From Mucilaginibacter sp. 14171R-50 (GTDB taxonomy: Bacteria; Bacteroidota; Bacteroidia; Sphingobacteriales; Sphingobacteriaceae), in assembly GCF_010093045.1 (NCBI RefSeq), contig NZ_CP048115.1:434001-498000 (forward strand): a stretch of 64,000 nucleotides of DNA, in the 5' to 3' direction. The notes below the pieces were generated by a model. That model had not been told where the DNA came from and did not search any database. It worked only from the letters and a program-made list of their open reading frames with translations. The position numbers and the translations under genes are program-made. Of this stretch, positions 1 to 64,000 are shown piece by piece (position 1 is the stretch's first letter; every line of letters starts with the position of its first letter).

Positions 1-204
1 TCAGCTCAATCTGTTTATGTGTAAAAGCAATAACTTTTAAGTACTTCAAAGCAGTTTATTTTTTGACCCAACAAAAGTAGCACACCAATTAAGATGCAAT
101 GTCAAGGATATGTCAAACAGGCGCATTTAGAATGATTATAAATTAAGCGGTCTTTTAAAAATAAAGCCACCAATATTATAATATTATTGTTTTAGAAGGC
201 AGAT
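1..204. other. AT-rich intergenic lead-in
   Basis: No gene is visible in the first 204 bases. The only structure is a perfect 14-bp AT palindrome (AATATTATAATATT, 172-185) about 20 bases before the DoxX-family start codon. It could be an operator or just AT-rich chance sequence. No TAnnTTTG promoter motif was found here. Confidence 0.5.
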
Positions 205-591
205 ATGAGCAAAAAAATAAAAAATCTTAAAAAAATCAGCCTCGTAATTTTGATAGCCGGCTATTTGGCAGCCGGTGCCAATCATTTTTATAACCCACAA
301 TCATATTATAGAATAATCCCCGCTTATATCCCTTACCCCATTATCGCCAATGTGTTGGCAGGTGTTTTTGAGATCGCATTTGCGCTTATGCTGATATCAC
401 CCAAAACCCGTAAAATTGCTTCGTGGGGTATCATACTCATGCTGGGGGCCTTTTTGCCGGTACATATCAGCATGATCATAAATGCACCTGTTAATCTGGG
501 CAGCCTTACGGTTACCCCGGCAATAGCCTGGGTAAGGTTGCTTTTACAACCGGTGCTGATGTTCTGGGCCTGGTGGCATTCTAAGTCGTAA
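205..591 (+). CDS. DoxX-like small integral membrane protein
   Basis: A 128-residue protein with about four hydrophobic segments (roughly residues 10-28, 45-64, 70-90 and 105-125), a short Lys-rich cytosolic N-terminus and a Trp-rich end. Size, four-helix topology and the early Asn-His-Phe stretch fit the DoxX/MauE superfamily, whose members in Bacteroidota are mostly uncharacterised inner-membrane proteins linked to redox stress. No partner gene is adjacent; the next gene is unrelated. The ATG at 205 is the only sensible start. Family assignment rests on topology and general resemblance, so the biochemical role is unknown. Confidence 0.7.
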   Translation: MSKKIKNLKKISLVILIAGYLAAGANHFYNPQSYYRIIPAYIPYPIIANVLAGVFEIAFALMLISPKTRKIASWGIILMLGAFLPVHISMIINAPVNLGSLTVTPAIAWVRLLLQPVLMFWAWWHSKS

Positions 592-688
592 GTATTTAGC
601 CTTAAGTGTATAGTTAATTAAATCCGACTTGAAACTTACGACTTTCGGCTTTATACAAACATTCCGCCTGAAAACGGGTTACAGAAAA

Positions 689-2215
689 ATGGATCTGCAA
701 AGTATAGAATTACGTAACCTTGAAGTACAAGATTACCAGGAGTTAAAAAAGTCGATGAAATCGGCTTACCTGGATATGGACGAAGACCATTGGGACGCCG
801 CCTCTATCAGAAAGCTCATCAAGCTTTTCCCCGAAGGACAAATTTGTGTTACCGTAAATGGCGAGGTGGTTGGCTGCGCGCTTTCTATCATTGTTGATTA
901 CGGCAAGTTTGGCGACACCCACACCTATAAACAGATAACCGGTAACGGCACCTTTAAAACCCACGATGACAAAGGCGACGTACTGTACGGCATAGAAATT
1001 TTTGTACATCCCAAATATCGCGGCCTGCGCCTGGCCCGCCGCTTATACGAAGCCCGTAAAGCCCTGTGCGAAAAGCTGAACCTAAAAAGCATTATTGCCG
1101 GGGGCCGCATCCCTAACTATCAAAAATTTCAGAACGACCTTACGCCAAAACAATATATAGATAAGGTAAAGTATAAAGAGATATTCGACCCTACACTGTC
1201 GTTCCAGTTATCAAACGATTTCCACGTGCGTAAAATACTGCGCAATTACCTGCCCGAGGATAACCGTTCAAAAGGCTTTGCAACCCTGATAGAATGGAAC
1301 AACGTTTACTACGAAGAAATAAGCTCGGTTATCAATCAAAAAACCGTGGTGCGTATTGGTTTGGTACAATGGCAAATGCGCCCGTATAATAACATCAGCG
1401 AACTAATGAAACATGCCGAGTATTTTGTAGATGCCGTGAGCGACTACCAGTCGGATTTTGTATTGTTCCCTGAGTTGTTCAACACGCCGCTAATGGCCGA
1501 GTACAACCATATGGATGCCGCCAAAGCCATGCGCGAACTGGCAAAGTATACCCAACCCATTACCGAGGCTTTTACAAAACTGGCCGTTTCATACAACGTG
1601 AACATTATAGCCGGCAGCATGCCTAAAATTGAGGATGATTCGCTTTATAATGTATCATACCTTTTCAGGCGTAATGGCAGCATGGAGGAGAGCGTAAAAA
1701 TACATCCTACTCCTTCCGAGATCAATTCATGGGGGATGCGCGGAGGTAACGACCTGAAAGTTTTTGATACTGATGCCGGGCGGATAGGTATACTGATATG
1801 TTATGATGTTGAGTTTCCGGAATTAGGGCGCGTATTAGCCGGGCAGGATATGCAGATATTATTTGTGCCGTTCTTAACCGATACACAGAACGGCTATAAC
1901 CGTGTTAAGTTTTGCGCGCAGGCGCGCGCTGTAGAAAACGAGTGCTATGTAGCTATCGCCGGTTGTGTAGGTAACCTGCCCAATGTTAACAATATGGATA
2001 TTTCTTATGCGCAGTCGGCTGTGTTCACCCCTTCCGATTTTGGGTTCCCGACCAACGGCATCCAGTCGGAGGCCACACCAAACAGCGAAATGATCGTGAT
2101 AGCGGATGTAGATCTATCTACCCTGGGCGAATTACATGAATATGGCAGCGTGCAAAATTTAAAGGACCGAAGGACGGATCTTTACGGTATAACTTTTAAC
2201 GGGAAGAAAATATAA
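689..2215 (+). CDS. GNAT acetyltransferase / carbon-nitrogen hydrolase fusion
   Basis: A 508-residue two-domain protein counted from the ATG at 689. An ATG at 629 would add 20 residues that lack acetyltransferase character. Residues about 5-190 are a GNAT fold with the acetyl-CoA loop region HPKYRGLRLARRLYEA. Residues about 225-505 are a nitrilase-superfamily amidohydrolase with the catalytic triad visible as Glu262 (in LFPELFN), Lys337 (in VKIHPTPSE) and Cys371 (in LICYDVEFPE). Nitrilase-family enzymes hydrolyse amide C-N bonds. Fusions of this kind recur in Bacteroidota, but the substrate is not known. The gene stands alone, 35 bp before an RDD protein. Function is general; the architecture is clear. 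Confidence 0.85.
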   Translation: MDLQSIELRNLEVQDYQELKKSMKSAYLDMDEDHWDAASIRKLIKLFPEGQICVTVNGEVVGCALSIIVDYGKFGDTHTYKQITGNGTFKTHDDKGDVLYGIEIFVHPKYRGLRLARRLYEARKALCEKLNLKSIIAGGRIPNYQKFQNDLTPKQYIDKVKYKEIFDPTLSFQLSNDFHVRKILRNYLPEDNRSKGFATLIEWNNVYYEEISSVINQKTVVRIGLVQWQMRPYNNISELMKHAEYFVDAVSDYQSDFVLFPELFNTPLMAEYNHMDAAKAMRELAKYTQPITEAFTKLAVSYNVNIIAGSMPKIEDDSLYNVSYLFRRNGSMEESVKIHPTPSEINSWGMRGGNDLKVFDTDAGRIGILICYDVEFPELGRVLAGQDMQILFVPFLTDTQNGYNRVKFCAQARAVENECYVAIAGCVGNLPNVNNMDISYAQSAVFTPSDFGFPTNGIQSEATPNSEMIVIADVDLSTLGELHEYGSVQNLKDRRTDLYGITFNGKKI

Positions 2216-2250
2216 TAGCATTTCATACATTGCATGTATAATTGTTATTA

Positions 2251-2700
2251 ATGAAATTTTATACCATTACGCCTAAGCCATACATTAAATTACGAATCAT
2301 AGCCACGCTAATTGATTACAGCGTCTATTTTATTTTTTACACCATATATATTAGTGCGTTTGATGAAAACCCTGAACCAGGGAACGCTACTGTAACCGGC
2401 ATGATGATGCTTCCGCTTATAATTATTTGGTTTCTGTACTTTGTTGTATTAGAGTCAGTGCATGCAACGCCGGGACATGATATCGTTAAATTAAAAGTTG
2501 TAACTGACGGTGCTGCTAAACCATCTTTATCAACAGCTTTTAAAAGACGTCTGTTAGATCCAATAGATATTTTCATATATGGAATTCCTGCTCTAATTTG
2601 CATTTCAAAAACGCCTAAACATCAAAGATTAGGCGACCTTTGGGCAGGTACAGTTGTTGTAAAGACAACAGACATTACCGAAAAAGAAGTAACCTTTTAA
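2251..2700 (+). CDS. RDD family membrane protein
   Basis: A 149-residue integral membrane protein. The start is taken at the ATG at 2251 rather than the TTG nine bases upstream. The N-terminal helix carries RIIATLIDY, the Arg-x7-Asp pattern of RDD proteins. A second hydrophobic segment lies near residues 50-72 and a third near 105-122, followed by the conserved QRLGDLWAGT region. RDD proteins are inner-membrane proteins of mostly unknown role; some are proposed ion antiporters. It lies 3 bp before the following alpha/beta hydrolase, so the two are probably one transcript. No catalytic motif is seen. Confidence 0.8.
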   Translation: MKFYTITPKPYIKLRIIATLIDYSVYFIFYTIYISAFDENPEPGNATVTGMMMLPLIIIWFLYFVVLESVHATPGHDIVKLKVVTDGAAKPSLSTAFKRRLLDPIDIFIYGIPALICISKTPKHQRLGDLWAGTVVVKTTDITEKEVTF

Positions 2701-2703
2701 ATC

Positions 2704-3543
2704 ATGATCGTTAAGCAACACTACACTATTCCCGGTGCCAAAGGCCGTGGGATGACCGCCGATATAACGTACGATACCTTACAGCCTTATGCGCCGCTGG
2801 TAATTTTTGCCCATGGCATAAGGGGGTTTAAAGATTGGGGCGCGCATAACCTGGTTGCAAAATATTTCGCCGAAAATGGCTTTCGCTTTTTAAAATTCAA
2901 CTTTTCGCATAATGGTACTACGGCCGATAACCCTACCGAGTTTGCCGACCTGATAGCTTTTGGAGACAACACGTTCAGTATCGAACTGGAAGACCTTAAA
3001 TCGGTTATCGATTTTGCCTGTGGGGGCTCGGCTATCGCCCGTGTAAACAGCGTTTACCTGATAGGGCACAGCATGGGCGGCGGCATCAGCATCATTAAAA
3101 CGGCCGAAGATGCCCGTATCAAGAAACTGGTTACCATGGCCGCTATATCCAGCTTTTATAACCTTTGGCCAAAAGAAGCAGAAAGGCAATGGCGCCTTCA
3201 AGGCGTAATGTATATGAAAAACGCGCGTACGGGGCAAAATATGCCTTATAAATCGTCGTTGCTACATGACCTGGATGCTAACCCCAAAAGGCTTGATATA
3301 CAAGCTAAAGCCGCCCAGGTTGCGCAACCCTGGCTTATTATACATGGGGATGCCGATACCAGCGTGCCTTTGAGCCACGCCCAACAGTTACACGCTGCGC
3401 AGCCCAATGCTGAGTTTGTGATCATCCCTGGTGCCGACCATACTTTTGGGGCTGTGCACCCGTATACTGAACCGCAATTGCCGGTAAGCCTGTTGGCTTG
3501 TTGCGATATAGCTGTAGCCTTTTTAAAAAAACAGGGCGTTTAA
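2704..3543 (+). CDS. Alpha/beta hydrolase family protein
   Basis: A 279-residue cytosolic alpha/beta hydrolase with no signal peptide. The nucleophile elbow is GHSMGGG with Ser123. Asp216 in HGDADTSVP and His246 in GADHTFG complete a canonical triad. The oxyanion region FAHGIRG sits near residue 37. The fold and triad are seen directly; the substrate (ester, thioester or peptide) cannot be told. It follows the RDD gene by 3 bp and is likely co-transcribed with it. The family resembles dienelactone-hydrolase or acylaminoacyl-peptidase-like serine hydrolases. Confidence 0.85.
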   Translation: MIVKQHYTIPGAKGRGMTADITYDTLQPYAPLVIFAHGIRGFKDWGAHNLVAKYFAENGFRFLKFNFSHNGTTADNPTEFADLIAFGDNTFSIELEDLKSVIDFACGGSAIARVNSVYLIGHSMGGGISIIKTAEDARIKKLVTMAAISSFYNLWPKEAERQWRLQGVMYMKNARTGQNMPYKSSLLHDLDANPKRLDIQAKAAQVAQPWLIIHGDADTSVPLSHAQQLHAAQPNAEFVIIPGADHTFGAVHPYTEPQLPVSLLACCDIAVAFLKKQGV

Positions 3544-3592
3544 AGCAGTTTTAATATTTCATTACCATAACTATCAGCATTTATAATATCTT

Positions 3593-4591
3593 ATGAAATT
3601 AGCCGGAGCAACAAAAAAAGGAAGAAAATTTCAAAACCCCATCCCTACTGATAGTGGTGGGTTCGGCAATCTAATACCTATAATGCGTGAATACGCAAAT
3701 AACACGGCCGAGAATACCCCTAAAATTCCGTTAGGCCCGTTCAATACAGATGTATCAGTATATCAAACGCTCCCTGAAAAGGGCCTGCGCATAACATGGG
3801 CTGGCCATTCCAGCTTATTGATAGAAATTGACGGTATCCGTATTTTAACCGACCCTGTTTGGAGCCAGCGGGTTTCATTTACACAGGCATTTGGGCCAAG
3901 GCGCTTCTTTCAGCCGCCAATTGCGCTTCAAGACCTGCCCCCGTTAGATGCGGTGATCATTTCGCACGATCATTATGACCATCTTGACAAAGCAACTATA
4001 AGTTTCTTTGCAGGCAAACCAATTCCTTTTATTACCCCTATAGGGGTTTGTAACTATCTGGAAAGCTGGGGTATACTAAAAAACTATATTAATGAAGTAG
4101 ACTGGGGTGATAGTGTGATGATAGGCAATTGCAATATCACGGCCACACCGGCCAGGCATTTTTCGGGGCGCGGCATTTTCAATCGTAACGAGACCTTATG
4201 GGCCTCATTCGTGATAAAGGGCCCGGGGCATAATATATTTTTTGGTGCCGATTCAGGTTGGTTCCCCGGGTTTGCAGGTATTGGTGACGCTTTTGGTCCG
4301 TTTGATTTAACCATGCTTGAAATTGGTGCCTACGGTAAGTACTGGCCGGATATACACATGGGGCCTGACAATGCCACCAACGCGCACCTTGCCCTTAAAG
4401 GCAAGCTAATGATGCCATTGCACTGGGGCACCTTTAATCTTGCACCACACGCCTGGTACGAGCCAGCCGAAAGGTTATTAAACCTGGCCGGCGAAAAAGG
4501 CATTGCGCTGTTTATGCCCGAGCCTGGAAAGCCTACCGAACCAGATGGCCCATATAATTCTGAATGGTGGAAGCGTTTTATGAGCAAATAG
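3593..4591 (+). CDS. Metallo-beta-lactamase-fold hydrolase (UlaG/NAPE-PLD-like)
   Basis: A 332-residue MBL-fold enzyme. The metal-binding motif HDHYDH is intact (His125, His127, Asp129, His130). A later Asp in FGADSGWFP and a C-terminal His in PLHWGTF provide the remaining ligands. The TWAGHSSLLIEIDG start of the fold and the FGPRRFFQPP loop are typical of the group that includes N-acyl-phosphatidylethanolamine phospholipase D and UlaG-like lactonases. No signal peptide is visible, so it should be cytosolic. It is 13 bp upstream of a secreted esterase and may be co-transcribed. Metal hydrolase is certain from the motif; the substrate is not. Confidence 0.85.
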   Translation: MKLAGATKKGRKFQNPIPTDSGGFGNLIPIMREYANNTAENTPKIPLGPFNTDVSVYQTLPEKGLRITWAGHSSLLIEIDGIRILTDPVWSQRVSFTQAFGPRRFFQPPIALQDLPPLDAVIISHDHYDHLDKATISFFAGKPIPFITPIGVCNYLESWGILKNYINEVDWGDSVMIGNCNITATPARHFSGRGIFNRNETLWASFVIKGPGHNIFFGADSGWFPGFAGIGDAFGPFDLTMLEIGAYGKYWPDIHMGPDNATNAHLALKGKLMMPLHWGTFNLAPHAWYEPAERLLNLAGEKGIALFMPEPGKPTEPDGPYNSEWWKRFMSK

Positions 4592-4604
4592 CTTAAATTG
4601 CATT

Positions 4605-5480
4605 ATGAAAACGCTGTCATCATTTTGCACAAGCTTGGTTATGTTGATGTTATGCACCCTTGCAGTGCATGCACAAACGGTTATTCCCTTATGGCCAAAG
4701 GGGGCGCCCGGTTTTGAAAACCGCCGCAACGAACCTGAACAGGCTAAAGATTACTGGGTAAAGAATATTCATAACCCATCGTTAACGGTATATGCCCCGC
4801 CCGCCGATAAGGCAAACGGGGCCGCGGTGATCATTTGCCCCGGAGGCGGCCACAGGTTGTTAGTTTATAACTCCGAGGGCGTGGCGCCGGCAAAATTTTA
4901 CAATGACCTCGGAGTAACCGTTTTTATACTTAAGTATCGTTTAGGGCGCGATAGCCTATCGCCTTACAAGGTTGATATACACCCCAAACAGGATGCTTAC
5001 CGCGCCATGCGTTTGGTGCGCAGCCGGGCGGCCGAGTTTAACATCGATACCAACCGGATAGGTATGATGGGCTTTTCGGCAGGCGGCGAAGTGGTTGATA
5101 TGGTTGCCTTTAGCGGCTGGAAAGGCGACCCCGCAGCTGCCGACCCGATAGACCGCGTAAGCGCCAAACCAAACTTTATAGTGCAGGTTTACCCCGGCCC
5201 GGGTTACGTGCCCGAGCGCATCCCCTCAGATTCGCCAATAGCTTTTCTGGTAGCTGCAAATGATGATGCCTGCTGCTCGCTGCCTATCATCCAGCTTTTA
5301 CAACGCTATCGCGAAGCGCGTGTACCGGTGGAGATGCACATGTATGCCAAAGGCGACCACGCTTTTAACATGGGCATGACACGCAGGTTAAGATCCATTA
5401 ACAACTGGCCGCAGCGCCTGGCCGACTGGCTAACCGATAGTAACATATTGCAGCCCTTTCACAAGAAAGTTTTGCATTGA
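4605..5480 (+). CDS. Secreted alpha/beta hydrolase (acetyl-esterase-like)
   Basis: A 291-residue protein with a clear signal peptide (hydrophobic residues about 6-20, then VHAQ before the cut). The mature part is an esterase of the BD-FAE/acetylxylan-esterase-like alpha/beta hydrolase group. The oxyanion region is IICPGGGH, the nucleophile elbow is GFSAGGE with Ser158, and the His of GDHAFNMG is His252. Such enzymes often remove acetyl groups from plant polysaccharides or sugars, which would suit a periplasmic location, but no glycoside hydrolase or SusCD pair is nearby. The substrate is therefore open. Start at 4605 gives a good signal peptide. Confidence 0.85.
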   Translation: MKTLSSFCTSLVMLMLCTLAVHAQTVIPLWPKGAPGFENRRNEPEQAKDYWVKNIHNPSLTVYAPPADKANGAAVIICPGGGHRLLVYNSEGVAPAKFYNDLGVTVFILKYRLGRDSLSPYKVDIHPKQDAYRAMRLVRSRAAEFNIDTNRIGMMGFSAGGEVVDMVAFSGWKGDPAAADPIDRVSAKPNFIVQVYPGPGYVPERIPSDSPIAFLVAANDDACCSLPIIQLLQRYREARVPVEMHMYAKGDHAFNMGMTRRLRSINNWPQRLADWLTDSNILQPFHKKVLH

Positions 5481-5507
5481 GAGCGGTTAAGTGCGCAATT
5501 TAAATTC

Positions 5508-5605
5508 CCTCTCTGGGGAGGGGTGCGATGGCTCAGCGTAGAAGCAGGGAGGGGTTAGTGTAATGCATTTCATATCATTCCTCCCTGCACCATCCCGGCG
5601 GGAGG
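5508..5605. repeat. Solo copy of the CCCTCC...GGGAGG palindromic repeat
   Basis: A GC-rich element made of pyrimidine-rich and purine-rich blocks: TTCCCTCTCTGGGGAGGGG, then a central GCAGGGAGGGGTTAGTG, then CCTCCCTGC and finally GGCGGGAGGAA. The ends are complementary (TTCCCTC / GGGAGGAA) and the middle forms its own hairpin. It is a diverged relative of the 153-bp unit found in tandem near 35.1-35.95 kb. It sits between the esterase and trxA genes. Confidence 0.75.
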
Positions 5606-5675
5606 AAATAGCACCGGCCAACAACTTTAATTTAATTCCATCATAAAACGTATTCCCTTATTTAGCGTTATTATC

Positions 5676-5685
5676 AAAAGGAGAT
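5676..5685 (+). promoter_or_regulatory. Strong Shine-Dalgarno site of trxA
   Basis: AAAAGGAGAT lies six bases before the trxA ATG at 5692. Perfect SD sites are uncommon in Bacteroidota, and most genes in this window lack one, so this marks trxA as a likely highly translated gene and fixes its start. Confidence 0.75.
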
Positions 5686-5691
5686 AAACCA

Positions 5692-5994
5692 ATGGCAAAC
5701 TTTAAAGAAATTATAGCATCAGAAAAACCTGTGCTGGTAGATTTTTCGGCGGAGTGGTGCGGGCCTTGTAAAATGATGCCGCCAATTTTAAAACAGGTAA
5801 AAGATGCCCTGGGCGATAAGGTCACCATCATTAAAATCGATATCGATAAAAACCCGGCGGCAGCCAATGCTTACCGCGTGCAAAGCGTGCCCACGTTAAT
5901 GATTTTCCAAAACGGCGAAAGTAAATGGCGACAAAGTGGCGTTATACAAGCCGGCCAGCTGCAGCAGGTTATTAAGCAATACATTAAGCCTTGA
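5692..5994 (+). CDS. trxA: Thioredoxin
   Basis: A 100-residue single-domain thioredoxin with the redox motif Trp22-Cys-Gly-Pro-Cys26 and the cis-proline loop VPTLM near residue 65. There is no signal peptide, so it is a cytosolic protein-disulfide reductase, presumably a substrate of thioredoxin reductase encoded elsewhere. Length is close to the usual 105 residues. It is preceded by a strong ribosome-binding site and stands alone, convergent with the pyruvate oxidase gene. In Bacteroidota several trxA paralogs are common, so this need not be the housekeeping one. Confidence 0.93.
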
Positions 5995-6013
5995 ACATGC
6001 CCTTAGCGTATGT

Positions 6014-7750
6014 TTATATGATATCTTTAAGATGTTTATAATTGGCCTTAATGGTATCAACAACCTCGTCCATCCGTCCGTTTAGCATCAGCTTGGTCAT
6101 GGATACGGCCATCCCTTTTACCTGACTCAGTTCTACTTTTGGCGGCATGGCCAGGGCGTTAGGGTCTGTCATGATATTTATAAGTGCCGGGCCTTTATAT
6201 ATCAATCCTTCAATTAAAGCCTGCCGGGCTTCATCAGGATCGGTAACGGTTATCCCCTTAATCCCCATCGCTTTTGCAACCATGGCAAAATCGGGGTTGT
6301 GCATATCGGTCTGCCAGTCGGGCAGACCGGCCACTTCCATTTCAAGCTTCACCATCCCTAACGACCGGTTGTTAAACACAATTATTTTTACGGGTAGCTT
6401 GTACTGCGCTATGGTAGCCAGATCGCCCAGCAGCATAGATATCCCTCCATCGCCGCACAAAGCTACTACCTGCTTGCCCGGCATTGCTAAAGCGGCACCT
6501 ATTGCCTGCGGCATGGCGTTAGCCATTGAGCCGTGATTGAACGACCCTATCATTTTACGTTTGCCGGTTGCATTGATATAACGCGCCCCCCATACGCACG
6601 ACATGCCGGTATCCACCGTGAATATAGCATCAGCAGCAGCCAGTTCATCAATAAGGGTGGCAATATATTCCGGATGGATATTTTCCTTCTTTCCCTTATC
6701 GTCTACGTAGGTCTTCATGTTCTTCTGCACGTCGGCATAAAAATCCAGCTGTGCTTTCAAAAAGCTGTCATCCTCGTGCCGGTCAACCAGGGGCAGCAAA
6801 GCTGTCAGGGTATTCTTAACAGAGCCGCTTAAACCCACATCAACCTTAGCCCGGCGGCCAATTCGCTCAGGTTTTATATCTATCTGCACTATTTTGCAGT
6901 CGGTAGGCATAAAAGGCGTGTAAGGGAAATCGGTACCTAACAATATTAGCAGATCTGATTGATGCATACTGTGATATGCCGAAGGCAGGCCCAGTAAGCC
7001 GGTCATCCCTACCTCGTTGGGGTTATCGTACTGGATATCCATTTTTGAGCGGAAAGAATAGGCCACCGGCGCATTCAGCTTTTGCGATAAGGCCAAAACT
7101 TCATCGTGCGCATCGGCGGCCCCTATACCACAAAAAATGGTAATTTTTTTATGTTGATTGATCAATGCTGCAAGCCTGGCAAGGTCATCATCATTTGGCC
7201 GGGTTACCGCAATTGGGTTAAAGTTTTGGGTAGATGTTGCTATTTCTTCGGCATCCATAGCGGTCAGGTCGCCGGGCACACCAATTACCGCCACGCCTTT
7301 GCGGTGCAGCGCGGCCTGTATGCCCGCCTGCAGCATCCGCGGAAATTGTTTTGGCGTAGTAGCAACCTGGTTATAAAGGCTGCAATCGTCAAATAATTTT
7401 ATGGTGTTTGTTTCCTGGAAATATTCGGTACCATACTCAAAACTGGCAACGGTTGATGCTATGGCTATAACCGGCGCGCCTGAGCGGTGTGCATCGTACA
7501 GGCCGTTGATCAGGTGAACGTGGCCCGGGCCGCTGCTGCCGGCACAACAAGCCAGGGTGCCGGTTAATTGCGCCTCGGCACCGGCTGCATAGGCGCCTGC
7601 TTCTTCGTGCCGTACATGCACCCATTGAATGCTGCCCTCGCGCCTTACGGCGTCGTTAACCTCGTTTAAGCTATCGCCTGTTACAGCATATATCCTTTTA
7701 ATGCCCGCGTTCACCAGCATCTCAACCATCTGGTCTGCTACGTTTGCCAT
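6014..7750 (-). CDS. poxB: Thiamine-diphosphate-dependent pyruvate oxidase/dehydrogenase (PoxB-like)
   Basis: A 578-residue ThDP enzyme, close to the 572 residues of E. coli PoxB. It has the N-terminal pyrimidine-binding domain with Glu in VRHEEAGAYAAGAEA, a central FAD/Rossmann-like domain (about residues 190-330) and the C-terminal PP-binding domain with the GDGG...NN motif (CGDGG, then VFNNRS). PoxB converts pyruvate to acetate and CO2, passing electrons to quinone at the membrane. The Lys-rich C-terminal tail resembles the lipid-binding helix of PoxB. Acetolactate synthase is the main alternative but is less likely from the C-terminus. Single gene, convergent with trxA. Confidence 0.88.
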   Translation of the reverse strand: MANVADQMVEMLVNAGIKRIYAVTGDSLNEVNDAVRREGSIQWVHVRHEEAGAYAAGAEAQLTGTLACCAGSSGPGHVHLINGLYDAHRSGAPVIAIASTVASFEYGTEYFQETNTIKLFDDCSLYNQVATTPKQFPRMLQAGIQAALHRKGVAVIGVPGDLTAMDAEEIATSTQNFNPIAVTRPNDDDLARLAALINQHKKITIFCGIGAADAHDEVLALSQKLNAPVAYSFRSKMDIQYDNPNEVGMTGLLGLPSAYHSMHQSDLLILLGTDFPYTPFMPTDCKIVQIDIKPERIGRRAKVDVGLSGSVKNTLTALLPLVDRHEDDSFLKAQLDFYADVQKNMKTYVDDKGKKENIHPEYIATLIDELAAADAIFTVDTGMSCVWGARYINATGKRKMIGSFNHGSMANAMPQAIGAALAMPGKQVVALCGDGGISMLLGDLATIAQYKLPVKIIVFNNRSLGMVKLEMEVAGLPDWQTDMHNPDFAMVAKAMGIKGITVTDPDEARQALIEGLIYKGPALINIMTDPNALAMPPKVELSQVKGMAVSMTKLMLNGRMDEVVDTIKANYKHLKDII

Positions 7751-7834
7751 AGTAAGTTAATTATTATACTTATCTTAACCGTATAAGCCAGCGCGGGTTT
7801 TATAATTTCACAATTAATATAAAATTGATCACCT

Positions 7835-8155
7835 ATGGGACGAGTTGTAATTGTAGCATATCAACCTAAACCAGGAAAAGCAGAAGATCTGAAGCAACTG
7901 GCGCGTACACACGTGCCGCGTTTGAGGCAGGAAGGTTTGGTGACCGATCGGGAACCGGTATTGTTAGAAACCGGCAACGGCACCGTTATAGAAATATTTG
8001 AATGGCTGTCCGCAGATGCTATACGGCTGGCGCATCAAAACAAGGTAGTGCACCAAATGTGGGCCGAGTTTGATGCTGTATGCACCTATGTACCGCTAAA
8101 TACTTTAAGCGAAACGGCAAATATGTTTGCAGAATTTGCGCCGATAGACCAATAA
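7835..8155 (+). CDS. Small ABM-like dimeric alpha/beta-barrel protein
   Basis: A 106-residue protein opening with VVIVAYQPKPGKAEDLKQLARTH, a beta strand and helix typical of the antibiotic-biosynthesis-monooxygenase-like dimeric alpha/beta barrel, followed by IEIFEWLSADAIRLAHQN. Family members include small monooxygenases, haem-degrading enzymes and many proteins of unknown role. No catalytic residue can be picked out. The gene is divergent from poxB (84 bp apart) and ends at a bidirectional terminator shared with rplQ. Treat as a conserved protein of unknown function. Confidence 0.6.
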   Translation: MGRVVIVAYQPKPGKAEDLKQLARTHVPRLRQEGLVTDREPVLLETGNGTVIEIFEWLSADAIRLAHQNKVVHQMWAEFDAVCTYVPLNTLSETANMFAEFAPIDQ

Positions 8156-8159
8156 AAAA

Positions 8160-8190
8160 GCCCTCCGAAATCCGGGGGGCTTTATATACT
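8160..8190. terminator. Bidirectional rho-independent terminator
   Basis: A run of A residues, the hairpin AGCCCTCCG-AAAT-CCGGGGGGCT and a T-rich tail lie between the converging 3' ends of the ABM-like gene and rplQ. It can end transcripts from both sides, including the long ribosomal operon. Confidence 0.85.
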
Positions 8191-8207
8191 TTGAGGTGAA
8201 TGGTTGA

Positions 8208-8825
8208 TTATTCGCCTTTTTCAGCATTTTCTTCCTTGTCATCAGCTGCAGGAGCTTCAGTTGAAGGAGTTTCTTCTGCAGCAGGTGCAGTCTCTTCTAC
8301 AGCAGGCGCAGCTTCAGCAACCGGTGCAGTTTCAACTGTTTCTTCGGCGGCTACCGGAGCAGCAGCTTTTTCGGCAGCAGGAGCAGCAGCTTTAGCCTTA
8401 GAAGCACCACCACGACGACGTGTTGATTTCTTCTCGGTTTTAGCTTCAGCATCTTTACCGTAAACAGTGTTGTAATCAACAAGCTCGATGATGGCCATTT
8501 CAGCGTTATCGCCTAAACGGTTCTCTAACTTAACTATACGTGTGTAACCACCCGGGCGGTTAGCAATTTTCTCGGCAACTTCACGGAACAGGATGTTCAC
8601 GGTGTCTTTGTCTTGCAAATAGCTAAACACTGTACGGCGAGAGTGTGTAGTATCGTTTTTTGATTTTGTTAAAAGTGGCTCAACATATCCGCGTAAAGCT
8701 TTTGCTTTTGCTAATGTTGTTGTAATGCGCTTGTGTTGGATAAGCGAAGAGGCCATGTTAGCCAGCATTGCTTTGCGGTGGCTGTCTGTGCGGCCTAAGT
8801 GATTAACTTTTTTTCCGTGTCTCAT
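8208..8825 (-). CDS. rplQ: 50S ribosomal protein L17 with long Ala/Glu-rich tail
   Basis: The first ~125 residues are canonical L17 ([21 protein letters not shown], then [15 protein letters not shown]). About 75 further residues form a low-complexity Ala/Pro/Glu-rich tail ending in acidic residues. The total is 205 residues against about 127 in E. coli. Bacteroidota L17 proteins often carry such tails; the tail is predicted disordered and its role is unknown. This is the last gene of the alpha operon, 190 bp after rpoA, and is followed by a terminator. Confidence 0.97.
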
Positions 8826-8898
8826 TTGTTTTTGTGTTGTGGCACGTGCATACCGTTGGGCGGCGATGTTTCGTCAAGCCCGCGGAATTACGCGATGT

Positions 8899-9014
8899 TT
8901 AGTGACTTGTTAATTAGTGATCGGAGATTAGTCACTGTGTGGTCTCCAACCAATGGTATAAAAATGAAAAGAGGTTAAAGACTGATTAACTAATCTCTAA
9001 CCTCTTATCACTAA
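8899..9014. repeat. Quasi-palindromic word-like spacer (TTAGTGAT/GATTAGT vocabulary)
   Basis: The spacer between rpoA and rplQ contains a left arm (8899-8935) built from TTAGTGA and GGAGATTAG words. A right arm (8984-9014) is its approximate reverse complement (CTAATCTC, CTCTTATCACTAA). The arms would pair imperfectly around a central loop. The same vocabulary recurs at 31698-31733, 42190-42225 and 54720-54745. Confidence 0.7.
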
Positions 9015-9015
9015 A

Positions 9016-10008
9016 TTATTCTTCGTCCAACTTAAATTTAGACAGGTTCATACCAAAAGATAAGCCTTTTGATTTAACCAGGTCCTGAATCTCCGTTAAT
9101 GATTTTTTACCAAAGTTCCTGAATTTCAACATATCAGCAACATCGTACGATACCAGGTCTGCAAGGCTGCGGATATCTGCAGCTTTTAAGCAGTTTAGTG
9201 CGCGTACGCTCAGGTCAAGATCAACCAATTCGGTTTTAAGGATCTTGCGCATGTGCAAAATTTCCTCATCAACTTCTTTAGTTTCTTCTTTAGCCTGTGC
9301 TTCAAGCATCATGTTCTCGTCAGAGAACAGCATGAAGTGCTGGATAAGGATCTTAGCGGCTTGTTTCAACGCATCCTCCGGATGAATAGAGCCATCTGTA
9401 GAAATATCAAGGATCAGTTTTTCGTAATCCGTTTTTTGTTCTACACGATAGTTTTCAAGCGTATATTTTACATTCTTGATAGGTGTGAAGATCGAATCGA
9501 TAGCTATCACGCCTACGTTAGCATCAGGGTTTTTGTTTTCCTCGTTGCTGATGTAACCACGGCCTTTAGCAACAGTAAGCTCAACTTCAAGCGTTACTGA
9601 CGAATCCATGTTACAAATAACAAGATCAGGGTTCAATACGGTAAAGTTGTTCGAAAACTTAGTAATGTCGCCTGCAGAAAAAGCATCCTGGCCGTTAATG
9701 ATCACAAATATTTTCTCATTATCGCCCGACTCACCTGTTTTTTTAAAACGAACTTGTTTTAAGTTCAGGATGATCTCGGTTACGTCTTCAACCACACCTT
9801 TGATGGTCGAAAACTCGTGCATCACACCCGAAAAACGTACAGATGTAATTGCATAACCTTCTAATGAAGAAAGTAAGATACGACGCAGAGCATTACCAAT
9901 GGTTACACCGAAGCCTGGTTCTAACGGACGAAACTCAAACGTGCCATCAAAATCATTTGATTTCTGCATGATAACCTTGTCTGGTTTTTGAAATGCTAAA
10001 ATTGCCAT
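9016..10008 (-). CDS. rpoA: DNA-directed RNA polymerase subunit alpha
   Basis: A 330-residue alpha subunit. The N-terminal assembly domain has the signature [25 protein letters not shown] (written here in part: [15 protein letters not shown]). The C-terminal domain has the helix-hairpin-helix region [17 protein letters not shown] and [12 protein letters not shown]. It dimerises and nucleates RNA polymerase assembly, and the CTD contacts DNA and activators. Length matches the family (329 in E. coli). Position between rpsD and rplQ is the standard alpha-operon order, although spacers on both sides are unusually long (162 and 190 bp) and repeat-filled. Confidence 0.98.
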
Positions 10009-10037
10009 TTATATCTTTTATTTATTGTTTACTAATA

Positions 10038-10162
10038 GATTTGAGATGTTAGACCTGAGATATGAGATTAAATCACTCATCGTAAATCTTTCATCTTTTT
10101 TGGTTTATCATAAAATGCGAAATCTGCGACACGTATTTTGTCTCAGATCTCACATCTCAATT
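10038..10162. repeat. Quasi-palindromic word-like spacer (TTGAGATGTGAGATCTGAGA vocabulary)
   Basis: Fills most of the 162-bp rpsD-rpoA spacer. Left arm 10038-10069 contains TTGAGATG, CCTGAGATATGAGATT. Right arm 10136-10162 is the approximate reverse complement (GTCTCAGATCTCACATCTCAA). The motif is made of shifted copies of GAGAT-type words, so each arm is internally near-repetitive. Confidence 0.7.
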
Positions 10163-10170
10163 CTTACATC

Positions 10171-10779
10171 TTACTTAGAGTATAACTCGACGATCAGGTT
10201 CTCTTTGATGTTCTCAGGAATCTCATCGCGGTTTGGATAGTTTAAGAACTTACCTGATAATTCATCAGCGTTCCACTCCAACCAGCTATATTTATTTACT
10301 TTACGGCCAGCTACCGAATTGGTAATGCTTTCAAGTGATTTTGATTTTTCGCGTACTGCAATAACGTCGCCGGCTTTAAGCTGGTACGAAGCGATGTTTA
10401 CCACGCTGCCGTTTACAGTAATGTGTTTGTGGCCTACTAACTGGCGTGCACCCGAACGTGTAGGAGCAATACCTAAACGGTAAACTGCATTATCCAAACG
10501 TGCTTCTAAAAACTTTAATAAGTTTTCGCCGGTGATACCTTCTTTAGCAGAAGCTGTATGGAATAAGTTTTCGAACTGGCGCTCTAATACACCGTAAGTG
10601 TATTTAACTTTTTGTTTTTCCATCAACTGTACCGCGTACTCAGATTGCTTTCCTCTTCTTTTAGAAGCGCCATGCATACCTGGTCCGTAGTTTTTTCTTT
10701 CTAACGCTTTATCCGGACCGAAGATCGGTTCGCGGAACCTGCGCGCAATTTTTGATTTGGGGCCTGTATATCTTGCCAT
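10171..10779 (-). CDS. rpsD: 30S ribosomal protein S4
   Basis: A 202-residue S4 beginning [18 protein letters not shown], with the S4 RNA-binding domain in the middle ([30 protein letters not shown] in part). S4 is a primary 16S rRNA binder and in many bacteria represses its own operon. It has no zinc-knuckle cysteines, so it is the C-minus form. It lies between rpsK and rpoA as in the standard alpha operon. Normal length. Confidence 0.98.
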
Positions 10780-10846
10780 TATTTGTGTGTTTTAAAGTAT
10801 CAAACAGCCCGCAGCTGCCGAATCTTAGCTTTAAAAATTTAGTGAA

Positions 10847-11236
10847 TTAAACTCTTCTACGTTTAGACGGACGGCAACCATTGTGCGGAAGCGGTGTAAT
10901 GTCTCTTATAGTAGTTACTTCGATACCTGTGGTTTGCAGGGTACGTATTGCCGACTCGCGGCCTGAACCCGGACCTTTAACAAATACCTCTACTTTGCGT
11001 AAACCTAAGTCGTAAGCAACTTTACCGCAATCGGCAGCAGCCTGACCGGCAGCGTAAGGGGTGTTCTTTTTAGAACCTTTAAAGCCCATTTTACCTGCAG
11101 ACGACCATGATATAGCCTGGCCGCTTTTGTTGGTAAGGGTAATGATGATGTTGTTAAAAGTTGCGTTGATGTGTGCTTCGCCTACAGCGTCGATAACAAC
11201 AATACGCTTTTTGGTAACTTTTTTGCTTTTAGCCAT
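10847..11236 (-). CDS. rpsK: 30S ribosomal protein S11
   Basis: A 129-residue S11 with the typical basic N-terminus, the core [18 protein letters not shown] and the C-terminal signature [18 protein letters not shown]11 forms part of the 30S platform near the mRNA exit channel. It follows rpsM in the alpha operon with a 128-bp spacer, longer than usual. Length and motifs are ordinary. Confidence 0.98.
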
Positions 11237-11364
11237 TTTTTTAATTATTGATTTAATGAATTACTGAGTTAGTGACTAACTCGGACCCATTAATCGTTTT
11301 CTAATTTATTATTCCTGGCAAGCTTAAAGTATCAACTACCCACCGCTCACCAATCAACTATTTA
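11237..11364. other. rpsM-rpsK spacer with small palindrome
   Basis: This 128-bp spacer holds a perfect 7-bp hairpin (GAGTTAG-TGA-CTAACTC) and TTAATGAATTA/ATCAACTATTTACTATT words, in the same style as the other word-like spacers of the operon. No gene or promoter is evident. Confidence 0.5.
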
Positions 11365-11742
11365 CTATTTAGTAGCTTTCTTTTTGTTAGCAACTGTTTT
11401 ACGTTTTCCTTTACGGGTACGTGAGTTGTTTTTGGTGCGCTGGCCACGTAATGGTAAACCTTTACGATGACGGGTGCCACGGTAGCAGCCAATATCCATT
11501 AAACGTTTGATGTTAAGCTGTACTTCTGAACGTAAAGCACCTTCAACCTTAATTTGATCGTTTATGATGGTACGGATAGCAGTTAACTGCTCGTCTGTCC
11601 AATCCTGAACTTTAATATTAACGTCGATACCTGCCTGGTTCAAAATATCCTGAGCGGTAGAGCGGCCAATGCCGTAGATATAGGTTAAGCCTATTTCGCC
11701 TCTTTTATTTTTTGGTAAATCAATACCTGAGATCCTTGCCAT
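11365..11742 (-). CDS. rpsM: 30S ribosomal protein S13
   Basis: A 125-residue S13 with the N-terminal [25 protein letters not shown] and the C-terminal signature [19 protein letters not shown] (quoted in part), followed by a Lys-rich tail that reaches toward the tRNA sites. It bridges the 30S head to the 50S subunit. It is first in the alpha operon after rpmJ, with a 73-bp gap. Confidence 0.98.
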
Positions 11743-11815
11743 ATTTGTTTGTTGTTTTTAAGTAATACCGAACGGCGGGCCACCGTTGTACGGGTTACAA
11801 TTTCTTCTTTTTTAA

Positions 11816-11932
11816 TTATCCCTGACGCTGCTTAAACTTCGGATTCTTTTTGTTTATCACATAAAGTTTCCCGTTACGGCGGATGATCTTGCAATCAACA
11901 CTACGTTTTTTAATGGATGCTCTAACTTTCAT
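11816..11932 (-). CDS. rpmJ: 50S ribosomal protein L36
   Basis: A 38-residue L36 read on the minus strand from ATG at 11930-11932 to TAA at 11816-11818. It begins [16 protein letters not shown] and ends NPKFKQRQG. Only one cysteine (Cys14) is present, so the four-residue zinc site of C-plus L36 is absent; this is a zinc-independent form, usual in Bacteroidota. It is 7 bp after infA and precedes rpsM, the standard order. Confidence 0.97.
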
Positions 11933-11939
11933 CTCGTTG

Positions 11940-12158
11940 TTATTTATATCTGTAGGTTATTCTTCCTTTTGTTAAATCATACGGGCTCATCTCCAACTTA
12001 ACCCTGTCGCCGGGTAATATTTTGATGTAGTGCATCCGCATTTTACCGGATATGTGTGCAATAATCTCGTGGCCATTTTCAAGTTCAACTCTAAACATTG
12101 CGTTTGACAATGCTTCGCGAATTGTACCATCTTGCTCAATCGAGGATTGTTTTGCCAT
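11940..12158 (-). CDS. infA: Translation initiation factor IF-1
   Basis: A 72-residue single OB-fold protein. Recognisable segments are [41 protein letters not shown] and [17 protein letters not shown] (quoted piecewise). IF-1 binds the 30S A site and helps IF-2 and IF-3 during initiation. It lies between map and rpmJ, the usual arrangement. Length equals the E. coli protein. Confidence 0.98.
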
Positions 12159-12221
12159 ATTTTACTGATTATTACTTAATTATCCACCCCAAAACCGGGA
12201 TGCAAAATTAATAAAAAATAT

Positions 12222-13013
12222 TTAATTTTTATTCTTTTCTTCTAAAACTTTATCAATGTACTCAAACGTCGATAAAACATCGGGTTTCCCCCTTTTTACG
12301 GCAACCGTATGCTCGTAATGTGCCGATGGCTTTTTATCCACGGTTGATACGGTCCATCCATCATCCCAAAACTTAACACCGGCGCGCCCTGCATTAATCA
12401 TCGGCTCAATGGCTATTACCATCCCCTCTTCTAATTTAATGCCTGAGCCGCGCTTACCGTAGTTAGGCACTTCAGGTTTTTCGTGCAGGCGGGTACCCAC
12501 ACCGTGGCCAACCAGTTCTTTCACTACCCCAAAGCCGTTTTTTTCGGCATGCTCTTGTACCGCGTAGCCAATATCACCAATGCGCATGCCTACCACAGCC
12601 TTCTCAACGCCCAGGTCTAAACACTCGCGCGTAACCCGCATCAGCTTTTTAGTGTTTTCGTCAACCTCACCAATGGCAAAGGTAAAAGCCGAGTCGCCGT
12701 AATATTTGTTCAATATTACACCGCAATCAACCGATACCAGGTCGCCTTCAACTAAAACATGTTTACCCGGGAAGCCGTGTACCACCTGATCGTTAAGCGA
12801 TATGCATAACGAATATGGAAAGCCATTATAATTTAAAAATGCCGGAACCCCGCCGTTATCGCGGATAAAGGTTTCGGCAAGTTTATTTAATTCGATGGTA
12901 GTTACACCGGGGCCAATAACTTTAGCTATCTCCCCATGTGTTTTGGAAACAAGTAAAGAACTTTCTCTTATTAGTTCTATCTCTTCGACAGACTTATAAA
13001 TGATCTTTGACAT
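12222..13013 (-). CDS. map: Methionine aminopeptidase, type I
   Basis: A 263-residue pita-bread-fold metalloprotease that removes the initiator methionine from nascent proteins. The metal ligands are recognisable as the Asp residues of SVDCG and YGDSAF, the His of GHGVGTRLHE, the Glu of IAIEPM and the C-terminal Glu of HYEHTVAV. No N-terminal zinc-finger extension, so it is type Ia-like. The gene lies 8 bp after secY and 63 bp before infA, the conserved secY-map-infA order that ties it to translation. Confidence 0.96.
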   Translation of the reverse strand: MSKIIYKSVEEIELIRESSLLVSKTHGEIAKVIGPGVTTIELNKLAETFIRDNGGVPAFLNYNGFPYSLCISLNDQVVHGFPGKHVLVEGDLVSVDCGVILNKYYGDSAFTFAIGEVDENTKKLMRVTRECLDLGVEKAVVGMRIGDIGYAVQEHAEKNGFGVVKELVGHGVGTRLHEKPEVPNYGKRGSGIKLEEGMVIAIEPMINAGRAGVKFWDDGWTVSTVDKKPSAHYEHTVAVKRGKPDVLSTFEYIDKVLEEKNKN

Positions 13014-13021
13014 GTATGCTA

Positions 13022-14365
13022 TTAGATAACCGGTGGTGTAGCACCCGAAGCTGTAGGGATACTTGCACGGCCTTTTATCCTGCCTGTTTTCATCAAACCA
13101 TCGTAATGGCGCATTAACAAATGGCTTTCAATTTGCTGCAATGTATCTAATACCACACCCACCAGGATGATCAATGATGTACCACCAAAAAATCTTGAAA
13201 AGATGCTGCTAACACCTACTAAACTGGCTATTGCAGGTATAATAGCTACAATGGCTAAGAAAATAGAACCAGGCAATGTTATTTTAGAGATAACCCCGTC
13301 AATAAAATCAGCCGTTGATTTACCTGGTTTAATACCAGGAATAAACCCGCCGTTCTTTTTCATATCATCAGCCATTTGGTTTGGGTTAACTGTAATAGCT
13401 GTATAAAAGTAGGTGAACAATATAATTAATATACCAAATATCAAATTATGCTGCCATGAGTTATAATTTGACAAGGCCATTAAAAAGCTGTTTGTTGAAA
13501 CAGACGGAAAGAAGCTTGATACCGTTGCGGGTATAAACATTAAGGCCTGGGCAAATATAATAGGCATTACGCCTGCAGCATTTACCTTTAAAGGTATGTA
13601 CTGGCGTACACCGCCATACTGCTTGTTACCAACAATACGTTTGGCATATTGTACAGCTATTTTACGTGTGCCCTGTACTATAAGTATGGTAAACATTACT
13701 ACACCAAGCAACGCTACAATTTCAACAATAAAGGTAATTAAACCACCCGGCCCACCGGTACGCGATTGAAACTCCACAATAAAGGCGCTTGGCAGTTGTG
13801 CAATAATACCCACCATGATGATAAGCGATATACCGTTACCAATACCTTTATCGGTGATTTTTTCGCCCAGCCACATTACAAACAGGGTACCCGCAGTTAA
13901 TACACACGTATTTAATACGGTGAAGTAAGGGTTACCAATAAGCATTGCATCCGGGGTTATCTGCGATTTTAAATACGCAACAGCCTGTACCGCGGTAATA
14001 CCTATTGTAAGGTAGCGTGTCCACTGGTTTATCTTGTTACGTCCGCTTTCGCCTTCCTTCTGCAATTTAATAAAGTATGGCACTGCAATACCCAATAACT
14101 GCACAACAATGGATGCAGAAATATAAGGCATAACACCCAAAGCCATAATAGACGAGCGAGAGAACGAGCCACCGGCAAACATGTTTAACAGCCCTAAAAG
14201 CCCTTCTTTGTTTTGGCTGGCATTAAGTGCTGCGGCGTTTACACCCGGTAAAACAACAAACGAACCTACGCGATATATCAAAAGAAATAAGAGTGTGTTT
14301 ATAATACGCACTCTTAGATCTTCAATTTTCCAGATATTGGATAATGTGGTGAATAATTTCTTCAT
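13022..14365 (-). CDS. secY: Protein translocase subunit SecY
   Basis: A 447-residue polytopic membrane protein with ten expected transmembrane helices. It has the N-terminal RIINTLLFLLIYRVGSF (in part) and the loop GGVRQYIPLKVNAAGVMPIIFAQAL (in part), which includes the ribosome/SecA-binding region. It forms the SecYEG channel for protein export and membrane insertion. It sits between rplO and map, with 6 and 8 bp gaps, as expected in the spc operon. Length is typical. Confidence 0.98.
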   Translation of the reverse strand: MKKLFTTLSNIWKIEDLRVRIINTLLFLLIYRVGSFVVLPGVNAAALNASQNKEGLLGLLNMFAGGSFSRSSIMALGVMPYISASIVVQLLGIAVPYFIKLQKEGESGRNKINQWTRYLTIGITAVQAVAYLKSQITPDAMLIGNPYFTVLNTCVLTAGTLFVMWLGEKITDKGIGNGISLIIMVGIIAQLPSAFIVEFQSRTGGPGGLITFIVEIVALLGVVMFTILIVQGTRKIAVQYAKRIVGNKQYGGVRQYIPLKVNAAGVMPIIFAQALMFIPATVSSFFPSVSTNSFLMALSNYNSWQHNLIFGILIILFTYFYTAITVNPNQMADDMKKNGGFIPGIKPGKSTADFIDGVISKITLPGSIFLAIVAIIPAIASLVGVSSIFSRFFGGTSLIILVGVVLDTLQQIESHLLMRHYDGLMKTGRIKGRASIPTASGATPPVI

Positions 14366-14371
14366 CGAAAT

Positions 14372-14818
14372 TTACAACTTTACAATAGTTCCGCCGGCTG
14401 CTTCAATAGCTTTTTGTGCAGTAGCAGTAAATGCGTGTGCTTTAACTTCTAATTTGGCTTTTAATTCGCCACGGCCCAGTATCTTAACAAGATCGTTACG
14501 CGAAACTAAGCCGTGTTCTTTCAGTATGGCAAAATCAACCGCCTCTAACGAGAACTTCTCGGTTAAAGCTTGCAATACATCAAGGTTAACACCAACATAC
14601 TCTACACGGTTAGGATTTTTAAAGCCTACCTTAGGCACACGGCGCTGTAATGGCATCTGGCCGCCCTCAAAACCTACCTTGGTAGATGTACCTGAACGCG
14701 AACCTGCGCCTTTATGGCCACGGGTTGATGTACCGCCACGGCCAGAACCTGTACCACGGCCAATTCTTTTCCTATTTTTAGTAGAACCTTCTGCAGGTTT
14801 AAGATTACTTAAATTCAT
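14372..14818 (-). CDS. rplO: 50S ribosomal protein L15
   Basis: A 148-residue L15 starting MNLSNLKPAEGSTKNRKRIG with the Gly/Arg-rich N-terminal extension (GRGTGSGRGGTSTRGHKGAGSR in part) that threads into 23S rRNA. The globular C-terminal half contains GFEGGQMPLQRRVPK. Gene order rpmD-rplO-secY is standard. Normal length. Confidence 0.98.
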   Translation of the reverse strand: MNLSNLKPAEGSTKNRKRIGRGTGSGRGGTSTRGHKGAGSRSGTSTKVGFEGGQMPLQRRVPKVGFKNPNRVEYVGVNLDVLQALTEKFSLEAVDFAILKEHGLVSRNDLVKILGRGELKAKLEVKAHAFTATAQKAIEAAGGTIVKL

Positions 14819-14822
14819 GATA

Positions 14823-15002
14823 TTAAATATTTTCTACTGCTACCAAGTGGTTAACTTTTCTAACCATACCAATAATAGCTGCAGTGGCTTCAACTTCCAC
14901 GCTGTGGTTAATTTTCTTAAGGCCTAAAGCCTCAACAGTTTTTTTCTGGCGCTCGCTTCTGTCGATAACGCTTTTAATTTGTGTTATTTTAATTTTCGAC
15001 AT
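14823..15002 (-). CDS. rpmD: 50S ribosomal protein L30
   Basis: A 59-residue L30 read from ATG at 15000-15002 to TAA at 14823-14825. It begins [19 protein letters not shown] and contains [10 protein letters not shown] and [12 protein letters not shown], the conserved L30 segments. It is small and peripheral on the 50S subunit. It lies 6 bp after rpsE and 4 bp before rplO, the expected place. Confidence 0.97.
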
Positions 15003-15008
15003 AACTGA

Positions 15009-15527
15009 TTATCCGTTAAATACTTTTCCTAAACTAATACCGCGCTGTTGAGCTACTGTATGCGCATCGCGCAATTGCGATAATGCAGATACGGTTGCTT
15101 TAACCACGTTGTGCGGGTTTGACGAACCCTTTGATTTTGCCAATACATTGTGTACACCGGCACTTTCTAATACCGCACGCATTGCACCACCGGCAATAAC
15201 ACCGGTACCGTTAGCTGCTGGTTTAATGTAAACAAAACCACCGCTAAATTTACCTATCTGATCATGAGGGATGGTGCTGTTAATGATCGGAACCTTTACC
15301 AGGTTCTTTTTAGCATCATCAATACCTTTAGCGATAGCTTCGGTAACCTCTTTTGCTTTACCCAAGCCGTAACCTACAACGCCATTCTCATCGCCTACTA
15401 CCACAATGGCACTAAAGCTGAAAGTACGGCCGCCTTTGGTTACTTTGGCTACACGCTGTATGCTAACCAGGCGATCTTTTAATTCGATCTCGCTGGTTTT
15501 TACTCTTTTTATGTTGATTGTTGACAT
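15009..15527 (-). CDS. rpsE: 30S ribosomal protein S5
   Basis: A 172-residue S5 with the N-terminal double-stranded-RNA-binding-like domain ([19 protein letters not shown] in part) and the C-terminal domain with [13 protein letters not shown]5 contributes to translational accuracy and to mRNA unwinding at the entry channel. It lies between rplR (11 bp) and rpmD (6 bp). Ordinary length. Confidence 0.98.
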
Positions 15528-15538
15528 TTCCTGTTTGA

Positions 15539-15886
15539 TTAAAAGTTTAAACCACCCTCACGTGCACCGTCGGCCAACGATTTGATACGGCCGTGATACA
15601 GGTAACCATTCCTGTCAAAAACCACATCTTTAATACCTGCGGCAATGGCCTTTTCGGCTACTAATTTACCTACAGCTACAGATTGGTCTGACTTTGTTGT
15701 ACCGCTTGCTACAAAATCTTTTGATAATGATGAAGCAGATACAATGGTTTTTCCTGATACATCGTCAATAATTTGTGCATAGATGCCTTTGTTGCTTCTG
15801 AATACAGATAAACGCGGGCGTGCTGATGAACCTGAAAGGCGTTTTCTGATGCCTTTTTTAATCCTGTCTCTTCTTGATAGTTTCAT
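15539..15886 (-). CDS. rplR: 50S ribosomal protein L18
   Basis: A 115-residue L18 with [20 protein letters not shown] (in part) and the C-terminal [23 protein letters not shown] (in part), which binds 5S rRNA together with L5 and L25. It is 5 bp downstream of rplF, the normal order. No unusual feature. Confidence 0.98.
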
Positions 15887-15891
15887 GACGA

Positions 15892-16449
15892 TTATTTTTT
15901 AGATGCTGATTTACCTGCTTTTCTTCTCAATACTTCGCCAACAAACTTGATACCTTTACCTTTGTAAGGCTCTGGAGCGCGTAACGAGCGTATTTTCGCC
16001 GCTACCTGTCCAATCAATTGTTTATCGTTTGATTCCAGGATGATGGTGGGGTTTTTACCCTTCTCAGCAGTGGTTGTAACTTTAATTTCTTGTGGTAATT
16101 GAAACACGTAGTGGTGAGAGAAACCCAACACTAAATCTAACGTATTGCCCTGGTTAGTTGCACGGTAACCCACACCAACTAATTCCTGCTCTACTTTGTA
16201 ACCGGTGGTTACACCAACTACCATGTTGTTGATAAGCGAACGGTATAAACCGTGTAGTGCTTTATGACGCTTTTGGTCAGACGGGCGTTTTACCAATAAC
16301 TGGTCGCCTTCTTGTTCAACGATGATATCTCTATCAACTGCCTGTTGCAATTCGCCTTTAGGGCCTTTTACAGTAACAACATTATCTGCTGATACAGTAA
16401 CGGTAACTCCGCTGGTTAATGCAATAGGTGCTTTTCCTATTCTTGACAT
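15892..16449 (-). CDS. rplF: 50S ribosomal protein L6
   Basis: A 185-residue L6 with two alpha/beta repeats and the C-terminal signature [23 protein letters not shown] (in part). It lies near the GTPase-associated centre of the 50S subunit. It follows rpsH by 17 bp and precedes rplR. Length is slightly above the 177 of E. coli because of a C-terminal Lys-rich tail. Confidence 0.98.
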
Positions 16450-16466
16450 TGCTTAATTTCCTCCTA

Positions 16467-16865
16467 TTAATAAACGTAGCATAAAACTTCGCCACCTACA
16501 TTTTGCGCACGCGCCTCTTTATCGGTCATTACACCTTTAGATGTTGATAGGATAGCGATACCTAAACCATTTAACACACGTGGCATGGTATCCATACCGG
16601 CGTATTTCCTCAAACCTGGTTTACTAATACGTGCAATGCTGCGTATAGCAGAAATTTTAGTTATCGGGTGGTACTTCAAAGCAACCTTGATGGTGCCCTG
16701 AGGTCCGTTATCCTCAAACTTGTAATTAGCAATGTAACCTTTTTCGAAAAGCACTTTAGTGATTTCCTTTTTCAGATTTGATGCAGGAATTTCAACAACC
16801 CTATGGTTGGCTTTAATAGCATTCCTTACTCTTGTAAGATAATCTGCGATTGGATCTGTATTCAT
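16467..16865 (-). CDS. rpsH: 30S ribosomal protein S8
   Basis: A 132-residue S8 beginning [20 protein letters not shown], with the C-terminal signature [21 protein letters not shown]8 binds the central domain of 16S rRNA and in E. coli represses the spc operon. An unusual 159-bp spacer with a strong hairpin separates it from rpsN upstream, whereas most genes of this cluster are within 20 bp of each other. Confidence 0.98.
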
Positions 16866-16962
16866 TATTGTTGTTTATGATAGTGGTTTCCTTCCCGTAA
16901 CATCCGGGGCGACCTTCTATCGGTTAATTCTTTTATAAAATTCGAGCCGCGAAAATACGAAA

Positions 16963-16995
16963 AATTCAAAACATATTTAAGGTATGTTTTGAATT
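16963..16995 (-). promoter_or_regulatory. Perfect 13-bp hairpin in the rpsN-rpsH spacer
   Basis: AATTCAAAACATA (16963-16975) and TATGTTTTGAATT (16983-16995) are exact reverse complements around a 7-base loop. The hairpin lies midway in the 159-bp spacer. It lacks a run of T directly after the stem, so it is more likely an RNA processing, stabilising or regulatory structure than a terminator. Confidence 0.6.
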
Positions 16996-17024
16996 CGTTG
17001 ATCGCTTTGCGAATCAGATGATAA

Positions 17025-17294
17025 TTACCAGCTTGCTTTTTTAACACCCGGTATTTTACCAGCCAATGCCATATCACGGAATGTTACACGAGATATACCA
17101 AACTGGCGCATATAACCACGCGGGCGGCCGGTTAATTTGCAACGGTTGTGCAATTTTACAGGTGATGAAGCCTTAGGTAATTTATCTAAGCCTATGTAAT
17201 CGCCGGCTGCTTTTAACGCTGCCCTTTTCTCAGCAAATTTTGCTACTAATTTGGCACGTTTTACTTCACGAGCCTTTACGCCTTCTTTAGCCAT
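17025..17294 (-). CDS. rpsN: 30S ribosomal protein S14
   Basis: An 89-residue S14 from the ATG at 17292-17294; earlier in-frame codons run into rplE and do not look like S14. It begins [20 protein letters not shown] and ends with the signature [21 protein letters not shown] (in part). The zinc-binding cysteines of the short S14 form are missing; only a single Cys in HNRCKLTGR remains, so it is the longer zinc-free type. Its start overlaps the last 8 bases of rplE, suggesting translational coupling. Confidence 0.97.
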
Positions 17295-17856
17295 TGTTAG
17301 TTGGGGTTTGATTTTTAAATGGTAAACCAAATTGTTTAAGTAACTCCAATGCTTCAACATCGTTTGTTGCCGAGGTTACAAAGGTAATATCCATACCTTG
17401 AATTTTATTGATCTTGTCAATATTGATCTCGGGGAATATTATCTGTTCTGATATACCTAAGGTATAGTTTCCGCGTCCGTCAAAACCTTTATCGTTGATG
17501 CCTTTAAAATCACGAATACGTGGCAGGGCAACAGCAATTAAGCGGTCTAAAAACTCATACATTGTATTATCGCGTAATGTTACACGTACACCAATTGGCA
17601 TACCTTTACGCAATTTGAAGTTAGAGATATCCTTTTTAGATTTTGAAGCAACCGCCTGCTGGCCAGTAATGGTAGTTAGCTCGGTGATTGTGTTCTCGAT
17701 AAGTTTTTTATCGGTAGTAGCACCGCCAACACCCTGGTTAATGGCTATTTTTTGCAACTTAGGAACCTGCATTACGCTTTTATAAGCAAACTTATCTTTA
17801 AGCGCGGTGCGTATCTCTTCCTTATATTTTGATTTTAATCTTGGTACGTAAGCCAT
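17287..17856 (-). CDS. rplE: 50S ribosomal protein L5
   Basis: A 189-residue L5 with [18 protein letters not shown]-like beginning (seen as [18 protein letters not shown]) and the core [21 protein letters not shown] (in part). L5 binds 5S rRNA and contacts the P-site tRNA. It begins at 17856, sharing one base with the rplX stop codon (TAATG), and its end overlaps rpsN. Standard order rplN-rplX-rplE-rpsN-rpsH. Confidence 0.98.
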
Positions 17857-18197
17857 TACTTAATTTCCTCCCCTGATTTTTTTGATACTCTAACCAATTT
17901 GCCGGCATCGTTTAATTTACGGCCAACACGGGTTGTTTTACCTGTTTTAGGTTCAACCAGCGCCAGGTTAGAAATGTGTATAGCAGCTTCCTGTTTTACA
18001 ATTCCGCCGTTAGGGTTGGCTGCATTAGGCTTGGTGTGTTTAGATACCATATTAGCACCTTCAACAACAGCCCTGTTTTTTTCAATGATAACTTCAACTA
18101 CTTTGCCTTGTGAACCTTTTGAGTCGCCGGCTATTACCTTAACTAAATCGCCCTTACGGATCTTCAATTTAGCTGGTTTTGTGATTTTCTTTTCCAT
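17856..18197 (-). CDS. rplX: 50S ribosomal protein L24
   Basis: A 113-residue L24 with the KOW motif [21 protein letters not shown] (in part) near residues 13-35 and the conserved region around [11 protein letters not shown]24 is an early assembly initiator of the 50S subunit. It is 1 bp after rplN and its stop overlaps the rplE start. Ordinary. Confidence 0.98.
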
Positions 18198-18198
18198 A

Positions 18199-18567
18199 TT
18201 ACAATACCTCCGGTGCTAATGATACAATTTTCATAAATTGTTTTTCACGTAACTCTCTGGCAACAGGGCCAAATATACGTGTGCCCCTTGGCTCATCCTG
18301 GTTGTTTAACAAAACGGCTGCGTTATCGTCAAAACGGATATATGAACCATCTTTTCTGCGTATCTCTTTCTTGGTTCTAACCACTACGGCTTTAGATACA
18401 GTACCTTTTTTTACGTTACCTGATGGCAGGGCGCTTTTTACGGTAACTACAATCTTATCGCCAATAGAGGCATATCTTTTACCGGTACCACCTAATACGC
18501 GTATTACTAAAACTTCTTTAGCACCGCTGTTATCGGCTACATTTAATCTTGATTCCTGTTGTACCAT
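18199..18567 (-). CDS. rplN: 50S ribosomal protein L14
   Basis: A 122-residue L14 starting [20 protein letters not shown] with the signature [18 protein letters not shown] and the C-terminal [13 protein letters not shown]. It is part of the inter-subunit bridge region. One base separates it from rpsQ and from rplX. Length equals the standard. Confidence 0.98.
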
Positions 18568-18568
18568 G

Positions 18569-18823
18569 TTATTTAGCCCTCTCTAAAATTTGAACTAATC
18601 TCCAGTTTTTGTTTTTGCTCAGCGGACGGGTTTCCATAATCAATACGGTATCGCCAACACCGCAGGTGTTTGCTTCGTCATGAGCCATAAATTTGGTAGT
18701 CTTCTTTACGAATTTACCATAGATGGGGTGCTTCACCTTCCGCTCTACAGCAACCACAATAGATTTTTCCATCTTATTGCTTACTACCAGGCCGGTACGT
18801 GTTTTTCTTAAATTTCTTTCCAT
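18569..18823 (-). CDS. rpsQ: 30S ribosomal protein S17
   Basis: An 84-residue OB-fold protein beginning [20 protein letters not shown] with [20 protein letters not shown] and the signature [20 protein letters not shown]. It binds the 5' domain of 16S rRNA. It lies between rpmC and rplN. Nothing odd. Confidence 0.98.
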
Positions 18824-18842
18824 TGTTTTCCGACGCTTAAAA

Positions 18843-19052
18843 TTAATTCTGTTCAGAAGCTGACGCCGCCTTGCGCTTTGTTAATTCAGTATTTAAACGA
18901 GCAATATCCTTACGCACTTTTGTAATGCGGGTAGGGTTCTCAATAGCCGAAACCGCGTGAGCAAATTTCAGTTTAGTAAGAGTTGATTTTTCCTCGCCCA
19001 GTCTTGCTGCCAATTCTTCGGTTGAAAGCTCTAAAATTTCTGAGTTCTTCAT
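18843..19052 (-). CDS. rpmC: 50S ribosomal protein L29
   Basis: A 69-residue, two-helix protein with [20 protein letters not shown] and the signature [19 protein letters not shown], the usual L29 segments, followed by a short Ala/Ser tail. It sits at the nascent-chain exit and helps bind trigger factor and SRP. It is separated from rplP by a 111-bp repeat-like spacer that most bacteria lack. Confidence 0.97.
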
Positions 19053-19064
19053 TTTCTTTATTCT

Positions 19065-19155
19065 GTTGTAATGTTGTAATGTTGAAATGTTTGAATGTTG
19101 CCTGTATAGCGATTGTAAGTAACCTTACAACCTTTCAACATTACAACTTTTCAAC
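19065..19155. repeat. Quasi-palindromic word-like spacer (GTTGTAATGTTGAAA vocabulary)
   Basis: Left arm 19065-19100 is built of GTTGTAAT and GTTGAAATGTTTGAATGTTG words. Right arm 19123-19155 is its approximate reverse complement (TTACAACCTTTCAACATTACAAC and so on). It fills the rplP-rpmC spacer. The same vocabulary flanks folP (46621-46790) and lies between pyrR and its neighbour (49961-50046). Confidence 0.7.
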
Positions 19156-19163
19156 GTTTTTAA

Positions 19164-19586
19164 TTATGCTTCTACGTAATCCCTACGTGTTACAAATCTG
19201 GTTTGCACAGGTAACTTTTGAGCTGCCAGGCGTAATGCCTCTTTGGCAACCTCTAATGGCACACCTTCTGCTTCAAATATCATCCTGCCCGGGCGTACAA
19301 CTGCAACCCAGTATTCCGGCGCACCTTTACCTTTACCCATACGTACCTCTGCAGGTTTTTTGGTTACAGGTTTATCAGGGAATATCCTGATCCACACCTG
19401 GCCTTCACGTTTCATGAAACGTGTTACAGCAATACGTGCAGCCTCGATCTGGCGGCTGGTTATCCAGGCGGCTTCGAGTGATTTTATACCGAAAGATCCG
19501 AATGAAAGTTCAGCACCACGGGTGGCTAAACCTTTCATCCTGCCTTTTTGCATCTTTCTGAACTTCGTTCTTTTTGGCTGTAGCAT
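19164..19586 (-). CDS. rplP: 50S ribosomal protein L16
   Basis: A 140-residue L16 beginning [20 protein letters not shown] with the signature [21 protein letters not shown] (in part). L16 shapes the A-site side of the peptidyl-transferase region. The order rpsC-rplP-rpmC is standard. Normal length. Confidence 0.98.
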
Positions 19587-19634
19587 TTTCTTAAGCTTTT
19601 ATATCCGTCACGGATATGTCTGTTCTAATTATTA

Positions 19635-20486
19635 TTATCTCCTTGGACCACCCGGGCGATTGCCGCCACCTTGTCCGCCACGGTTGTTACCACCCTGGCC
19701 GCCTCTGCGGTCGCCACCTGGTTTACGGTCGCCTCTGCGCTCGCCGCCTCTTTCGCCGCCACGTGCATTATCACGGCCGCCAAAACCGGCACCGCCTTCA
19801 GGGCGCCCACCTTTACCGCTTGCGCTGCTTGTACCGCCAATGTTTGGCGATAAATCGCGTTTGCCGTAAACCTCACCTTTACATATCCATACTTTAACAC
19901 CTATTTTACCATAAGTAGTTAAGGCTTCTGCCAAAGCATAGTCAATATCGGCACGGAAAGTGTGCAATGGAATCCTTCCTTCTTTATATTGCTCGGTACG
20001 TGCCATCTCAGCGCCACCTAAACGGCCTGATGTCATCACTTTAATTCCTTCGGCACCCATTCTCATGGTTGAAGCAATTGTAGTTTTCATGGCACGACGG
20101 AAAGAGATACGTGCTTCAAGTTGTTTAGCAATACCTTCGGCAACTAACTGGGCATCAAGCTCAGGGCGTTTTATTTCGAAGATGTTGATCTGAACATCCT
20201 TTTTTGTTAATTTTTTTAACTCTTCCTTGATCTTATCAACCTCGGCGCCACCTTTACCAATCACAATACCCGGGCGGGCGGTGTGTATGGTTACGGTAAT
20301 GCGTTTTAAAGTACGTTCAATAACTACTTTAGATACACCACCTTTGTTGATACGTGCTGATAAGTATTTGCGGATCTTTTCGTCTTCAACTAATTTGTCG
20401 GCATAGTGATTTCCACCGAACCAATTAGAATCCCAACCACGGATGATCCCTAACCTGTTACCTATTGGATGTGCTTTTTGTCCCAT
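19635..20486 (-). CDS. rpsC: 30S ribosomal protein S3 with RGG-rich tail
   Basis: A 283-residue S3. Residues 1 to about 215 are canonical: [21 protein letters not shown] at the start, the KH domain with [20 protein letters not shown] (in part) and the C-terminal domain ending in ...YGKRDLSPN. The last ~67 residues are an extension rich in Gly, Arg and Asn with repeated RGG/GGDRRGG blocks. E. coli S3 has 233 residues. The tail should be disordered, positively charged and exposed near the mRNA entry site. An RNA-contact role is inferred, not shown. Confidence 0.97.
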
Positions 20487-20492
20487 TTCAAA

Positions 20493-20921
20493 TTAGTTGT
20501 TATCGTTTTTACTATCCACAATCAGTGTTACATGGTTAGAGCGTTTGCGGATACGGAACCCTCTGCCTTGTGGTGCAGGGCGTAAACGTTTTAACTGACG
20601 GCCACCGCCTACTGATACTTCTTTTACAAATAAGCCGCTGTCTTCAACACGTTTGCCTTCGTTTTTTGCTTCCCAGTTTTTAATGGCTGATAACAAAAGT
20701 TTCTCTACACGTATTGCAGCTTCCTTATTGGTAAACTTTAAAATGTATAACGCTTTCTCAACGTTTTCACCACGTATCAGGTCAACCACCAGGCGCATTT
20801 TGCGCGGCGAAGTTGGACAGTTCTGTAGCTTTGCAACCGAAGCGCCGCCTACAATGGCTTTCGCAGCTTCTTTTTGTTGCCTGATCAATACAGACTTTTT
20901 AATTTTAGTTGTTGCTTCCAT
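20493..20921 (-). CDS. rplV: 50S ribosomal protein L22
   Basis: A 142-residue L22 with an N-terminal Lys-rich extension of about 30 residues ahead of the core, which contains [20 protein letters not shown] and the exit-tunnel loop/signature [26 protein letters not shown] (in part). L22 lines the peptide exit tunnel. The order rpsS-rplV-rpsC is standard; E. coli L22 has 110 residues, so the N-terminal extension is the only difference. Confidence 0.97.
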
Positions 20922-20924
20922 GCC

Positions 20925-21191
20925 TTATTTTTTCTTTTCTGCGTGACCGCGGAATGTGCGGGTTGGTGCAAATTCTCCCAACTTGTGACCAACCATGTTT
21001 TCTGTTACATACACCGGTATAAATTTGTTACCGTTGTGTACTGCGAATGTATGACCAACGAAATCAGGAGAGATCATGGAACGACGTGACCATGTTTTTA
21101 CAACTGATTTTTTACTTGCATCATTCAAGGTCAGAACTTTTCTTTCCAGGTTATGATCTATGTAAGGTCCTTTTTTAATTGAACGTGCCAT
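20925..21191 (-). CDS. rpsS: 30S ribosomal protein S19
   Basis: An 88-residue S19 beginning [20 protein letters not shown] with the C-terminal signature [21 protein letters not shown] (in part). It forms a head complex with S13. It lies 3 bp after rplB and 3 bp before rplV. Ordinary. Confidence 0.98.
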
Positions 21192-21193
21192 TA

Positions 21194-22021
21194 TTATTTC
21201 TTCCTTCTTTCAATGATATAACGATCTGACCCTTTTTTCTTGTCACGGGTTTTGTAGCCTTTAGCCAATAAACCTTTACGTGAACGTGGATGACCACCTG
21301 AGGCTCTACCCTCACCACCACCCATAGGGTGATCTACCGGGTTCATGGCAACACCACGTACCCTTGGCCTGCGGCCTAACCAGCGTTTACGGCCGGCTTT
21401 ACCCAACACCGCGTTTGCTCTTTCGCCATTTGAAACGGTACCAATAGTTGCCAAACAAGTTGACAGTATCATACGTGTTTCGCCCGAAGGCAACTTGATA
21501 ATGGCATATTTACCATCGCGTGCCGATAGCTGAGCGTAAGTACCGGCGCTGCGCGCTAATACACCACCCTGGCCAGGGTTTAACTCAATGTTGTGGATGA
21601 TAGAACCTAACGGAATGTTTTTTAAAGGCATGGTATTACCAACCTCTGGTGCAGCACTCTCGCCAGATACAACCATCGTTCCAACTGTTAAGCCTTCCGG
21701 AGCGATCATGTATCGTTTTTCACCATCAACAAAGTGCAGCAGTGCTATACGTGCCGATCTGTTTGGATCGTACTCGATAGTTGCAACTTTTGCAGGGATG
21801 TCAAATTTATTACGTTTAAAATCAATTAACCTGTATGCCTGTTTATGGCCACCACCCAGGTAGCGCATAGTCATTTTACCGCTGTGGTTACGGCCACCCG
21901 ACCTTGTATTGGCTGCTACAACCAACGACTTTTCAGGAACGTTTGTTGTGATATCTGAGTTAGATACATCAATCCTGAAGCGGGTTCCCGGTGTAACCGG
22001 TTTAAATCTCTTTACTGCCAT
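21194..22021 (-). CDS. rplB: 50S ribosomal protein L2
   Basis: A 275-residue L2 with [20 protein letters not shown] and the C-terminal signature [20 protein letters not shown] containing the universally conserved His of the peptidyl-transferase-associated loop. Binds 23S rRNA domain IV. Order rplW-rplB-rpsS is standard. Confidence 0.98.
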
Positions 22022-22028
22022 TTCCTTA

Positions 22029-22319
22029 TTATATATTGCTGTAAAAATCTATTGTTTCACCATCCTTCAGCGTGATGATGGCTTTTTTATACGTAGCAGC
22101 GCGGCCAGATACTGCACCTGCTTTTGTATTGCGGGTTTTAAGTTTACCTACGTATTTCATTGTGTTAACTGCTGTAACGTTAACACCATACATAGCCTCA
22201 ATAGCGCCTTTTATCTGAATCTTGTTAGCCCTGTGATCAACTTTGAACGCGTAACGGTTAAGTTTCTCAGTTAATTGAGCTACTTTTTCAGTAAGTAAGG
22301 GTTTCTTTAAAATTTCCAT
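22029..22319 (-). CDS. rplW: 50S ribosomal protein L23
   Basis: A 96-residue L23 with [24 protein letters not shown] (in part) and the core [18 protein letters not shown]23 is the docking site for trigger factor and SRP at the tunnel exit. It is 1 bp after rplD and 7 bp before rplB. Ordinary. Confidence 0.98.
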
Positions 22320-22320
22320 A

Positions 22321-22950
22321 TTACTTAGCTAATGCTTCCTCCAAAGTTTTAACAGCGCCTGTAGTTAACAAAAGTTTGCCTGCGTTTAACACATCATAAG
22401 TGTTTAACTGGTCGGCAGTGATAACTTTAGTTTTCTTAAGGTTCCTGCTTGATAAATACACATTGTCATTTGCAGTAGCTAATACTAATAATGTTTTAAC
22501 ATCAGTAACATTTAGGTCTGCAACCATTTTAACATATGTTTTGGTTTTGATGGCATCAAAGCTGATGTCTTCCAAAACTAAAATGTTGTTATCCTGTGCT
22601 TTGTATGATAAAGCCGATTTACGGGCCAGTGATTTAAGCTTCTTATTCAACTTAAAGCTGTAATCGCGCGGCTGTGGGCCAAAAACACGTCCACCACCAT
22701 TAAATAATGGAGATTTGATGCTGCCTGCACGGGCGCCGCCTGTACCTTTTTGTTTATGTAATTTGCGGGTACTACCTGCAATTTCATTACGTTGTTTTGC
22801 TTTGTGCGTACCCTGGCGTTGGTTAGCTAAGAACTGCTTTACATCTAAGTAAATAGCATGATCGTTAGGCTCTACTCCGAATACGGACTCAGGCAGCTGC
22901 ACCTTGGCACCTGTTTCTTTACCTGATAGATTTAATACGTTGATCTCCAT
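22321..22950 (-). CDS. rplD: 50S ribosomal protein L4
   Basis: A 209-residue L4 with the tunnel-lining loop around [27 protein letters not shown] (in part) and the C-terminal Rossmann-like half. In E. coli L4 also represses its own S10 operon; no matching leader was identified here. One base separates it from rplC and from rplW. Confidence 0.98.
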
Positions 22951-22951
22951 C

Positions 22952-23569
22952 TTATTTATCCACTATTACGAATGAACCCTTAGCTCCTGGGATAGAACCT
23001 TTAACAACAAGCAAATTTTGCTCGGCAAATACTTTAACCACTTCAAGGTTTTGTACTTTAACACGAACGTTACCCATTTGGCCAGCCATACGCATACCTT
23101 TAAATACACGTGAAGGCCATGACGATGCTCCTAATGAACCTGGTGCACGTAAACGGTTGTGCTGACCGTGAGTTTGCATACCCACACCACCAAAACCGTG
23201 ACGCTTTACAACACCCTGAAATCCTTTACCCTTTGAAGTACCTACTACATCAACGTAATCGCCGGCGTTAAAAATCTCAACAGTAACAGTGTCACCAAGA
23301 GCTTTTTCGTCTTCGAAAGTTTTAAATTCAACTAATTTACGTTTTGGAGTGGTACCGGCTTTTTGGAAATGGCCTTTTAACGGACCAGAGGTGTTTTTTT
23401 CCTTCTTCTCGCCATATGCTAACTGTACAGCTGCATATCCGTCTGCTTCTACAGACCTGATCTGGGTTACTACGCAAGGGCCAGCTTCGATTACTGTACA
23501 AGGAATGTTCTTCCCTGTTTCATCGAAAATGCTGGTCATTCCTACTTTTTTACCAATAATTCCTGACAT
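22952..23569 (-). CDS. rplC: 50S ribosomal protein L3
   Basis: A 205-residue L3 starting at [20 protein letters not shown]; an in-frame ATG 105 bases upstream lies on top of the promoter and gives residues unlike L3, so it is rejected. The family signature [11 protein letters not shown] and the central loop [20 protein letters not shown] point into the peptidyl-transferase centre. It is the first gene of this S10-spc-alpha transcript, because rpsJ lies 7.7 kb away, and it has its own promoter. Confidence 0.97.
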
Positions 23570-23644
23570 TTTCTTTATTTTATTTGTGCCCATCGAAGCA
23601 GTAGGGCTTCGTTCAAGGCATATTATTTCCCCCTTAAGGGACGG

Positions 23645-23675
23645 CAAAGATAGAAACTTTACATTAATTTTCAAA
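23645..23675 (-). promoter_or_regulatory. Bacteroidetes-type promoter of rplC (S10-spc-alpha operon)
   Basis: On the minus strand TTTG (23672-23675), a 19-base spacer and TATCTTTG (23645-23652) match the -33 TTTG / -7 TAnnTTTG consensus exactly. Transcription would start near 23640, giving a leader of about 70 bases that contains the small hairpin CGAAGC-CCTACT-GCTTCG before the rplC ATG. Confidence 0.85.
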
Positions 23676-23804
23676 TAGTTAGTAAGTTATTTTTAAATAA
23701 ATATTCGTGCCTTATTTTTATCGCTCCGCCTGATGATAAGCCGTGTAAAACTTGCTTATTGGTATTGATGATGTATCTTTACAGGGTACACCTAAACTTT
23801 CGGC

Positions 23805-25328
23805 ATGAGCTGGGGCATATCACCGCGTAAATCTTTTGTTGTTCCTCTTAATGAGTATAACGCTGATCATTATCTTACACTTGTTTACCATGCATTTAAT
23901 AACCTTGGCTGGCATATAGGGTATTTTAACACCGATGGCATAATTGCTTATACCAACATATCGTGGGCATCATATGCCGAAGAGGTATCGGTACATATTG
24001 TAAACAACCGGGCCATTATAAAAAGCGAATGTGTGGGGTACCAGTTTTACTTTACAGATTACGGCAAGAACGAAAAGAACCTTGACCTGCTTTTTGGCGA
24101 AATAACTTATGTTGAACAATATTTACAGCCAACCCTGCAGGAAACCGCACAGGAACTGATGGACGCGATCCCCGACCGGCAGTTTATCAGTTTTGAAGAC
24201 CCTCCGCTGGGATATAAAGCAAAACTCCGCGGCTTTTTATCCCACTTTACACCTAAGCCCGGCTACACTATTACTCCTATACTTATACTAACAAACATTG
24301 GTATATATTTTATAAGCACCACTATACTTATTGCCATGCTTGTGGCAAAATCAATGCAAACCAAACAGCTCGCTAACCCGGGCACTGCAATCAGCTTGGA
24401 AGATATTTACCTTTCAGTTGGTTTTAGCGGGCGCACGCCGGTGCTGCACGGGCAATTGTGGCGGTTAATAACCAATACATTCCTGCATTTCTCGCTGCTG
24501 CACATTGCCGGTAACATGATCGTGCTGATATACATAGGCTCGCTTATCGAAAACAAACTGGGCAAATGGAACTACCTTTTTATTTATCTGCTTACGGGTA
24601 TCTGTGCCAGTACAACATCTGTTATCTGGAACGAACAAGGCATATTAGCAGGTGCTTCGGGCGCTATTTTTGGCTTATTTGGCGTTTTGCTGGCGCTGTT
24701 AACTACCAATTTTTACGAAAATAACGCGCGCAAAGCTTTACTGATAAGTACCACTATTTTTATTGGTTACAGCATTATTCCTGTGGGCAGGAATGTAGAC
24801 CATGCCGCCCACTTCGGTGGCTTAATTTCAGGTTTCATTTTTGGTTGGGTAGCTTATTTAGGGCTCAGGCATCAAAAAAAGAACCTTATTGCCGCAAGCG
24901 CGCTGGGCATTACCATAATGTATACAACATTATGTATTTGGCTTGCCCCGGTTTATCAGTTTAAAGAGCTGCAGCAGCTTACTGCAAAAACCGATACCCT
25001 TTTTAGCACGCTGAACAATGATTTTTACCGAACAACCAATTTAGACCGTAGCCAGCGCCTTGCCATGTTTAATAATAAAACGCTTCGCCGGGTAGATACA
25101 CTTTTAACCGTTGTCAAAAAACTAAATACACTGATACTGCCTGATAAGGAAAAGCGTGTAGCTGTAATAAAATCAAAAATTATAGAGCTTGAATGCCGCC
25201 TGTATAAACTGCTTTATAAAGAGTTTAGTGATAACGATAATTACAAATACCGCGCAGAGATAACCGGCATTACAAATAGCATAAATGAGTTGCGCCTGGA
25301 GTGGGGTAAACTGGAGGAAAAAGATTAA
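23805..25328 (+). CDS. Rhomboid-family intramembrane serine protease with extra terminal domains
   Basis: A 507-residue protein. The core (about residues 165-370) is a six-to-seven-helix rhomboid with catalytic Ser285 in GASGAIFG and His336 in HAAHFGGLISG; the L1 loop carries the GQLWRLITNTFLH segment. Rhomboids cut substrate helices within the membrane. About 150 N-terminal residues form a soluble domain that precedes the first helix. About 120 C-terminal residues are predicted helical and charged. Both flanking domains are unusual for the family and may select substrates or partners. It starts the non-ribosomal block, divergent from rplC. Confidence 0.88.
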   Translation: MSWGISPRKSFVVPLNEYNADHYLTLVYHAFNNLGWHIGYFNTDGIIAYTNISWASYAEEVSVHIVNNRAIIKSECVGYQFYFTDYGKNEKNLDLLFGEITYVEQYLQPTLQETAQELMDAIPDRQFISFEDPPLGYKAKLRGFLSHFTPKPGYTITPILILTNIGIYFISTTILIAMLVAKSMQTKQLANPGTAISLEDIYLSVGFSGRTPVLHGQLWRLITNTFLHFSLLHIAGNMIVLIYIGSLIENKLGKWNYLFIYLLTGICASTTSVIWNEQGILAGASGAIFGLFGVLLALLTTNFYENNARKALLISTTIFIGYSIIPVGRNVDHAAHFGGLISGFIFGWVAYLGLRHQKKNLIAASALGITIMYTTLCIWLAPVYQFKELQQLTAKTDTLFSTLNNDFYRTTNLDRSQRLAMFNNKTLRRVDTLLTVVKKLNTLILPDKEKRVAVIKSKIIELECRLYKLLYKEFSDNDNYKYRAEITGITNSINELRLEWGKLEEKD

Positions 25329-25597
25329 TTAACGTTATTCCGTCACCCCATCTTCAACCTTCCTATCAATTCGGCGCTATATGTAGAAAGACATATCACA
25401 TTTCCGGCAATCATTTTTACAAACAGAAAGGAACATATTGTTTTCTATTTACTTACATGATTTTAAATAGGTGAGTGGCAATGCTCCGCCTAAGTTAATC
25501 GGGCTTTAAAAAAGTTAGAATTGAACTTTTTATCTTATTTCACAATTAGGTAAAGACAAATAGAGGTATATTAAGATTTTACCGGCAACTGTTATAA
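25329..25597. other. Intergenic region without recognisable feature
   Basis: 269 bases between the rhomboid gene and the DUF4180 gene. No repeat arm, terminator with a good stem or TAnnTTTG promoter was recognised. The sequence is AT-rich toward the DUF4180 start. Confidence 0.4.
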
Positions 25598-25639
25598 ATG
25601 GATATCGCTTTCCGTAAGGAGAAGACAAAACACCTATAC

Positions 25640-25999
25640 ATGAATATTTTATCGCACGCTATCGCTAACAAACAAGTTGCAGAAATCATTTCAGAGGGGG
25701 TAATCGTAAGTAATGTTGATGACGCTTTGGATATCATCGGCAATACCGGTTATCAGGGTTTTAATGACGTTATCATTCACAAGGAAAACCTGACAAACGA
25801 CTTTTTCGACCTAAAAAGCAAAATTGCTGGTGAAATACTGCAGAAATTCACAAACTATCGTATGCGTGTTGTAATTGTCGGCGACTTTTCAAGCTTTAAC
25901 AGCAAGAGCCTCAACGACTTTATTTACGAGAGCAATAATGGCAAGCAAGTAAATTTTTTGCCTACAGTTGCAGAAGCACTGACCGTGTTAAGCAAATGA
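25640..25999 (+). CDS. DUF4180 family protein
   Basis: A 119-residue protein from the ATG at 25640; an ATG at 25598 would add 14 Lys-rich residues not expected in the family. The core pattern NKQVAEIISEGVIV, DALDIIGNTGYQG, DVIIHKENLTNDFFDL and AGEILQKFTNYRMRVVIVGD matches DUF4180, a single-domain family of unknown function that is often seen beside regulators or in stress islands. Its STAS-like alternation of strands and helices suggests a small alpha/beta fold; this is an inference. No operon partner. Confidence 0.75.
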   Translation: MNILSHAIANKQVAEIISEGVIVSNVDDALDIIGNTGYQGFNDVIIHKENLTNDFFDLKSKIAGEILQKFTNYRMRVVIVGDFSSFNSKSLNDFIYESNNGKQVNFLPTVAEALTVLSK

Positions 26000-26054
26000 G
26001 CATGGGCTTCATCTGTTATTTTAGATCAACGTGCTCGCGGCAAGGTTGCATTTG

Positions 26055-27314
26055 TTATGCTTGCATCAGCCGCCTTATCAACTCGGCGCTTTGCTTGTTA
26101 CCTTCCTCCAGTCGGCCTTTAAAAAACGCCTGTACTTCGTTAAAGTGTTTTTTGTAGCCTTCCATGTCGCCATAACCAATAATGGCGCTCCACTCGCGTA
26201 CGGCAGAGTGAAACTCCAGGTCGTCTCCGCGGATGGTTTTATCGTACAGGGCGGTTTGGATAGATTCTTCCAGCAACTCTTCGTTCTTAAACAGGTATTC
26301 GGCAATCCCAAGGCGCAACCTAAAAGGTGGCGTTTGGCATATCAGGTTATCATAAGGGTTTACGCCCAGGTGGTACCAGGCATCAACCATACTTAATATG
26401 CTCAGGTGCGAGTTAGGTTTCTGGTGCCCCGCATCGCGCGCCAGCGAAAACTCGCGCATAACGGCATCGTTGAACATGATAGGTTTGCGGCTTTCATGGA
26501 AAACAAAATCGCGGGCGCGGTAAAGTCGGTTCCTAAACTCTTGCTCCTCCTCTTTGATCATCAGTTTAAACAACTCCGACTCTGATTCGGCATAGCGCTT
26601 TACCTGCTGGCGCGCGTAGGGGTTTAGTATAGCCAGGCCGGCATACACGTGCGCCTTATAGCTGAATATGCGCAGGGTGGTCAATATTTTTACGTTATCG
26701 ATACCCCCTATATAAGAGGCGTTCTCCCACGGGAAAAACCCTGCCGACTTCCATGCGGTACCCATGCTCTCGAACCCTACGTGGGTAACAGCCTGGGTAT
26801 CGGCAACTATTTTATCATGCTCATGATAATCGGGGATCTCTACTATATCGGTTTCTACTGCCGCAAAAAGGTCGAGCATACGCTTGTAGGCATCTGGCTG
26901 GCCGCGGTGGTTTATCAGTATCAGCTTTTGGCCCTTTGGTTCAAAGCCCGGCCCGTGCATGGCATGAAAGGTGATGATCTGCGCGTCGGCAGGCAGGTAT
27001 TTTTCGAATATGGCTATCTCGGGGTGCTTAACTGATGTTTGGCCGGCTACTATGGCACCGTACTTGGTTGCCGGCCCGTACTGGCCCACTACCTGCTCCA
27101 GTTTATCTGCCTCAACCGAATATATAATAAGATCGCTCACGCGCGATACGTCCTTGCCATCGTCCATCAGGGTTATCCCTAAAGGGGCTAACTCATCTTC
27201 CAGCCGTTCCCGGTTATGGGGCATATCACAGCCGCAAACGGTATAGCCTGCCTTTGAAAAAGCTTTGGCATACAACTTACCCATATCGCCCAATCCTATG
27301 ATACCTATCCGCAT
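26055..27314 (-). CDS. Prephenate dehydrogenase, fungal Tyr1-like
   Basis: A 419-residue NAD(P)-dependent enzyme. The N-terminal Rossmann motif is GIIGLGDMG (residues 4-12). The substrate region contains ITFHAMHGPGFEPKGQKL and a conserved DTQAVTHVGFESMGTAW. Prephenate dehydrogenase makes 4-hydroxyphenylpyruvate for tyrosine. The length and the HAMHGP region recall the eukaryotic Tyr1 branch rather than the ~280-residue bacterial TyrA. The C-terminal ~200 residues are helical. It is a lone gene outside any aro operon. The name is from pattern recognition and could be checked by structure search. Confidence 0.75.
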   Translation of the reverse strand: MRIGIIGLGDMGKLYAKAFSKAGYTVCGCDMPHNRERLEDELAPLGITLMDDGKDVSRVSDLIIYSVEADKLEQVVGQYGPATKYGAIVAGQTSVKHPEIAIFEKYLPADAQIITFHAMHGPGFEPKGQKLILINHRGQPDAYKRMLDLFAAVETDIVEIPDYHEHDKIVADTQAVTHVGFESMGTAWKSAGFFPWENASYIGGIDNVKILTTLRIFSYKAHVYAGLAILNPYARQQVKRYAESESELFKLMIKEEEQEFRNRLYRARDFVFHESRKPIMFNDAVMREFSLARDAGHQKPNSHLSILSMVDAWYHLGVNPYDNLICQTPPFRLRLGIAEYLFKNEELLEESIQTALYDKTIRGDDLEFHSAVREWSAIIGYGDMEGYKKHFNEVQAFFKGRLEEGNKQSAELIRRLMQA

Positions 27315-27642
27315 AGTATAAATTAAAAAGGCTAATATATGCTTTGATAATTACACCTTTAATATATGCTTAACAACTTTTTTATACTTTTAACACCAAA
27401 TACCGTTTAAATGGATATTACAGCAAAGCCCGGCAATTGCAGCGCCTGGGGTACCGCAGGTACCGGAATTATGGTAATGCCTGCGCAGGCCTTACCATAA
27501 ACATCATATTATGCTGCACGAGGCTTTGCATTTATGCCACACAATTAATACAAACTTTAGTTAGGTTAACAACGTTAAAATAATTAAAGCCGTTTTAATT
27601 GCTCGCTCGTATACAAACACACTGAAACCTAATTTCTAAAAG
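27315..27642. other. Divergent intergenic region with a 32-bp near-perfect palindrome
   Basis: 328 bases separate the prephenate dehydrogenase and the coiled-coil protein gene. They contain TTATGGTAATGCCTGC followed directly by GCAGGCCTTACCATAA (27469-27500), a 16+16 palindrome with a single mismatch. Nearby are GGTACC repeats (27449-27465). The palindrome may be a dimeric regulator operator or a cruciform-forming site. Confidence 0.55.
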
Positions 27643-28383
27643 ATGAAGTTTTACAAATTATTCCCCCTTATTTTAGCCGCTATTCTTTTAACAGCCGCAC
27701 TGCCCGGTTACACTCAGGACACTGCTAAAAAAGTAAAAGTAGCCACTACGCCTGCAACTCCGAAAAATCCAAACCTCACCAACAAAAGCTACTATAAAAA
27801 ACCAATTGTTACTCCGGCGCAAAAACTGGGCAATGCCACACCGATACGTGTGCCAAAGATAACTCAGCCCGCCGCCCCGGTTGATAAAAGTCTGCGCGGC
27901 CAGTATCAGTATTTATTAACCAAAGTATATAACTACCAGCAACCCCTGGTGGCGGCGCTGTTTAAAAATTATAGCGATACGTTAAGCCAAGCCCGTAAAC
28001 AACTAAAAGCGGCGCAGGCTACCGTTGCAGCGCAAGCCAAAACTATTGACACCTTGAAAACAGCATCTGCCACTAAAGATCAAACCCTGGCCGAATCAAA
28101 AGCAAGGGTTGACGAGGTAAGCTTACTGGGTATGCCATTATCAAAATCAACCTATAATTTAATTATGTGGGGACTGGTAATTGGATTTGGCGCAATTGCC
28201 GCTATTGTTATTGCCCGCTCGGGCAGCCACAGCCGCGAGGCCAATTATCGTATTAAGCTTTATAACGAACTTGAAGAGGAATATAAAACCTATAAAACCA
28301 AGGCCAACGAAAAGGAAAAGAAACTTGCCCGCGAACTGCAAACAGAACGTAACAAGAACGATGAGTTGATGGGTAAGGGATAA
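27643..28383 (+). CDS. Exported membrane-anchored coiled-coil protein, unknown function
   Basis: A 246-residue protein with an N-terminal signal sequence (hydrophobic residues about 6-24, ending GYTQD). A Thr/Pro/Lys-rich linker follows, then a helical stretch with many Ala/Lys/Gln (about 100-150), one transmembrane segment (about 168-186) and a charged, coiled-coil-like C-terminus rich in Glu and Lys. The layout suggests a periplasm-spanning or membrane scaffold protein. No family was recognised. Its TAA stop is flush with a GC-rich palindromic element that runs up to the next gene. Confidence 0.6.
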   Translation: MKFYKLFPLILAAILLTAALPGYTQDTAKKVKVATTPATPKNPNLTNKSYYKKPIVTPAQKLGNATPIRVPKITQPAAPVDKSLRGQYQYLLTKVYNYQQPLVAALFKNYSDTLSQARKQLKAAQATVAAQAKTIDTLKTASATKDQTLAESKARVDEVSLLGMPLSKSTYNLIMWGLVIGFGAIAAIVIARSGSHSREANYRIKLYNELEEEYKTYKTKANEKEKKLARELQTERNKNDELMGKG

Positions 28384-28469
28384 GCCCCCCGCCCCCCTAA
28401 AGGGGGAGTATAAACAATATGGTAAAAATTACATCTGCAGATAGTGCTCCCTTTAGGGGGTTAGGGGGC
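28381..28469. repeat. GCCCCC/GGGGGC palindromic element, copy 1
   Basis: Left arm 28381-28408 (TAAGCCCCCCGCCCCCCTAA and on through AGGGGGAG) and right arm 28447-28469 (CTCCCTTTAGGGGGTTAGGG and on) are near reverse complements around a 38-base centre. The left end coincides with the TAA stop of the upstream gene. The right arm runs into the coding sequence assigned to the EVE protein. Related copies lie at 37371-37505 and 52425-52531. Confidence 0.85.
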
Positions 28470-28907
28470 AAAGCTTATTTATTTGGCTGGAACCCGCTGA
28501 AATTTAGGTGGTCAGATATGGATGATGATATACAAAAGCTAAAAACTACCGGTGAACTTATAGATAACTGGAGTGTGGCCAGCCATAAAACCATCCAGCC
28601 CGGCGACAGGGCGTATGTTGTACGACTTGGTGCTGAGCCAAAAGGGATATTTGCATCGGGCTACATCGCATCTGAACCATTCCTGGCATCACGTAAAGGG
28701 CGGATCTATTACCGCATCAATATCACCTTTGATGTTTTGCTGAATCCGGATAAGGAGCGCATACTTACTTTTGATATTTTGAAAACCGGCAACCTTGCCG
28801 GGCAGAACTGGACACCACAAGCATCGGGCATTTCTATAAGGCCGCCCTTGGTTGATGAACTGGAAGGTGTATGGCTTGATTTTTTAGCTAATAAGGAGGA
28901 TTATTAA
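28419..28907 (+). CDS. EVE-domain (PUA-like) protein
   Basis: 162 residues from the only in-frame ATG (28419). The domain proper begins at about residue 18 (KAYLFGWNPLKFRW) and continues with IQPGDRAYVVRLGAEPKGIFASGYI, a pattern of EVE/PUA-like domains that bind modified bases in DNA or RNA. Residues about 1-17 are encoded by the centre and right arm of a palindromic repeat, so the native N-terminus may have been replaced. No HNH or restriction domain follows, unlike longer relatives. The stop overlaps the next start by one base (TAATG), so the pair is translationally coupled. Confidence 0.7.
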   Translation: MVKITSADSAPFRGLGGKAYLFGWNPLKFRWSDMDDDIQKLKTTGELIDNWSVASHKTIQPGDRAYVVRLGAEPKGIFASGYIASEPFLASRKGRIYYRINITFDVLLNPDKERILTFDILKTGNLAGQNWTPQASGISIRPPLVDELEGVWLDFLANKEDY

Positions 28908-29281
28908 TGACTATCGTAAAACCCATGTTCCGGATGTTTGATTATGATAAGGCTATTGAGTTTTATATAAATTGGCTTGGCTTTAAGATAGACTGGGAGC
29001 ATAAAATTGATGGCATACCAATTTATATACAATTATCACTAAACGACGTACAGTTTCACTTGTCTGAGCATCACGGCGACGCCAGCCCGGGCTCGCATTT
29101 CCGTATTGAAAATTTCACTGGCTTAAAAGCTTATCATCAGCAACTGATAGACAAACAATATAAATACAACCGCCCGGGTTTGCAGGTACCCGAGTGGAAC
29201 CCCAACTCGATAGAGATGACCGTGAATGACCCTTTTTTGAACCGTATCACGTTTGCAGAGGTTATAAATAGCAAGTCGTGA
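28907..29281 (+). CDS. VOC-fold (glyoxalase/bleomycin-resistance superfamily) protein
   Basis: A 124-residue protein with the single beta-alpha-beta-beta-beta module of the VOC superfamily: FRMFDYDKAIEFYINWLGFKIDW, then VQFHLSEHHGD and a C-terminal EMTVNDPFLNRITF. These proteins bind a metal or a ligand at a dimer interface; members inactivate bleomycin-type drugs or act on glutathione or catechol adducts. No substrate can be read from sequence. It is coupled to the EVE gene by a one-base overlap. Confidence 0.75.
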   Translation: MTIVKPMFRMFDYDKAIEFYINWLGFKIDWEHKIDGIPIYIQLSLNDVQFHLSEHHGDASPGSHFRIENFTGLKAYHQQLIDKQYKYNRPGLQVPEWNPNSIEMTVNDPFLNRITFAEVINSKS

Positions 29282-29310
29282 TTGCCCCCTTAACTTGTCG
29301 TTTTTACACA

Positions 29311-29341
29311 GTTGCAGTCCTCATTACCAATATTACCTTTG
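29311..29341 (+). promoter_or_regulatory. Promoter of the second VOC gene
   Basis: GTTG (29311-29314), a 19-base spacer and TACCTTTG (29334-29341) fit the Bacteroidetes promoter, with one mismatch in the -33 box. The ATG at 29363 lies about 20 bases downstream. Confidence 0.65.
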
Positions 29342-29362
29342 GATATACAAAAACTAAAAGAT

Positions 29363-29773
29363 ATGGCAACTCAAATTTTCGTGAACCTACCGGTTAAAGA
29401 CCTTGATAAGTCGGTAGCGTTCTTTACCAAACTTGGTTATACTTTTAACCCGCAATTTACCAACGAGAATGCAACCTGCATGATCATCAGCGATACTATA
29501 TTCGTAATGCTGCTGGTTGAACCGTTCTTCCAGACTTTTACAACTAAAGAAATAATAAATGCCAATAAAGCGGTTGAGTGCATTATATGCTTATCGGCCG
29601 ATAGCAAGGATGCTGTGAACGACATGGTGGAAAAAGCTGAAGCCGCCGGCGCCAGGATACCCAAGCCGGCAACCGATTATGGCTTTATGTACCAGCATAG
29701 CTATGAAGACCTTGACGGCCACATTTGGGAATTTGCATGGATGGACCCAAATGGCATGCCTGAGCATCAGTAA
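29363..29773 (+). CDS. VOC-family glyoxalase-like protein
   Basis: A 136-residue VOC protein from the ATG at 29363; the longer frame start at 29312 lies on the promoter. It begins MATQIFVNLPVKDLDKSVAF and ends GHIWEFAWMDPNG, the pattern of the lactoylglutathione-lyase/PhnB-like proteins that are common in Bacteroidota. The Glu of DGHIWEFAW is a typical metal-ligand position. Substrate unknown. It ends in front of a bidirectional terminator that faces the toxin-antitoxin genes. Confidence 0.8.
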   Translation: MATQIFVNLPVKDLDKSVAFFTKLGYTFNPQFTNENATCMIISDTIFVMLLVEPFFQTFTTKEIINANKAVECIICLSADSKDAVNDMVEKAEAAGARIPKPATDYGFMYQHSYEDLDGHIWEFAWMDPNGMPEHQ

Positions 29774-29853
29774 GAATCTGTATCCGGACTTGCATAGCTG
29801 ACTGTCCCTGCAGAGATTGCATTGTACCTCGCAATAACTCGCGGGTATGTATC

Positions 29854-29887
29854 AAAAAAGCCATCAGTTATTCACTGGTGGCTTTTA
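29854..29887. terminator. Bidirectional terminator between VOC gene and toxin gene
   Basis: AAAAAAGCCATCAGT-TATTC-ACTGGTGGCTTTTA forms a stem of about 12 bp with an A run on one side and a T run on the other, between converging genes. Confidence 0.8.
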
Positions 29888-30172
29888 TAATAATGGCTCT
29901 TGCCTGTTATCCCAAAAGAAATGAATCTCGATGTTCCGCCCTTTTACCTCATAAAGAAAAGAACAGTTAGCATGAACAACGCATCTTCTTAAACTTTCAT
30001 CCTGAGTTAATGCCTGGTAAATAAGCGGTGTTTGTTGGATAATATCAACTAAGCTGTAAACCCTTGCTTCAAAATCCGCGGCTTTTTTGGCTCCCCATCT
30101 TGCAAGGATTTGCTCAAATAATAAATCATACGTTTCAACTGCACGTGCCGAAAAAATTACAGTGTACTCCAT
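29885..30172 (-). CDS. RelE/ParE-family toxin
   Basis: A 95-residue protein with the small ParE/RelE fold pattern: an N-terminal strand and helix (YTVIFSARAVETYDLLFEQI), AKKAADFEARVYSLVDIIQQTPLIYQ, then the C-terminal strands RCVVHANCSFLYEVKGRNIEIHFFWDNRQEP (in part). Such toxins cleave ribosome-bound mRNA (RelE) or poison gyrase (ParE); which applies here cannot be told. It starts directly after the antitoxin stop (adjacent bases), the classical antitoxin-first order. Confidence 0.82.
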   Translation of the reverse strand: MEYTVIFSARAVETYDLLFEQILARWGAKKAADFEARVYSLVDIIQQTPLIYQALTQDESLRRCVVHANCSFLYEVKGRNIEIHFFWDNRQEPLL

Positions 30173-30382
30173 CTACATAGCCTTCTTCCTGCTTTTGAAT
30201 TCATCATAAGTCATGGTTCGCCCAGCTTTTATGTCTTCCCGGCTTTTTTGTATGCCCTTAAGCACATGCTCGGGTAACTCATTAGTATTATCGTTCATAA
30301 CAAATGATATGTTTAAAGCTTCTAAAAAAGCTGTAACCACTTTGGCTTGCTCATCAGTTGGGTGTATTACGAATGTGCTCAT
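30173..30382 (-). CDS. Antitoxin of the RelE/ParE pair
   Basis: A 69-residue protein from the ATG at 30380-30382 (MSTFVIHPTDEQAKVVTAFL). It has an N-terminal strand/helix seen in small Bacteroidota antitoxins of the DUF2683-like kind and a Lys-rich, helical C-terminus that would wrap the toxin. It lies immediately upstream of the toxin gene. The promoter found at 30386-30416 places the transcription start at or next to the start codon, so the mRNA is probably leaderless. An ORF-like TTG start 6 bases upstream is less likely. Confidence 0.78.
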   Translation of the reverse strand: MSTFVIHPTDEQAKVVTAFLEALNISFVMNDNTNELPEHVLKGIQKSREDIKAGRTMTYDEFKSRKKAM

Positions 30383-30385
30383 AAA

Positions 30386-30416
30386 CAAATTTACTTAAAA
30401 AAGTATCAGCAACAAA
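30386..30416 (-). promoter_or_regulatory. Promoter of the toxin-antitoxin operon
   Basis: On the minus strand TTTG (30413-30416), 19 bases, then TAAATTTG (30386-30393): an exact match to both boxes. The antitoxin ATG follows 3 bases after the -7 box. The -33 box lies inside the first bases of the 111-bp direct repeat. Confidence 0.8.
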
Positions 30417-30521
30417 AAAGCCACTCTCTTTCAAGAATGGCTTTTTATTATATATCTTCCGGTACTATCACACTTTGATCTCAACTTCAACACCGCTTGG
30501 CAATTCAAGCTTCATCAGCGC
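30411..30521. repeat. Direct repeat, copy 1: duplicated rpsJ 3' end plus terminator
   Basis: This 111-bp segment matches 31266-31376 at 107 of 111 positions. It holds the terminator hairpin (AAAAAAGCCACTCTC...AAGAATGGCTTTTT), the spacer and the last 54 bases of rpsJ. The four mismatches all fall in the terminator and spacer; the final 68 bases are identical. The two copies bracket the lipoprotein gene. Confidence 0.95.
30468..30521 (-). pseudogene. rpsJ 3' fragment (last 17 codons and stop)
   Basis: Read on the minus strand this encodes [17 protein letters not shown] and a stop, exactly the C-terminus of the S10 protein encoded at 31323-31628. There is no 5' part, so it is a gene remnant or a regenerated gene end from an insertion event. 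It overlaps the lipoprotein frame by 7 bases. Confidence 0.93.
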
Positions 30522-31255
30522 AGTTTATCACACGGGGTTCGCCCATGAAATACGTTAAAACATCCGAATTTGTCTTTACATTTGATATAGCCTAATACTT
30601 CAAAAGTAGCGATATCAATTGTATCTACCGTTTTTATACCATTGACATCGAAGTTTAATTTATGATCCAAGAAATAAACCCAACGGCTATCTTTTGACAA
30701 TCCACCGCTTCGTTTATAGAGCGTCATGCGCTTGTAATCGCTTGAAGGTACTTTATAGTTTTTGTAATAATAGTACTTCCCATCCGTAGTCCATCTTTCC
30801 CACTCATCCTCCCCATATTTAAAAACAAACCGGAAACTTTTTGTTGACGAGACTTTTAAAGGTTTTTGCATAAAAAAAATATCTGTTCCGTCCGTAGTAT
30901 AATAATTATTGATAATCCTAAAAGTACGCCCTTGCGAAGACGTTATGCTATCAGCACCATAATAGCCTCTATCCTTGTCATGAGCATAATAGTCACCAAT
31001 AGCCTGAAAAGTAATAGCGTCAGCGTTTTTTATACGCGCTCCATTATAAAAAACATACTTATCGTCTTTTGCATATGAAGAGAATCCTAATACGTGAAAC
31101 TTGTTAACGTTTACGCCTGTCAGCTCCTTTGTTGAATGCCCCGTTCCTTCATTCCAAGAATTGTAAAATACCTTACCGTTGCGTTTTTCGTATTTGTTAC
31201 ATCCCATAAGAAGTAACAACACACTCAAACAACCAATTGAAATTTTTTTTAACAT
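30515..31255 (-). CDS. DKNYY-type lipoprotein inserted after rpsJ
   Basis: A 246-residue lipoprotein from ATG at 31253-31255. The signal MLKKISIGCLSVLLLLMGC has a clean lipobox (LMGC). The mature part is rich in Tyr, Asp and Lys, with repeating blocks such as YAKDDKYVFYNGARI, YYTTDGTDIFFMQKPL and WTTDGKYYYYKNYKV, as in DKNYY-family proteins of unknown function. Its stop codon lies within the duplicated rpsJ fragment, so the last codons are contributed by the junction. It could be read by leakage through the rpsJ terminator; no own consensus promoter was found. Its codon and base style is more AT-rich than the ribosomal neighbours. Confidence 0.78.
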   Translation of the reverse strand: MLKKISIGCLSVLLLLMGCNKYEKRNGKVFYNSWNEGTGHSTKELTGVNVNKFHVLGFSSYAKDDKYVFYNGARIKNADAITFQAIGDYYAHDKDRGYYGADSITSSQGRTFRIINNYYTTDGTDIFFMQKPLKVSSTKSFRFVFKYGEDEWERWTTDGKYYYYKNYKVPSSDYKRMTLYKRSGGLSKDSRWVYFLDHKLNFDVNGIKTVDTIDIATFEVLGYIKCKDKFGCFNVFHGRTPCDKLR

Positions 31256-31265
31256 AATTAAATAT

Positions 31266-31376
31266 AACAAAAAAGCCACTCTTTTTTAAGAGTGGCTTTT
31301 TATTATAGATCTTCCGGTACTATCACACTTTGATCTCAACTTCAACACCGCTTGGCAATTCAAGCTTCATCAGCGC
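31266..31376. repeat. Direct repeat, copy 2: native rpsJ 3' end plus terminator
   Basis: The partner of 30411-30521. It contains the perfect terminator AAAAAGCCACTCTT-TTTT-AAGAGTGGCTTTTT (about 31270-31303) and the native end of rpsJ. Start-to-start offset of the copies is 855 bases. Confidence 0.95.
31269..31304 (-). terminator. Rho-independent terminator of the str operon
   Basis: A perfect 14-bp stem around TTTT with flanking A and T runs lies 19 bases after the rpsJ stop codon. It separates the str operon from the lipoprotein gene. A mismatched copy lies at 30414-30448 after the lipoprotein gene. Confidence 0.88.
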
Positions 31377-31628
31377 GTCTACAGTTTTGGAGTTTGAGCT
31401 ATAGATATCCAATAAACGCTTGTAAGAGCATAACTGGAATTGCTCACGTGCTTTTTTGTTAACGTGTGGTGAACGTAAAACAGTGAAAATTTTCTTTTCG
31501 GTTGGTAACGGAAGTGGTCCGCTAACTACAGCGCCCGTAGGCTTTACTGTTTTAACGATCTTCTCGGCTGATTTGTCAACCAAGTTGTAATCGTACGATT
31601 TTAATTTGATCCTGATTCTTTGGCTCAT
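31323..31628 (-). CDS. rpsJ: 30S ribosomal protein S10
   Basis: A 101-residue S10 beginning [20 protein letters not shown] with the signature [26 protein letters not shown] (in part). It forms part of the 30S head and in other bacteria is the NusE antitermination factor. Here it is the last gene of the str operon (rpsL-rpsG-fusA-rpsJ) instead of directly preceding rplC. Its 3' end is duplicated at 30411-30521. Confidence 0.98.
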
Positions 31629-31697
31629 TTTGTTTTTGTTTATGACCGTTATAAGAGCTATTTATTATAGCGGCCGATTATTTATTTGATTTGAAAA

Positions 31698-31733
31698 GTT
31701 GACCGGTAATTAATCTTCTAATCACCGATCAAC
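31698..31733. repeat. Quasi-palindrome between fusA and rpsJ
   Basis: GTTGACCGGTAATTAA (31698-31713) pairs with CTAATCACCGATCAAC (31718-31733) at 13 of 16 positions around a 4-base loop. The words GATCGGTGATTAG relate it to the TTAGTGATCGG spacer family. Confidence 0.65.
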
Positions 31734-31743
31734 TGATCTTTAT

Positions 31744-33855
31744 TTACGCGTTTGCAGCAGCTCTTTTGCCTTTGGCTTTAGCAACAACTTCTTCCTGTAC
31801 GTTACGCGGCGCTTCAGCATAGTGATCAAACTCCATGGTTGAAGTAGCACGGCCAGAAGTGATAGTACGTAACTGGGTTACATAACCAAACATTTCTGAA
31901 AGTGGTACAGTAGCTTTAATTACCTGCGAACCTGCACGTGAGTCCATACCCAAAAGCTGGCCACGACGACGGTTCATGTCACCGATAACGTCACCCATGT
32001 TTTCTTCAGGGGTTAAGATTTCGATCTTCATGATCGGCTCAAGCAATACCGGCTTACATTTTGGCAATGCTTCGCGGTAAGCCATCTTAGCAGCTAGTTC
32101 GAAAGATAAAGCATCCGAATCGACAGCGTGGAATGAACCATCGATCAAACGTACTTTTAAGCTGGTTAACGGATAGCCTGCCAACACACCATTTGCCATT
32201 GAAGCTTCAAAGCCTTTTTGTACAGATGGGATAAACTCGCGAGGGATTGAACCACCGCTGATCTCGTTAACAAACTGTAAACCTTCTTTGCCTTCGTCAT
32301 TTGGCGATAATACAACTTGTATATCGGCAAATTTACCACGGCCACCGGTTTGTTTCTTGTATGTCTCGCGGTGTTGTACAGTGCCGGTGATAGACTCTTT
32401 GTAAGCTACCTGTGGCGCACCCTGGTTAACCTCAACCTTAAACTCGCGTTTCAAACGGTCCATGATGATATCCAGGTGAAGCTCGCCCATACCGCTGATT
32501 ACGGTTTGGCCGGTCTCTTCGTCAGAGTTTACACGGAAGGTTGGATCCTCTTCGGCAAGTTTACCTAAAGCCATACCCAATTTATCAACGTCGGCCTGAG
32601 TTTTTGGCTCGATAGCTAAACCGATAACCGGGTCAGGGAAGTTCATCGACTCCAGGATGATAGGGTGTTTCTCGTCGCAAAGGGTATCACCGGTTTTAAT
32701 ATCCTTAAAGCCTACTACCGCAGCAATATCACCCGCACCTACGTTAGGTATAGGGTTTTGCTTGTTAGCGTGCATCTGGAAGATACGTGAGATACGCTCT
32801 TTGTTATCTGAACGCATGTTGTGTACATACGAACCTGCTTCAAGGTTACCAGAATAAACACGGATAAAGCAAAGACGGCCCACAAACGGGTCGGTTGCAA
32901 TTTTAAATGCTAAAGCCGCAAATGGCTCTTTAACATCCGGTTTACGTAATATCTCTTCGCCTGTATCAGGGTTTGTACCAATAATACCTTCAACATCCAT
33001 AGGTGAAGGAAGCAATTCCATCACGTAGTCGAGCATGGTTTGTACACCTTTGTTTTTGAAAGATGAGCCACAAACCATCGGAACGATCTTGGCATCCAAA
33101 ACCGCTTTGCGTAAAGCGTCAAGCACTTCGCGCTCGGTAATGGTATCCGGTGCGTCAAAGAATTTCTCCATCAACGATTCATCGTACTCAGCTACCGATT
33201 CAAGTAATTTCTCTCTCCACTCGGTTGCTTCCTCGATCATATCCTCAGGAATAGGCACTTCGGTAAAGGTCATACCTTTATCGTGCTCGTTCCAAACAAT
33301 ACCTCTCCAGTTAATTAAGTCAACCACGCCTTTAAAGTTCTCTTCGGCACCAATTGGTAACTGAAGCGGAACAGCGTTGCTGCCTAACATGGTTTTAACC
33401 TGTTTAACAACGTTTAAAAAGTCGGCACCGCTACGGTCCATCTTGTTAACAAAGCCTATACGGGCAACGTTATAGTTGTTTGCAAGCCTCCAGTTGGTTT
33501 CTGATTGTGGCTCAACACCATCAACCGCGCTGAAAAGGAAAACCAAACCATCCAATACACGTAAGCTGCGGTTTACCTCTACGGTAAAATCCACGTGGCC
33601 CGGTGTATCAATAATGTTCATGTGGTAGTTCTGGCCCCTGTACTTCCAGTTAACTGTAGTAGCTGCCGAAGTAATGGTAATACCACGCTCCTGCTCCTGC
33701 GCCATCCAGTCCATTGTAGCTGCACCCTCGTGTACCTCGCCAATTTTATGGCTAACACCGGCGTAGTACAATATACGCTCTGTAGTAGTGGTTTTACCGG
33801 CATCAATGTGGGCGGCAATACCTATGTTTCTTGTATATCTTAGATCTCTTGACAT
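31744..33855 (-). CDS. fusA: Elongation factor G
   Basis: A 703-residue translational GTPase that drives ribosomal translocation. G1 is AHIDAGKT (residues 15-22), G3 is DTPGHVDFT and G4 is NKMD. Domains II-V follow, including [24 protein letters not shown] (in part). Full length, with normal N- and C-termini and a basic Lys/Ala-rich end. Position in the str operon (rpsG-fusA-rpsJ) marks it as the housekeeping copy. Confidence 0.98.
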
Positions 33856-33890
33856 TTTTGTTTTTTTTGATTTCGCCGATATTATTTAAT

Positions 33891-33929
33891 GATTACACCG
33901 ATTTGCAACATAACAAAATCGGTGTAATC
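33891..33929. repeat. Perfect 14-bp hairpin in the rpsG-fusA spacer (ATCGGTGTAATC vocabulary)
   Basis: GATTACACCGATTT (33891-33904) and AAATCGGTGTAATC (33916-33929) are exact reverse complements with an 11-base loop. Further ATCTGTGTAATCC words follow at 33938-33951. It is a word-like spacer element inside an essential operon. Confidence 0.75.
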
Positions 33930-33959
33930 CTATATTAAATCTGTGTAATCCTTTAAAAA

Positions 33960-34427
33960 TTAGAATCTGAAGTGTGAGAACGCTTTGTTGGCCTCGGCCA
34001 TTTTGTGCGTATCTTCTTTCTTCTTAACAGCAGCACCTTCACCTTTAGCAGCCGATATGATCTCGCCGGCTAATTTCTCCATCATGGTTTTTTCACCACG
34101 ACGACGGGCATAGCTGATAAGCCATTTCATACCTAATGCTATTTTACGTTCCGGGCGAACCTCGGTAGGTACCTGGAAGTTAGCACCACCAACACGGCGG
34201 CTTTTTACTTCAACAGCAGGCATTACGTTGTTTAAAGCTTTTTTCCAGGTATCTAACCCGTTTTCGCTTGTTTTTTTCTCAACTATCTCAACTGCGTTGT
34301 AGAATATGGTGTAAGCGGTAGATTTTTTACCATCAAACATCATGTTATTTACAAACCTGGTTACCAAAACATCGTTGAATTTTGGATCAGGAAGAAGGAT
34401 TCTCTTTTTTGGTTTTGACTTTCTCAT
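33960..34427 (-). CDS. rpsG: 30S ribosomal protein S7
   Basis: A 155-residue S7 with [20 protein letters not shown], the signature [19 protein letters not shown] (in part) and [17 protein letters not shown]7 nucleates the 30S head and in E. coli represses the str operon. It lies 19 bp after rpsL and 104 bp before fusA. Normal. Confidence 0.98.
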
Positions 34428-34446
34428 TTTTACTATCCTCCTTTAA

Positions 34447-34860
34447 TTATTTCTTTTTACCTTTTGCTGGAGCCGCTGCTGCTTGTCCTGGTTTAGGGCG
34501 CTTGGTTCCGTATTTCGAACGGCGTTGGTTACGGCCGGCAACACCTGATGTATCTAATGCACCACGGATGATGTGGTAACGTACACCCGGTAAGTCTTTA
34601 ACACGACCACCACGGATCAAAACAATAGAGTGTTCCTGTAAGTTGTGGCCTTCACCAGGGATGTAGGCGTTAACTTCTTTACCATTTGTAAGGCGCACAC
34701 GTGCAACTTTACGCATTGCTGAGTTTGGCTTTTTAGGGGTAGTGGTGTACACACGGGTGCACACGCCTCTTCGCTGTGGACAGCTGTCCAACGCTGGCGA
34801 CTTACTCTTGTCAACCAGAGCTACTCTACCTTTTCTAACTAATTGTTGAATAGTAGGCAT
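34447..34860 (-). CDS. rpsL: 30S ribosomal protein S12
   Basis: A 137-residue S12 with [20 protein letters not shown] and the decoding loops [22 protein letters not shown] (in part) and [11 protein letters not shown]. The key lysine in PKKPNS and the PGVRYH loop are unaltered, so no streptomycin-resistance substitution is visible. A C-terminal Ala/Lys tail of about 15 residues extends beyond E. coli S12 (124). It is the first gene of the str operon and has its own promoter. Confidence 0.98.
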
Positions 34861-34905
34861 TCTTTGCTTTTTGTTTTTACAGTTTTATCCTTATTTTAAG
34901 GACTG

Positions 34906-34936
34906 CAAAGGTAGGTACTATTTTTTGATTTTCAAG
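34906..34936 (-). promoter_or_regulatory. Promoter of the str operon (rpsL)
   Basis: On the minus strand CTTG (34933-34936), 19 bases and TACCTTTG (34906-34913) match the Bacteroidetes promoter, with one mismatch in the -33 box. The rpsL ATG is 46 bases further. Confidence 0.8.
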
Positions 34937-35026
34937 GGCTTAAATAAAAAAGTTTTTAGGGTAATTGGTTGAGTGATTGAAGGGACGGTGCAAAAACATA
35001 GGAGTTATGAAACATGTTCCCCACCC

Positions 35027-35052
35027 GTCATTGCAAGGAACGAAGCAATCTC
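35027..35052 (+). repeat. GTCATTGC...GCAATCTC repeat, solo arm
   Basis: GTCATTGCAAGGAACGAAGC followed by AATCTC. It is one arm of the dispersed repeat family that also occurs at 42245-42270, at 48993-49021/49375-49404 (around a GIY-YIG gene) and at 56788-56886 (complete hairpin). Confidence 0.8.
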
Positions 35053-35089
35053 TGGACCAGGTTATTGATTTGCCTTGTTAATGGTAACC

Positions 35090-35950
35090 CCGCAGGCGTT
35101 CAGAGGATATAAATTCCCTCCCTGGGGAGGGGTGCGATTGCCCTGAGTGCTGGCAGGGAGGGGTTAGTCCGCTTAATTAAACCCCTCCCTACACCCTCCC
35201 GCTGGGAGGGAATCGCACAAAGCCCTGCTTTTTTTTAACAATACCGCAGGCGTTCAGAGAATATAAAATTCCCTCCCTGGGAGGGGTGCGGTTGCCGTGT
35301 ATGCTGGCAGGGAGGGGTTAGTCCGCTTAATTAACCCCTCCCTACACCCTCCCGTTGGGTGGGAATCGCACAAACCCCCGCTTTTTTTAACAACACCGCA
35401 GGCGTTTAGAGAATATAAAATTCCTTCCCTGGGGAGGGGTGCGGTTGCCGTGTGTGCTGGCAGGGAGGGGTTAGTCCGCTTAATTAAACCCCTCCCTACA
35501 CCCTCCCGTTGGGAGGGAATCGCACAAACCCCTGCTTTTTTTAACAACACCGCAGGCGTTCAGAGGATATAAATTCCCTCCCTGGGGAGGGATACGGTTG
35601 CCGTGTGTGCTGGCAGGGAGGGGTAGTCCGCTTAATTAAACCCCTCCCTACACCCTCCCGCTGGGAGGGAATCGCACAAAGCCCTGCTTTTTTTTAACAA
35701 TACCGCAGGCGTTTAGAGAATATAAAATTCCTTCCCTGGGGAGGGGTGCGATTGCCGTGTATGCTGGCAGGGAGGGGTTAGTCCGCTTAATTAACCCCTC
35801 CCTACACCCTCCCGTTGGGTGGGAATCGCACAAACCCCCGCTTTTTTTAACAACACCGCAGGCGTTTAGAGAATATAAAATTCCTTCCCTGGGGAGGGGT
35901 GCGATTGCCGTGTGTGCTGGCAGGGAGGGGTTAGTCCGCTTAATTGAACC
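35090..35950. repeat. Tandem array of a 153-bp palindromic unit, about 5.6 copies
   Basis: Units begin with CCGCAGGCGTT at 35090, 35244, 35396, 35550, 35703 and 35856 (spacing 154, 152, 154, 153, 153). Each unit contains AAATTCC(C/T)TCCCTGG, a central hairpin GCAGGGAGGGG...CCCCTCCCT around GTCCGCTTAATTAA, a CCCTCCCG(C/T)TGGG(A/T)GGGAAT end and a T7-8 run. Units 1/4, 2/5 and 3/6 share private variants, giving a 460-bp higher-order repeat. The last unit stops after its central part. No protein-coding gene is credible here. Confidence 0.95.
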
Positions 35951-36046
35951 CCGGCACTTTCCCCATACGTTAAAAGATGTTAAATACTACACCTATATAT
36001 ATAAGGTGCGCTTTTACCGTTATATATTCGTCCACTAAATAAATAA

Positions 36047-36077
36047 TTGACTGATTTATAATATTCAACTATCTTTG
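36047..36077 (+). promoter_or_regulatory. Promoter of bamD, start codon 4 bases after the -7 box
   Basis: TTGA (36047-36050), 19 bases and TATCTTTG (36070-36077). The bamD ATG is at 36082, so transcription would begin at or within a few bases of the start codon, implying a leaderless mRNA. Confidence 0.75.
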
Positions 36078-36081
36078 CAAA

Positions 36082-37011
36082 ATGTTTAAAAAGCAACTAC
36101 TCATATTTTCGGGCGTAATGTTCCTGCTTATTGTTACGCTTGGCAGTTGTAAAAGCAAATACGAAAAGTTAAAAGCGAGTAACGATAACGCTAAAAAATA
36201 CCAGGAAGCGGTAAAATTTTATAATAAAAAGGATTACACCAAAGCCCTGGGCTTATTTGAAGACCTGGTAACCCGTTACCGCGGCCGCGCCGAGGCCGAA
36301 GATTTATTTTACTATTACGCCTACACCAATTACAGGCTTAAGGATTATACTTCGGCCAGGTTCCATTTTAAAACATTTGCAGATACGTACCCATCAAGCC
36401 CCCGGGCCGAGGAGTGCCGCTTTATTGCCGCTTATTGTTATTATTTAGATTCGCCTATATACTCTTTAGACCAGGAGAACACCACCAAGGCCATCGAGTC
36501 GTTACAGTTGTTTATCAATCTTTATCCAAAAAGCGACCGTGTTACCGAGGCAAGCAAGCTGATACAGAACCTGCGCGATAAGCTGGAGCAAAAATCATAT
36601 GCCAACGCTAAATTATATTTAACCATTGGCGATTACCAATCGGCAGTTATTGCATTTGGCAACACCCTGCGCGATTACCCGGACACCAAATACGCCGAAG
36701 AACTGGAGTTTTTAACCATACGCGCCCAGTACGAGTACGCAAAGGTTAGCCGCGAGAACAGGCAGGAAGAGCGTTTTAACCAGGCTGCTGCCTTTGCCGA
36801 CGAGTTTATCGAAAAATACCCTTCGAGCAAATTTTTAAAAGAAGCTGCAGATTATAAAAAAGACAGCGAACAAAATGCCATAAAAGCTAAAAAGTTTATG
36901 GCCGAAGTTATGGCAAACCCAAAGCTGGCTCAAAAGGTGGCCAATAAAGACACCGTAACATCGCAGCCGCCATCAATAAAAGACAGGGACAATCAAAAAA
37001 TACCATATTAA
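36082..37011 (+). CDS. bamD: Outer-membrane assembly lipoprotein BamD
   Basis: A 309-residue lipoprotein: signal and lipobox LGSC at about residues 19-23, then TPR-like helical repeats (YYYAYTNYRLKDYTSARFHF, TYPSSPRAEECRFIAAYCYY, LFINLYPKSDRVTEAS). BamD is the essential lipoprotein of the BAM complex that inserts beta-barrels into the outer membrane. The C-terminal part after ~residue 265 is low-complexity. It is followed 17 bp later by rpoZ, as in other Bacteroidota, and is driven by the promoter just upstream. Confidence 0.9.
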   Translation: MFKKQLLIFSGVMFLLIVTLGSCKSKYEKLKASNDNAKKYQEAVKFYNKKDYTKALGLFEDLVTRYRGRAEAEDLFYYYAYTNYRLKDYTSARFHFKTFADTYPSSPRAEECRFIAAYCYYLDSPIYSLDQENTTKAIESLQLFINLYPKSDRVTEASKLIQNLRDKLEQKSYANAKLYLTIGDYQSAVIAFGNTLRDYPDTKYAEELEFLTIRAQYEYAKVSRENRQEERFNQAAAFADEFIEKYPSSKFLKEAADYKKDSEQNAIKAKKFMAEVMANPKLAQKVANKDTVTSQPPSIKDRDNQKIPY

Positions 37012-37028
37012 TAAAGATATAAAAAGAC

Positions 37029-37373
37029 ATGAACGTTAATAACCCAGCAAACAAGCCGGCTGTAGCCAGCAGTACAGTTACCCGCGACCTGCGTGAACTG
37101 GATATGAGAACCGATAATATATACGAGTCGTTGGTAATTATGTCAAAAAGGGCCAACCAGATATCAAACAACATCAAAGAAGAGTTGCACCAAAAACTTT
37201 CTGAATTTGCATCGGCTAATGATAACCTGGAAGAGGTATTTGAAAACCGCGAGCAGATAGAGATATCAAAATATTACGAAAAATTACCTAAACCTACCCT
37301 GGTAGCCGTTCAGGAATTTTTAGACAATAAAATTTACTACCGCAACCCGGCGAAAGAAGCAAAAGAGCTTTAA
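37029..37373 (+). CDS. rpoZ: RNA polymerase omega subunit
   Basis: A 114-residue protein of the RpoZ/Rpb6 family in its Bacteroidota form: a short disordered start, then TVTRDLRELDMRTDNIYESLVIMSKRANQIS and a Glu-rich helical stretch. Omega supports assembly of the beta-prime subunit. The bamD-rpoZ-coaBC order is conserved in the phylum. The TAA stop coincides with the left end of a palindromic element. Confidence 0.88.
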   Translation: MNVNNPANKPAVASSTVTRDLRELDMRTDNIYESLVIMSKRANQISNNIKEELHQKLSEFASANDNLEEVFENREQIEISKYYEKLPKPTLVAVQEFLDNKIYYRNPAKEAKEL

Positions 37374-37408
37374 GCCCCGGCCCCCTGAAGGGGGAACTGA
37401 AAATATCA

Positions 37409-37440
37409 GGCCCTTCTCGTTTACGAGAGGGGCTTTATTT
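37409..37440 (+). terminator. Terminator after rpoZ
   Basis: GCCCTTCTCGT-TT-ACGAGAGGGGC (one G-T pair) followed by TTTATTT, inside the palindromic element. Confidence 0.82.
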
Positions 37441-37470
37441 GTTTATTAACGATAGCTATTTATATATTTG
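37438..37470 (+). promoter_or_regulatory. Promoter of coaBC
   Basis: TTTG (37438-37441), a 21-base spacer and TATATTTG (37463-37470). Transcripts would carry the G-rich right arm of the palindromic element as a leader of about 30 bases directly before the coaBC start. Confidence 0.65.
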
Positions 37471-37504
37471 ATCTTAATTCCCCCTTCTGGGGGTTAGGGG
37501 GCTT

Positions 37505-38707
37505 ATGCTTGAGGATAAAAAGATAATTTTAGGGGTTTGCGGCAGCATTGCGGCCTATAAATCGGCAACACTGGTGAGGCTGCTGGTAAAGGCCGGGGCG
37601 CAGGTACAGGTGATAATGACCCCCGATGCCACCAACTTCATTACACCGCTTACCTTATCTACCCTATCTAAACGCCCGGTTTATTCAGATTATTTTAAGC
37701 CCGAAACCGGCGAGTGGAACAACCATGTAGAGCTTGGACTTTGGGCCGATGCCATGATCATGGCCCCGGCAAGCGCCAATACTATGGCAAAAATGGCAAC
37801 CGGGTTGGTTGATAACCTGCTTACAGCGGTTTACCTGTCGGCAAAGTGCCCGGTATACTTTGCCCCCGCTATGGACCTGGATATGTGGAAGCATGAAAGC
37901 ACACAGCACAACATAACCGCGCTGCAGTCATTCGAAAATATCCTGATCCCGCCCGGTACCGGCGAACTGGCAAGCGGCCTGCACGGCGAAGGCCGCATGG
38001 CCGAACCGGAAGAAATAATTGCCTTCCTGACAAACGATATCAAAGAGAAGCTGCCGTTGTTTAACCAAAAGGTATTAGTTACCGCAGGGCCAACTTATGA
38101 GGCTATCGATCCGGTGCGATTTATCGGCAACCACTCATCAGGTAAAATGGGCTTTGCACTGGCAGATGAGCTGGCCTCGCTCGGGGCAGATGTTACCTTA
38201 ATTGCAGGGCCAACCGCGCAGGCAAGCAAATACAAAAGCATCAAACGAATAGACGTTACCAGCGCGGCAGATATGCTGCAGCAATGCTTAACGTATTTTC
38301 CTACTGTTAACGCCTGCGTGATGTGCGCCGCCGTTGCCGATTATACCCCGGCAACAGTGGCTGCACAAAAAATAAAAAAGCACGACGACGGCCTTTCCAT
38401 TGAACTGAAGAAAACTACCGACATATTAAAAACCCTTGGCGGCCAAAAGCATGCGGGGCAGATACTGGTTGGCTTTGCCCTGGAAACCCAGAACGAAGAG
38501 CAGTACGCGATAGAAAAACTGCAAAAGAAAAACTTAGATTTGATTGTGCTAAATTCGTTGAACGATGCGGGTGCCGGCTTTAAAAATGACACGAACAAAG
38601 TAACCCTGATTGACCGCGAACTGCAAAAAACCACTTTTGGGCTTAAAAACAAGGCCGAAGTAGCACGGGACATTTGCATCAAGCTGACAGAATTGCTAAA
38701 AAAATGA
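37505..38707 (+). CDS. coaBC: Bifunctional phosphopantothenoylcysteine decarboxylase / phosphopantothenate-cysteine ligase
   Basis: A 400-residue two-domain CoA-biosynthesis enzyme. The N-terminal flavodoxin-like CoaC domain (about 1-185) has ILGVCGSIAAYKSATLVRLL (in part), the catalytic His of NNHVELGLWADA and the PASANTMAKMATGLVDNLL segment (in part). The C-terminal CoaB domain (about 190-400) has VTAGPTYEAIDPVRFIGNHSSGKMG (in part) and the KIKKHDDG lysines. It condenses phosphopantothenate with cysteine and decarboxylates the product, using FMN. Its stop overlaps the next ATG by four bases (ATGA). Confidence 0.97.
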   Translation: MLEDKKIILGVCGSIAAYKSATLVRLLVKAGAQVQVIMTPDATNFITPLTLSTLSKRPVYSDYFKPETGEWNNHVELGLWADAMIMAPASANTMAKMATGLVDNLLTAVYLSAKCPVYFAPAMDLDMWKHESTQHNITALQSFENILIPPGTGELASGLHGEGRMAEPEEIIAFLTNDIKEKLPLFNQKVLVTAGPTYEAIDPVRFIGNHSSGKMGFALADELASLGADVTLIAGPTAQASKYKSIKRIDVTSAADMLQQCLTYFPTVNACVMCAAVADYTPATVAAQKIKKHDDGLSIELKKTTDILKTLGGQKHAGQILVGFALETQNEEQYAIEKLQKKNLDLIVLNSLNDAGAGFKNDTNKVTLIDRELQKTTFGLKNKAEVARDICIKLTELLKK

Positions 38708-39600
38708 AAAGATATATAACTATTGCCGTGCTGTTTTTCACGTGCTGCGCCGTGCAGGCGCAGGACCTGAACGCACGCGTAAAAGTTGTGGCGCCCAAAA
38801 TACAGGTTACCAATAAGCGCGTATTGCAAACTTTGGAAACCGCCATGAAAGATTTTTTGAATGGCCGGAAATGGAGCGCTGATGATATTGCCCCGCAGGA
38901 ACGTATTGATTGCAATTTTGTATTGAATATTACCGCCTGGGATGGCAGCAGTAATTTTACCGGGGAGTTGCAGGTACAATCATCAAGGCCGGTGTTTAAC
39001 ACAGCTTACAGCACTACCCTGCTTAATATCAATGATAAGGATTTTGATTTTACCTACACGGAAGGCCAAACCATCGACTACAGCGACCAGAACTTTCAAA
39101 GTAACCTGAGCTCGGTAATGGCGTTTTACGCTTATATCATTGTAGGCATGGATTACGACTCGTTCTCGAAATATGGCGGCACACCGTATTTTTTAAACGC
39201 GCAAACAGTTGCCATTAATGCGCAAACCACATCTTTTAAAGGATGGAAGGCGTTTGACAGTAACCTTAACCGCTATTGGCTGGCAGAGAACCTGAACAAT
39301 AAGCTTTACAACAACCTGCGCGAATTTATTTATAACTATCACCGTAACGGCCTTGATATGATGGCCAATGATGCGGCGAAGAGCCGCAGGTACATTAGCA
39401 GCATACTGCCGGTGCTGAGCCAGGTAGACCGCAAGCGTTTAGGTTCGTATTTTCCGCTGGCTTTTTTCACTGCCAAAAATGCCGAGCTGGTATCTATATT
39501 CAGCAACGCCTCCCCCCAGGACAGGATGCAGGCCATGAACACCCTATCACTGGCCGATCCGGCAAACGGTGGTAAATACCAAACCTTAAAAGGGAAGTAG
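38704..39600 (+). CDS. DUF4835 family exported protein (PorD-like)
   Basis: A 298-residue protein from the ATG at 38704, which overlaps the coaBC stop. The signal peptide MKRYITIAVLFFTCCAVQAQ is clear. The body contains LNARVKVVAPKIQVTNKRVLQ and YIIVGMDYDSFSKYGGTPYFLNAQ (in part), features of DUF4835. This family, to which the type IX secretion protein PorD has been assigned as far as I recall, typically follows coaBC in Bacteroidota. A periplasmic or outer-membrane-associated role is likely; the exact role is an inference. Confidence 0.8.
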   Translation: MKRYITIAVLFFTCCAVQAQDLNARVKVVAPKIQVTNKRVLQTLETAMKDFLNGRKWSADDIAPQERIDCNFVLNITAWDGSSNFTGELQVQSSRPVFNTAYSTTLLNINDKDFDFTYTEGQTIDYSDQNFQSNLSSVMAFYAYIIVGMDYDSFSKYGGTPYFLNAQTVAINAQTTSFKGWKAFDSNLNRYWLAENLNNKLYNNLREFIYNYHRNGLDMMANDAAKSRRYISSILPVLSQVDRKRLGSYFPLAFFTAKNAELVSIFSNASPQDRMQAMNTLSLADPANGGKYQTLKGK

Positions 39601-39761
39601 GTAGCGGAAATTCTAAACATTAAATACTAATCCGCAAAACCAATTCAAAGGTTCAATTAACCGGTAAATTTCTCTGTTTTTTTCAGGAATTTTTGGCTGA
39701 TGTAAGGTGTTTTAATGGGATGATCATCAAAGAATGTCACATACCAATTAGTACGTTTAAT

Positions 39762-40355
39762 TCAAACCGCCTCTAATTGCTTCAGGTAATTTTTCAACCC
39801 GGCCAGGTAAACATTATAGCACGCTGAACCCATCGCTTTACCCATACCACGGATACCGGCGTACCCTGCAACCACAAAGCAGGCTACATGTCCCGCATTT
39901 ACATCCTCCCGAATTTGCTTAGATGCCTTGCCCTGGTCTATGCTTTCTTTTATAGCATCCTGCCATTGGTCGGTTAATTTTAAAAGAGCCTGCTTAAAAT
40001 CTTCGTTCAGCGGCGCCATTTCTTCTATCAGGTTTACAACGGGGCATCCATATTTTGCCCTTAAAAAAGGCACCTTCAGCAATACATTCCGCATCATTTC
40101 GTAAATATCAGTAACCGGGCTTTTTGCTTCTAACAAGGGTTTCACTAAGCTGGCGTACATACCCGGAAAGATGATCTCGTTGATCATCGCCAGCCCCATC
40201 TCGTCCTTGTTTTTAAAATGATAGAAGAATGCGCCCTTGGTAACCTTAGTAGTGGCCAGTATGTTATCAATACTGGTGGCCTGGTAACCTTGCTTATAAA
40301 TAAGCTCGAAAGATTTGGTCAGGATCATAGTACGCGTAGTAGCTGCCTTTGACAT
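39762..40355 (-). CDS. TetR/AcrR-family transcriptional regulator
   Basis: A 197-residue repressor-type protein. The N-terminal helix-turn-helix is recognisable in TMILTKSFELIYKQGYQATSIDNILATTKVTKGAFFYHFKNKDEM (in part, residues about 8-52). The C-terminal ligand-binding domain is helical and variable. It is divergent from recJ (144 bp) and a palindrome just upstream of its start may be its operator. The inducer and regulon are unknown; no efflux gene lies beside it. Confidence 0.88.
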   Translation of the reverse strand: MSKAATTRTMILTKSFELIYKQGYQATSIDNILATTKVTKGAFFYHFKNKDEMGLAMINEIIFPGMYASLVKPLLEAKSPVTDIYEMMRNVLLKVPFLRAKYGCPVVNLIEEMAPLNEDFKQALLKLTDQWQDAIKESIDQGKASKQIREDVNAGHVACFVVAGYAGIRGMGKAMGSACYNVYLAGLKNYLKQLEAV

Positions 40356-40371
40356 AACTGAATACTAAATG

Positions 40372-40389
40372 GTATGTATGTAAACATAC
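40372..40389. promoter_or_regulatory. Candidate TetR operator
   Basis: GTATGT-ATGTAA-ACATAC, a perfect 6-6-6 palindrome 17 bases upstream of the TetR start codon. The position suits autorepression; the link is inferred from location only. Confidence 0.45.
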
Positions 40390-40499
40390 TTTAAACTTCA
40401 ATGCTTTCCTAATTTATTCACCTCTATTAAAATTTAAACACTGCGCCTGCGTTTATCAACCATTAGTTATCTTTACTCTTTTTAAGCGATAAACTATTT

Positions 40500-42209
40500 A
40501 TGACTAAACGGTGGGTATTAAAAGATGCGGCAGATGAGGCTATTATACAGCAACTTTCTGAGCAGCTAAATATAAACCCCGTTCTGTCATCCTTGCTCGT
40601 CCGCCGGGGGGTTACCAATTTTGACGAGGCCAAATACTTTTTCCGCCCGAGCCCCCTGCATCTTCACGATCCGTTCCTGATGCAGGATATGGAAAAAGCT
40701 ATAGATCGTATTGAGCAGGCTATTACAAACGACGAGAAAATATTAGTTTACGGCGATTATGATGTAGATGGCACGACAGCCGTCGCCCTGGTTTACAGCT
40801 TCTTTAAAAAGATCCACCAAAACATAGAATACTACATTCCCGACAGGTACAAAGAGGGTTACGGTATATCCACAGCCGGCATTGATTACGCTGCAGCAAA
40901 CGGCTTCAGTTTAATTATAGCTTTAGATTGTGGTATAAAATCGGTAGATAAAATAGCCTATGCAAATACTTTGGGTGTTGATTTTATCATCTGCGACCAC
41001 CACCTGCCCGGCGAAGGATTGCCTGCTGCCATTGCAGTGCTCGACCCAAAACGTGCCGATTGCGGGTACCCATACAAAGAACTTTCGGGATGTGGTATAG
41101 GCTTAAAGCTGATACAGGCCTGGTCTGATAAACACAACCTGCCATTTGAAGGGGTCGTTGAATACTTCGACCTGGTGGCCATCAGCATAGCCTGCGATAT
41201 TGTGCACATTACAGGCGAAAACCGGGTACTGGCACATTTAGGGCTGCAAAAAATAAACGAAAACCCGTGCATCGGTGTAAATATGTTGATGCAGGTAGCC
41301 GGCCGAACAGGCACCTACACCATAAGCGATGTGGTATTTTTGTTAGGCCCGCGCATTAATGCTGCCGGACGCATTGACGACGCCAAACATGCCGTTGAGT
41401 TGCTGATAGCCTGTCATGAAGAGGCCGCGAAAGAAAAAGGCGACATGATCAACCTCCGCAACGCCGAACGTAAGGGTCACGACCAGCAAATTACCGACGA
41501 AGCACTGGGCATGATAGATAACGATGAGGTAATGATAGCCCGTAAATCTACCGTGGTGTTTAACGAGAACTGGCACAAGGGCGTTATCGGCATCGTGGCA
41601 TCGCGCCTTACCGAAAAGTATTACCGGCCAACGGTAGTGCTTACCCGCTCAAACGGCCATGTGGCCGGCTCGGCCCGCTCCGTTTTAGGTTACGACCTTT
41701 ACGAGGCGCTTTGCGGATGCTCCGAACTGCTCATCCAATTCGGGGGGCACAAATATGCCGCAGGCTTAACCATGCATCCCGAAAACGTCCCGGCTTTTAT
41801 AGAAAAATTTGAAGAAGTTGTTAGCACCACCATCACTGACGACCTGCTGGTACAGCAAATAAGTATAGATGCCGAGATTGACCTTAAAGATATCGATGCG
41901 AAATTTTTCAGGATCCTGAGTCAGTTTGCACCGTTTGGGCCAGAGAATATGTCGCCGGTATTCCTCAGCAAAAATGTGTATGTTAGCGGTAATGCGGGTT
42001 TAGTAGGCAGCAATCACATAAAAATGTTTATTGTACAGCCTGGTTCGGCAGCGTTTAGCAGCATAGCATTTAACCAGGCCGAATTGTTGCCGCAACTTAA
42101 GCCGGGCGTGCCGTTTGATATTTGTTATACCATTGAAGAAAACGTATGGCGCGAGCAACGCAGCATACAATTAAATATAAAAGCGATTAGGTTAGAGATT
42201 AGTGAATAG
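40500..42209 (+). CDS. recJ: Single-stranded-DNA-specific exonuclease RecJ
   Basis: A 569-residue DHH-family nuclease acting 5'-3' on single-stranded DNA in recombination and repair. Motifs in order: VYGDYDVDGTTAVAL (motif I), LIIALDCGIK (II), FIICDHHLPGE with the DHH triad, RINAAGRIDDAKHAVELL (in part), NWHKGVIGIVASRL, and the DHHA1 region FGGHKYAAGLTMHPE. The C-terminal OB domain is present. Length is near the usual 570. It is followed by lptB 118 bp downstream across a word-like spacer. Confidence 0.96.
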   Translation: MTKRWVLKDAADEAIIQQLSEQLNINPVLSSLLVRRGVTNFDEAKYFFRPSPLHLHDPFLMQDMEKAIDRIEQAITNDEKILVYGDYDVDGTTAVALVYSFFKKIHQNIEYYIPDRYKEGYGISTAGIDYAAANGFSLIIALDCGIKSVDKIAYANTLGVDFIICDHHLPGEGLPAAIAVLDPKRADCGYPYKELSGCGIGLKLIQAWSDKHNLPFEGVVEYFDLVAISIACDIVHITGENRVLAHLGLQKINENPCIGVNMLMQVAGRTGTYTISDVVFLLGPRINAAGRIDDAKHAVELLIACHEEAAKEKGDMINLRNAERKGHDQQITDEALGMIDNDEVMIARKSTVVFNENWHKGVIGIVASRLTEKYYRPTVVLTRSNGHVAGSARSVLGYDLYEALCGCSELLIQFGGHKYAAGLTMHPENVPAFIEKFEEVVSTTITDDLLVQQISIDAEIDLKDIDAKFFRILSQFAPFGPENMSPVFLSKNVYVSGNAGLVGSNHIKMFIVQPGSAAFSSIAFNQAELLPQLKPGVPFDICYTIEENVWREQRSIQLNIKAIRLEISE

Positions 42210-42270
42210 TGATCGGAGATTAGTTTCTATCGAAAATTAGCAACGTCATTGCGAGGAATGAAGCAATCTC
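42190..42270. repeat. Two repeat-family pieces between recJ and lptB
   Basis: 42190-42225 has TTAGAGATTAGTGAATAGTG and GATCGGAGATTAG words of the TTAGTGATCGG vocabulary. 42245-42270 is a solo arm GTCATTGCGAGGAATGAAGC followed by AATCTC of the other dispersed family. They lie side by side, so different families accumulate in the same spacers. Confidence 0.75.
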
Positions 42271-42327
42271 CTGATAGGCAATTACAAGCGTTAAAATCCG
42301 TTAAAGCGGTAACAGAATTTTGAATTA

Positions 42328-43068
42328 ATGATACTGAGGGCAGAAAGTTTAGTAAAAAAATATAAGCAGCGCAGCGTGGTGAACGATGTAACGTTCAATG
42401 TATCGCAGGGCGAGATCGTAGGCTTGCTTGGCCCAAACGGGGCCGGTAAAACCACTTCGTTTTATATGATAGTGGGTTTGATAAAGCCCAACGAAGGCAA
42501 AATATTTTTAGACGATGAAGATATAACTACAGACCCTATGTATCGCCGCGCGCAAAAAGGCATCGGTTACCTGGCGCAGGAAGCATCGGTCTTTCGCAAG
42601 CTTTCGGTTGAGGACAATATTAAGGCTGTTTTGGAAATGGGCAAAATGAGTAAGGAAAAACAGCGGGATAAACTGGAAGAACTGATAGATGAGTTCAGTT
42701 TACACAAGGTACGCCGTAACCGCGGCGACCTGCTATCGGGAGGTGAGCGACGCCGTACCGAAATAGCGCGCGCACTGGCTGCCGAGCCCAACTTTATCCT
42801 GCTCGACGAGCCCTTTGCGGGCGTAGATCCAATTGCGGTTGAAGAGATCCAGGCTATGGTTGCCAAATTAAAGCACCGCAATATCGGCATCCTGATAACC
42901 GACCACAACGTGCAGGAGACCCTTTCCATCACCGACCGTGCCTACCTGCTATTTGAAGGTAAGATACTGGAATCTGGCGTACCCGAGGTACTGGCCGAAA
43001 ACGAGATGGTGCGTAAGGTTTACCTGGGCGCTAACTTCGTATTGAAAAGAAAAACATTTCCGCAATAA
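42328..43068 (+). CDS. lptB: LPS export ABC transporter ATP-binding protein LptB
   Basis: A 246-residue ABC ATPase. Walker A is [10 protein letters not shown], the signature is [15 protein letters not shown] and Walker B is [13 protein letters not shown]. The [13 protein letters not shown] (after Walker A) and C-terminal [14 protein letters not shown] match LptB, which powers lipopolysaccharide export with LptF/LptG. The permeases are not in this window. Length fits (241 in E. coli). Confidence 0.95.
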
Positions 43069-43093
43069 CTTTTATCTTTGGGAAAGGTGAGTT

Positions 43094-43175
43094 GTTCATA
43101 GATGATAGTTCATGGTTCATAGAGCGCCATGAGGATCATATACTATCTATGAACCATTAACTATGAACTATTAAC
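43094..43175. repeat. Quasi-palindromic word-like spacer (GTTCATGGTTCATAG vocabulary)
   Basis: Left arm 43094-43122 consists of GTTCATAGATGATAGTTCAT and GGTTCATAG. Right arm 43147-43175 is its close reverse complement (CTATGAACCATTAACTATGA and on). It fills the lptB-GH3 spacer. Confidence 0.8.
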
Positions 43176-43180
43176 TACTT

Positions 43181-44704
43181 ATGACCATATTCAACTCTGT
43201 TTTTACCTGGTTCATGAAAAAGCGTATCCACCAGATAGAGCTTTTTATGAAATACCCCAACGAGGTGCAGGAGGAGTGGTTTGAGCAACTTATTGCGGGT
43301 GCCGAAAACACCGAGTGGGGCAAGCAATACGGTTATAAAAGCATCGAAAACCTTGTACAGTTCAAAGAGCGTGTACCTATCCAAAACTATGATACGCTAA
43401 AGCCTTATATCGAACGGATGCTTAAAGGCGAACAAAATGTGCTTTGGCCGTCAGAGATCCGCTGGTTTGCCAAATCATCAGGCACCACCAGCGACCGGAG
43501 TAAATTCATCCCCGTAAGCGAGGAATCACTGGAAGAATGCCATTTTAAGGGTGGTAAGGATATGCTTACCCTATACTTTAACAACCGGCCAAATGCTCGA
43601 ATATTTACAGGAAAAAGTTTAACACTCGGCGGCAGTCACCAGGTCGGTCAGTTAAATGCCGATACATTTTTTGGCGACTTATCAGCGGTGATCATGAAAA
43701 ACCTGCCCCTCTGGGCCGAGTTTTGCCGTACTCCTCATCTGGATATTGCCCTGCTGGAGAATTTCGAAGAAAAGATCGAAAAGATGGCACATGCCACCAA
43801 GGATGTAAACGTAACCAGTATAAGTGGTGTACCTACCTGGAATATCCTGCTGTTTAAACGGATTCTTGAAATAACCGGAAAAAAGAACCTGCTGGAGGTT
43901 TGGCCGAACCTTGAGTTATATTTTCACGGCGCGGTAAATTTTACGCCTTACCGCGAGCAGTTCAGGAAACTTATCCCTACCGATGACATGTACTACCTGG
44001 AAACGTACAACGCATCCGAAGGCTTCTTTGGCATACAGGATCTGGAAAAACCCGGCGAATTACTGTTGATGCTTGATTACGGCATTTTTTACGAATTTTT
44101 GCCGATAGAGAACCTGCACGAAGAGAACCCTAAAACACTTACATTGTACGAGGTTGAGCTGAATAAGAATTACGCGCTTATCATCACTACCAACGCCGGT
44201 TTATGGCGATACATGATAGGCGATACCGTAAGGTTCACCTCGCTGGTACCCTATCGCATCCAGATAACAGGTCGCACCAAGCACTTCATTAATGCCTTTG
44301 GCGAAGAACTGATCATCGATAACGCCGAACGCGCCCTTGCCGAGGCCTGCTCACAAACCGGGGCCATCATCCGCGATTATACCGCCGCGCCTGTTTACTT
44401 TAGCGATGACGAATGCGGCGCACACGAATGGCTTATTGAATTTGAGAAAAGACCGGCAGAATTTGAACGCTTTGTTGACCTGCTCGATGAAACCCTGCGC
44501 CGCGTAAACTCCGATTATGATGCCAAGCGTTTTAAAGATATGGCGCTCCGCCGCCCGCAGGTGAGGATAATGGCCCAAAATACTTTCTTTAACTGGATGA
44601 AGGAGAAAGGAAAAATTGGCGGCCAGCATAAGGTGCCGCGCCTTGCCAATAATCGCGAATATGTGGATTCGATTTTGAAGATGGCGGAACCGATCATCAA
44701 TTGA
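43181..44704 (+). CDS. GH3 auxin-responsive-promoter-family protein
   Basis: A 507-residue protein of the ANL/GH3 acyl-adenylate superfamily. Landmarks are the phosphate-binding SSGTTSDRSKFIP, the YNASEGFFGIQDL motif and the hinge region ITGRTKHFINAFGEELI. Plant GH3 enzymes conjugate amino acids to jasmonate or auxin after adenylation; bacterial members are common in Bacteroidota and their substrates are not known. It is a single gene after lptB. Acyl-adenylating activity is a family inference. Confidence 0.88.
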   Translation: MTIFNSVFTWFMKKRIHQIELFMKYPNEVQEEWFEQLIAGAENTEWGKQYGYKSIENLVQFKERVPIQNYDTLKPYIERMLKGEQNVLWPSEIRWFAKSSGTTSDRSKFIPVSEESLEECHFKGGKDMLTLYFNNRPNARIFTGKSLTLGGSHQVGQLNADTFFGDLSAVIMKNLPLWAEFCRTPHLDIALLENFEEKIEKMAHATKDVNVTSISGVPTWNILLFKRILEITGKKNLLEVWPNLELYFHGAVNFTPYREQFRKLIPTDDMYYLETYNASEGFFGIQDLEKPGELLLMLDYGIFYEFLPIENLHEENPKTLTLYEVELNKNYALIITTNAGLWRYMIGDTVRFTSLVPYRIQITGRTKHFINAFGEELIIDNAERALAEACSQTGAIIRDYTAAPVYFSDDECGAHEWLIEFEKRPAEFERFVDLLDETLRRVNSDYDAKRFKDMALRRPQVRIMAQNTFFNWMKEKGKIGGQHKVPRLANNREYVDSILKMAEPIIN

Positions 44705-44804
44705 GTTGCGTGGGTCGGGTTACGTTGAATTAACAAAATCTTAATCATCATTTAACCAAATACCTGTATCGCGCGCCGTTTAATAGCCGTAATAGCTTTA
44801 TAAA

Positions 44805-45203
44805 ATGAAAAAAATGAAAAAAGCTATACTGTTTGTGGCTGTAGTTATCGGCCTGGTATCCTGTAAAAAAGATCAACCCGCTATCCAAACCCTTAACGGA
44901 ACATGGGAACTAAAAGCGATTGTAGGTGGGTTCGGCCCCGGGGAAGATGTGACTGACGATAATAGAGATCAATATGTGATCACCCTTAACAGCAAATACG
45001 TAAAAACCGACGCAAACAAAGTACAAACAAGGGGCTCATATACCGTAAACCTCACCGAAGAGCGCAACGGTTATAAATTTGGTACCATCACCTTTACAAA
45101 CCCGGCGTATACTGACGCGTTTACGTTTAAGGCTGATACTATTATTATAGGCAGTTCGGCAGCAGATGGACCAAGTTATAAATATGTCAGGGTAAAGAGG
45201 TGA
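44805..45203 (+). CDS. Small lipocalin-like lipoprotein, paralog 1
   Basis: A 132-residue lipoprotein: signal with lipobox GLVSC (Cys at about residue 20) then KKDQP. The mature part is a short beta-rich domain beginning LNGTWELKAIVGG and containing YVKTDANKVQTRGSYTVNL and ADTIIIGSSAADGPSYKYV. This is the pattern of small lipocalin-like 'DUF4488/DUF5004-like' lipoproteins of Bacteroidota; the exact family is uncertain. It is paralogous to the next gene. Confidence 0.7.
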   Translation: MKKMKKAILFVAVVIGLVSCKKDQPAIQTLNGTWELKAIVGGFGPGEDVTDDNRDQYVITLNSKYVKTDANKVQTRGSYTVNLTEERNGYKFGTITFTNPAYTDAFTFKADTIIIGSSAADGPSYKYVRVKR

Positions 45204-45368
45204 CAGCATTATAAATATTTACTGCTCCTACACCACCGCACTCGCTCGGCTCCTGCCGAGTGAGAATTATTGTAAGGCCTCCGGCCGCCATATTCTGCCG
45301 CTTTTATTTACATATTGCTGTAACGCAAAACCCAATCCTTGCGTAATGCCATTATAACCGCTCAAAAC

Positions 45369-45761
45369 GTGAAAAAGATCTTATTCTGCGTAGCAATTTT
45401 AGCATGCCTTGCATCCTGCAAAAAAGAAAAAACGGCGCTTAGCCCGGGGCTTTTCGGCAAATGGGAGTTACGGTCAAAATCCGGCGGCTTTAGCGGCACT
45501 GTTGGATACTATCCACCTGGCAATGGGGATATCTATCAATTTAACAGCGATAGCACTTATTCAAAAATTGACAGCAATAAGGTCACCAGCGCCGGCAAAT
45601 TCCATATTAAAATAACAAATATCGAGCAAGGTTATAAGCAGGGTAATATCGAGTTTGTGAATATAGATTATAAAGATGCTTTTGCCATGAAAAAGGACAC
45701 CATTTATATTGGCACCTCTATTGCTGATGGCATCACATCAGTTTATGCGAAAATAAAATAA
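45369..45761 (+). CDS. Small lipocalin-like lipoprotein, paralog 2
   Basis: A 130-residue lipoprotein read from GTG at 45369, because that start gives an ideal signal peptide (VKKILFCVAILACLASC with a lipobox LASC); a TTG 30 bases earlier is less likely. The mature part parallels the previous gene: FGKWELRSKSGGF, YSKIDSNKVTSAGKFHIKI, KKDTIYIGTSIADG. The two genes are a tandem duplication with considerable divergence. Function unknown; an outer-membrane or surface lipoprotein is likely. Confidence 0.7.
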   Translation: MKKILFCVAILACLASCKKEKTALSPGLFGKWELRSKSGGFSGTVGYYPPGNGDIYQFNSDSTYSKIDSNKVTSAGKFHIKITNIEQGYKQGNIEFVNIDYKDAFAMKKDTIYIGTSIADGITSVYAKIK

Positions 45762-45765
45762 GGAA

Positions 45766-46617
45766 TTACCTGCAGGCCTCATATATTTTTATCGCTTCTA
45801 CGGCCTCCCTTACATCATGCACCCGCAAAATATTCGCGCCTTTTGTAAGTGCTATGGTATTAAGTACGGTGGTTCCGTTTAGCGCTTCTTCCGCCGCAAT
45901 ACCCAGCAACCCATAGATCATTTTTTTGCGCGATATGCCTGCAAGGATCGGCAATTGCAGCCTTTCCAACTCCTGCAAACGGCTCATCAGCGCGTAGCCA
46001 TGCTCAGGTTTTTTTGCAAAACCAAAGCCTGGATCTATGATAATATCGTGTACTCCTAATTGTTTAAGCCGGTATATTTTCTTTACAAAATAATCATACA
46101 CCTCTGCAAATACATCTCCATAACTGGCCAGCCGCTGCATGGTTTTGGGGTTGCCCTTCATGTGCATTAAAACATATGGTACCTGCAAACGGGCAACGGT
46201 ATCAAACATATCTTCATCCAGTTCGCCGCCGGATATATCGTTAATGATATGTGCGCCGGCTTTTATGGCCTCTTCGGCAACTTTAGCCCTAAAGGTATCT
46301 ACAGAAATAACAGCTTCAGGGAAATTCTTTACAATAGCTTCTATTGCGGGCAGCAGGCGGTCGGTCTCTTCCTGCACCGATATATCATCGGCACCGGGCC
46401 GGGACGAGTAAGCGCCAATATCCAAAAAAGTGGCACCATCGTTCAGCATTTTTCCGGCTTGCTGTAATATATCATTTTTACCGGTTTTACGGCTGCCCGC
46501 GTAAAACGAATCGGGTGTGATATTGATAATACCCATCACCTTCGGCCGCGAAAGATCAATCAATTTACCCCCTGCATTTATGGTTGCCTTTTTCTGAAAA
46601 AATGTATCTTTAGCCAC
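45766..46617 (-). CDS. folP: Dihydropteroate synthase
   Basis: A 283-residue DHPS that joins p-aminobenzoate to the pterin pyrophosphate in folate synthesis and is the sulfonamide target. Motifs: PKVMGIINITPDSFYAGSRK, FLDIGAYSSRPGA, VISVDTFRAKVAEEAIKAGAHIINDISGG (in part), IIDPGFGFAKKPEHGY and GISRKKMIYGLLG. I take the GTG at 46615-46617; an upstream in-frame ATG (46675-46677) would add 20 residues translated purely from a word-like repeat. It is divergent from the DUF1599 gene. Confidence 0.93.
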   Translation of the reverse strand: MAKDTFFQKKATINAGGKLIDLSRPKVMGIINITPDSFYAGSRKTGKNDILQQAGKMLNDGATFLDIGAYSSRPGADDISVQEETDRLLPAIEAIVKNFPEAVISVDTFRAKVAEEAIKAGAHIINDISGGELDEDMFDTVARLQVPYVLMHMKGNPKTMQRLASYGDVFAEVYDYFVKKIYRLKQLGVHDIIIDPGFGFAKKPEHGYALMSRLQELERLQLPILAGISRKKMIYGLLGIAAEEALNGTTVLNTIALTKGANILRVHDVREAVEAIKIYEACR

Positions 46618-46620
46618 GTT

Positions 46621-46790
46621 GTTCTGTTGAAACGTTGAAAAGTTTGAATGTTGTAAAGTTAAGGTAACTTTGTTCAAATCTTAGACATATTATGCGGCAC
46701 CTTTCTCACAAGGAGCACAAGGGTAATCGCTCGCCCCGCAACCGCAATTATAACATTACAACTTTACAACATTACAACATTACAACAAAA
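46621..46790. repeat. Word-like quasi-palindrome between folP and the DUF1599 gene
   Basis: Left arm 46621-46658 (GTTCTGTTGAAACGTTGAAA, AGTTTGAATGTTGTAAAG) and right arm 46749-46790 (TTATAACATTACAACTTTAC and on) are approximate reverse complements. A possible plus-strand promoter lies between (TTTG at 46643, TAACTTTG at 46665-46672, spacer 18). Same GTTGTAATGTTG vocabulary as 19065-19155. Confidence 0.75.
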
Positions 46791-47330
46791 GTGACTAACA
46801 CAGCAGCAGAATACGAAGCGATAATAAATATTTGCAGGGGCCTTTTCCTTAAAAAAACCCGCGACTATGGTACCGCATGGCGCATCCTACGTATCGAATC
46901 CATCACCGACCAGATATTTATTAAAGCGCAGCGCATCCGTACCCTCGAAGAAAAAAAAGTTTCTAAAGTTGACGAGGACATTACCGGTGAGTATATAGGC
47001 ATCGTAAACTATTGCGTTATAGCCATGATGCAGCTGGATTGCGGCCCGCAAACCCCTACCGAACTGGATGCCGCCGAGGTAGAAACGCTATTTGACAGCA
47101 AGGTAAGCGAAACCAAGGAACTGATGTTTGCTAAAAATCACGACTATGGCGAGGCATGGCGCGATATGCGTATCAGTTCGTTAACCGACCTGATACTAAT
47201 GAAACTGTTGCGTGTAAAGCAAATAGAGGATAACAAGGGCCAAACCCTGGCATCCGAAGGCGTAAAAGCCAATTACCAGGATATGCTTAATTATGCGGTG
47301 TTTGCGCTGATAAAACTGGGTGTAAAATGA
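46791..47330 (+). CDS. DUF1599 domain protein
   Basis: A 179-residue protein from GTG at 46791; an ATG at 46692 would add 33 residues translated from repeat words. It has two similar halves, each with KKTRDYGTAWRILRIESITDQIFIKAQRIRTLEE (in part) and KNHDYGEAWRDMRISSLTDLILMKLLRVKQIED (in part), the duplicated DUF1599 module. This all-helical fold may be related to nucleotide-binding MazG-like proteins; that is an inference. Coupled by ATGA overlap to the BT_3928-like gene, and through it to aroK. Confidence 0.82.
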   Translation: MTNTAAEYEAIINICRGLFLKKTRDYGTAWRILRIESITDQIFIKAQRIRTLEEKKVSKVDEDITGEYIGIVNYCVIAMMQLDCGPQTPTELDAAEVETLFDSKVSETKELMFAKNHDYGEAWRDMRISSLTDLILMKLLRVKQIEDNKGQTLASEGVKANYQDMLNYAVFALIKLGVK

Positions 47331-48478
47331 AAAATGCGTTAGTGTGGTTTTGCCGGATAGCTGTTGGGCTGCTGTTCATTTTTTCGGGGCTGATAAAGGC
47401 AAACGACCCTCTGGGTTTCTCGTACAAGCTTGAAGAATACTTCGAGGTATTTCACATAACTTGGCTAAACGGGTTTGCATTAAGCTTGTCGGTTTTACTT
47501 TGCGCGCTGGAAATGATATTGGGTTTTGCCCTGCTTGTTGGCGTGCGTGCTGTAAAAGTAGTTTGGGGCTTGCTGCTGCTTATTATCTTTTTCGGTTTCC
47601 TTACCTTTTATTCGGCTTACTTTAAAGTGGTGCAAACCTGCGGTTGCTTTGGCGATGCCATACCGCTTACTCCCTGGCAATCCTTTATTAAAGACATGAT
47701 ATTGCTGCTGCTGGTGTTGGTGCTGTTTATCAACCGTAAAAGCATAAAACCATTAACCAACGCCAAAACCGGCGACAAGCTGTTACTTGGCGCGGCTATA
47801 GTATCAATAGGTTTTGGCCTGTATACTTACAATTTTTTACCGGTGATAGATTTTCTGCCCTACAAGATCGGCGCTAATATCCTGGAAGAAATGAAGACCC
47901 CGCCGGATGCTGTACCGGACGAGTTTGAGATCAACTACAAGCTTATCAACAAAAAAACAAAGGAAACAAAAACCATGACCGATAAGGAATACCTGAAATC
48001 GGGCATATGGAAGGATGCCAATTGGCAGGTACAGGGCAACCCCGAAAGCCGCCTGGTTAAAAAAGGGTTTGAACCCAAAATACGCGACCTGAACATTCAG
48101 GATGCGCAGGGTAATAATTATAACCAGGAATTATTGTCCAGCCCATTCTATAGTCTTTGGATAGTAGCGTACAATCTTGACGATACTAACGCTGATGCTG
48201 TAAACCGTAGCAACGCGTTAGCTGCAACCCTTATTCAGAATTACAACACACGCGTTATATTTTTAACTTCCAACGCTCCCGAGGGCGCCCAAAAATTTGC
48301 AAAAGAACATAAACTTGTGAGCGAGTTATTTTATGCCGACGGCGTACCGCTGAAAACTATGGTGCGTTCTAACCCGGGTATTATCCTGCTAAAAAATGGC
48401 ACCGTTATCAATAAATGGCATTTTCATAACATGCCTAAGTACGATGAGCTGGTTAAAAATTACCTGAGTAAGCAATAA
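47327..48478 (+). CDS. BT_3928-like MauE/DoxX-type membrane protein with thioredoxin-like C-terminus
   Basis: A 383-residue protein. The first ~150 residues have four hydrophobic helices with the MauE/DoxX-like start FCRIAVGLLFIFSGLIKAND and the cysteine pair in QTCGCFGDAIPLTPWQSF, as in MauE-type proteins that carry disulfides across the membrane. The C-terminal ~200 residues are exported and thioredoxin-like in their last half (SNAPEGAQKFAKEHKLVSEL, GIILLKNGTVINKW). In Bacteroidota this family sits next to DUF1599. It overlaps DUF1599 by 4 bp and aroK by 1 bp. A redox role is inferred. Confidence 0.8.
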   Translation: MKNALVWFCRIAVGLLFIFSGLIKANDPLGFSYKLEEYFEVFHITWLNGFALSLSVLLCALEMILGFALLVGVRAVKVVWGLLLLIIFFGFLTFYSAYFKVVQTCGCFGDAIPLTPWQSFIKDMILLLLVLVLFINRKSIKPLTNAKTGDKLLLGAAIVSIGFGLYTYNFLPVIDFLPYKIGANILEEMKTPPDAVPDEFEINYKLINKKTKETKTMTDKEYLKSGIWKDANWQVQGNPESRLVKKGFEPKIRDLNIQDAQGNNYNQELLSSPFYSLWIVAYNLDDTNADAVNRSNALAATLIQNYNTRVIFLTSNAPEGAQKFAKEHKLVSELFYADGVPLKTMVRSNPGIILLKNGTVINKWHFHNMPKYDELVKNYLSKQ

Positions 48479-48987
48479 TGGGTTTAATATTTTTAGTTGG
48501 ATTTATGGGCTGCGGCAAAACATCATGGGGCCGTAAACTGGCCGCAGGGTTAGGGTACGATTTCATCGATCTTGACCATACGCTCGAGGCTAAAGTAGGC
48601 TCTACCGTAGCTGAGTATTTCGCATCACACGGCGAAACCGCGTTTCGAAACCTGGAAAGCGAAATATTAAAAACAACTGCATATCCCCAAAATACAATTG
48701 TATCTACCGGAGGTGGCTTGCCTTGCTTTTTTGACAACATGGCTTGGATGAATAGCCATGGGCAAACCCTTTACATACAATTATCGCCAAAGGCATTAGC
48801 TAATCGTTTAGAAAATGCTAAAACCCCGCGCCCTGTATTGCAAGGCAAAAAAGGCGACGAACTGGTAACATTCATCGAACACAAATTAGCCGAACGCGAA
48901 GGCTTTTACCTAAAAGCTACACATATTGTTGATGGGATGGATATGAGCGTTGAAAAGTTGATTGGGATAATAAACGTTAATATTTAG
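48478..48987 (+). CDS. aroK: Shikimate kinase
   Basis: A 169-residue P-loop kinase that phosphorylates shikimate in the aromatic pathway. Walker A is GFMGCGKTSWGRKL, the shikimate-binding Asp is in IDLDHTLEAKVGSTVAEYFA (in part) and the GGG loop is VSTGGGLPCF. The Arg of RLENAKTPRPVLQG belongs to the lid. Length is typical. It is the last gene of the DUF1599-BT_3928-aroK operon, with a one-base stop/start overlap. Confidence 0.95.
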   Translation: MGLIFLVGFMGCGKTSWGRKLAAGLGYDFIDLDHTLEAKVGSTVAEYFASHGETAFRNLESEILKTTAYPQNTIVSTGGGLPCFFDNMAWMNSHGQTLYIQLSPKALANRLENAKTPRPVLQGKKGDELVTFIEHKLAEREGFYLKATHIVDGMDMSVEKLIGIINVNI

Positions 48988-48992
48988 CCTAT

Positions 48993-49404
48993 TGTCATTG
49001 CGAGCATAGCGTGGCAATCTCAGCATATCCGCGGGCTGCTTTTAATCGTGCCACCCTGCACTTAGATCATTCCATTCAGGATTTTCCAAAACAATTAAAT
49101 CAATTTTCTTTTTTCTCGATCCGGCCTTTATTTGCTTTTCGCGTGCGATAGCATCTTGTACCCATTGAAATTCTTCATAATAAACAAGTTTGTTGCATTG
49201 ATACTTTGCCGAAAAACCTTGATTAGCCTTCCCTTTATGTTGAATGATACGTTCAAGGATATTATTTGTGACACCCGTATAAAGTACGTTATTAGAATTG
49301 TTGGTAATAATATAAACGTAATATTGGTGAATTTTCATCTGAACAATAATTAGGGAAGCGCTTATCTGTCCTATGAGATTGCCACGCTACGCTCGCAATG
49401 ACAT
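48993..49404. mobile_element. Candidate GIY-YIG element: 412 bp with 29-bp terminal inverted repeats
   Basis: TGTCATTGCGAGCATAGCGT...GGCAATCTC (48993-49021) and its reverse complement at 49376-49404 (GAGATTGCCACGCTACGCTC...GACA) match except for one base. Between them lies one gene, a GIY-YIG nuclease. TAT directly outside the left end and TAT directly outside the right end could be a 3-bp target duplication. The same repeat occurs without the gene at 35027, 42245 and 56788. Mobility is inferred from structure alone. Confidence 0.6.
49042..49338 (-). CDS. GIY-YIG nuclease domain protein
   Basis: A 98-residue single GIY-YIG domain of the UPF0213/YhbQ-like kind. The GIY position is YVY (residues 7-9), the YIG position YTG (20-22), followed by VTNNILERIIQHKG with the catalytic Arg30. 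AREKQIKAGSRKKKIDLI carries the metal-binding Glu. GIY-YIG domains cut DNA with one active-site metal. Small stand-alone members are multi-copy in many Bacteroidota and their role is unknown. It is the only gene between 29-bp inverted repeats. Confidence 0.9.
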   Translation of the reverse strand: MKIHQYYVYIITNNSNNVLYTGVTNNILERIIQHKGKANQGFSAKYQCNKLVYYEEFQWVQDAIAREKQIKAGSRKKKIDLIVLENPEWNDLSAGWHD

Positions 49405-49427
49405 ATTGGAGAAAGACTTTAGTAATT

Positions 49428-49937
49428 CTACCTCAAATAAACAGCATCTTCCTGTCCGGCTTCGTCTAAAACAACATCAACGTGCTCTTTTATCACGGTT
49501 GAAAGGGCTACGCCTGCATAGTCTGTAGTCACCGGGAAATTTTTGTGGTTACGGTCGATGAGTACTACGGTACGCAGCTTTTTTAACGGCACATCCAGGA
49601 ACACACCAAAGCCATAGGCCAGTGTTTTGCCGCTGTTCAGCACATCGTCAACCAGAACGATGACCTTGTTACTGCACTCCTGCACGTCAAAGTTGGTTTT
49701 GGCCTGTAGCCGGCTGCTTTGTTTATCCAGTTCGATGGTTAGCAGGCGGCTTTTAAACGGCGCTATCTTATCCAAAACCAGTTTCAAACGCCCGGCTACA
49801 TGGTTCCCGCGCGGGAGGATACCGGCTATCAGTATTTCCTTCTCATCAAAATTATCTTCCAATATCTGGTACGCAATACGGTCTATTTTTTGCTGTATTT
49901 GCTGCTGGTTTAATATCAGTATCTTTTTATCAGACAT
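49428..49937 (-). CDS. pyrR: PyrR-like phosphoribosyltransferase
   Basis: A 169-residue type I phosphoribosyltransferase. The PRPP motif is VIVLVDDVLNSGKTLAYG, and RGNHVAGRLKLVLDKI and DRNHKNFPVTTDYAGVALSTVIKEH (in part) match the PyrR/uracil-phosphoribosyltransferase group. PyrR proteins salvage uracil and, in Gram-positives, control pyr attenuation; in Bacteroidota a regulatory role is unproven. Single gene. Confidence 0.85.
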   Translation of the reverse strand: MSDKKILILNQQQIQQKIDRIAYQILEDNFDEKEILIAGILPRGNHVAGRLKLVLDKIAPFKSRLLTIELDKQSSRLQAKTNFDVQECSNKVIVLVDDVLNSGKTLAYGFGVFLDVPLKKLRTVVLIDRNHKNFPVTTDYAGVALSTVIKEHVDVVLDEAGQEDAVYLR

Positions 49938-49960
49938 GGAGAGTTTGTTGAATATATAAG

Positions 49961-50046
49961 GTTGAACCGTTGTAAAGTTAAAGCGCTTTTGATATGTAAA
50001 TATAAGGAACGTTTCAATATTTTAACTTTCAAACGTTCCAACAACC
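49961..50046. repeat. Word-like spacer upstream of pyrR (GTTGAAA/TTTCAAC vocabulary)
   Basis: Left words GGTTGAACCGTTGTAAAGTT (49961-49980 region) and right words AACGTTTCAATATTTTAACTTTC, TTCCAACAACCTTTCAA (50007-50046) are approximate reverse complements. Same vocabulary as 19065-19155 and 46621-46790. Confidence 0.65.
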
Positions 50047-50048
50047 TT

Positions 50049-50450
50049 TCAATTTTTAACGTACGGATAATACACGAAGTTGGCCCCTTCGGGTACCACT
50101 ACAAACAGGCACATAAAATCGTTAGGGTTTTTGTAGGTGTTCATGAACCGCTCTTTCAGTTCGGCCTTGATGATGCCGCGCTCTATAAACTCCTCAATGG
50201 TTGAAGCATGAATGCTCCACTCGGTGTTTAGCTCGTTGCGGTCCAATATCATCTCGCCGAGTTTTATTTCGTGCTGATGGGCGATAAATATCGGTGTTGC
50301 CGACAAGCCTTCCACCATGATCTCGACAGCTACCTCCCGGATCGATTCATTAAAAAATTTAAGGTCTCGCTCTAAACTTACCAGCGGACTTTCCTTTTTG
50401 GGCTGTTGCTCCGCTCCCCTGTTTTCGTTAAAAAGTTCTTCGGTATCCAT
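50049..50450 (-). CDS. Conserved protein of unknown function
   Basis: A 133-residue protein with a charged N-terminus (NENRGAEQQPKKES) and a mixed alpha/beta body containing FNESIREVAVEIMVEGLSATPIFIAHQHEIKLGEMILDR (in part) and MCLFVVVPEGANFVYYPY. No signal peptide or membrane segment. No family name came to mind. It lies 6 bp after the gene with GFKPRF repeats and is probably co-transcribed and functionally linked with it. Confidence 0.65.
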   Translation of the reverse strand: MDTEELFNENRGAEQQPKKESPLVSLERDLKFFNESIREVAVEIMVEGLSATPIFIAHQHEIKLGEMILDRNELNTEWSIHASTIEEFIERGIIKAELKERFMNTYKNPNDFMCLFVVVPEGANFVYYPYVKN

Positions 50451-50456
50451 ATTACA

Positions 50457-51305
50457 CTATTCTTCAGGTGGTTTGGGTTTCGTGGTTTTGGCATTAAACC
50501 TCGGTTTGAAGCCAATTTTTGGTGTTGTGGGCGCTACAGGTTCTATAGGCCCACTTTCGTTTATCAACTTATCCTCCGCAGATTCGGTTTCTGCAGGTGC
50601 ATCCGTAGCTGCCGCGGGCTTAGGCGCCATTGTTTTCATGTTAAAGCGCGGCTTAAAGCCTGCAGGCTTTGTCGCTTCGGTTTGTTTAAGGTCCCCCGGT
50701 TCTTCCGTCTTTGGTTCCGCCTCAACCTTCTTTGTTTGTGGTGCATTACCCTGGGTCATTTTCATACTAAAGCGAGGCTTAAAACCAGCCGGCTTTGTAG
50801 CCGGGCCTTGTGTTTGCTTTTCTTCTTCTTCAGCATCTGTAGTACGTGGCGTGGCATCAGCGGCGGCTTGCATTGCCTCTTTCTCCTGTTGAAAGGGAGG
50901 AAGTTGGTCTCCAGCTGCTACAGCTGCGTTTACCTCTGGGGTAGCGGTTGCACTGTCATCCTGTGCGGCAACCTTTTGGTCGTTTGTTGCATCGGCAGCC
51001 TTGCCCATTCCGGGTTTAAACCTCGGTTTAAATCCAACGGATGGTGCCGGCACATTATCTGTTAATGTTTCAGCGATAGTTTGCTCTGCAAGTTTATTCT
51101 CTAAGTGTACCTTTTCAGGCTTTTGTTCAGGCGCAAGGTGATATTGAAGCCTTAATTTATTGAACCAGTATTTTTTGGTGTGGTCGAAACTTTTTTCGCC
51201 CATCTGGTTGAAGTGCTTTTCAAATTCAGCGTAAAGAGCCGGCTCTGCTGCCCGCAGGGCGACCAGGTCTATCCGCTTCCTGTTAAAAAACTCTTCGAAG
51301 GTCAT
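50457..51305 (-). CDS. Disordered protein with four GFKPRF motifs
   Basis: A 282-residue protein that I do not recognise. Residues 1-60 are a folded, charged region (MTFEEFFNRKRIDLVALRAA, HTKKYWFNKLRLQYHLAPE). The rest is low-complexity (Ala, Thr, Pro, Glu, Lys) and carries four near-identical motifs GFKPRF followed by basic residues (GFKPRFKPGM, GFKPRFSMKM, GFKPRFNMKT, GFKPRFNAKT). Spacing between motifs is irregular, with acidic linkers. Evenly conserved short motifs in a disordered chain suggest several binding sites for one partner, possibly membrane or nucleic acid. The following gene (6 bp away) may be the partner. Confidence 0.7.
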   Translation of the reverse strand: MTFEEFFNRKRIDLVALRAAEPALYAEFEKHFNQMGEKSFDHTKKYWFNKLRLQYHLAPEQKPEKVHLENKLAEQTIAETLTDNVPAPSVGFKPRFKPGMGKAADATNDQKVAAQDDSATATPEVNAAVAAGDQLPPFQQEKEAMQAAADATPRTTDAEEEEKQTQGPATKPAGFKPRFSMKMTQGNAPQTKKVEAEPKTEEPGDLKQTEATKPAGFKPRFNMKTMAPKPAAATDAPAETESAEDKLINESGPIEPVAPTTPKIGFKPRFNAKTTKPKPPEE

Positions 51306-51388
51306 TTTAAATAATTTGAAAATTTGTTGATTTGAAAATTTGAAAGTTGATAGTCATCTTCAAATTGCCGCATCTTCAAATTGCTTAA
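51306..51388. repeat. Word-like spacer (TTTGAAAATTTG vocabulary)
   Basis: AATTTGAAAATTTGTTGATTTGAAAATTTG words (in part) followed by TCTTCAAATTGCCGCATCTTCAAATTGC (in part), which is an approximate reverse complement. It lies between the DUF2442 gene and the GFKPRF gene. Confidence 0.6.
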
Positions 51389-51604
51389 TTACAAGGCCAC
51401 ATCCACATCCAGACTGTTAAAGTGGATGCCCTTGTCTGTTTGTGTCCAGTCCTCACGTTCATCGTCGGTAGCGTTCATTAGTTTGGGGAACCACTCCAGC
51501 GGGAAAGCCTGTTGCTTTCCATCTGCCTTTTCTACAAAAAGCAGTCCATTAGCAAAGGTTACCTTAACTTTTTTTTCCTGTTTGCTTGACGAAAATAAAG
51601 GCAT
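51389..51604 (-). CDS. DUF2442 family protein
   Basis: A 71-residue protein: KVKVTFANGLLFVEKADGKQQAFPLEWFPKLMNA (in part), then REDWTQTDKGIHFNSLDVDVAL. The pattern of a short beta-strand, LxWFPxL and the terminal W...xxxGIHxxxLDxDVxL is the DUF2442 signature, a small family found alone or with toxin-antitoxin-like partners. Function unknown. It precedes the GFKPRF gene, separated by an 83-bp word-like spacer. Confidence 0.8.
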   Translation of the reverse strand: MPLFSSSKQEKKVKVTFANGLLFVEKADGKQQAFPLEWFPKLMNATDDEREDWTQTDKGIHFNSLDVDVAL

Positions 51605-51699
51605 AATTGAAAATTCTAAATTCTAAACCCTAAATCCTAAAGCAGCTCTCGTTATTTTAAAATAAATCCGAAATCGAAACTCCGAAATTCGAAATCGTC
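51605..51699. repeat. Spacer with TTCTAAAT and CCGAAATCG words
   Basis: AATTCTAAATTCTAAACCCTA and AATCCTAAA are followed by AATCCGAAATCGAAACTCCG and AATTCGAAATCG. These are two sets of short direct word repeats in the yebC/DUF2442 spacer, without a strong palindrome. Confidence 0.55.
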
Positions 51700-52425
51700 T
51701 TATTCCGCCATATTATGATAAACCGCCTGCACATCATCATCCTCTTCAAGTCGGTCGATGATCTTGAAAACGTCTACAGCCTGCTCTTCGGTTACCGGCG
51801 TGGTTGATTGCGCAATACGCTCCAACTTGGCCGATTTGGTTTCGATACCCTTTTCTTCCAAAGTTTTCTGCATCTTTCCAAAATCCTCAAATGCAGTGTG
51901 TATCACGGCAATATCGTTTCCTTCCTCGTCTGCCTCCACAAAAAGATCTTCGAGCCCGGCGTCTATCAATTCAAATTCAAGTTCTTCCAGGTCGCGGTCG
52001 CCCGGGTCAAAGGTAAATACTGATTTACGGCTGAAGATAAAATCCAGCGACCCGGTTTTGCCCAACGTGCCGCCGTATTTTGTAAAATAGCTGCGCACAT
52101 TAGCCACCGTACGGTTCAGGTTATCAGTGGCAGTTTCAACCAGTATGGCTACACCATGCTGCGCGTAGCCTTCGTACACAATTTCTTCGTAATCCTTTTC
52201 GTCGCGACTGGTAGCACGCTTTATAGCGGCTTCTACCCTGTCTTTAGGCATATTAACCGCTTTGGCATTTTGCACCGCGGTGCGCAGGCGCGAGTTGGTG
52301 TTAGGGTCGCCGCCGCCTGCTTTAACCGCCATTACAATCTCTTTGCCCAAGCGGGTAAACTGCACGGCCATTTTAGCCCAACGCTTAAACTTTCTTTCTT
52401 TACGGAATTCAAATGCTCTTCCCAT
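51700..52425 (-). CDS. yebC: YebC/PmpR-family transcriptional/translation regulator
   Basis: A 241-residue protein starting MGRAFEFRKERKFKRWAKMA with GGGDPNTNSRLRTAVQNAKAVNMPKDRVEAAIKRA (in part), the typical N-terminal domain, and EDDDVQAVYHNMAE at the end. YebC/PmpR proteins bind DNA or act on stalled ribosomes; recent work ties some to proline-rich peptide synthesis. The start codon lies 4 bases after the G-rich arm of a palindromic element. Confidence 0.92.
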   Translation of the reverse strand: MGRAFEFRKERKFKRWAKMAVQFTRLGKEIVMAVKAGGGDPNTNSRLRTAVQNAKAVNMPKDRVEAAIKRATSRDEKDYEEIVYEGYAQHGVAILVETATDNLNRTVANVRSYFTKYGGTLGKTGSLDFIFSRKSVFTFDPGDRDLEELEFELIDAGLEDLFVEADEEGNDIAVIHTAFEDFGKMQKTLEEKGIETKSAKLERIAQSTTPVTEEQAVDVFKIIDRLEEDDDVQAVYHNMAE

Positions 52426-52531
52426 ATTACCCCCCAGCCCCCTAAAGGGGGAGCCGGAATTTATTTTTTATTTTTTGTTTATACCATTATAAAGCCTACT
52501 TGTTCCCCCCTTCGGGGGGTAGGGGGCTCTA
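52425..52531. repeat. GCCCCC/GGGGGC palindromic element, copy 3
   Basis: One arm (ATTACCCCCCAGCCCCCTAA and on, 52425-52452) abuts the yebC start. The other (TTCCCCCCTTCGGGGGGTAG and on, 52503-52531) ends on the stop codon (TAG on the minus strand) of the SDR gene. The element occupies essentially the whole 103-bp spacer. As in copies 1 and 2, the sense strand reads CTTTAGGGGG-type sequence just before the downstream start. Confidence 0.88.
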
Positions 52532-53479
52532 AATTACATTTTTTAAGTTAGTTAGCATATCCTCCGTGATCTTTGCCAGGTCGTACTCCAAAGCCCAGCC
52601 CCAATCCTGTTGTGCCTGTGTATCATCTATTGATTTTGGCCAGCTATCGGCAATTGCCTGCCGGGGGTCATTATCGGCATAGCTCATTTCAAAGCCCGGT
52701 ATATGCTTTTTAATTTCTTCGGCCAGTTGCTCTGGCGTAAAACTTATACCCGCCAGGTTATAGCTCGACCGGATGCTCAGGTTTTCTGCAGGGGCATCCA
52801 TCAGGCTGATGGTAGCGCGTATGGCATCGTCCATATACATCATGGGCAAAGCCGTTTGTGCCGACAGGAAACCCTGGTATTTTCCTTTCTTTAATGCTTC
52901 ATGGAAAATATGTACGGCGTAATCCGTGGTCCCGCCTCCCGGATTAGCGCGCCATCCTATAAGGCCCGGGTAACGCAAACTACGTACATCCACGCCATAT
53001 TTAGTGTGGTAATACTCGCACCAGCGTTCGCCGGCCAGCTTGCTAAAGCCATAAACCGTGTTAGGGTCCATAATACAATACTGCGGTGTATTGTACTGCG
53101 GCGAATGCGGCCCAAATACTGCTATTGAGCTTGGCCAAAATATTTTTGAAGTTTTAAATTCTACGGCAAAATCAAGCACATGCAGTAAGCCGGTCATATT
53201 TAAATCCCAGGCCATTTTTGGTTTTTGCTCGCCTACTGCCGATAATATTGCGGCCAGCAGGTAAACCTGCGTGGGGCGGTGCTTATCAAACAGATGGTGC
53301 AGGTTATCCTTATCAAGAACGTTAGCAAACTCAAACGGGCCGCTATTACGGATAGCATAATTCGGGCTGTTTATATCAGATGCTATAACGTTTTCGGCGC
53401 CGTGTATATTTCTTAAAGCAGTTACCAATTCGGTGCCAATTTGCCCATTGGCGCCAATCACTAAAATCTTTTCGCTCAT
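52529..53479 (-). CDS. NAD-dependent epimerase/dehydratase (L-threonine dehydrogenase-like SDR)
   Basis: A 316-residue extended short-chain dehydrogenase from the ATG at 53477-53479. The NAD motif is GANGQIGTELV; the catalytic Tyr-Lys is in VYGFSKLAGE. PGGGTTDYAVHIFHEAL and the C-terminal DDTQAQQDWGW region are typical of the L-threonine 3-dehydrogenase/UDP-glucose-epimerase-like branch. Threonine oxidation to 2-amino-3-oxobutyrate is the likely reaction; a sugar epimerase cannot be excluded. A TACCTTTG -7 box lies at 53498-53505. Confidence 0.85.
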   Translation of the reverse strand: MSEKILVIGANGQIGTELVTALRNIHGAENVIASDINSPNYAIRNSGPFEFANVLDKDNLHHLFDKHRPTQVYLLAAILSAVGEQKPKMAWDLNMTGLLHVLDFAVEFKTSKIFWPSSIAVFGPHSPQYNTPQYCIMDPNTVYGFSKLAGERWCEYYHTKYGVDVRSLRYPGLIGWRANPGGGTTDYAVHIFHEALKKGKYQGFLSAQTALPMMYMDDAIRATISLMDAPAENLSIRSSYNLAGISFTPEQLAEEIKKHIPGFEMSYADNDPRQAIADSWPKSIDDTQAQQDWGWALEYDLAKITEDMLTNLKNVI

Positions 53480-53497
53480 GCAATCGCGGTTTGGGTA

Positions 53498-53505
53498 CAA
53501 AGGTA
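53498..53505 (-). promoter_or_regulatory. -7 box of the SDR gene promoter
   Basis: TACCTTTG on the minus strand, 18 bases before the SDR start codon. The TTTG box at the expected -33 position is absent, so it is a partial match. Confidence 0.55.
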
Positions 53506-53711
53506 AATTTTTTTGCCTGAACCCGAATTTTAAGCATCAAAGAATTGACAAAATAGCCTTAAATACACCCATAAACCCTATATATGCATTATATTATTTT
53601 CGATACATATGATTTACGCCGTTATTTTTTGCATACTAAATTAGTAGACATTTTGGCAAAAAAATCGCATATTTGCCATTTAGTTTACATATTCATAATT
53701 TAAAACAAAAA

Positions 53712-54719
53712 ATGAAAGTCGCAGTTGTAGGTGCCACAGGATTGGTTGGCACTAAAATGTTGCAGGTTCTTGCCGAACGCAACTTCCCCGTTACAGAATT
53801 AATTCCCGTAGCTTCCGCTAAAAGTATTGGTAAAGAGATCACTTTTAAGGGTAAGCAGTTTAAGGTGGTTTCTGTTGAGGATGCGATTAAACAAAAGCCC
53901 GATGTAGCTATTTTTAGCGCGGGTGGCAGTACTTCTTTAGAGCAGGCACCGTTATTCGCAGCTGCGGGCATAACCGTTATTGATAACTCTTCGGCCTGGC
54001 GTATGGATCCAACCAAAAAACTGGTTGTGCCCGAAGTAAACGCCGATGTACTTACCGCAGAGGATAAGATCATTGCCAACCCAAATTGCTCGACCATACA
54101 AATGGTAGTGGCGTTAAAACCCCTGCACGATAAATACAAGATCAAACGCGTTGTAGTATCTACCTATCAATCGGTAACAGGTACAGGCGTTAAGGCTGTA
54201 GACCAGCTTTTTAACGAGCGTAAAGGTATAGACGGGCCGAAGGTTTATCCTTACACTATCGACCTGAACGTTATTCCTCAAATTGATGTGTTTACTGAGA
54301 ACGGTTACACCAAAGAGGAAATGAAGATGATATTGGAAACCAAAAAAATAATGGGCGACGAAACTATCAAAGTAACCGCAACCACCGTGCGTATACCGGT
54401 TATGGGTGGTCATTCGGAATCTGTGAACATCGAGTTTTTGCACGATTTTGACCTGAGCGAGGTACGCGAGCTATTGGCCAATTCGCCGGGTATTGTAGTG
54501 GTTGATGATACTGCTAACCTGAAATACCCAATGCCGCTTGATGCGCACGACAAGGACGAGGTGTTTGTTGGCCGCCTTCGCCGCGACGAAACGCAGGACA
54601 ACACCCTTAACTGCTGGATAGTATCTGATAACCTGCGTAAAGGTGCGGCAACTAACGCCGTACAAATTGCAGAGTACTTAGCTGCCAAAAATTTGATAGG
54701 GCAGGCTGTAGCTGTTTAG
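53712..54719 (+). CDS. asd: Aspartate-semialdehyde dehydrogenase
   Basis: A 335-residue enzyme that makes aspartate semialdehyde for lysine, threonine and methionine synthesis. The start is the ATG at 53712 (MKVAVVGATGLVGTKMLQVL); a TTG 39 bases upstream is rejected. The Rossmann motif is VGATGLVG, the catalytic Cys126 is in ANPNCSTIQMV and the substrate-binding segment is TVRIPVMGGHSESVNIEF. The length fits the family. It is a single gene, divergent from the SDR gene, with a 212-bp upstream region. Confidence 0.95.
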   Translation: MKVAVVGATGLVGTKMLQVLAERNFPVTELIPVASAKSIGKEITFKGKQFKVVSVEDAIKQKPDVAIFSAGGSTSLEQAPLFAAAGITVIDNSSAWRMDPTKKLVVPEVNADVLTAEDKIIANPNCSTIQMVVALKPLHDKYKIKRVVVSTYQSVTGTGVKAVDQLFNERKGIDGPKVYPYTIDLNVIPQIDVFTENGYTKEEMKMILETKKIMGDETIKVTATTVRIPVMGGHSESVNIEFLHDFDLSEVRELLANSPGIVVVDDTANLKYPMPLDAHDKDEVFVGRLRRDETQDNTLNCWIVSDNLRKGAATNAVQIAEYLAAKNLIGQAVAV

Positions 54720-54813
54720 AGATTAGAGGTTTGTGATCAGAGATTAGTTCTTTGCACTGTAACAAATATATTTAATAGGGATGGTCGAAAGATTATCCCT
54801 ATTTTTATTTTGT

Positions 54814-55593
54814 ATGAAACGTTTATTGCTCCTTGCTGTATTTGCAACTATTTTGTCGGTTCCTGCAATAGCGCAGAACGGCAAAATTGAAGCCGACCTT
54901 TTACGATCGTTTACAAAGCTGGAATATTGGGACCATCAACAACGGAAAGGCGTTGACGGAGCAAGCGATTCGTTAGAGGCCGCTAATGATGTGTTTGAAA
55001 CGAAGTTAAAGGGCTATGCAATTAACATCCCATCTACGATAGCCGAGCCTTTCACTGCTTTGAAAAAAGCGCACCTGGATATTTTTACCTCAAAAGATGG
55101 TTTGTTCAGGATATATTCATGGGAAACCTGGATGGGTGGTACGATGCGCGATTTTTCGAACCTGATGCAATACAAAACCGGGCAAAAAACAAATGCTATA
55201 TTGTACACTACCACACAAGATGTTTACATACCGTTTTACAGCAACCTTTACACATTTAAAAATGGTGCAAAAACCTATTATCTGGGCGTCTATAACGGCA
55301 TCTATTCAACAAAGGATGTAAGTACCGGTATTAAATTATTTACGATAGAAAATGGTAGGTTAAACGACAATGTTAAACTTATTAAAACTCAATCGGGCCT
55401 ACGCAACAAAATCAGCTACAATTACGATTTTTTCTCAGTCGTGGATATAGCTGTCGAATTACGGCCAACTATTACCTTTGATGCCGCAACCAATACCATT
55501 AAAATGCCCCTGGTAAACAACAAAGGCAAAATAACTGATAAGTTTATTCTCTATAAATTTAATGGCAATTACTTTGAAAGGGTTAAAAGCTAA
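54814..55593 (+). CDS. Exported protein of unknown function
   Basis: A 259-residue protein from the ATG at 54814, which provides a clean signal peptide (MKRLLLLAVFATILSVPAIAQ). An upstream ATG at 54781 only lengthens the hydrophobic start. The mature part has LLRSFTKLEYWDHQQRKGVDG, SWETWMGGTMRDFSNLMQYK and beta-rich stretches such as AKTYYLGVYNGIYSTKDV. No lipobox and no recognised family. A periplasmic beta-rich protein is the safest description. Confidence 0.65.
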   Translation: MKRLLLLAVFATILSVPAIAQNGKIEADLLRSFTKLEYWDHQQRKGVDGASDSLEAANDVFETKLKGYAINIPSTIAEPFTALKKAHLDIFTSKDGLFRIYSWETWMGGTMRDFSNLMQYKTGQKTNAILYTTTQDVYIPFYSNLYTFKNGAKTYYLGVYNGIYSTKDVSTGIKLFTIENGRLNDNVKLIKTQSGLRNKISYNYDFFSVVDIAVELRPTITFDAATNTIKMPLVNNKGKITDKFILYKFNGNYFERVKS

Positions 55594-55671
55594 TTTAATT
55601 TTACTAAAACTATAAAAACGGCCACTTGTAGTTAATATACATTGAAGTATAATCTATAAAAAATTACAGTT

Positions 55672-56220
55672 ATGGCTGATTTAAGTAATAAAAAAGTAGC
55701 AATGCTTACTGAAGAAGGATTTGAGCAGGTTGAATTAACCAGCCCTAAAGAAGCATTGGAAGCCGCGGGCGCAACCGTGCATATCATATCACCAAAAAGC
55801 GGCAAGATCAAAGCCTGGGACAAGGATAAATGGGGCATAGAAGTTGACGTAGACAAAAACCTGAGCGATGTTAGTCCGGATGATTACGACGCACTGGTGC
55901 TGCCCGGGGGCGTATTAAACCCGGATAAATTGCGACAGAATAAAGATGCCGTGGCCTTTGCATCGGCCTTTTTAGATGAAGGCAAACCACTTGCGGCCAT
56001 TTGCCATGGCCCACAGTTGCTGATAGAAACGAATATGCTGAAAGGCCGTCGCCTCACCTCCTATCCTTCCCTGCAAACCGACCTTAAGAATGCCGGCGCA
56101 GATTGGGTTGACGAAGAAGTTGTTACTGACAGCGGGTTGGTAACAAGCCGCCGCCCTGCCGACCTTGACGCCTTTAACCAAAAAACAATTGAGGAAATTG
56201 CCGAAGGCATTCATGTTTAA
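55672..56220 (+). CDS. DJ-1/PfpI-family protein (type 1 glutamine amidotransferase-like)
   Basis: A 182-residue protein with Cys111 at the nucleophile elbow (LAAICHGPQLLIE) and the acidic residue in TEEGFEQVELTSPK. This matches the YhbO/PfpI branch of the DJ-1 superfamily, reported as proteases, glyoxalases or deglycases that act on methylglyoxal adducts. Full length (YhbO has 172). It stands alone and converges with the SnoaL-like gene. Confidence 0.88.
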   Translation: MADLSNKKVAMLTEEGFEQVELTSPKEALEAAGATVHIISPKSGKIKAWDKDKWGIEVDVDKNLSDVSPDDYDALVLPGGVLNPDKLRQNKDAVAFASAFLDEGKPLAAICHGPQLLIETNMLKGRRLTSYPSLQTDLKNAGADWVDEEVVTDSGLVTSRRPADLDAFNQKTIEEIAEGIHV

Positions 56221-56227
56221 ATAAAAG

Positions 56228-56256
56228 ACCATGCGTCATTACTTATGGCGCATGGT
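56228..56256. terminator. Hairpin between convergent genes
   Basis: ACCATGCG (56228-56235) and CGCATGGT (56249-56256) pair perfectly, between the DJ-1 gene and the SnoaL-like gene. Flanking T runs are weak, so termination activity is moderate at best. Confidence 0.5.
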
Positions 56257-56276
56257 AATATTGTTAAGCAGTCACC

Positions 56277-56732
56277 TTACTCGGGGCAGTTACCTGTACG
56301 GCGGGTATCAACAATATAAATGATCTTCCAGCCGGCGGCGGTTTTCATTAACTGGTAAAAATCAACCCCGCAATGACTAAACTTTTCGCCTACATAAAAT
56401 TTGTAAGGCGTCCACGCGCTGGCCAGGTCCCCGTCTACTTTAATATCGCCCCAGGTGATACGCTCGTCGTATATTTCTTTATGAGGGGTGCCAACTTGTT
56501 TTACAAACTCATCGGCTTTTTCTGTCAGCAGCACAGTAGAGCCATCCCTTTTGTTCACCACACTTTGCAGCACCATATCTTTATGAAAGGTTGACCGCAG
56601 CATAGTGCTATCGCCCTTACGCATGCCGTCAAACATGGTGGTAATGGTTTTTTTGATATCGTCCTGATCGGTTTGGCAAAAAGCAGGCGCGCTTAAAGCC
56701 AAAATCAGCGTCGCAAGTAACAAGGTTTTCAT
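56277..56732 (-). CDS. Exported NTF2/SnoaL-like protein
   Basis: A 151-residue protein with a signal peptide (MKTLLLATLILALSAPAFCQ) and a cone-shaped NTF2-like fold pattern: IKKTITTMFDGMRKGDSTMLRSTFHKD (in part), then DLASAWTPYKFYVGEKFSHCGVDFYQLMKTAAGWKIIYIVDTRR (in part). Such exported domains often bind small ligands or serve as immunity or assembly partners. No catalytic residues can be assigned. Single gene. Confidence 0.78.
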   Translation of the reverse strand: MKTLLLATLILALSAPAFCQTDQDDIKKTITTMFDGMRKGDSTMLRSTFHKDMVLQSVVNKRDGSTVLLTEKADEFVKQVGTPHKEIYDERITWGDIKVDGDLASAWTPYKFYVGEKFSHCGVDFYQLMKTAAGWKIIYIVDTRRTGNCPE

Positions 56733-56787
56733 AATTTGTGTTGATTGGTTGAGGCAATTTAAATAAAAGAAATCAAATTGTTGATCA

Positions 56788-56886
56788 CTATGTCATTGCG
56801 AGCGTAGCGTGGCAATCTCTTTAGGACAAGTGTACATTTTGCATAAAGAGATTGCTTTGTCGCTATCGCTCCGCGCAATGACATAG
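56788..56886. repeat. Complete GTCATTGCGAG hairpin without nuclease gene
   Basis: CTATGTCATTGCGAGCGTAG and on through GGCAATCTCTTTA (from 56788) is mirrored by TAAAGAGATTGCTTTGTCGC and on through GCGCAATGACATAG (to 56886). It has the same ends as the GIY-YIG element but a 20-30 base centre in place of the gene, so it looks like a gene-less (non-autonomous) copy. Short TA sequences lie directly outside both ends. Confidence 0.85.
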
Positions 56887-56889
56887 GAT

Positions 56890-56930
56890 AGAAGAAAAAC
56901 AAAGAAGCCTCACATTTCTGCAAGGCTTCT
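56890..56930 (-). terminator. Terminator of dnaA
   Basis: On the minus strand AGAAGCCT-loop-AGGCTTCT is followed by TTGTTTTTCTTC. It lies about 18 bases after the dnaA stop codon. Confidence 0.75.
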
Positions 56931-56947
56931 GTATATCTTCATGTCAA

Positions 56948-58372
56948 TTACGACATTTTTAGTTTCTTTTGGATATCGGCCACGTAGCCCTTGAATTTTT
57001 TATCGGTGTCAATAAGGTCTTCAACAGTTTGGCAGGCATAGATAACGGTAGAATGGTCGCGGCCGCCAAAAAAGTTACCGATAGATTTTAATGAGCTTTT
57101 GGTGTGTGCCTTGGCCAGGTACATCGATATCTGGCGGGCCTGAACGATTTCGCGTTTGCGGGTTTGCGATTTTACCATTTCAATCGGCACTTCAAAATAC
57201 TCGCAAACCAAACTCTGAATGTATTCCATTGAAATTTCCTTAGCCGAATTTTTTACAAAATTCTTCAGCATCTGCTTGGCCAGGTTCAGGTCTATCTCTT
57301 TACGGTTAAGGGTTGATTGAGCCAATAACGACACCATGGCGCCTTCCAACTCGCGTACATTGTTATCGATGTTGTGGGCTACATATTCTACTACATCATT
57401 AGATAACTCGATACCATCCTGATAGATCTTGTTTTTTAGGATGGCCATACGGGTTTCCAGGTCTGGGATCTGCAGATCGGCAGAAAGCCCCCATTTAAAA
57501 CGCGACAGCAGGCGCTCTTCTAAACCCGCCAGATCTTTGGGAGCTTTATCCGAGGTAATGATCAGTTGCTTACCGCTTTGGTGCAGGTGGTTAAATATGT
57601 GGAAGAAGAAATCCTGCGTTTTTTCTTTACCGGCAAAGTTGTGTACATCATCCATGATCAGTACATCAATAGCCTGGTAAAAGTTCACAAAATCGTTTAT
57701 GTTATTGTGTTTTAAAGCATCAACAAATTGCTGGGTAAATTTTTCGCAGCTAACGTATAGTACAAGTTTATCGGGCAGGGTGCGTTTAATTTCGTTACCA
57801 ATAGCCTGGGCCAGGTGTGTTTTACCAAGGCCTACCCCTCCGTATATCATTAACGGGTTAAAGGATGTACCACCGGGTTTGGCAGCCACCGCGTAACCTG
57901 CAGAACGCGCTAAGCGGTTGCAATCGCCTTCAACAAAGTTTTCGAAGGTATAGTTGCGGTTTAGCTGCGGGTCTACATTAAGCTTTTTAAGGCCCGGGAT
58001 TACAAACGGGTTCTTAATATCCTTATTTATAGAAATAGGTATTGGCATAGACTGATTTTTAGATTCAGCACCATTCCCGTTCGAGGGCATGTTGGTAGTG
58101 TATGGCTTGCTTGATGATTGCTCAACAACAATGTTATACTCTAAACGACCTTCGTCGCCCAATTGTTTTTTTATTGTTTTGCGCAGCAAGCCAACGTAAT
58201 GCTCTTCCAGCCACTCGTAAAAGAATAAACTTGGTACTTGTATCGTTAAAACGCTACCCTCCATACGCAAAGCTTTTATTGGCTCAAACCATGTTTTAAA
58301 GCTTTGTGCCGGTATGTTATCTTTTATGATCTGAAGGCAACTATTCCAAACGTTAGTACAAGTTTTTTCCAT
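56948..58372 (-). CDS. dnaA: Chromosomal replication initiator protein DnaA
   Basis: A 474-residue AAA+ initiator. The N-terminal domain has NVWNSCLQIIKDNIPAQSFKTWFEPIKAL (in part), then a linker. The AAA+ domain has Walker A GGVGLGKTHLAQAIGNE and Walker B VLIMDDVHNF, and the sensor region is LSRFKWGLSADLQIPDLETR (in part). The C-terminal DNA-binding domain has the signature GGRDHSTVIYACQTVEDL. It opens the origin and is also a transcription regulator. Length is ordinary. The gene faces left and its upstream region is AT-rich. Confidence 0.97.
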   Translation of the reverse strand: MEKTCTNVWNSCLQIIKDNIPAQSFKTWFEPIKALRMEGSVLTIQVPSLFFYEWLEEHYVGLLRKTIKKQLGDEGRLEYNIVVEQSSSKPYTTNMPSNGNGAESKNQSMPIPISINKDIKNPFVIPGLKKLNVDPQLNRNYTFENFVEGDCNRLARSAGYAVAAKPGGTSFNPLMIYGGVGLGKTHLAQAIGNEIKRTLPDKLVLYVSCEKFTQQFVDALKHNNINDFVNFYQAIDVLIMDDVHNFAGKEKTQDFFFHIFNHLHQSGKQLIITSDKAPKDLAGLEERLLSRFKWGLSADLQIPDLETRMAILKNKIYQDGIELSNDVVEYVAHNIDNNVRELEGAMVSLLAQSTLNRKEIDLNLAKQMLKNFVKNSAKEISMEYIQSLVCEYFEVPIEMVKSQTRKREIVQARQISMYLAKAHTKSSLKSIGNFFGGRDHSTVIYACQTVEDLIDTDKKFKGYVADIQKKLKMS

Positions 58373-58681
58373 ATAAGTATCAGTAATATCTTGATTTACA
58401 GTGTCCGAAGTGGCAAGTTTTTCGGCCGTTTCGGAACATCGAATATTCTAAAAAAAAGCGGATAAAAAAATAAATTTTAAGAAATATATTTAGAAAAAAT
58501 ACACTTTTTTATTGCGGATATTAAAGTTATTAACATTATATTTCGCATCAAGAAGGCACTTTTATGCGTCAGTTTTGCGGTATCGCATTTTTTAAAGTTG
58601 CAACATCGTTTTGCCGGATTTTGTGGATTATTTTTTTCATAAAACATCTCTAAAAATCCTTAATTAGGACGATAATACTTC
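58373..58681. other. AT-rich region upstream of dnaA, possible origin-proximal DNA
   Basis: 308 bases of AT-rich sequence between dnaA and the mutase gene (tail to head). The best DnaA-box-like site is TGTGGATTA (58622-58630, one mismatch from the reverse of TTATCCACA); others such as GCGGATAAA are weaker. No box cluster is seen, so it is not a convincing oriC by itself. No repeat arm or promoter box was identified. Confidence 0.35.
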
Positions 58682-60229
58682 TCAATATTCTCCAAATATT
58701 TTTCGCAGGGTGTCGGCTATTTCGCCAAGGGTTGCGTAGCATTCAACAGCTGCCAAAATGTAAGGCATCAGGTTATCCCTACCCCCGGCGGCAATTGCTA
58801 AATTTTGCAATGCGGTTTTTACCTGGTCGTTATTTCTGCTCTGTTTTAAACGGTTAAGCTTATCTATTTGTTGCCGGCGTATGCCGTCATCAACTCTAAA
58901 TACATTTTGGGCAACTTCCTCCTGCTGGGTAAACTTATTAACGCCAACCAACACGCGGTCGCCACTTTCAATATCGTTTTGGTACTGGTAGGCGGCAGCG
59001 GCTATTTCCTGCTGAATATAATCTTGTTCAATGGCTTTAACAGATCCACCCATCGCGTCTATCCTGTCTATATATATTTGCGCTGCGGCTTCCAGTTCAT
59101 TGGTTAAGGCCTCAATAAAATACGAGCCTGCCAGTGGGTCAACCGTATCGGTTACGCCGCTTTCAAACGCGATGATCTGCTGGGTACGCAGGGCGATCTT
59201 TGCAGCCGCCTCTGTTGGCAGCGACAAAGCCTCGTCGTAACCATTGGTGTGTAATGATTGTGTGCCGCCCAACACTGCAGCCAACGCCTGCATGCTTACC
59301 CTTACTATATTGTTCATCGGCTGCTGCGCCGTCAAGGTGGAGCCGCCGGTTTGGGTATGAAAGCGCAACTTTTGCGCCCCCGGGTCTGTAGCGCCAAGGT
59401 TTTCGGTAATATGCGCCCACATACGCCGTGCCGCCCTAAACTTTGCTATTTCTTCAAAAAAATTATTGTGACAGTTGAAAAAAAACGAAAGGCGTTTGGC
59501 AAATACGTTTATATCTAATCCCTTTTCTAACGCGGCCTTTAAATATGTTTTGCCGTTGGCCAAAGTAAAGGCCAGTTCTTGCACGGCCGTTGAACCAGCT
59601 TCGCGAATATGATAGCCGGATATGGATATCGTGTTCCATTTTGGCACCTCCTTGCTGCAATACTCAAAAATATCAGTTATTAACCGCATAGACGGTTCGG
59701 GCGGATAAATATAAGTACCCCTGGCCGCGTATTCTTTTAATATATCGTTTTGTATCGTACCCGAAATTTGTTTCAGATCTGCTCCCTGTTTTTTTGCTAA
59801 CGCGATGTACATTGCCAGCAATATGGCAGCTGTAGCATTAATGGTCATGCTGGTGGTAATATCCTTCAGCGCTATGCCATCGAACAATATTTCCATATCC
59901 TGCAGGGAATCTATCGCCACACCTACTTTGCCAACCTCGCCTTCGGCAAGTTCATGGTCGCTGTCGTAACCTATTTGTGTAGGCAGGTCAAACGCTACGG
60001 AAAGCCCCATTGTACCCTGGCTTAACAGGTAATGGTAACGCTTGTTACTTTCTTCGGCGGTTGAAAAACCTGCATACTGCCGCATGGTCCAGGGTTTACC
60101 CCGATACATGTCTTTTTGAATGCCGCGGGTGTACGGGAACTGTCCCGGTAACTCATTCATACCCGAAGGCTCTGTATAAACTTCCTTAAGCTCGATGCCG
60201 GAAATAGTAGTGAATTTTTTATCGGCCAT
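58682..60229 (-). CDS. Methylmalonyl-CoA mutase family, catalytic subunit without B12 domain
   Basis: A 515-residue TIM-barrel subunit from ATG at 60227-60229. Landmarks: [44 protein letters not shown] (in part), [13 protein letters not shown]-like [18 protein letters not shown], and [19 protein letters not shown]. It ends near [36 protein letters not shown] (in part), where full-length enzymes continue into a cobalamin-binding domain. So a partner subunit carrying B12 must be encoded elsewhere. The reaction is expected to be the methylmalonyl-CoA/succinyl-CoA interconversion; an isobutyryl-type mutase cannot be excluded. Confidence 0.87.
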
Positions 60230-60233
60230 ATGC

Positions 60234-60764
60234 TTAAAATATATTATCCAGATCTTTTCGTACAAGATTGGTTGCTATCTCATAGGGGTCTTCATCCAGT
60301 TTGCTTAAATGGGTTAGTATAACCTTGCCCAGGTCAAGGCCTGTTGCATTATCAGGAATGGCTTTAACCGCATTATTTATCAGGCTTAAGGTATCTTCTT
60401 TTGTGCGCTTTACTATGGCCCAAGCCTGTGTGCTCACATATATTTGCTGCGTTACGTTATGCTGATACTCGGTGCGCACCTCGTTTAAAATAATGCTGTG
60501 CAACTCGGCTGCCGAATAGCCGTTACCATTTAGGCGTATAAGCAGGTTGGCCGGGTTTATCCTGTCTATAAATAACACTAAACGTTCGTAAGCCTGCAAC
60601 CGTAATGGCAGTGTTTGGTAGCTTACTGCTTTTTTAAACTCAAGCATTTGCAAGGTATTGCTTTTATCCAGATAGGGCTTAAACAAATAAAACGCTATAT
60701 ATACAATGCCCATACCGGCAACGGTATATTTTAAAATATCAAAAAGGTAGTTATACAGTATCAT
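60234..60764 (-). CDS. Membrane-anchored protein of unknown function (DUF7935-like)
   Basis: A 176-residue protein. The first ~28 residues form one hydrophobic anchor ([15 protein letters not shown]) and the remainder is a cytosolic helical domain: [45 protein letters not shown] (in part). I recall this as a Bacteroidota-specific family that precedes methylmalonyl-CoA mutase, with the name DUF7935 uncertain. Its stop lies 4 bp before the mutase start, so the two genes form an operon. No catalytic motif. Confidence 0.65.
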
Positions 60765-60825
60765 TTTATAATGTTAGGCGGAGGTCATAAATAAATCGGT
60801 CGGTGCAAAAATCCGCATTTTACCT

Positions 60826-60833
60826 TATATTTG
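60826..60833 (+). promoter_or_regulatory. -7 box upstream of the iscA-like gene
   Basis: TATATTTG matches the TAnnTTTG -7 consensus 20 bases before the ATG at 60854. No TTTG -33 box is found at the expected distance. Confidence 0.55.
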
Positions 60834-60853
60834 TGTAGTTAATTAAAAATAAG

Positions 60854-61207
60854 ATGAGTGCTATTGCTGAAACCCTTACTGCACCTGTAACCTTTACTGA
60901 AGGTGCCGTTAAAGAACTTGTTAAACTGAGAGACCAGCAGGAAATTGCCGACGATTTTGGACTGCGCGTGGGAGTTGAAGGCGGCGGCTGTTCTGGTATG
61001 AACTATGTTTTAGGTTTTGATCAGAGAAAAGATGGCGACCAGGAATTTTTAATTGATGGTATTAAGGTGTTTATGCATAAGGCGCATGGCCTTTACCTGG
61101 CTGGTATGCAGATAGATTTCCAGGACGGTTTAAACGCCCGTGGCTTTACCTTTAATAACCCTAATGCCGCCAGTACCTGCGGCTGCGGCACTTCGTTTTC
61201 AGTGTAA
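60854..61207 (+). CDS. A-type iron-sulfur cluster carrier (IscA/ErpA/SufA-like)
   Basis: A 117-residue protein with the three conserved cysteines of A-type carriers: one in VEGGGCSGMNYVLGFD and two in the C-terminal STCGCGTSF. It accepts and delivers Fe-S clusters. The FTEGAVKELVKLRDQQ start is standard. Length typical. It stands alone and ends in front of a strong terminator, so it is a monocistronic gene; which of SufA, IscA or ErpA it corresponds to cannot be told. Confidence 0.92.
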   Translation: MSAIAETLTAPVTFTEGAVKELVKLRDQQEIADDFGLRVGVEGGGCSGMNYVLGFDQRKDGDQEFLIDGIKVFMHKAHGLYLAGMQIDFQDGLNARGFTFNNPNAASTCGCGTSFSV

Positions 61208-61225
61208 TTAATTTAAAATATTTAG

Positions 61226-61257
61226 AAAAGGGCCCCTGAATCAGGGGCCCTTTTTTT
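61226..61257 (+). terminator. Strong rho-independent terminator
   Basis: GGGCCCCTGA-A-TCAGGGGCCC, a 10-bp GC-rich palindrome (61230-61250), preceded by AAAA and followed by seven T, after the iscA-like gene. Confidence 0.93.
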
Positions 61258-61376
61258 GTTCGGCGGGTATTATCTGTATGTATGCCTTACCATCATATTT
61301 ACAAATAATTAACGGCCTGTGTGTAACAAACCGCATAACACTATAGTCATACGATCAAGTTTTTTATATTTATGGC

Positions 61377-62615
61377 ATGCCGGTAAAAACCACCTACAAA
61401 GAAAACATATCCATAGCGTTACAATCTATAGCCGGCAACAGGCTGCGGACTTCGCTTACGGCTTTAATTATCGCTATAGGTATCATGGCATTGGTTGGTA
61501 TATTAACCGCCATTGAGGGCATTAAGCAATTTACAAACGATGCCTTTGCAGGACTGGGGGCCAACTCTTTTACTATCCAAAACCGTGGCAGCGGCATTAA
61601 CTTTGGTAATGGCGGACACCGTAAAATCTATCCGGCAATTAATTACGACCAGGCCGAGCGGTTTTTAAAGCTTTATAAATTGCCAGCACGCATTAGCATA
61701 GACCTGAATGTAACGGGTACTGCCATTGCTAAGTATAACAGCATAAAAACCAATCCCAATATTTCGGTAACGGGCAGTAACGATAATTATTTATTTATAA
61801 AGGGGCATAAGCTTGCCTTAGGACGTAATTTTTCGTCGTCCGAACTTGAACACGGCGCCAACGTTGTTATTATTGGCGACGAAATAAAGGTCAAGCTGTT
61901 CAAAAACGAAGACCCTATAAATAAATCGATATTATTGGGCAGCAGTAAGTTCAGGATAATTGGTGTGGTTGCACCAAAGGGCAGTAACAGTTTTGGAGGC
62001 GATAAATTTTGTATTATCCCCGTACAAAAGGCACGGCAAATTGCTGCCACTTCGAAGCCATCATTTGGGATAACCGTAAACGTTAACAGCCCCGATGTGC
62101 TTGATGCCAGTATAGGCGAAGCTACATCGCTGATGCGTAATATACGCGGTACACGTATTGGCCAGCCTGACAATTTTGAAATATCCAGGAGCGACTCTAT
62201 CCAGCAGGAACTGTCAGGGCAGCTTACCGGTATTACCATAGCAGGTTTCGCCATTGGCGCTATCACCCTTATAGGTGCTGCCATTGGCCTGATGAACATT
62301 ATGCTGGTATCGGTAACGGAGCGCACCCGCGAAATTGGGCTGCGCAAAGCTATTGGCGCAACGCCATCGGTAATACGCAAACAGTTTTTAATTGAGGCGA
62401 TTGTTATTTGCCTTATAGGCTGTTTTGCCGGCATTATTTTAGGGATGGGTATGGGCAACCTTATAGCTGTACAAATCAGCGGCACTTTTATTATACCATG
62501 GGTTTGGCTGTTTTGCGCAGTAGGCTTATGTACTTTTATCGGCCTGTCGTCGGGATTTTATCCCGCACGCAAAGCGGCCCGGCTTGACCCTGTAGAGGCG
62601 CTGCGGTACGAGTAG
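61377..62615 (+). CDS. MacB/FtsX-type ABC transporter permease
   Basis: A 412-residue permease. An N-terminal helix (about 20-45: [20 protein letters not shown]) is followed by a ~220-residue periplasmic MacB-PCD domain and three C-terminal helices (about 285-315, 335-360, 375-395). The [30 protein letters not shown] segment (in part) is the FtsX-core signature. Such permeases act with an ATPase in efflux or lipoprotein/toxin export. No ATPase gene is adjacent, so the partner is elsewhere. Starts at 61377 because this gives the conserved cytosolic N-terminus. Confidence 0.9.
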
Positions 62616-62628
62616 GAGATGCAATACA

Positions 62629-62750
62629 GAGAAGCAAGAGACAGGACAGAAAGATAAAAGATTTCTTTTTGAGTCTTGCTATTTAGTATTATTGTCCCGC
62701 CTCTACATCTTCGTCTTGTCTCTTGATTCTTACTATCTTGATTCCCTGCT
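62629..62750. repeat. Word-like quasi-palindrome (CAAGAGACAAGAC vocabulary)
   Basis: Left words GAAGCAAGAGACAGGACAGAAAG (62640 region) are mirrored by TCTTCGTCTTGTCTCTTGAT and CTTACTATCTTGATTCCCTGC on the right. It fills the spacer between the convergent permease and phosphatase genes and may act as a terminator-like structure. Confidence 0.65.
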
Positions 62751-63486
62751 ACAGCATTACATTTTTTAACGGATAATCAACTAATATCTTTTGCAGGTAG
62801 GGCGTAGTCAGTACGGCTTCAAACGCTGCTGCGTGACGAGGGTGGTGCATATCGCTCGAGATAAAATCAACCATATTATTATCTATCAGGTCTTCGGCCA
62901 TCTTTTTTGAATGTTTGCCGTAATAACCCGCAAGCGATATTGTGTTAAGCTGTAAGCTGCAGCCCCAGCTGTGTATCATTTTTAGCTGTTCCAGGCTCAT
63001 ATACCCGTACCTTTCGGGATGGGCCAGTATAGGTTTGTAACCCATATCCGTCATCTTTTGAACAATAGCTATCGTATTTGGCGGTTGGCTAACGAAAGAA
63101 AGTTCAAACAGTACGTAGTTATCTCCCATTGTTAAAACCTTGCGTTCTTCAAGGCGCTTTTCAAAAGTTTCGTCAAAATAATGCTCGGCTGCGGCTGAGA
63201 TATCAATATCTATGTTTTGATTCTTTAGTTCTGCCTTGAGTATCGCAAGCGCGTTAGCTATACTTTCGGCGTCGTTACGATAATAATCGATCATGATGTG
63301 CGGGGTGGCAATAATTTTCTTGATGCCCAGCGCCATCATTTTTTTTATGAGGAAGATGGATTCTTCTACGTTTTGCGCACCATCATCAATACCCGGCAAA
63401 ACATGCGAATGCATATCTGTTACAATCGAACTGTAGTCGAAATTAACAATTGGTTTAACTTCCTTTTTCTTAAAAAATCCGAACAT
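62749..63486 (-). CDS. CpsB/CapC-type tyrosine-protein phosphatase
   Basis: A 245-residue PHP-fold metal-dependent phosphatase. Metal ligands are in DMHSHVLPGIDDGAQN near the N-terminus, the His in FLIKKMMALGIKKIIATPHI, and the C-terminal SDMHHPRHA. HPERYGYM is also conserved. These enzymes dephosphorylate tyrosine kinases that control capsule and exopolysaccharide export. The following gene (dTDP-sugar dehydratase) supports a role in a polysaccharide cluster extending past the window edge. Start at 63484-63486 lies 3 bp after the neighbour's stop. Confidence 0.9.
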   Translation of the reverse strand: MFGFFKKKEVKPIVNFDYSSIVTDMHSHVLPGIDDGAQNVEESIFLIKKMMALGIKKIIATPHIMIDYYRNDAESIANALAILKAELKNQNIDIDISAAAEHYFDETFEKRLEERKVLTMGDNYVLFELSFVSQPPNTIAIVQKMTDMGYKPILAHPERYGYMSLEQLKMIHSWGCSLQLNTISLAGYYGKHSKKMAEDLIDNNMVDFISSDMHHPRHAAAFEAVLTTPYLQKILVDYPLKNVML

Positions 63487-63488
63487 CT

Positions 63489-64000
63489 TTATCGATTAGT
63501 GTATTGCTCATTGTAATAATCCTGGTAATGTCCGGATGTTACGTCGTTAAGCCATTCCTGGTTCTCAAGGTACCAGTCAACGGTTTTTTCAAGGCCTTCC
63601 TCAAAGGTTATAGATGGCTCCCAGCCCAGTTCATTCTTTAGTTTGGTAGCATCTATGGCATATCTTAGATCATGCCCGGCCCGGTCTGTTACATAAGTTA
63701 TCAGTTTAGCAGATTCCCCCGTTTCGCGGCCGAGCTTTTTGTCCATTATAGTACATAACAGCCTGATCAGATCAATGTTTTTCCACTCATTGTGTCCGCC
63801 AATATTGTAGGTGGTGCCCGCCGCTGCTTTATGAAAAATAACATCTATCGCCCTGGCGTGGTCTTCAACCCATAGCCAGTCGCGCACGTTCTCGCCTTTA
63901 CCATAAACGGGTACAGGCTTATTTTGCTTGATATTATTAATGGCCAGGGGTATTAATTTTTCGGGAAAATGGTACGACCCGTAGTTATTTGAGCAATTTG
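63489..64000 (-). CDS. rfbB: dTDP-glucose 4,6-dehydratase, truncated by the window edge
   Basis: The visible 170 residues are the C-terminal half of an SDR sugar dehydratase. They contain NCSNNYGSYHFPEKLIPLAI (read from the edge), VRDWLWVEDHARAIDV and TYNIGGHNEWKN, which match RmlB. It converts dTDP-glucose to dTDP-4-keto-6-deoxyglucose for rhamnose and related sugars. The N-terminal Rossmann part lies beyond position 64000. The frame runs open to the edge. With the phosphatase it indicates a surface-polysaccharide locus. Confidence 0.92.
   Translation of the reverse strand, partial: NCSNNYGSYHFPEKLIPLAINNIKQNKPVPVYGKGENVRDWLWVEDHARAIDVIFHKAAAGTTYNIGGHNEWKNIDLIRLLCTIMDKKLGRETGESAKLITYVTDRAGHDLRYAIDATKLKNELGWEPSITFEEGLEKTVDWYLENQEWLNDVTSGHYQDYYNEQYTNR

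Follow-up and report, generated by a model that had tools for sequence, protein, structure and literature searches.

Tagged inverted repeats around small GIY-YIG nuclease genes of Mucilaginibacter, and the match between repeat type and protein subfamily

The repeats of the CGTC-tagged REP superfamily carry the tag CGTC or TGTC (CCTC too), have AT as their first stem pairs and, in the sections of the survey cited here, occur mostly as head-to-head dimers with a stem of 8-9 bp and a loop of 4-5 (Di Nocera et al. 2013, PMC3733652). The same sections report CGTC-type REPs in five phyla, equate Neisseria CGTC-1 with dRS3, state that CGTC REPs 'apparently lack a dedicated transposase', and add that no tyrosine transposase gene had such repeats on its flanks (PMC3733652). 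The repeats described below resemble this superfamily, as those sections define it, in several respects: the arms in the window (the whole 64,000-nucleotide stretch analysed here, positions 434001-498000 of a single 4,535,041-base contig from the Mucilaginibacter genome G000) and elsewhere in its genome have the tag TGTC or CGTC, unpaired at one end, head-to-head dimers predominate among those listed, and several Proteobacterial arms fit, with stems of 8 bp in Neisseria and 9 bp in rhizobia. The window arms fold with an outer stem of 5 bp, in contrast to the 8-9 bp given by the survey (PMC3733652), and the window repeat is therefore filed here as CGTC-like and not as a member of the CGTC REPs.

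A nuclease gene flanked by a genome-dispersed repeat that also forms many gene-less dimers is an arrangement which the window locus shares with the REPIN-RAYT system, or REPtron. RAYTs are mostly inherited vertically, and the gene considered here looks so too. The two differ in the enzyme, which is a GIY-YIG protein here and an HUH tyrosine transposase there, and in the tag, which is YGTC (TGTC or CGTC) here and GTAG there. GIY-YIG nucleases as partners of REPs appear in no literature title among the matches listed.

Site-specific single-stranded GIY-YIG nucleases of the Ssn family, reportedly presented in Nature Communications in 2025, are said to have cognate genomic repeats in Neisseria, where Ssn is linked with transformation. 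The preliminary description of the present locus knew of no established account of such a system, which is doubtful given this paper; the paper may already cover part of the present finding. Like Ssn, the window gene encodes a small stand-alone GIY-YIG protein with an intact motif, it has putative cognate arms in many copies in its genome (14 with a T and 97 with a C before GTC, by exact pattern; the reversed control pattern gave 0), and a Neisseria relative has dRS3-type repeats on both sides. A defining activity of Ssn nucleases is reportedly the site-specific cutting of single-stranded DNA only.

The window cassette and its nuclease

The GIY-YIG gene and its two inverted 29-bp arms are as first described (Table 1): the arms differ by one mismatch and are tagged TGTC, i.e., T precedes GTC (T tag). 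Within the window, TGTCATTGCGAG with at most one mismatch has 5 copies, where 0.23 are expected and 0 of 100 shuffles reach 5. The cassette is placed between convergent genes. Rfam gave nothing at gathering score within 48400-57500, and PADLOC gave no match.

Table 1. Cassette, neighbouring genes and gene-less repeats in window coordinates
Feature	Position	Strand	Basis
Shikimate-kinase-like ORF (by eye), left border of site	48478..48987	+	ORF list, neighbour comparison
Left cassette arm, 3' side of gene, T tag: TGTCATTGCGAG..GGCAATCTC	48993..49021	+	repeat search
GIY-YIG nuclease gene, 98 aa	49042..49338	-	PF01541 E 1.6e-17, family alignments
Right cassette arm, 5' side of gene, T tag	49375..49403	-	repeat search
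PyrR-like ORF (by eye), right border of site	49428..49937	-	ORF list, neighbour comparison
Solo arm, C tag, type of second cassette	35026..35052	+	tag reading
Solo arm, C tag, type of second cassette	42244..42270	+	repeat search, tag reading
Left arm of gene-less T-tag hairpin (REPIN-like)	56791..56819	+	repeat search, fold
Right arm of T-tag hairpin, 3' side of DnaA-like ORF (by eye)	56848..56883	-	fold

Residues Y9, Y20, G22, R30, E67 and N86 vary little or not at all in the family alignments, and we take them to be the catalytic set. An alignment-free structure model was of poor quality, at pLDDT 50.9, and was discarded; the alignment-based model reached pLDDT 93.6. The closest solved structure to this model is UPF0213 BH0048 (Z 7.4, rmsd 5.3, 78 aligned), followed by Slx1 (Z 7.0, rmsd 3.6, 97 aligned) and by the I-TevI and UvrC domains (Z 5-5.5), and UPF0213 proteins (1zg2, 1ywl) are also the best solved relatives by profile. 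We know of no repeats associated with UPF0213 proteins or with Slx1. The nuclease gene is under purifying selection: dN/dS was usable in 14 of 18 pairs and lay at 0.05-0.13 in 12 of them; the other two, both very close pairs, gave 0.23 and 0.34. An in-frame stop lies within the matched stretch in 13 of 90 copies, and extending the frame over the whole length brings this to 17 of 91, possibly an overcount. A phage collection yielded 12 records at 36-38% identity, none of which reached 80% cover.

The PF01541 profile has 9 matches in this genome. A second cassette lies at G000:C1:1874281-1874684, with its gene (at 1874396, 101 aa) between C-tag arms, and a third GIY-YIG match, at 2025186, has one in-frame stop and lies between GTCATTTCGA arms. 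Three of the nine matches, at G000:C1:1633968-1634525 (L018), represent one whole and one split tandem copy of another small GIY-YIG gene, which adjoins a tRNA-like sequence (by eye) and has no tagged arms. Solo arms are indeed present at 35027 and 42245, where single copies of the window repeat had been proposed; their C tag assigns them to the type of the second cassette instead. Five further C-type arms stand in one orientation with ~103-bp spacing at G000:C1:1958330-1958769.

Gene-less hairpins and dimers

The complete gene-less hairpin that the preliminary description had pointed out (56791-56883) is real: its DNA fold has a z-score of -9.1. Both of its arms carry the T tag of the cassette, and G145, a relative, has a T-tag hairpin in the corresponding position. 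Single window arms have an unremarkable folding z-score. The hairpin shares TAGGACA with the inner ends of the window cassette, but on one side only. At one of the hairpin sites of G145, the genome of the window has a different tagged element, so the occupants of hairpin sites change.

Among close neighbours within the listed matches (100 of 112 arms), at least 26 arm pairs have their tags outward, 0 have them inward and at least 6 are on the same strand. The spacers of the 26 listed tags-outward pairs measure 30-33 bp (13 pairs) or 42-47 bp (13 pairs); the two classes differ by about one DNA helix turn.

Ten hairpins found in 6 of 149 congener genomes are the two inner ends of the window cassette joined together: their T-tag arms enclose CTCATAGGACA at one end and TGCTGAG at the opposite end, with CGGATATGCTGAG in 8 of the 10. 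Comparison of the flanks places them at nine distinct sites, one of which is common to two genomes. Either form, the gene-less dimer or the cassette, may have come first. This exact form of the hairpin was absent from the genome of the window, and a comparison of inner tails in 10 of its dimers found the tail pair of the second cassette in only 2.

Arms and protein subfamilies in the genus and beyond

Some match to the protein at E 1e-5 or better is present in all 149 genomes of the genus survey, and not all of these matches belong to the window subfamily. Taking the best inverted match between 400-bp flanks with a cut-off score of 35, we found such arms at 66 of 90 genus loci; regions lying 500-900 bp off gave 0 of 87, and mixed pairs gave 2 of 87. 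Direct repeats reach the same score at 35 of 90 loci because the arms occur in arrays. The arm core points outward on both sides of the gene at 63 of 91 loci vs 0 of 29 pyrR control loci. The tags at the 91 loci are T on both sides in 55, C on both sides in 15, mixed in 2, present on one side in 16 and missing in 3.

The arrangement extends beyond the genus. In a plasmid collection (34 records, several of them 'plasmids' of chromosome size), 12 of the 16 loci chosen for comparison score at least 34 for inverted arms, far controls scoring at most 26, and the inverted pair is absent from the remaining four, in Aeromonas, Photobacterium and two Rhizobium loci. The N. gonorrhoeae homolog, 39% identical, has several dRS3-type arms on each side, in both directions; Azospirillum arms read CGTCATCCCCGCG.., those of Shinella and Neorhizobium CGTCATCCTCGGG.., and other arm types occur in Rhizobium, Sinorhizobium, Sphingobium, Novosphingobium, Spirosoma and Planktothrix. 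The Neisseria, Azospirillum and rhizobial arms resemble classical CGTC REPs. A set of 80 named loci of many phyla was found by protein motif alone. Here 34 of 78 score at least 35 vs 0 of 74 far regions, and in 30 of these 34 the arms are tagged at their ends with GTCA or GTCG; 44 of 78 fall under the cut-off, many of them still with a tag on both sides. An outward tagged motif is present on both sides at 56 of 77 named loci vs 3 of 72 farther out, the exact 9-mer GTCATTGCG occurs at 36 vs 1 far, and inward-facing motifs lie near the gene at 23 of 77, as dimers would give. Since far regions may be more coding, the pyrR control of the genus survey is the fairer one.

The type of arm tracks the protein subfamily. 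On the nuclease tree (98 columns, with 46 of 88 inner branches lacking resolution), the T/C tag label of the 70 labelled loci among 91 changes once, the minimum and mean over 1000 shuffles being 10 and 13.8, and the arm core letters change twice. On a wider tree the core letters require 15 changes vs 25.7 when shuffled (118 of 186 loci labelled), and outside the genus 11 vs 17.6, so that they follow this tree less strictly than the genus tree. The 62 loci that combine equal tags with the same core all have the right tag, whereas arms drawn at random from each genome's own repeats would give the right tag at 27.6 of them on average and at no more than 41 in 100,000 draws, a contrast that is inflated because these loci were chosen for equal tags. 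A better test of tag specificity is provided by genomes with both subfamilies. There are nine of them among the 91 loci, with both loci fully labelled in five (G000, G023, G036, G050 and G053), and in all five T goes with one subfamily and C with the second. The pattern also holds in G042 and G078, where one arm is unlabelled; the second copy in G143 is an exception that has a T-tag arm and a C-tag arm, and for the second copy in G024 the motif gave no tag label. The numbers of arms point the same way, uncorrected for kinship: with a close gene defined as a match at E about 1e-32 or better, and incomplete genomes counted too, the median number of T-tag arms is 20 in the 56 genomes that have one vs 2 in the 93 that do not, and the corresponding medians for C-tag arms are 16 and 7. 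Exceptions are 10 of the 93 genomes, which hold at least 20 T-tag arms, and 6 of the 56, which hold fewer than 5.

It could be supposed that the repeats simply gather in any gene-poor spacer, for example as terminators, and that a small gene came to lie among them by chance. The positions of the cassette between convergent genes and of the hairpin 3' of a gene are usual places for repeats and would suit this explanation, but the pyrR controls (0 of 29), the match of tags to protein subfamily inside one genome and the recurrence of the same gene-arm pairing in many phyla argue against it, and we consider it very unlikely. The association of the repeats with the nuclease, and its specificity, are well supported. 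We estimate a probability of roughly two in three that the cassette is the gene-bearing form of a palindromic repeat family of the CGTC/TGTC-tagged REP kind and that its GIY-YIG protein is a nuclease which recognises the tag and foot of the repeat. The best reading of the sequences is that this nuclease would be the cognate enzyme of CGTC-type REPs, in a REPtron in which a GIY-YIG protein replaces RAYT. Two ideas of the preliminary description gain support here. Gene-bearing and gene-less forms of one element are indicated by the inverted flanks at 66 of 90 loci, the tag-protein match and the ten joined-end hairpins, and the analogy with REP/RAYT by the flanking arms, the same match, the tags-outward dimers and the gene-less joined ends.

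Mobility, site history and possible role

The nuclease gene looks mostly vertically inherited, with movement over longer times, since both flanks are common to 9 of 9 locus pairs at 90% amino acid identity or more, all of them in different genomes; the share is 19 of 33 at 80% and 28 of 128 at 75%. No recent copy of the gene within a genome was found among the 91 loci, which do not include every copy (the best pair has 75.5% amino acid identity). Target duplications were sought as matching outer 2-6-mers, with three offsets, at the 72 loci with both arms (15 tests) and at 13 dimers from the genome of the window, and no convincing case emerged. Matches at k=2 next to the tag are in excess, 22 vs 11.5 expected, because of the arms' own symmetric AT context; at k=3 one base out there are 4 matches, one of them at the window, vs 0.94 (p 0.008 uncorrected), which fails correction for 15 tests, and all remaining tests gave p 0.06 or more. 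The TAT that had been noted on both outer sides is there at the window cassette and is lacking at the same-site ortholog in G145, and as a general flank it finds no backing in the 72 loci. Unlike an insertion sequence, therefore, the cassette has no convincing target duplication and no recent near-identical copies at the 91 loci; with both flanks shared in the nine closest pairs as well, the autonomous mini-element of the preliminary description, taken as an active transposon, is not supported.

Another possibility is a homing-like element, in which the nuclease would cut gene-less repeat copies and recombination would copy the gene in between the arms. The inner ends of the cassette match gene-less dimers, and so the arms could guide recombination, a match which by itself gives no direction; the structure model resembles the GIY-YIG domain of Slx1 and, less closely, that of the homing enzyme I-TevI. 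Against this, no genome among the 91 loci has two recent gene copies, even though some genomes carry more than 200 arms, which makes homing improbable.

The host site of the window cassette, between aroK and pyrR, has been gained and lost. The preliminary description proposed looking for empty sites in relatives, and they exist: among 31 genomes (those of the 30 best PyrR matches and G042), 11 have an empty site with the neighbours 14-130 bp apart, 4 have the gene, 7 have another insert and 9 are without assignment. Two of the four genes are damaged, in G042 by a stop and in G049 by a frame break. The PyrR tree is too poorly resolved to show whether the insertion was a single gain; the fewest changes are 3. 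In five relatives (L085, L089, L094, L097 and L098) the site holds an insert of 550-839 bp with two small ORFs (by eye), perhaps a toxin-antitoxin pair, and in L100 and L101 it holds a longer insert.

Purifying selection and vertical inheritance at many sites would also be expected of a domesticated nuclease with an Ssn-like host function, one that cuts single-stranded repeats and thereby tunes DNA uptake or genome rearrangement, the spread of the repeats being a by-product of recombination. The dRS3-type arms on both sides of the gonococcal homolog and the link of Ssn with transformation speak for such a function. Broken copies (13 of 90) and polymorphic sites, however, suit a dispensable element better, and gene-less dimers that consist of the two cassette ends suit the spread of a single unit, so that we regard a purely host-serving role as rather unlikely, if a serious competitor.

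If the nuclease is the cognate enzyme of the repeats, we infer that it would cut them and promote their spread as follows. A repeat that becomes single-stranded, at a replication fork or in incoming DNA, would fold, and the nuclease would nick the folded repeat at the tag. The hairpin unit could then be copied or excised, and host repair would insert it at another place, because GIY-YIG enzymes hydrolyse DNA and are not known to join strands. Short gene-less dimers would spread in this way, and the gene copy would move rarely and be inherited vertically, as in REPIN-RAYT. The odds seem to us even that GIY-YIG proteins constitute a second phylum-spanning class of REP-spreading enzymes, with one subfamily per CGTC/TGTC repeat family, acting through hydrolytic cutting and host repair. 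Such a class would give bacterial repeats a spreading route without a transposase, and the nuclease may turn out to be the enzyme that one large class of bacterial repeats has long lacked. The pairing of repeats and nucleases with subfamily-specific tags names a candidate partner for each repeat family and offers many matched enzyme-site pairs for biochemistry. If true, GIY-YIG partners would fill the enzyme gap left by the 2013 survey of CGTC REPs, as its cited sections present it (PMC3733652).

The only Y1 transposase match in this genome is a RAYT-like gene with a 210-aa frame at G000:C1:641157-641372 (L295). Its flanks have an inverted match of their own and no GTCATT or GTCATTGCGAG arms, and mobilisation of the arms by this gene is thus not supported. 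A further tagged repeat family, with sequences like GTCATCCTGAG.., was seen in the aroK-pyrR gap of L083 and in L286 (G000:C1:2698533-2699704), and it sits where relatives hold other repeats.
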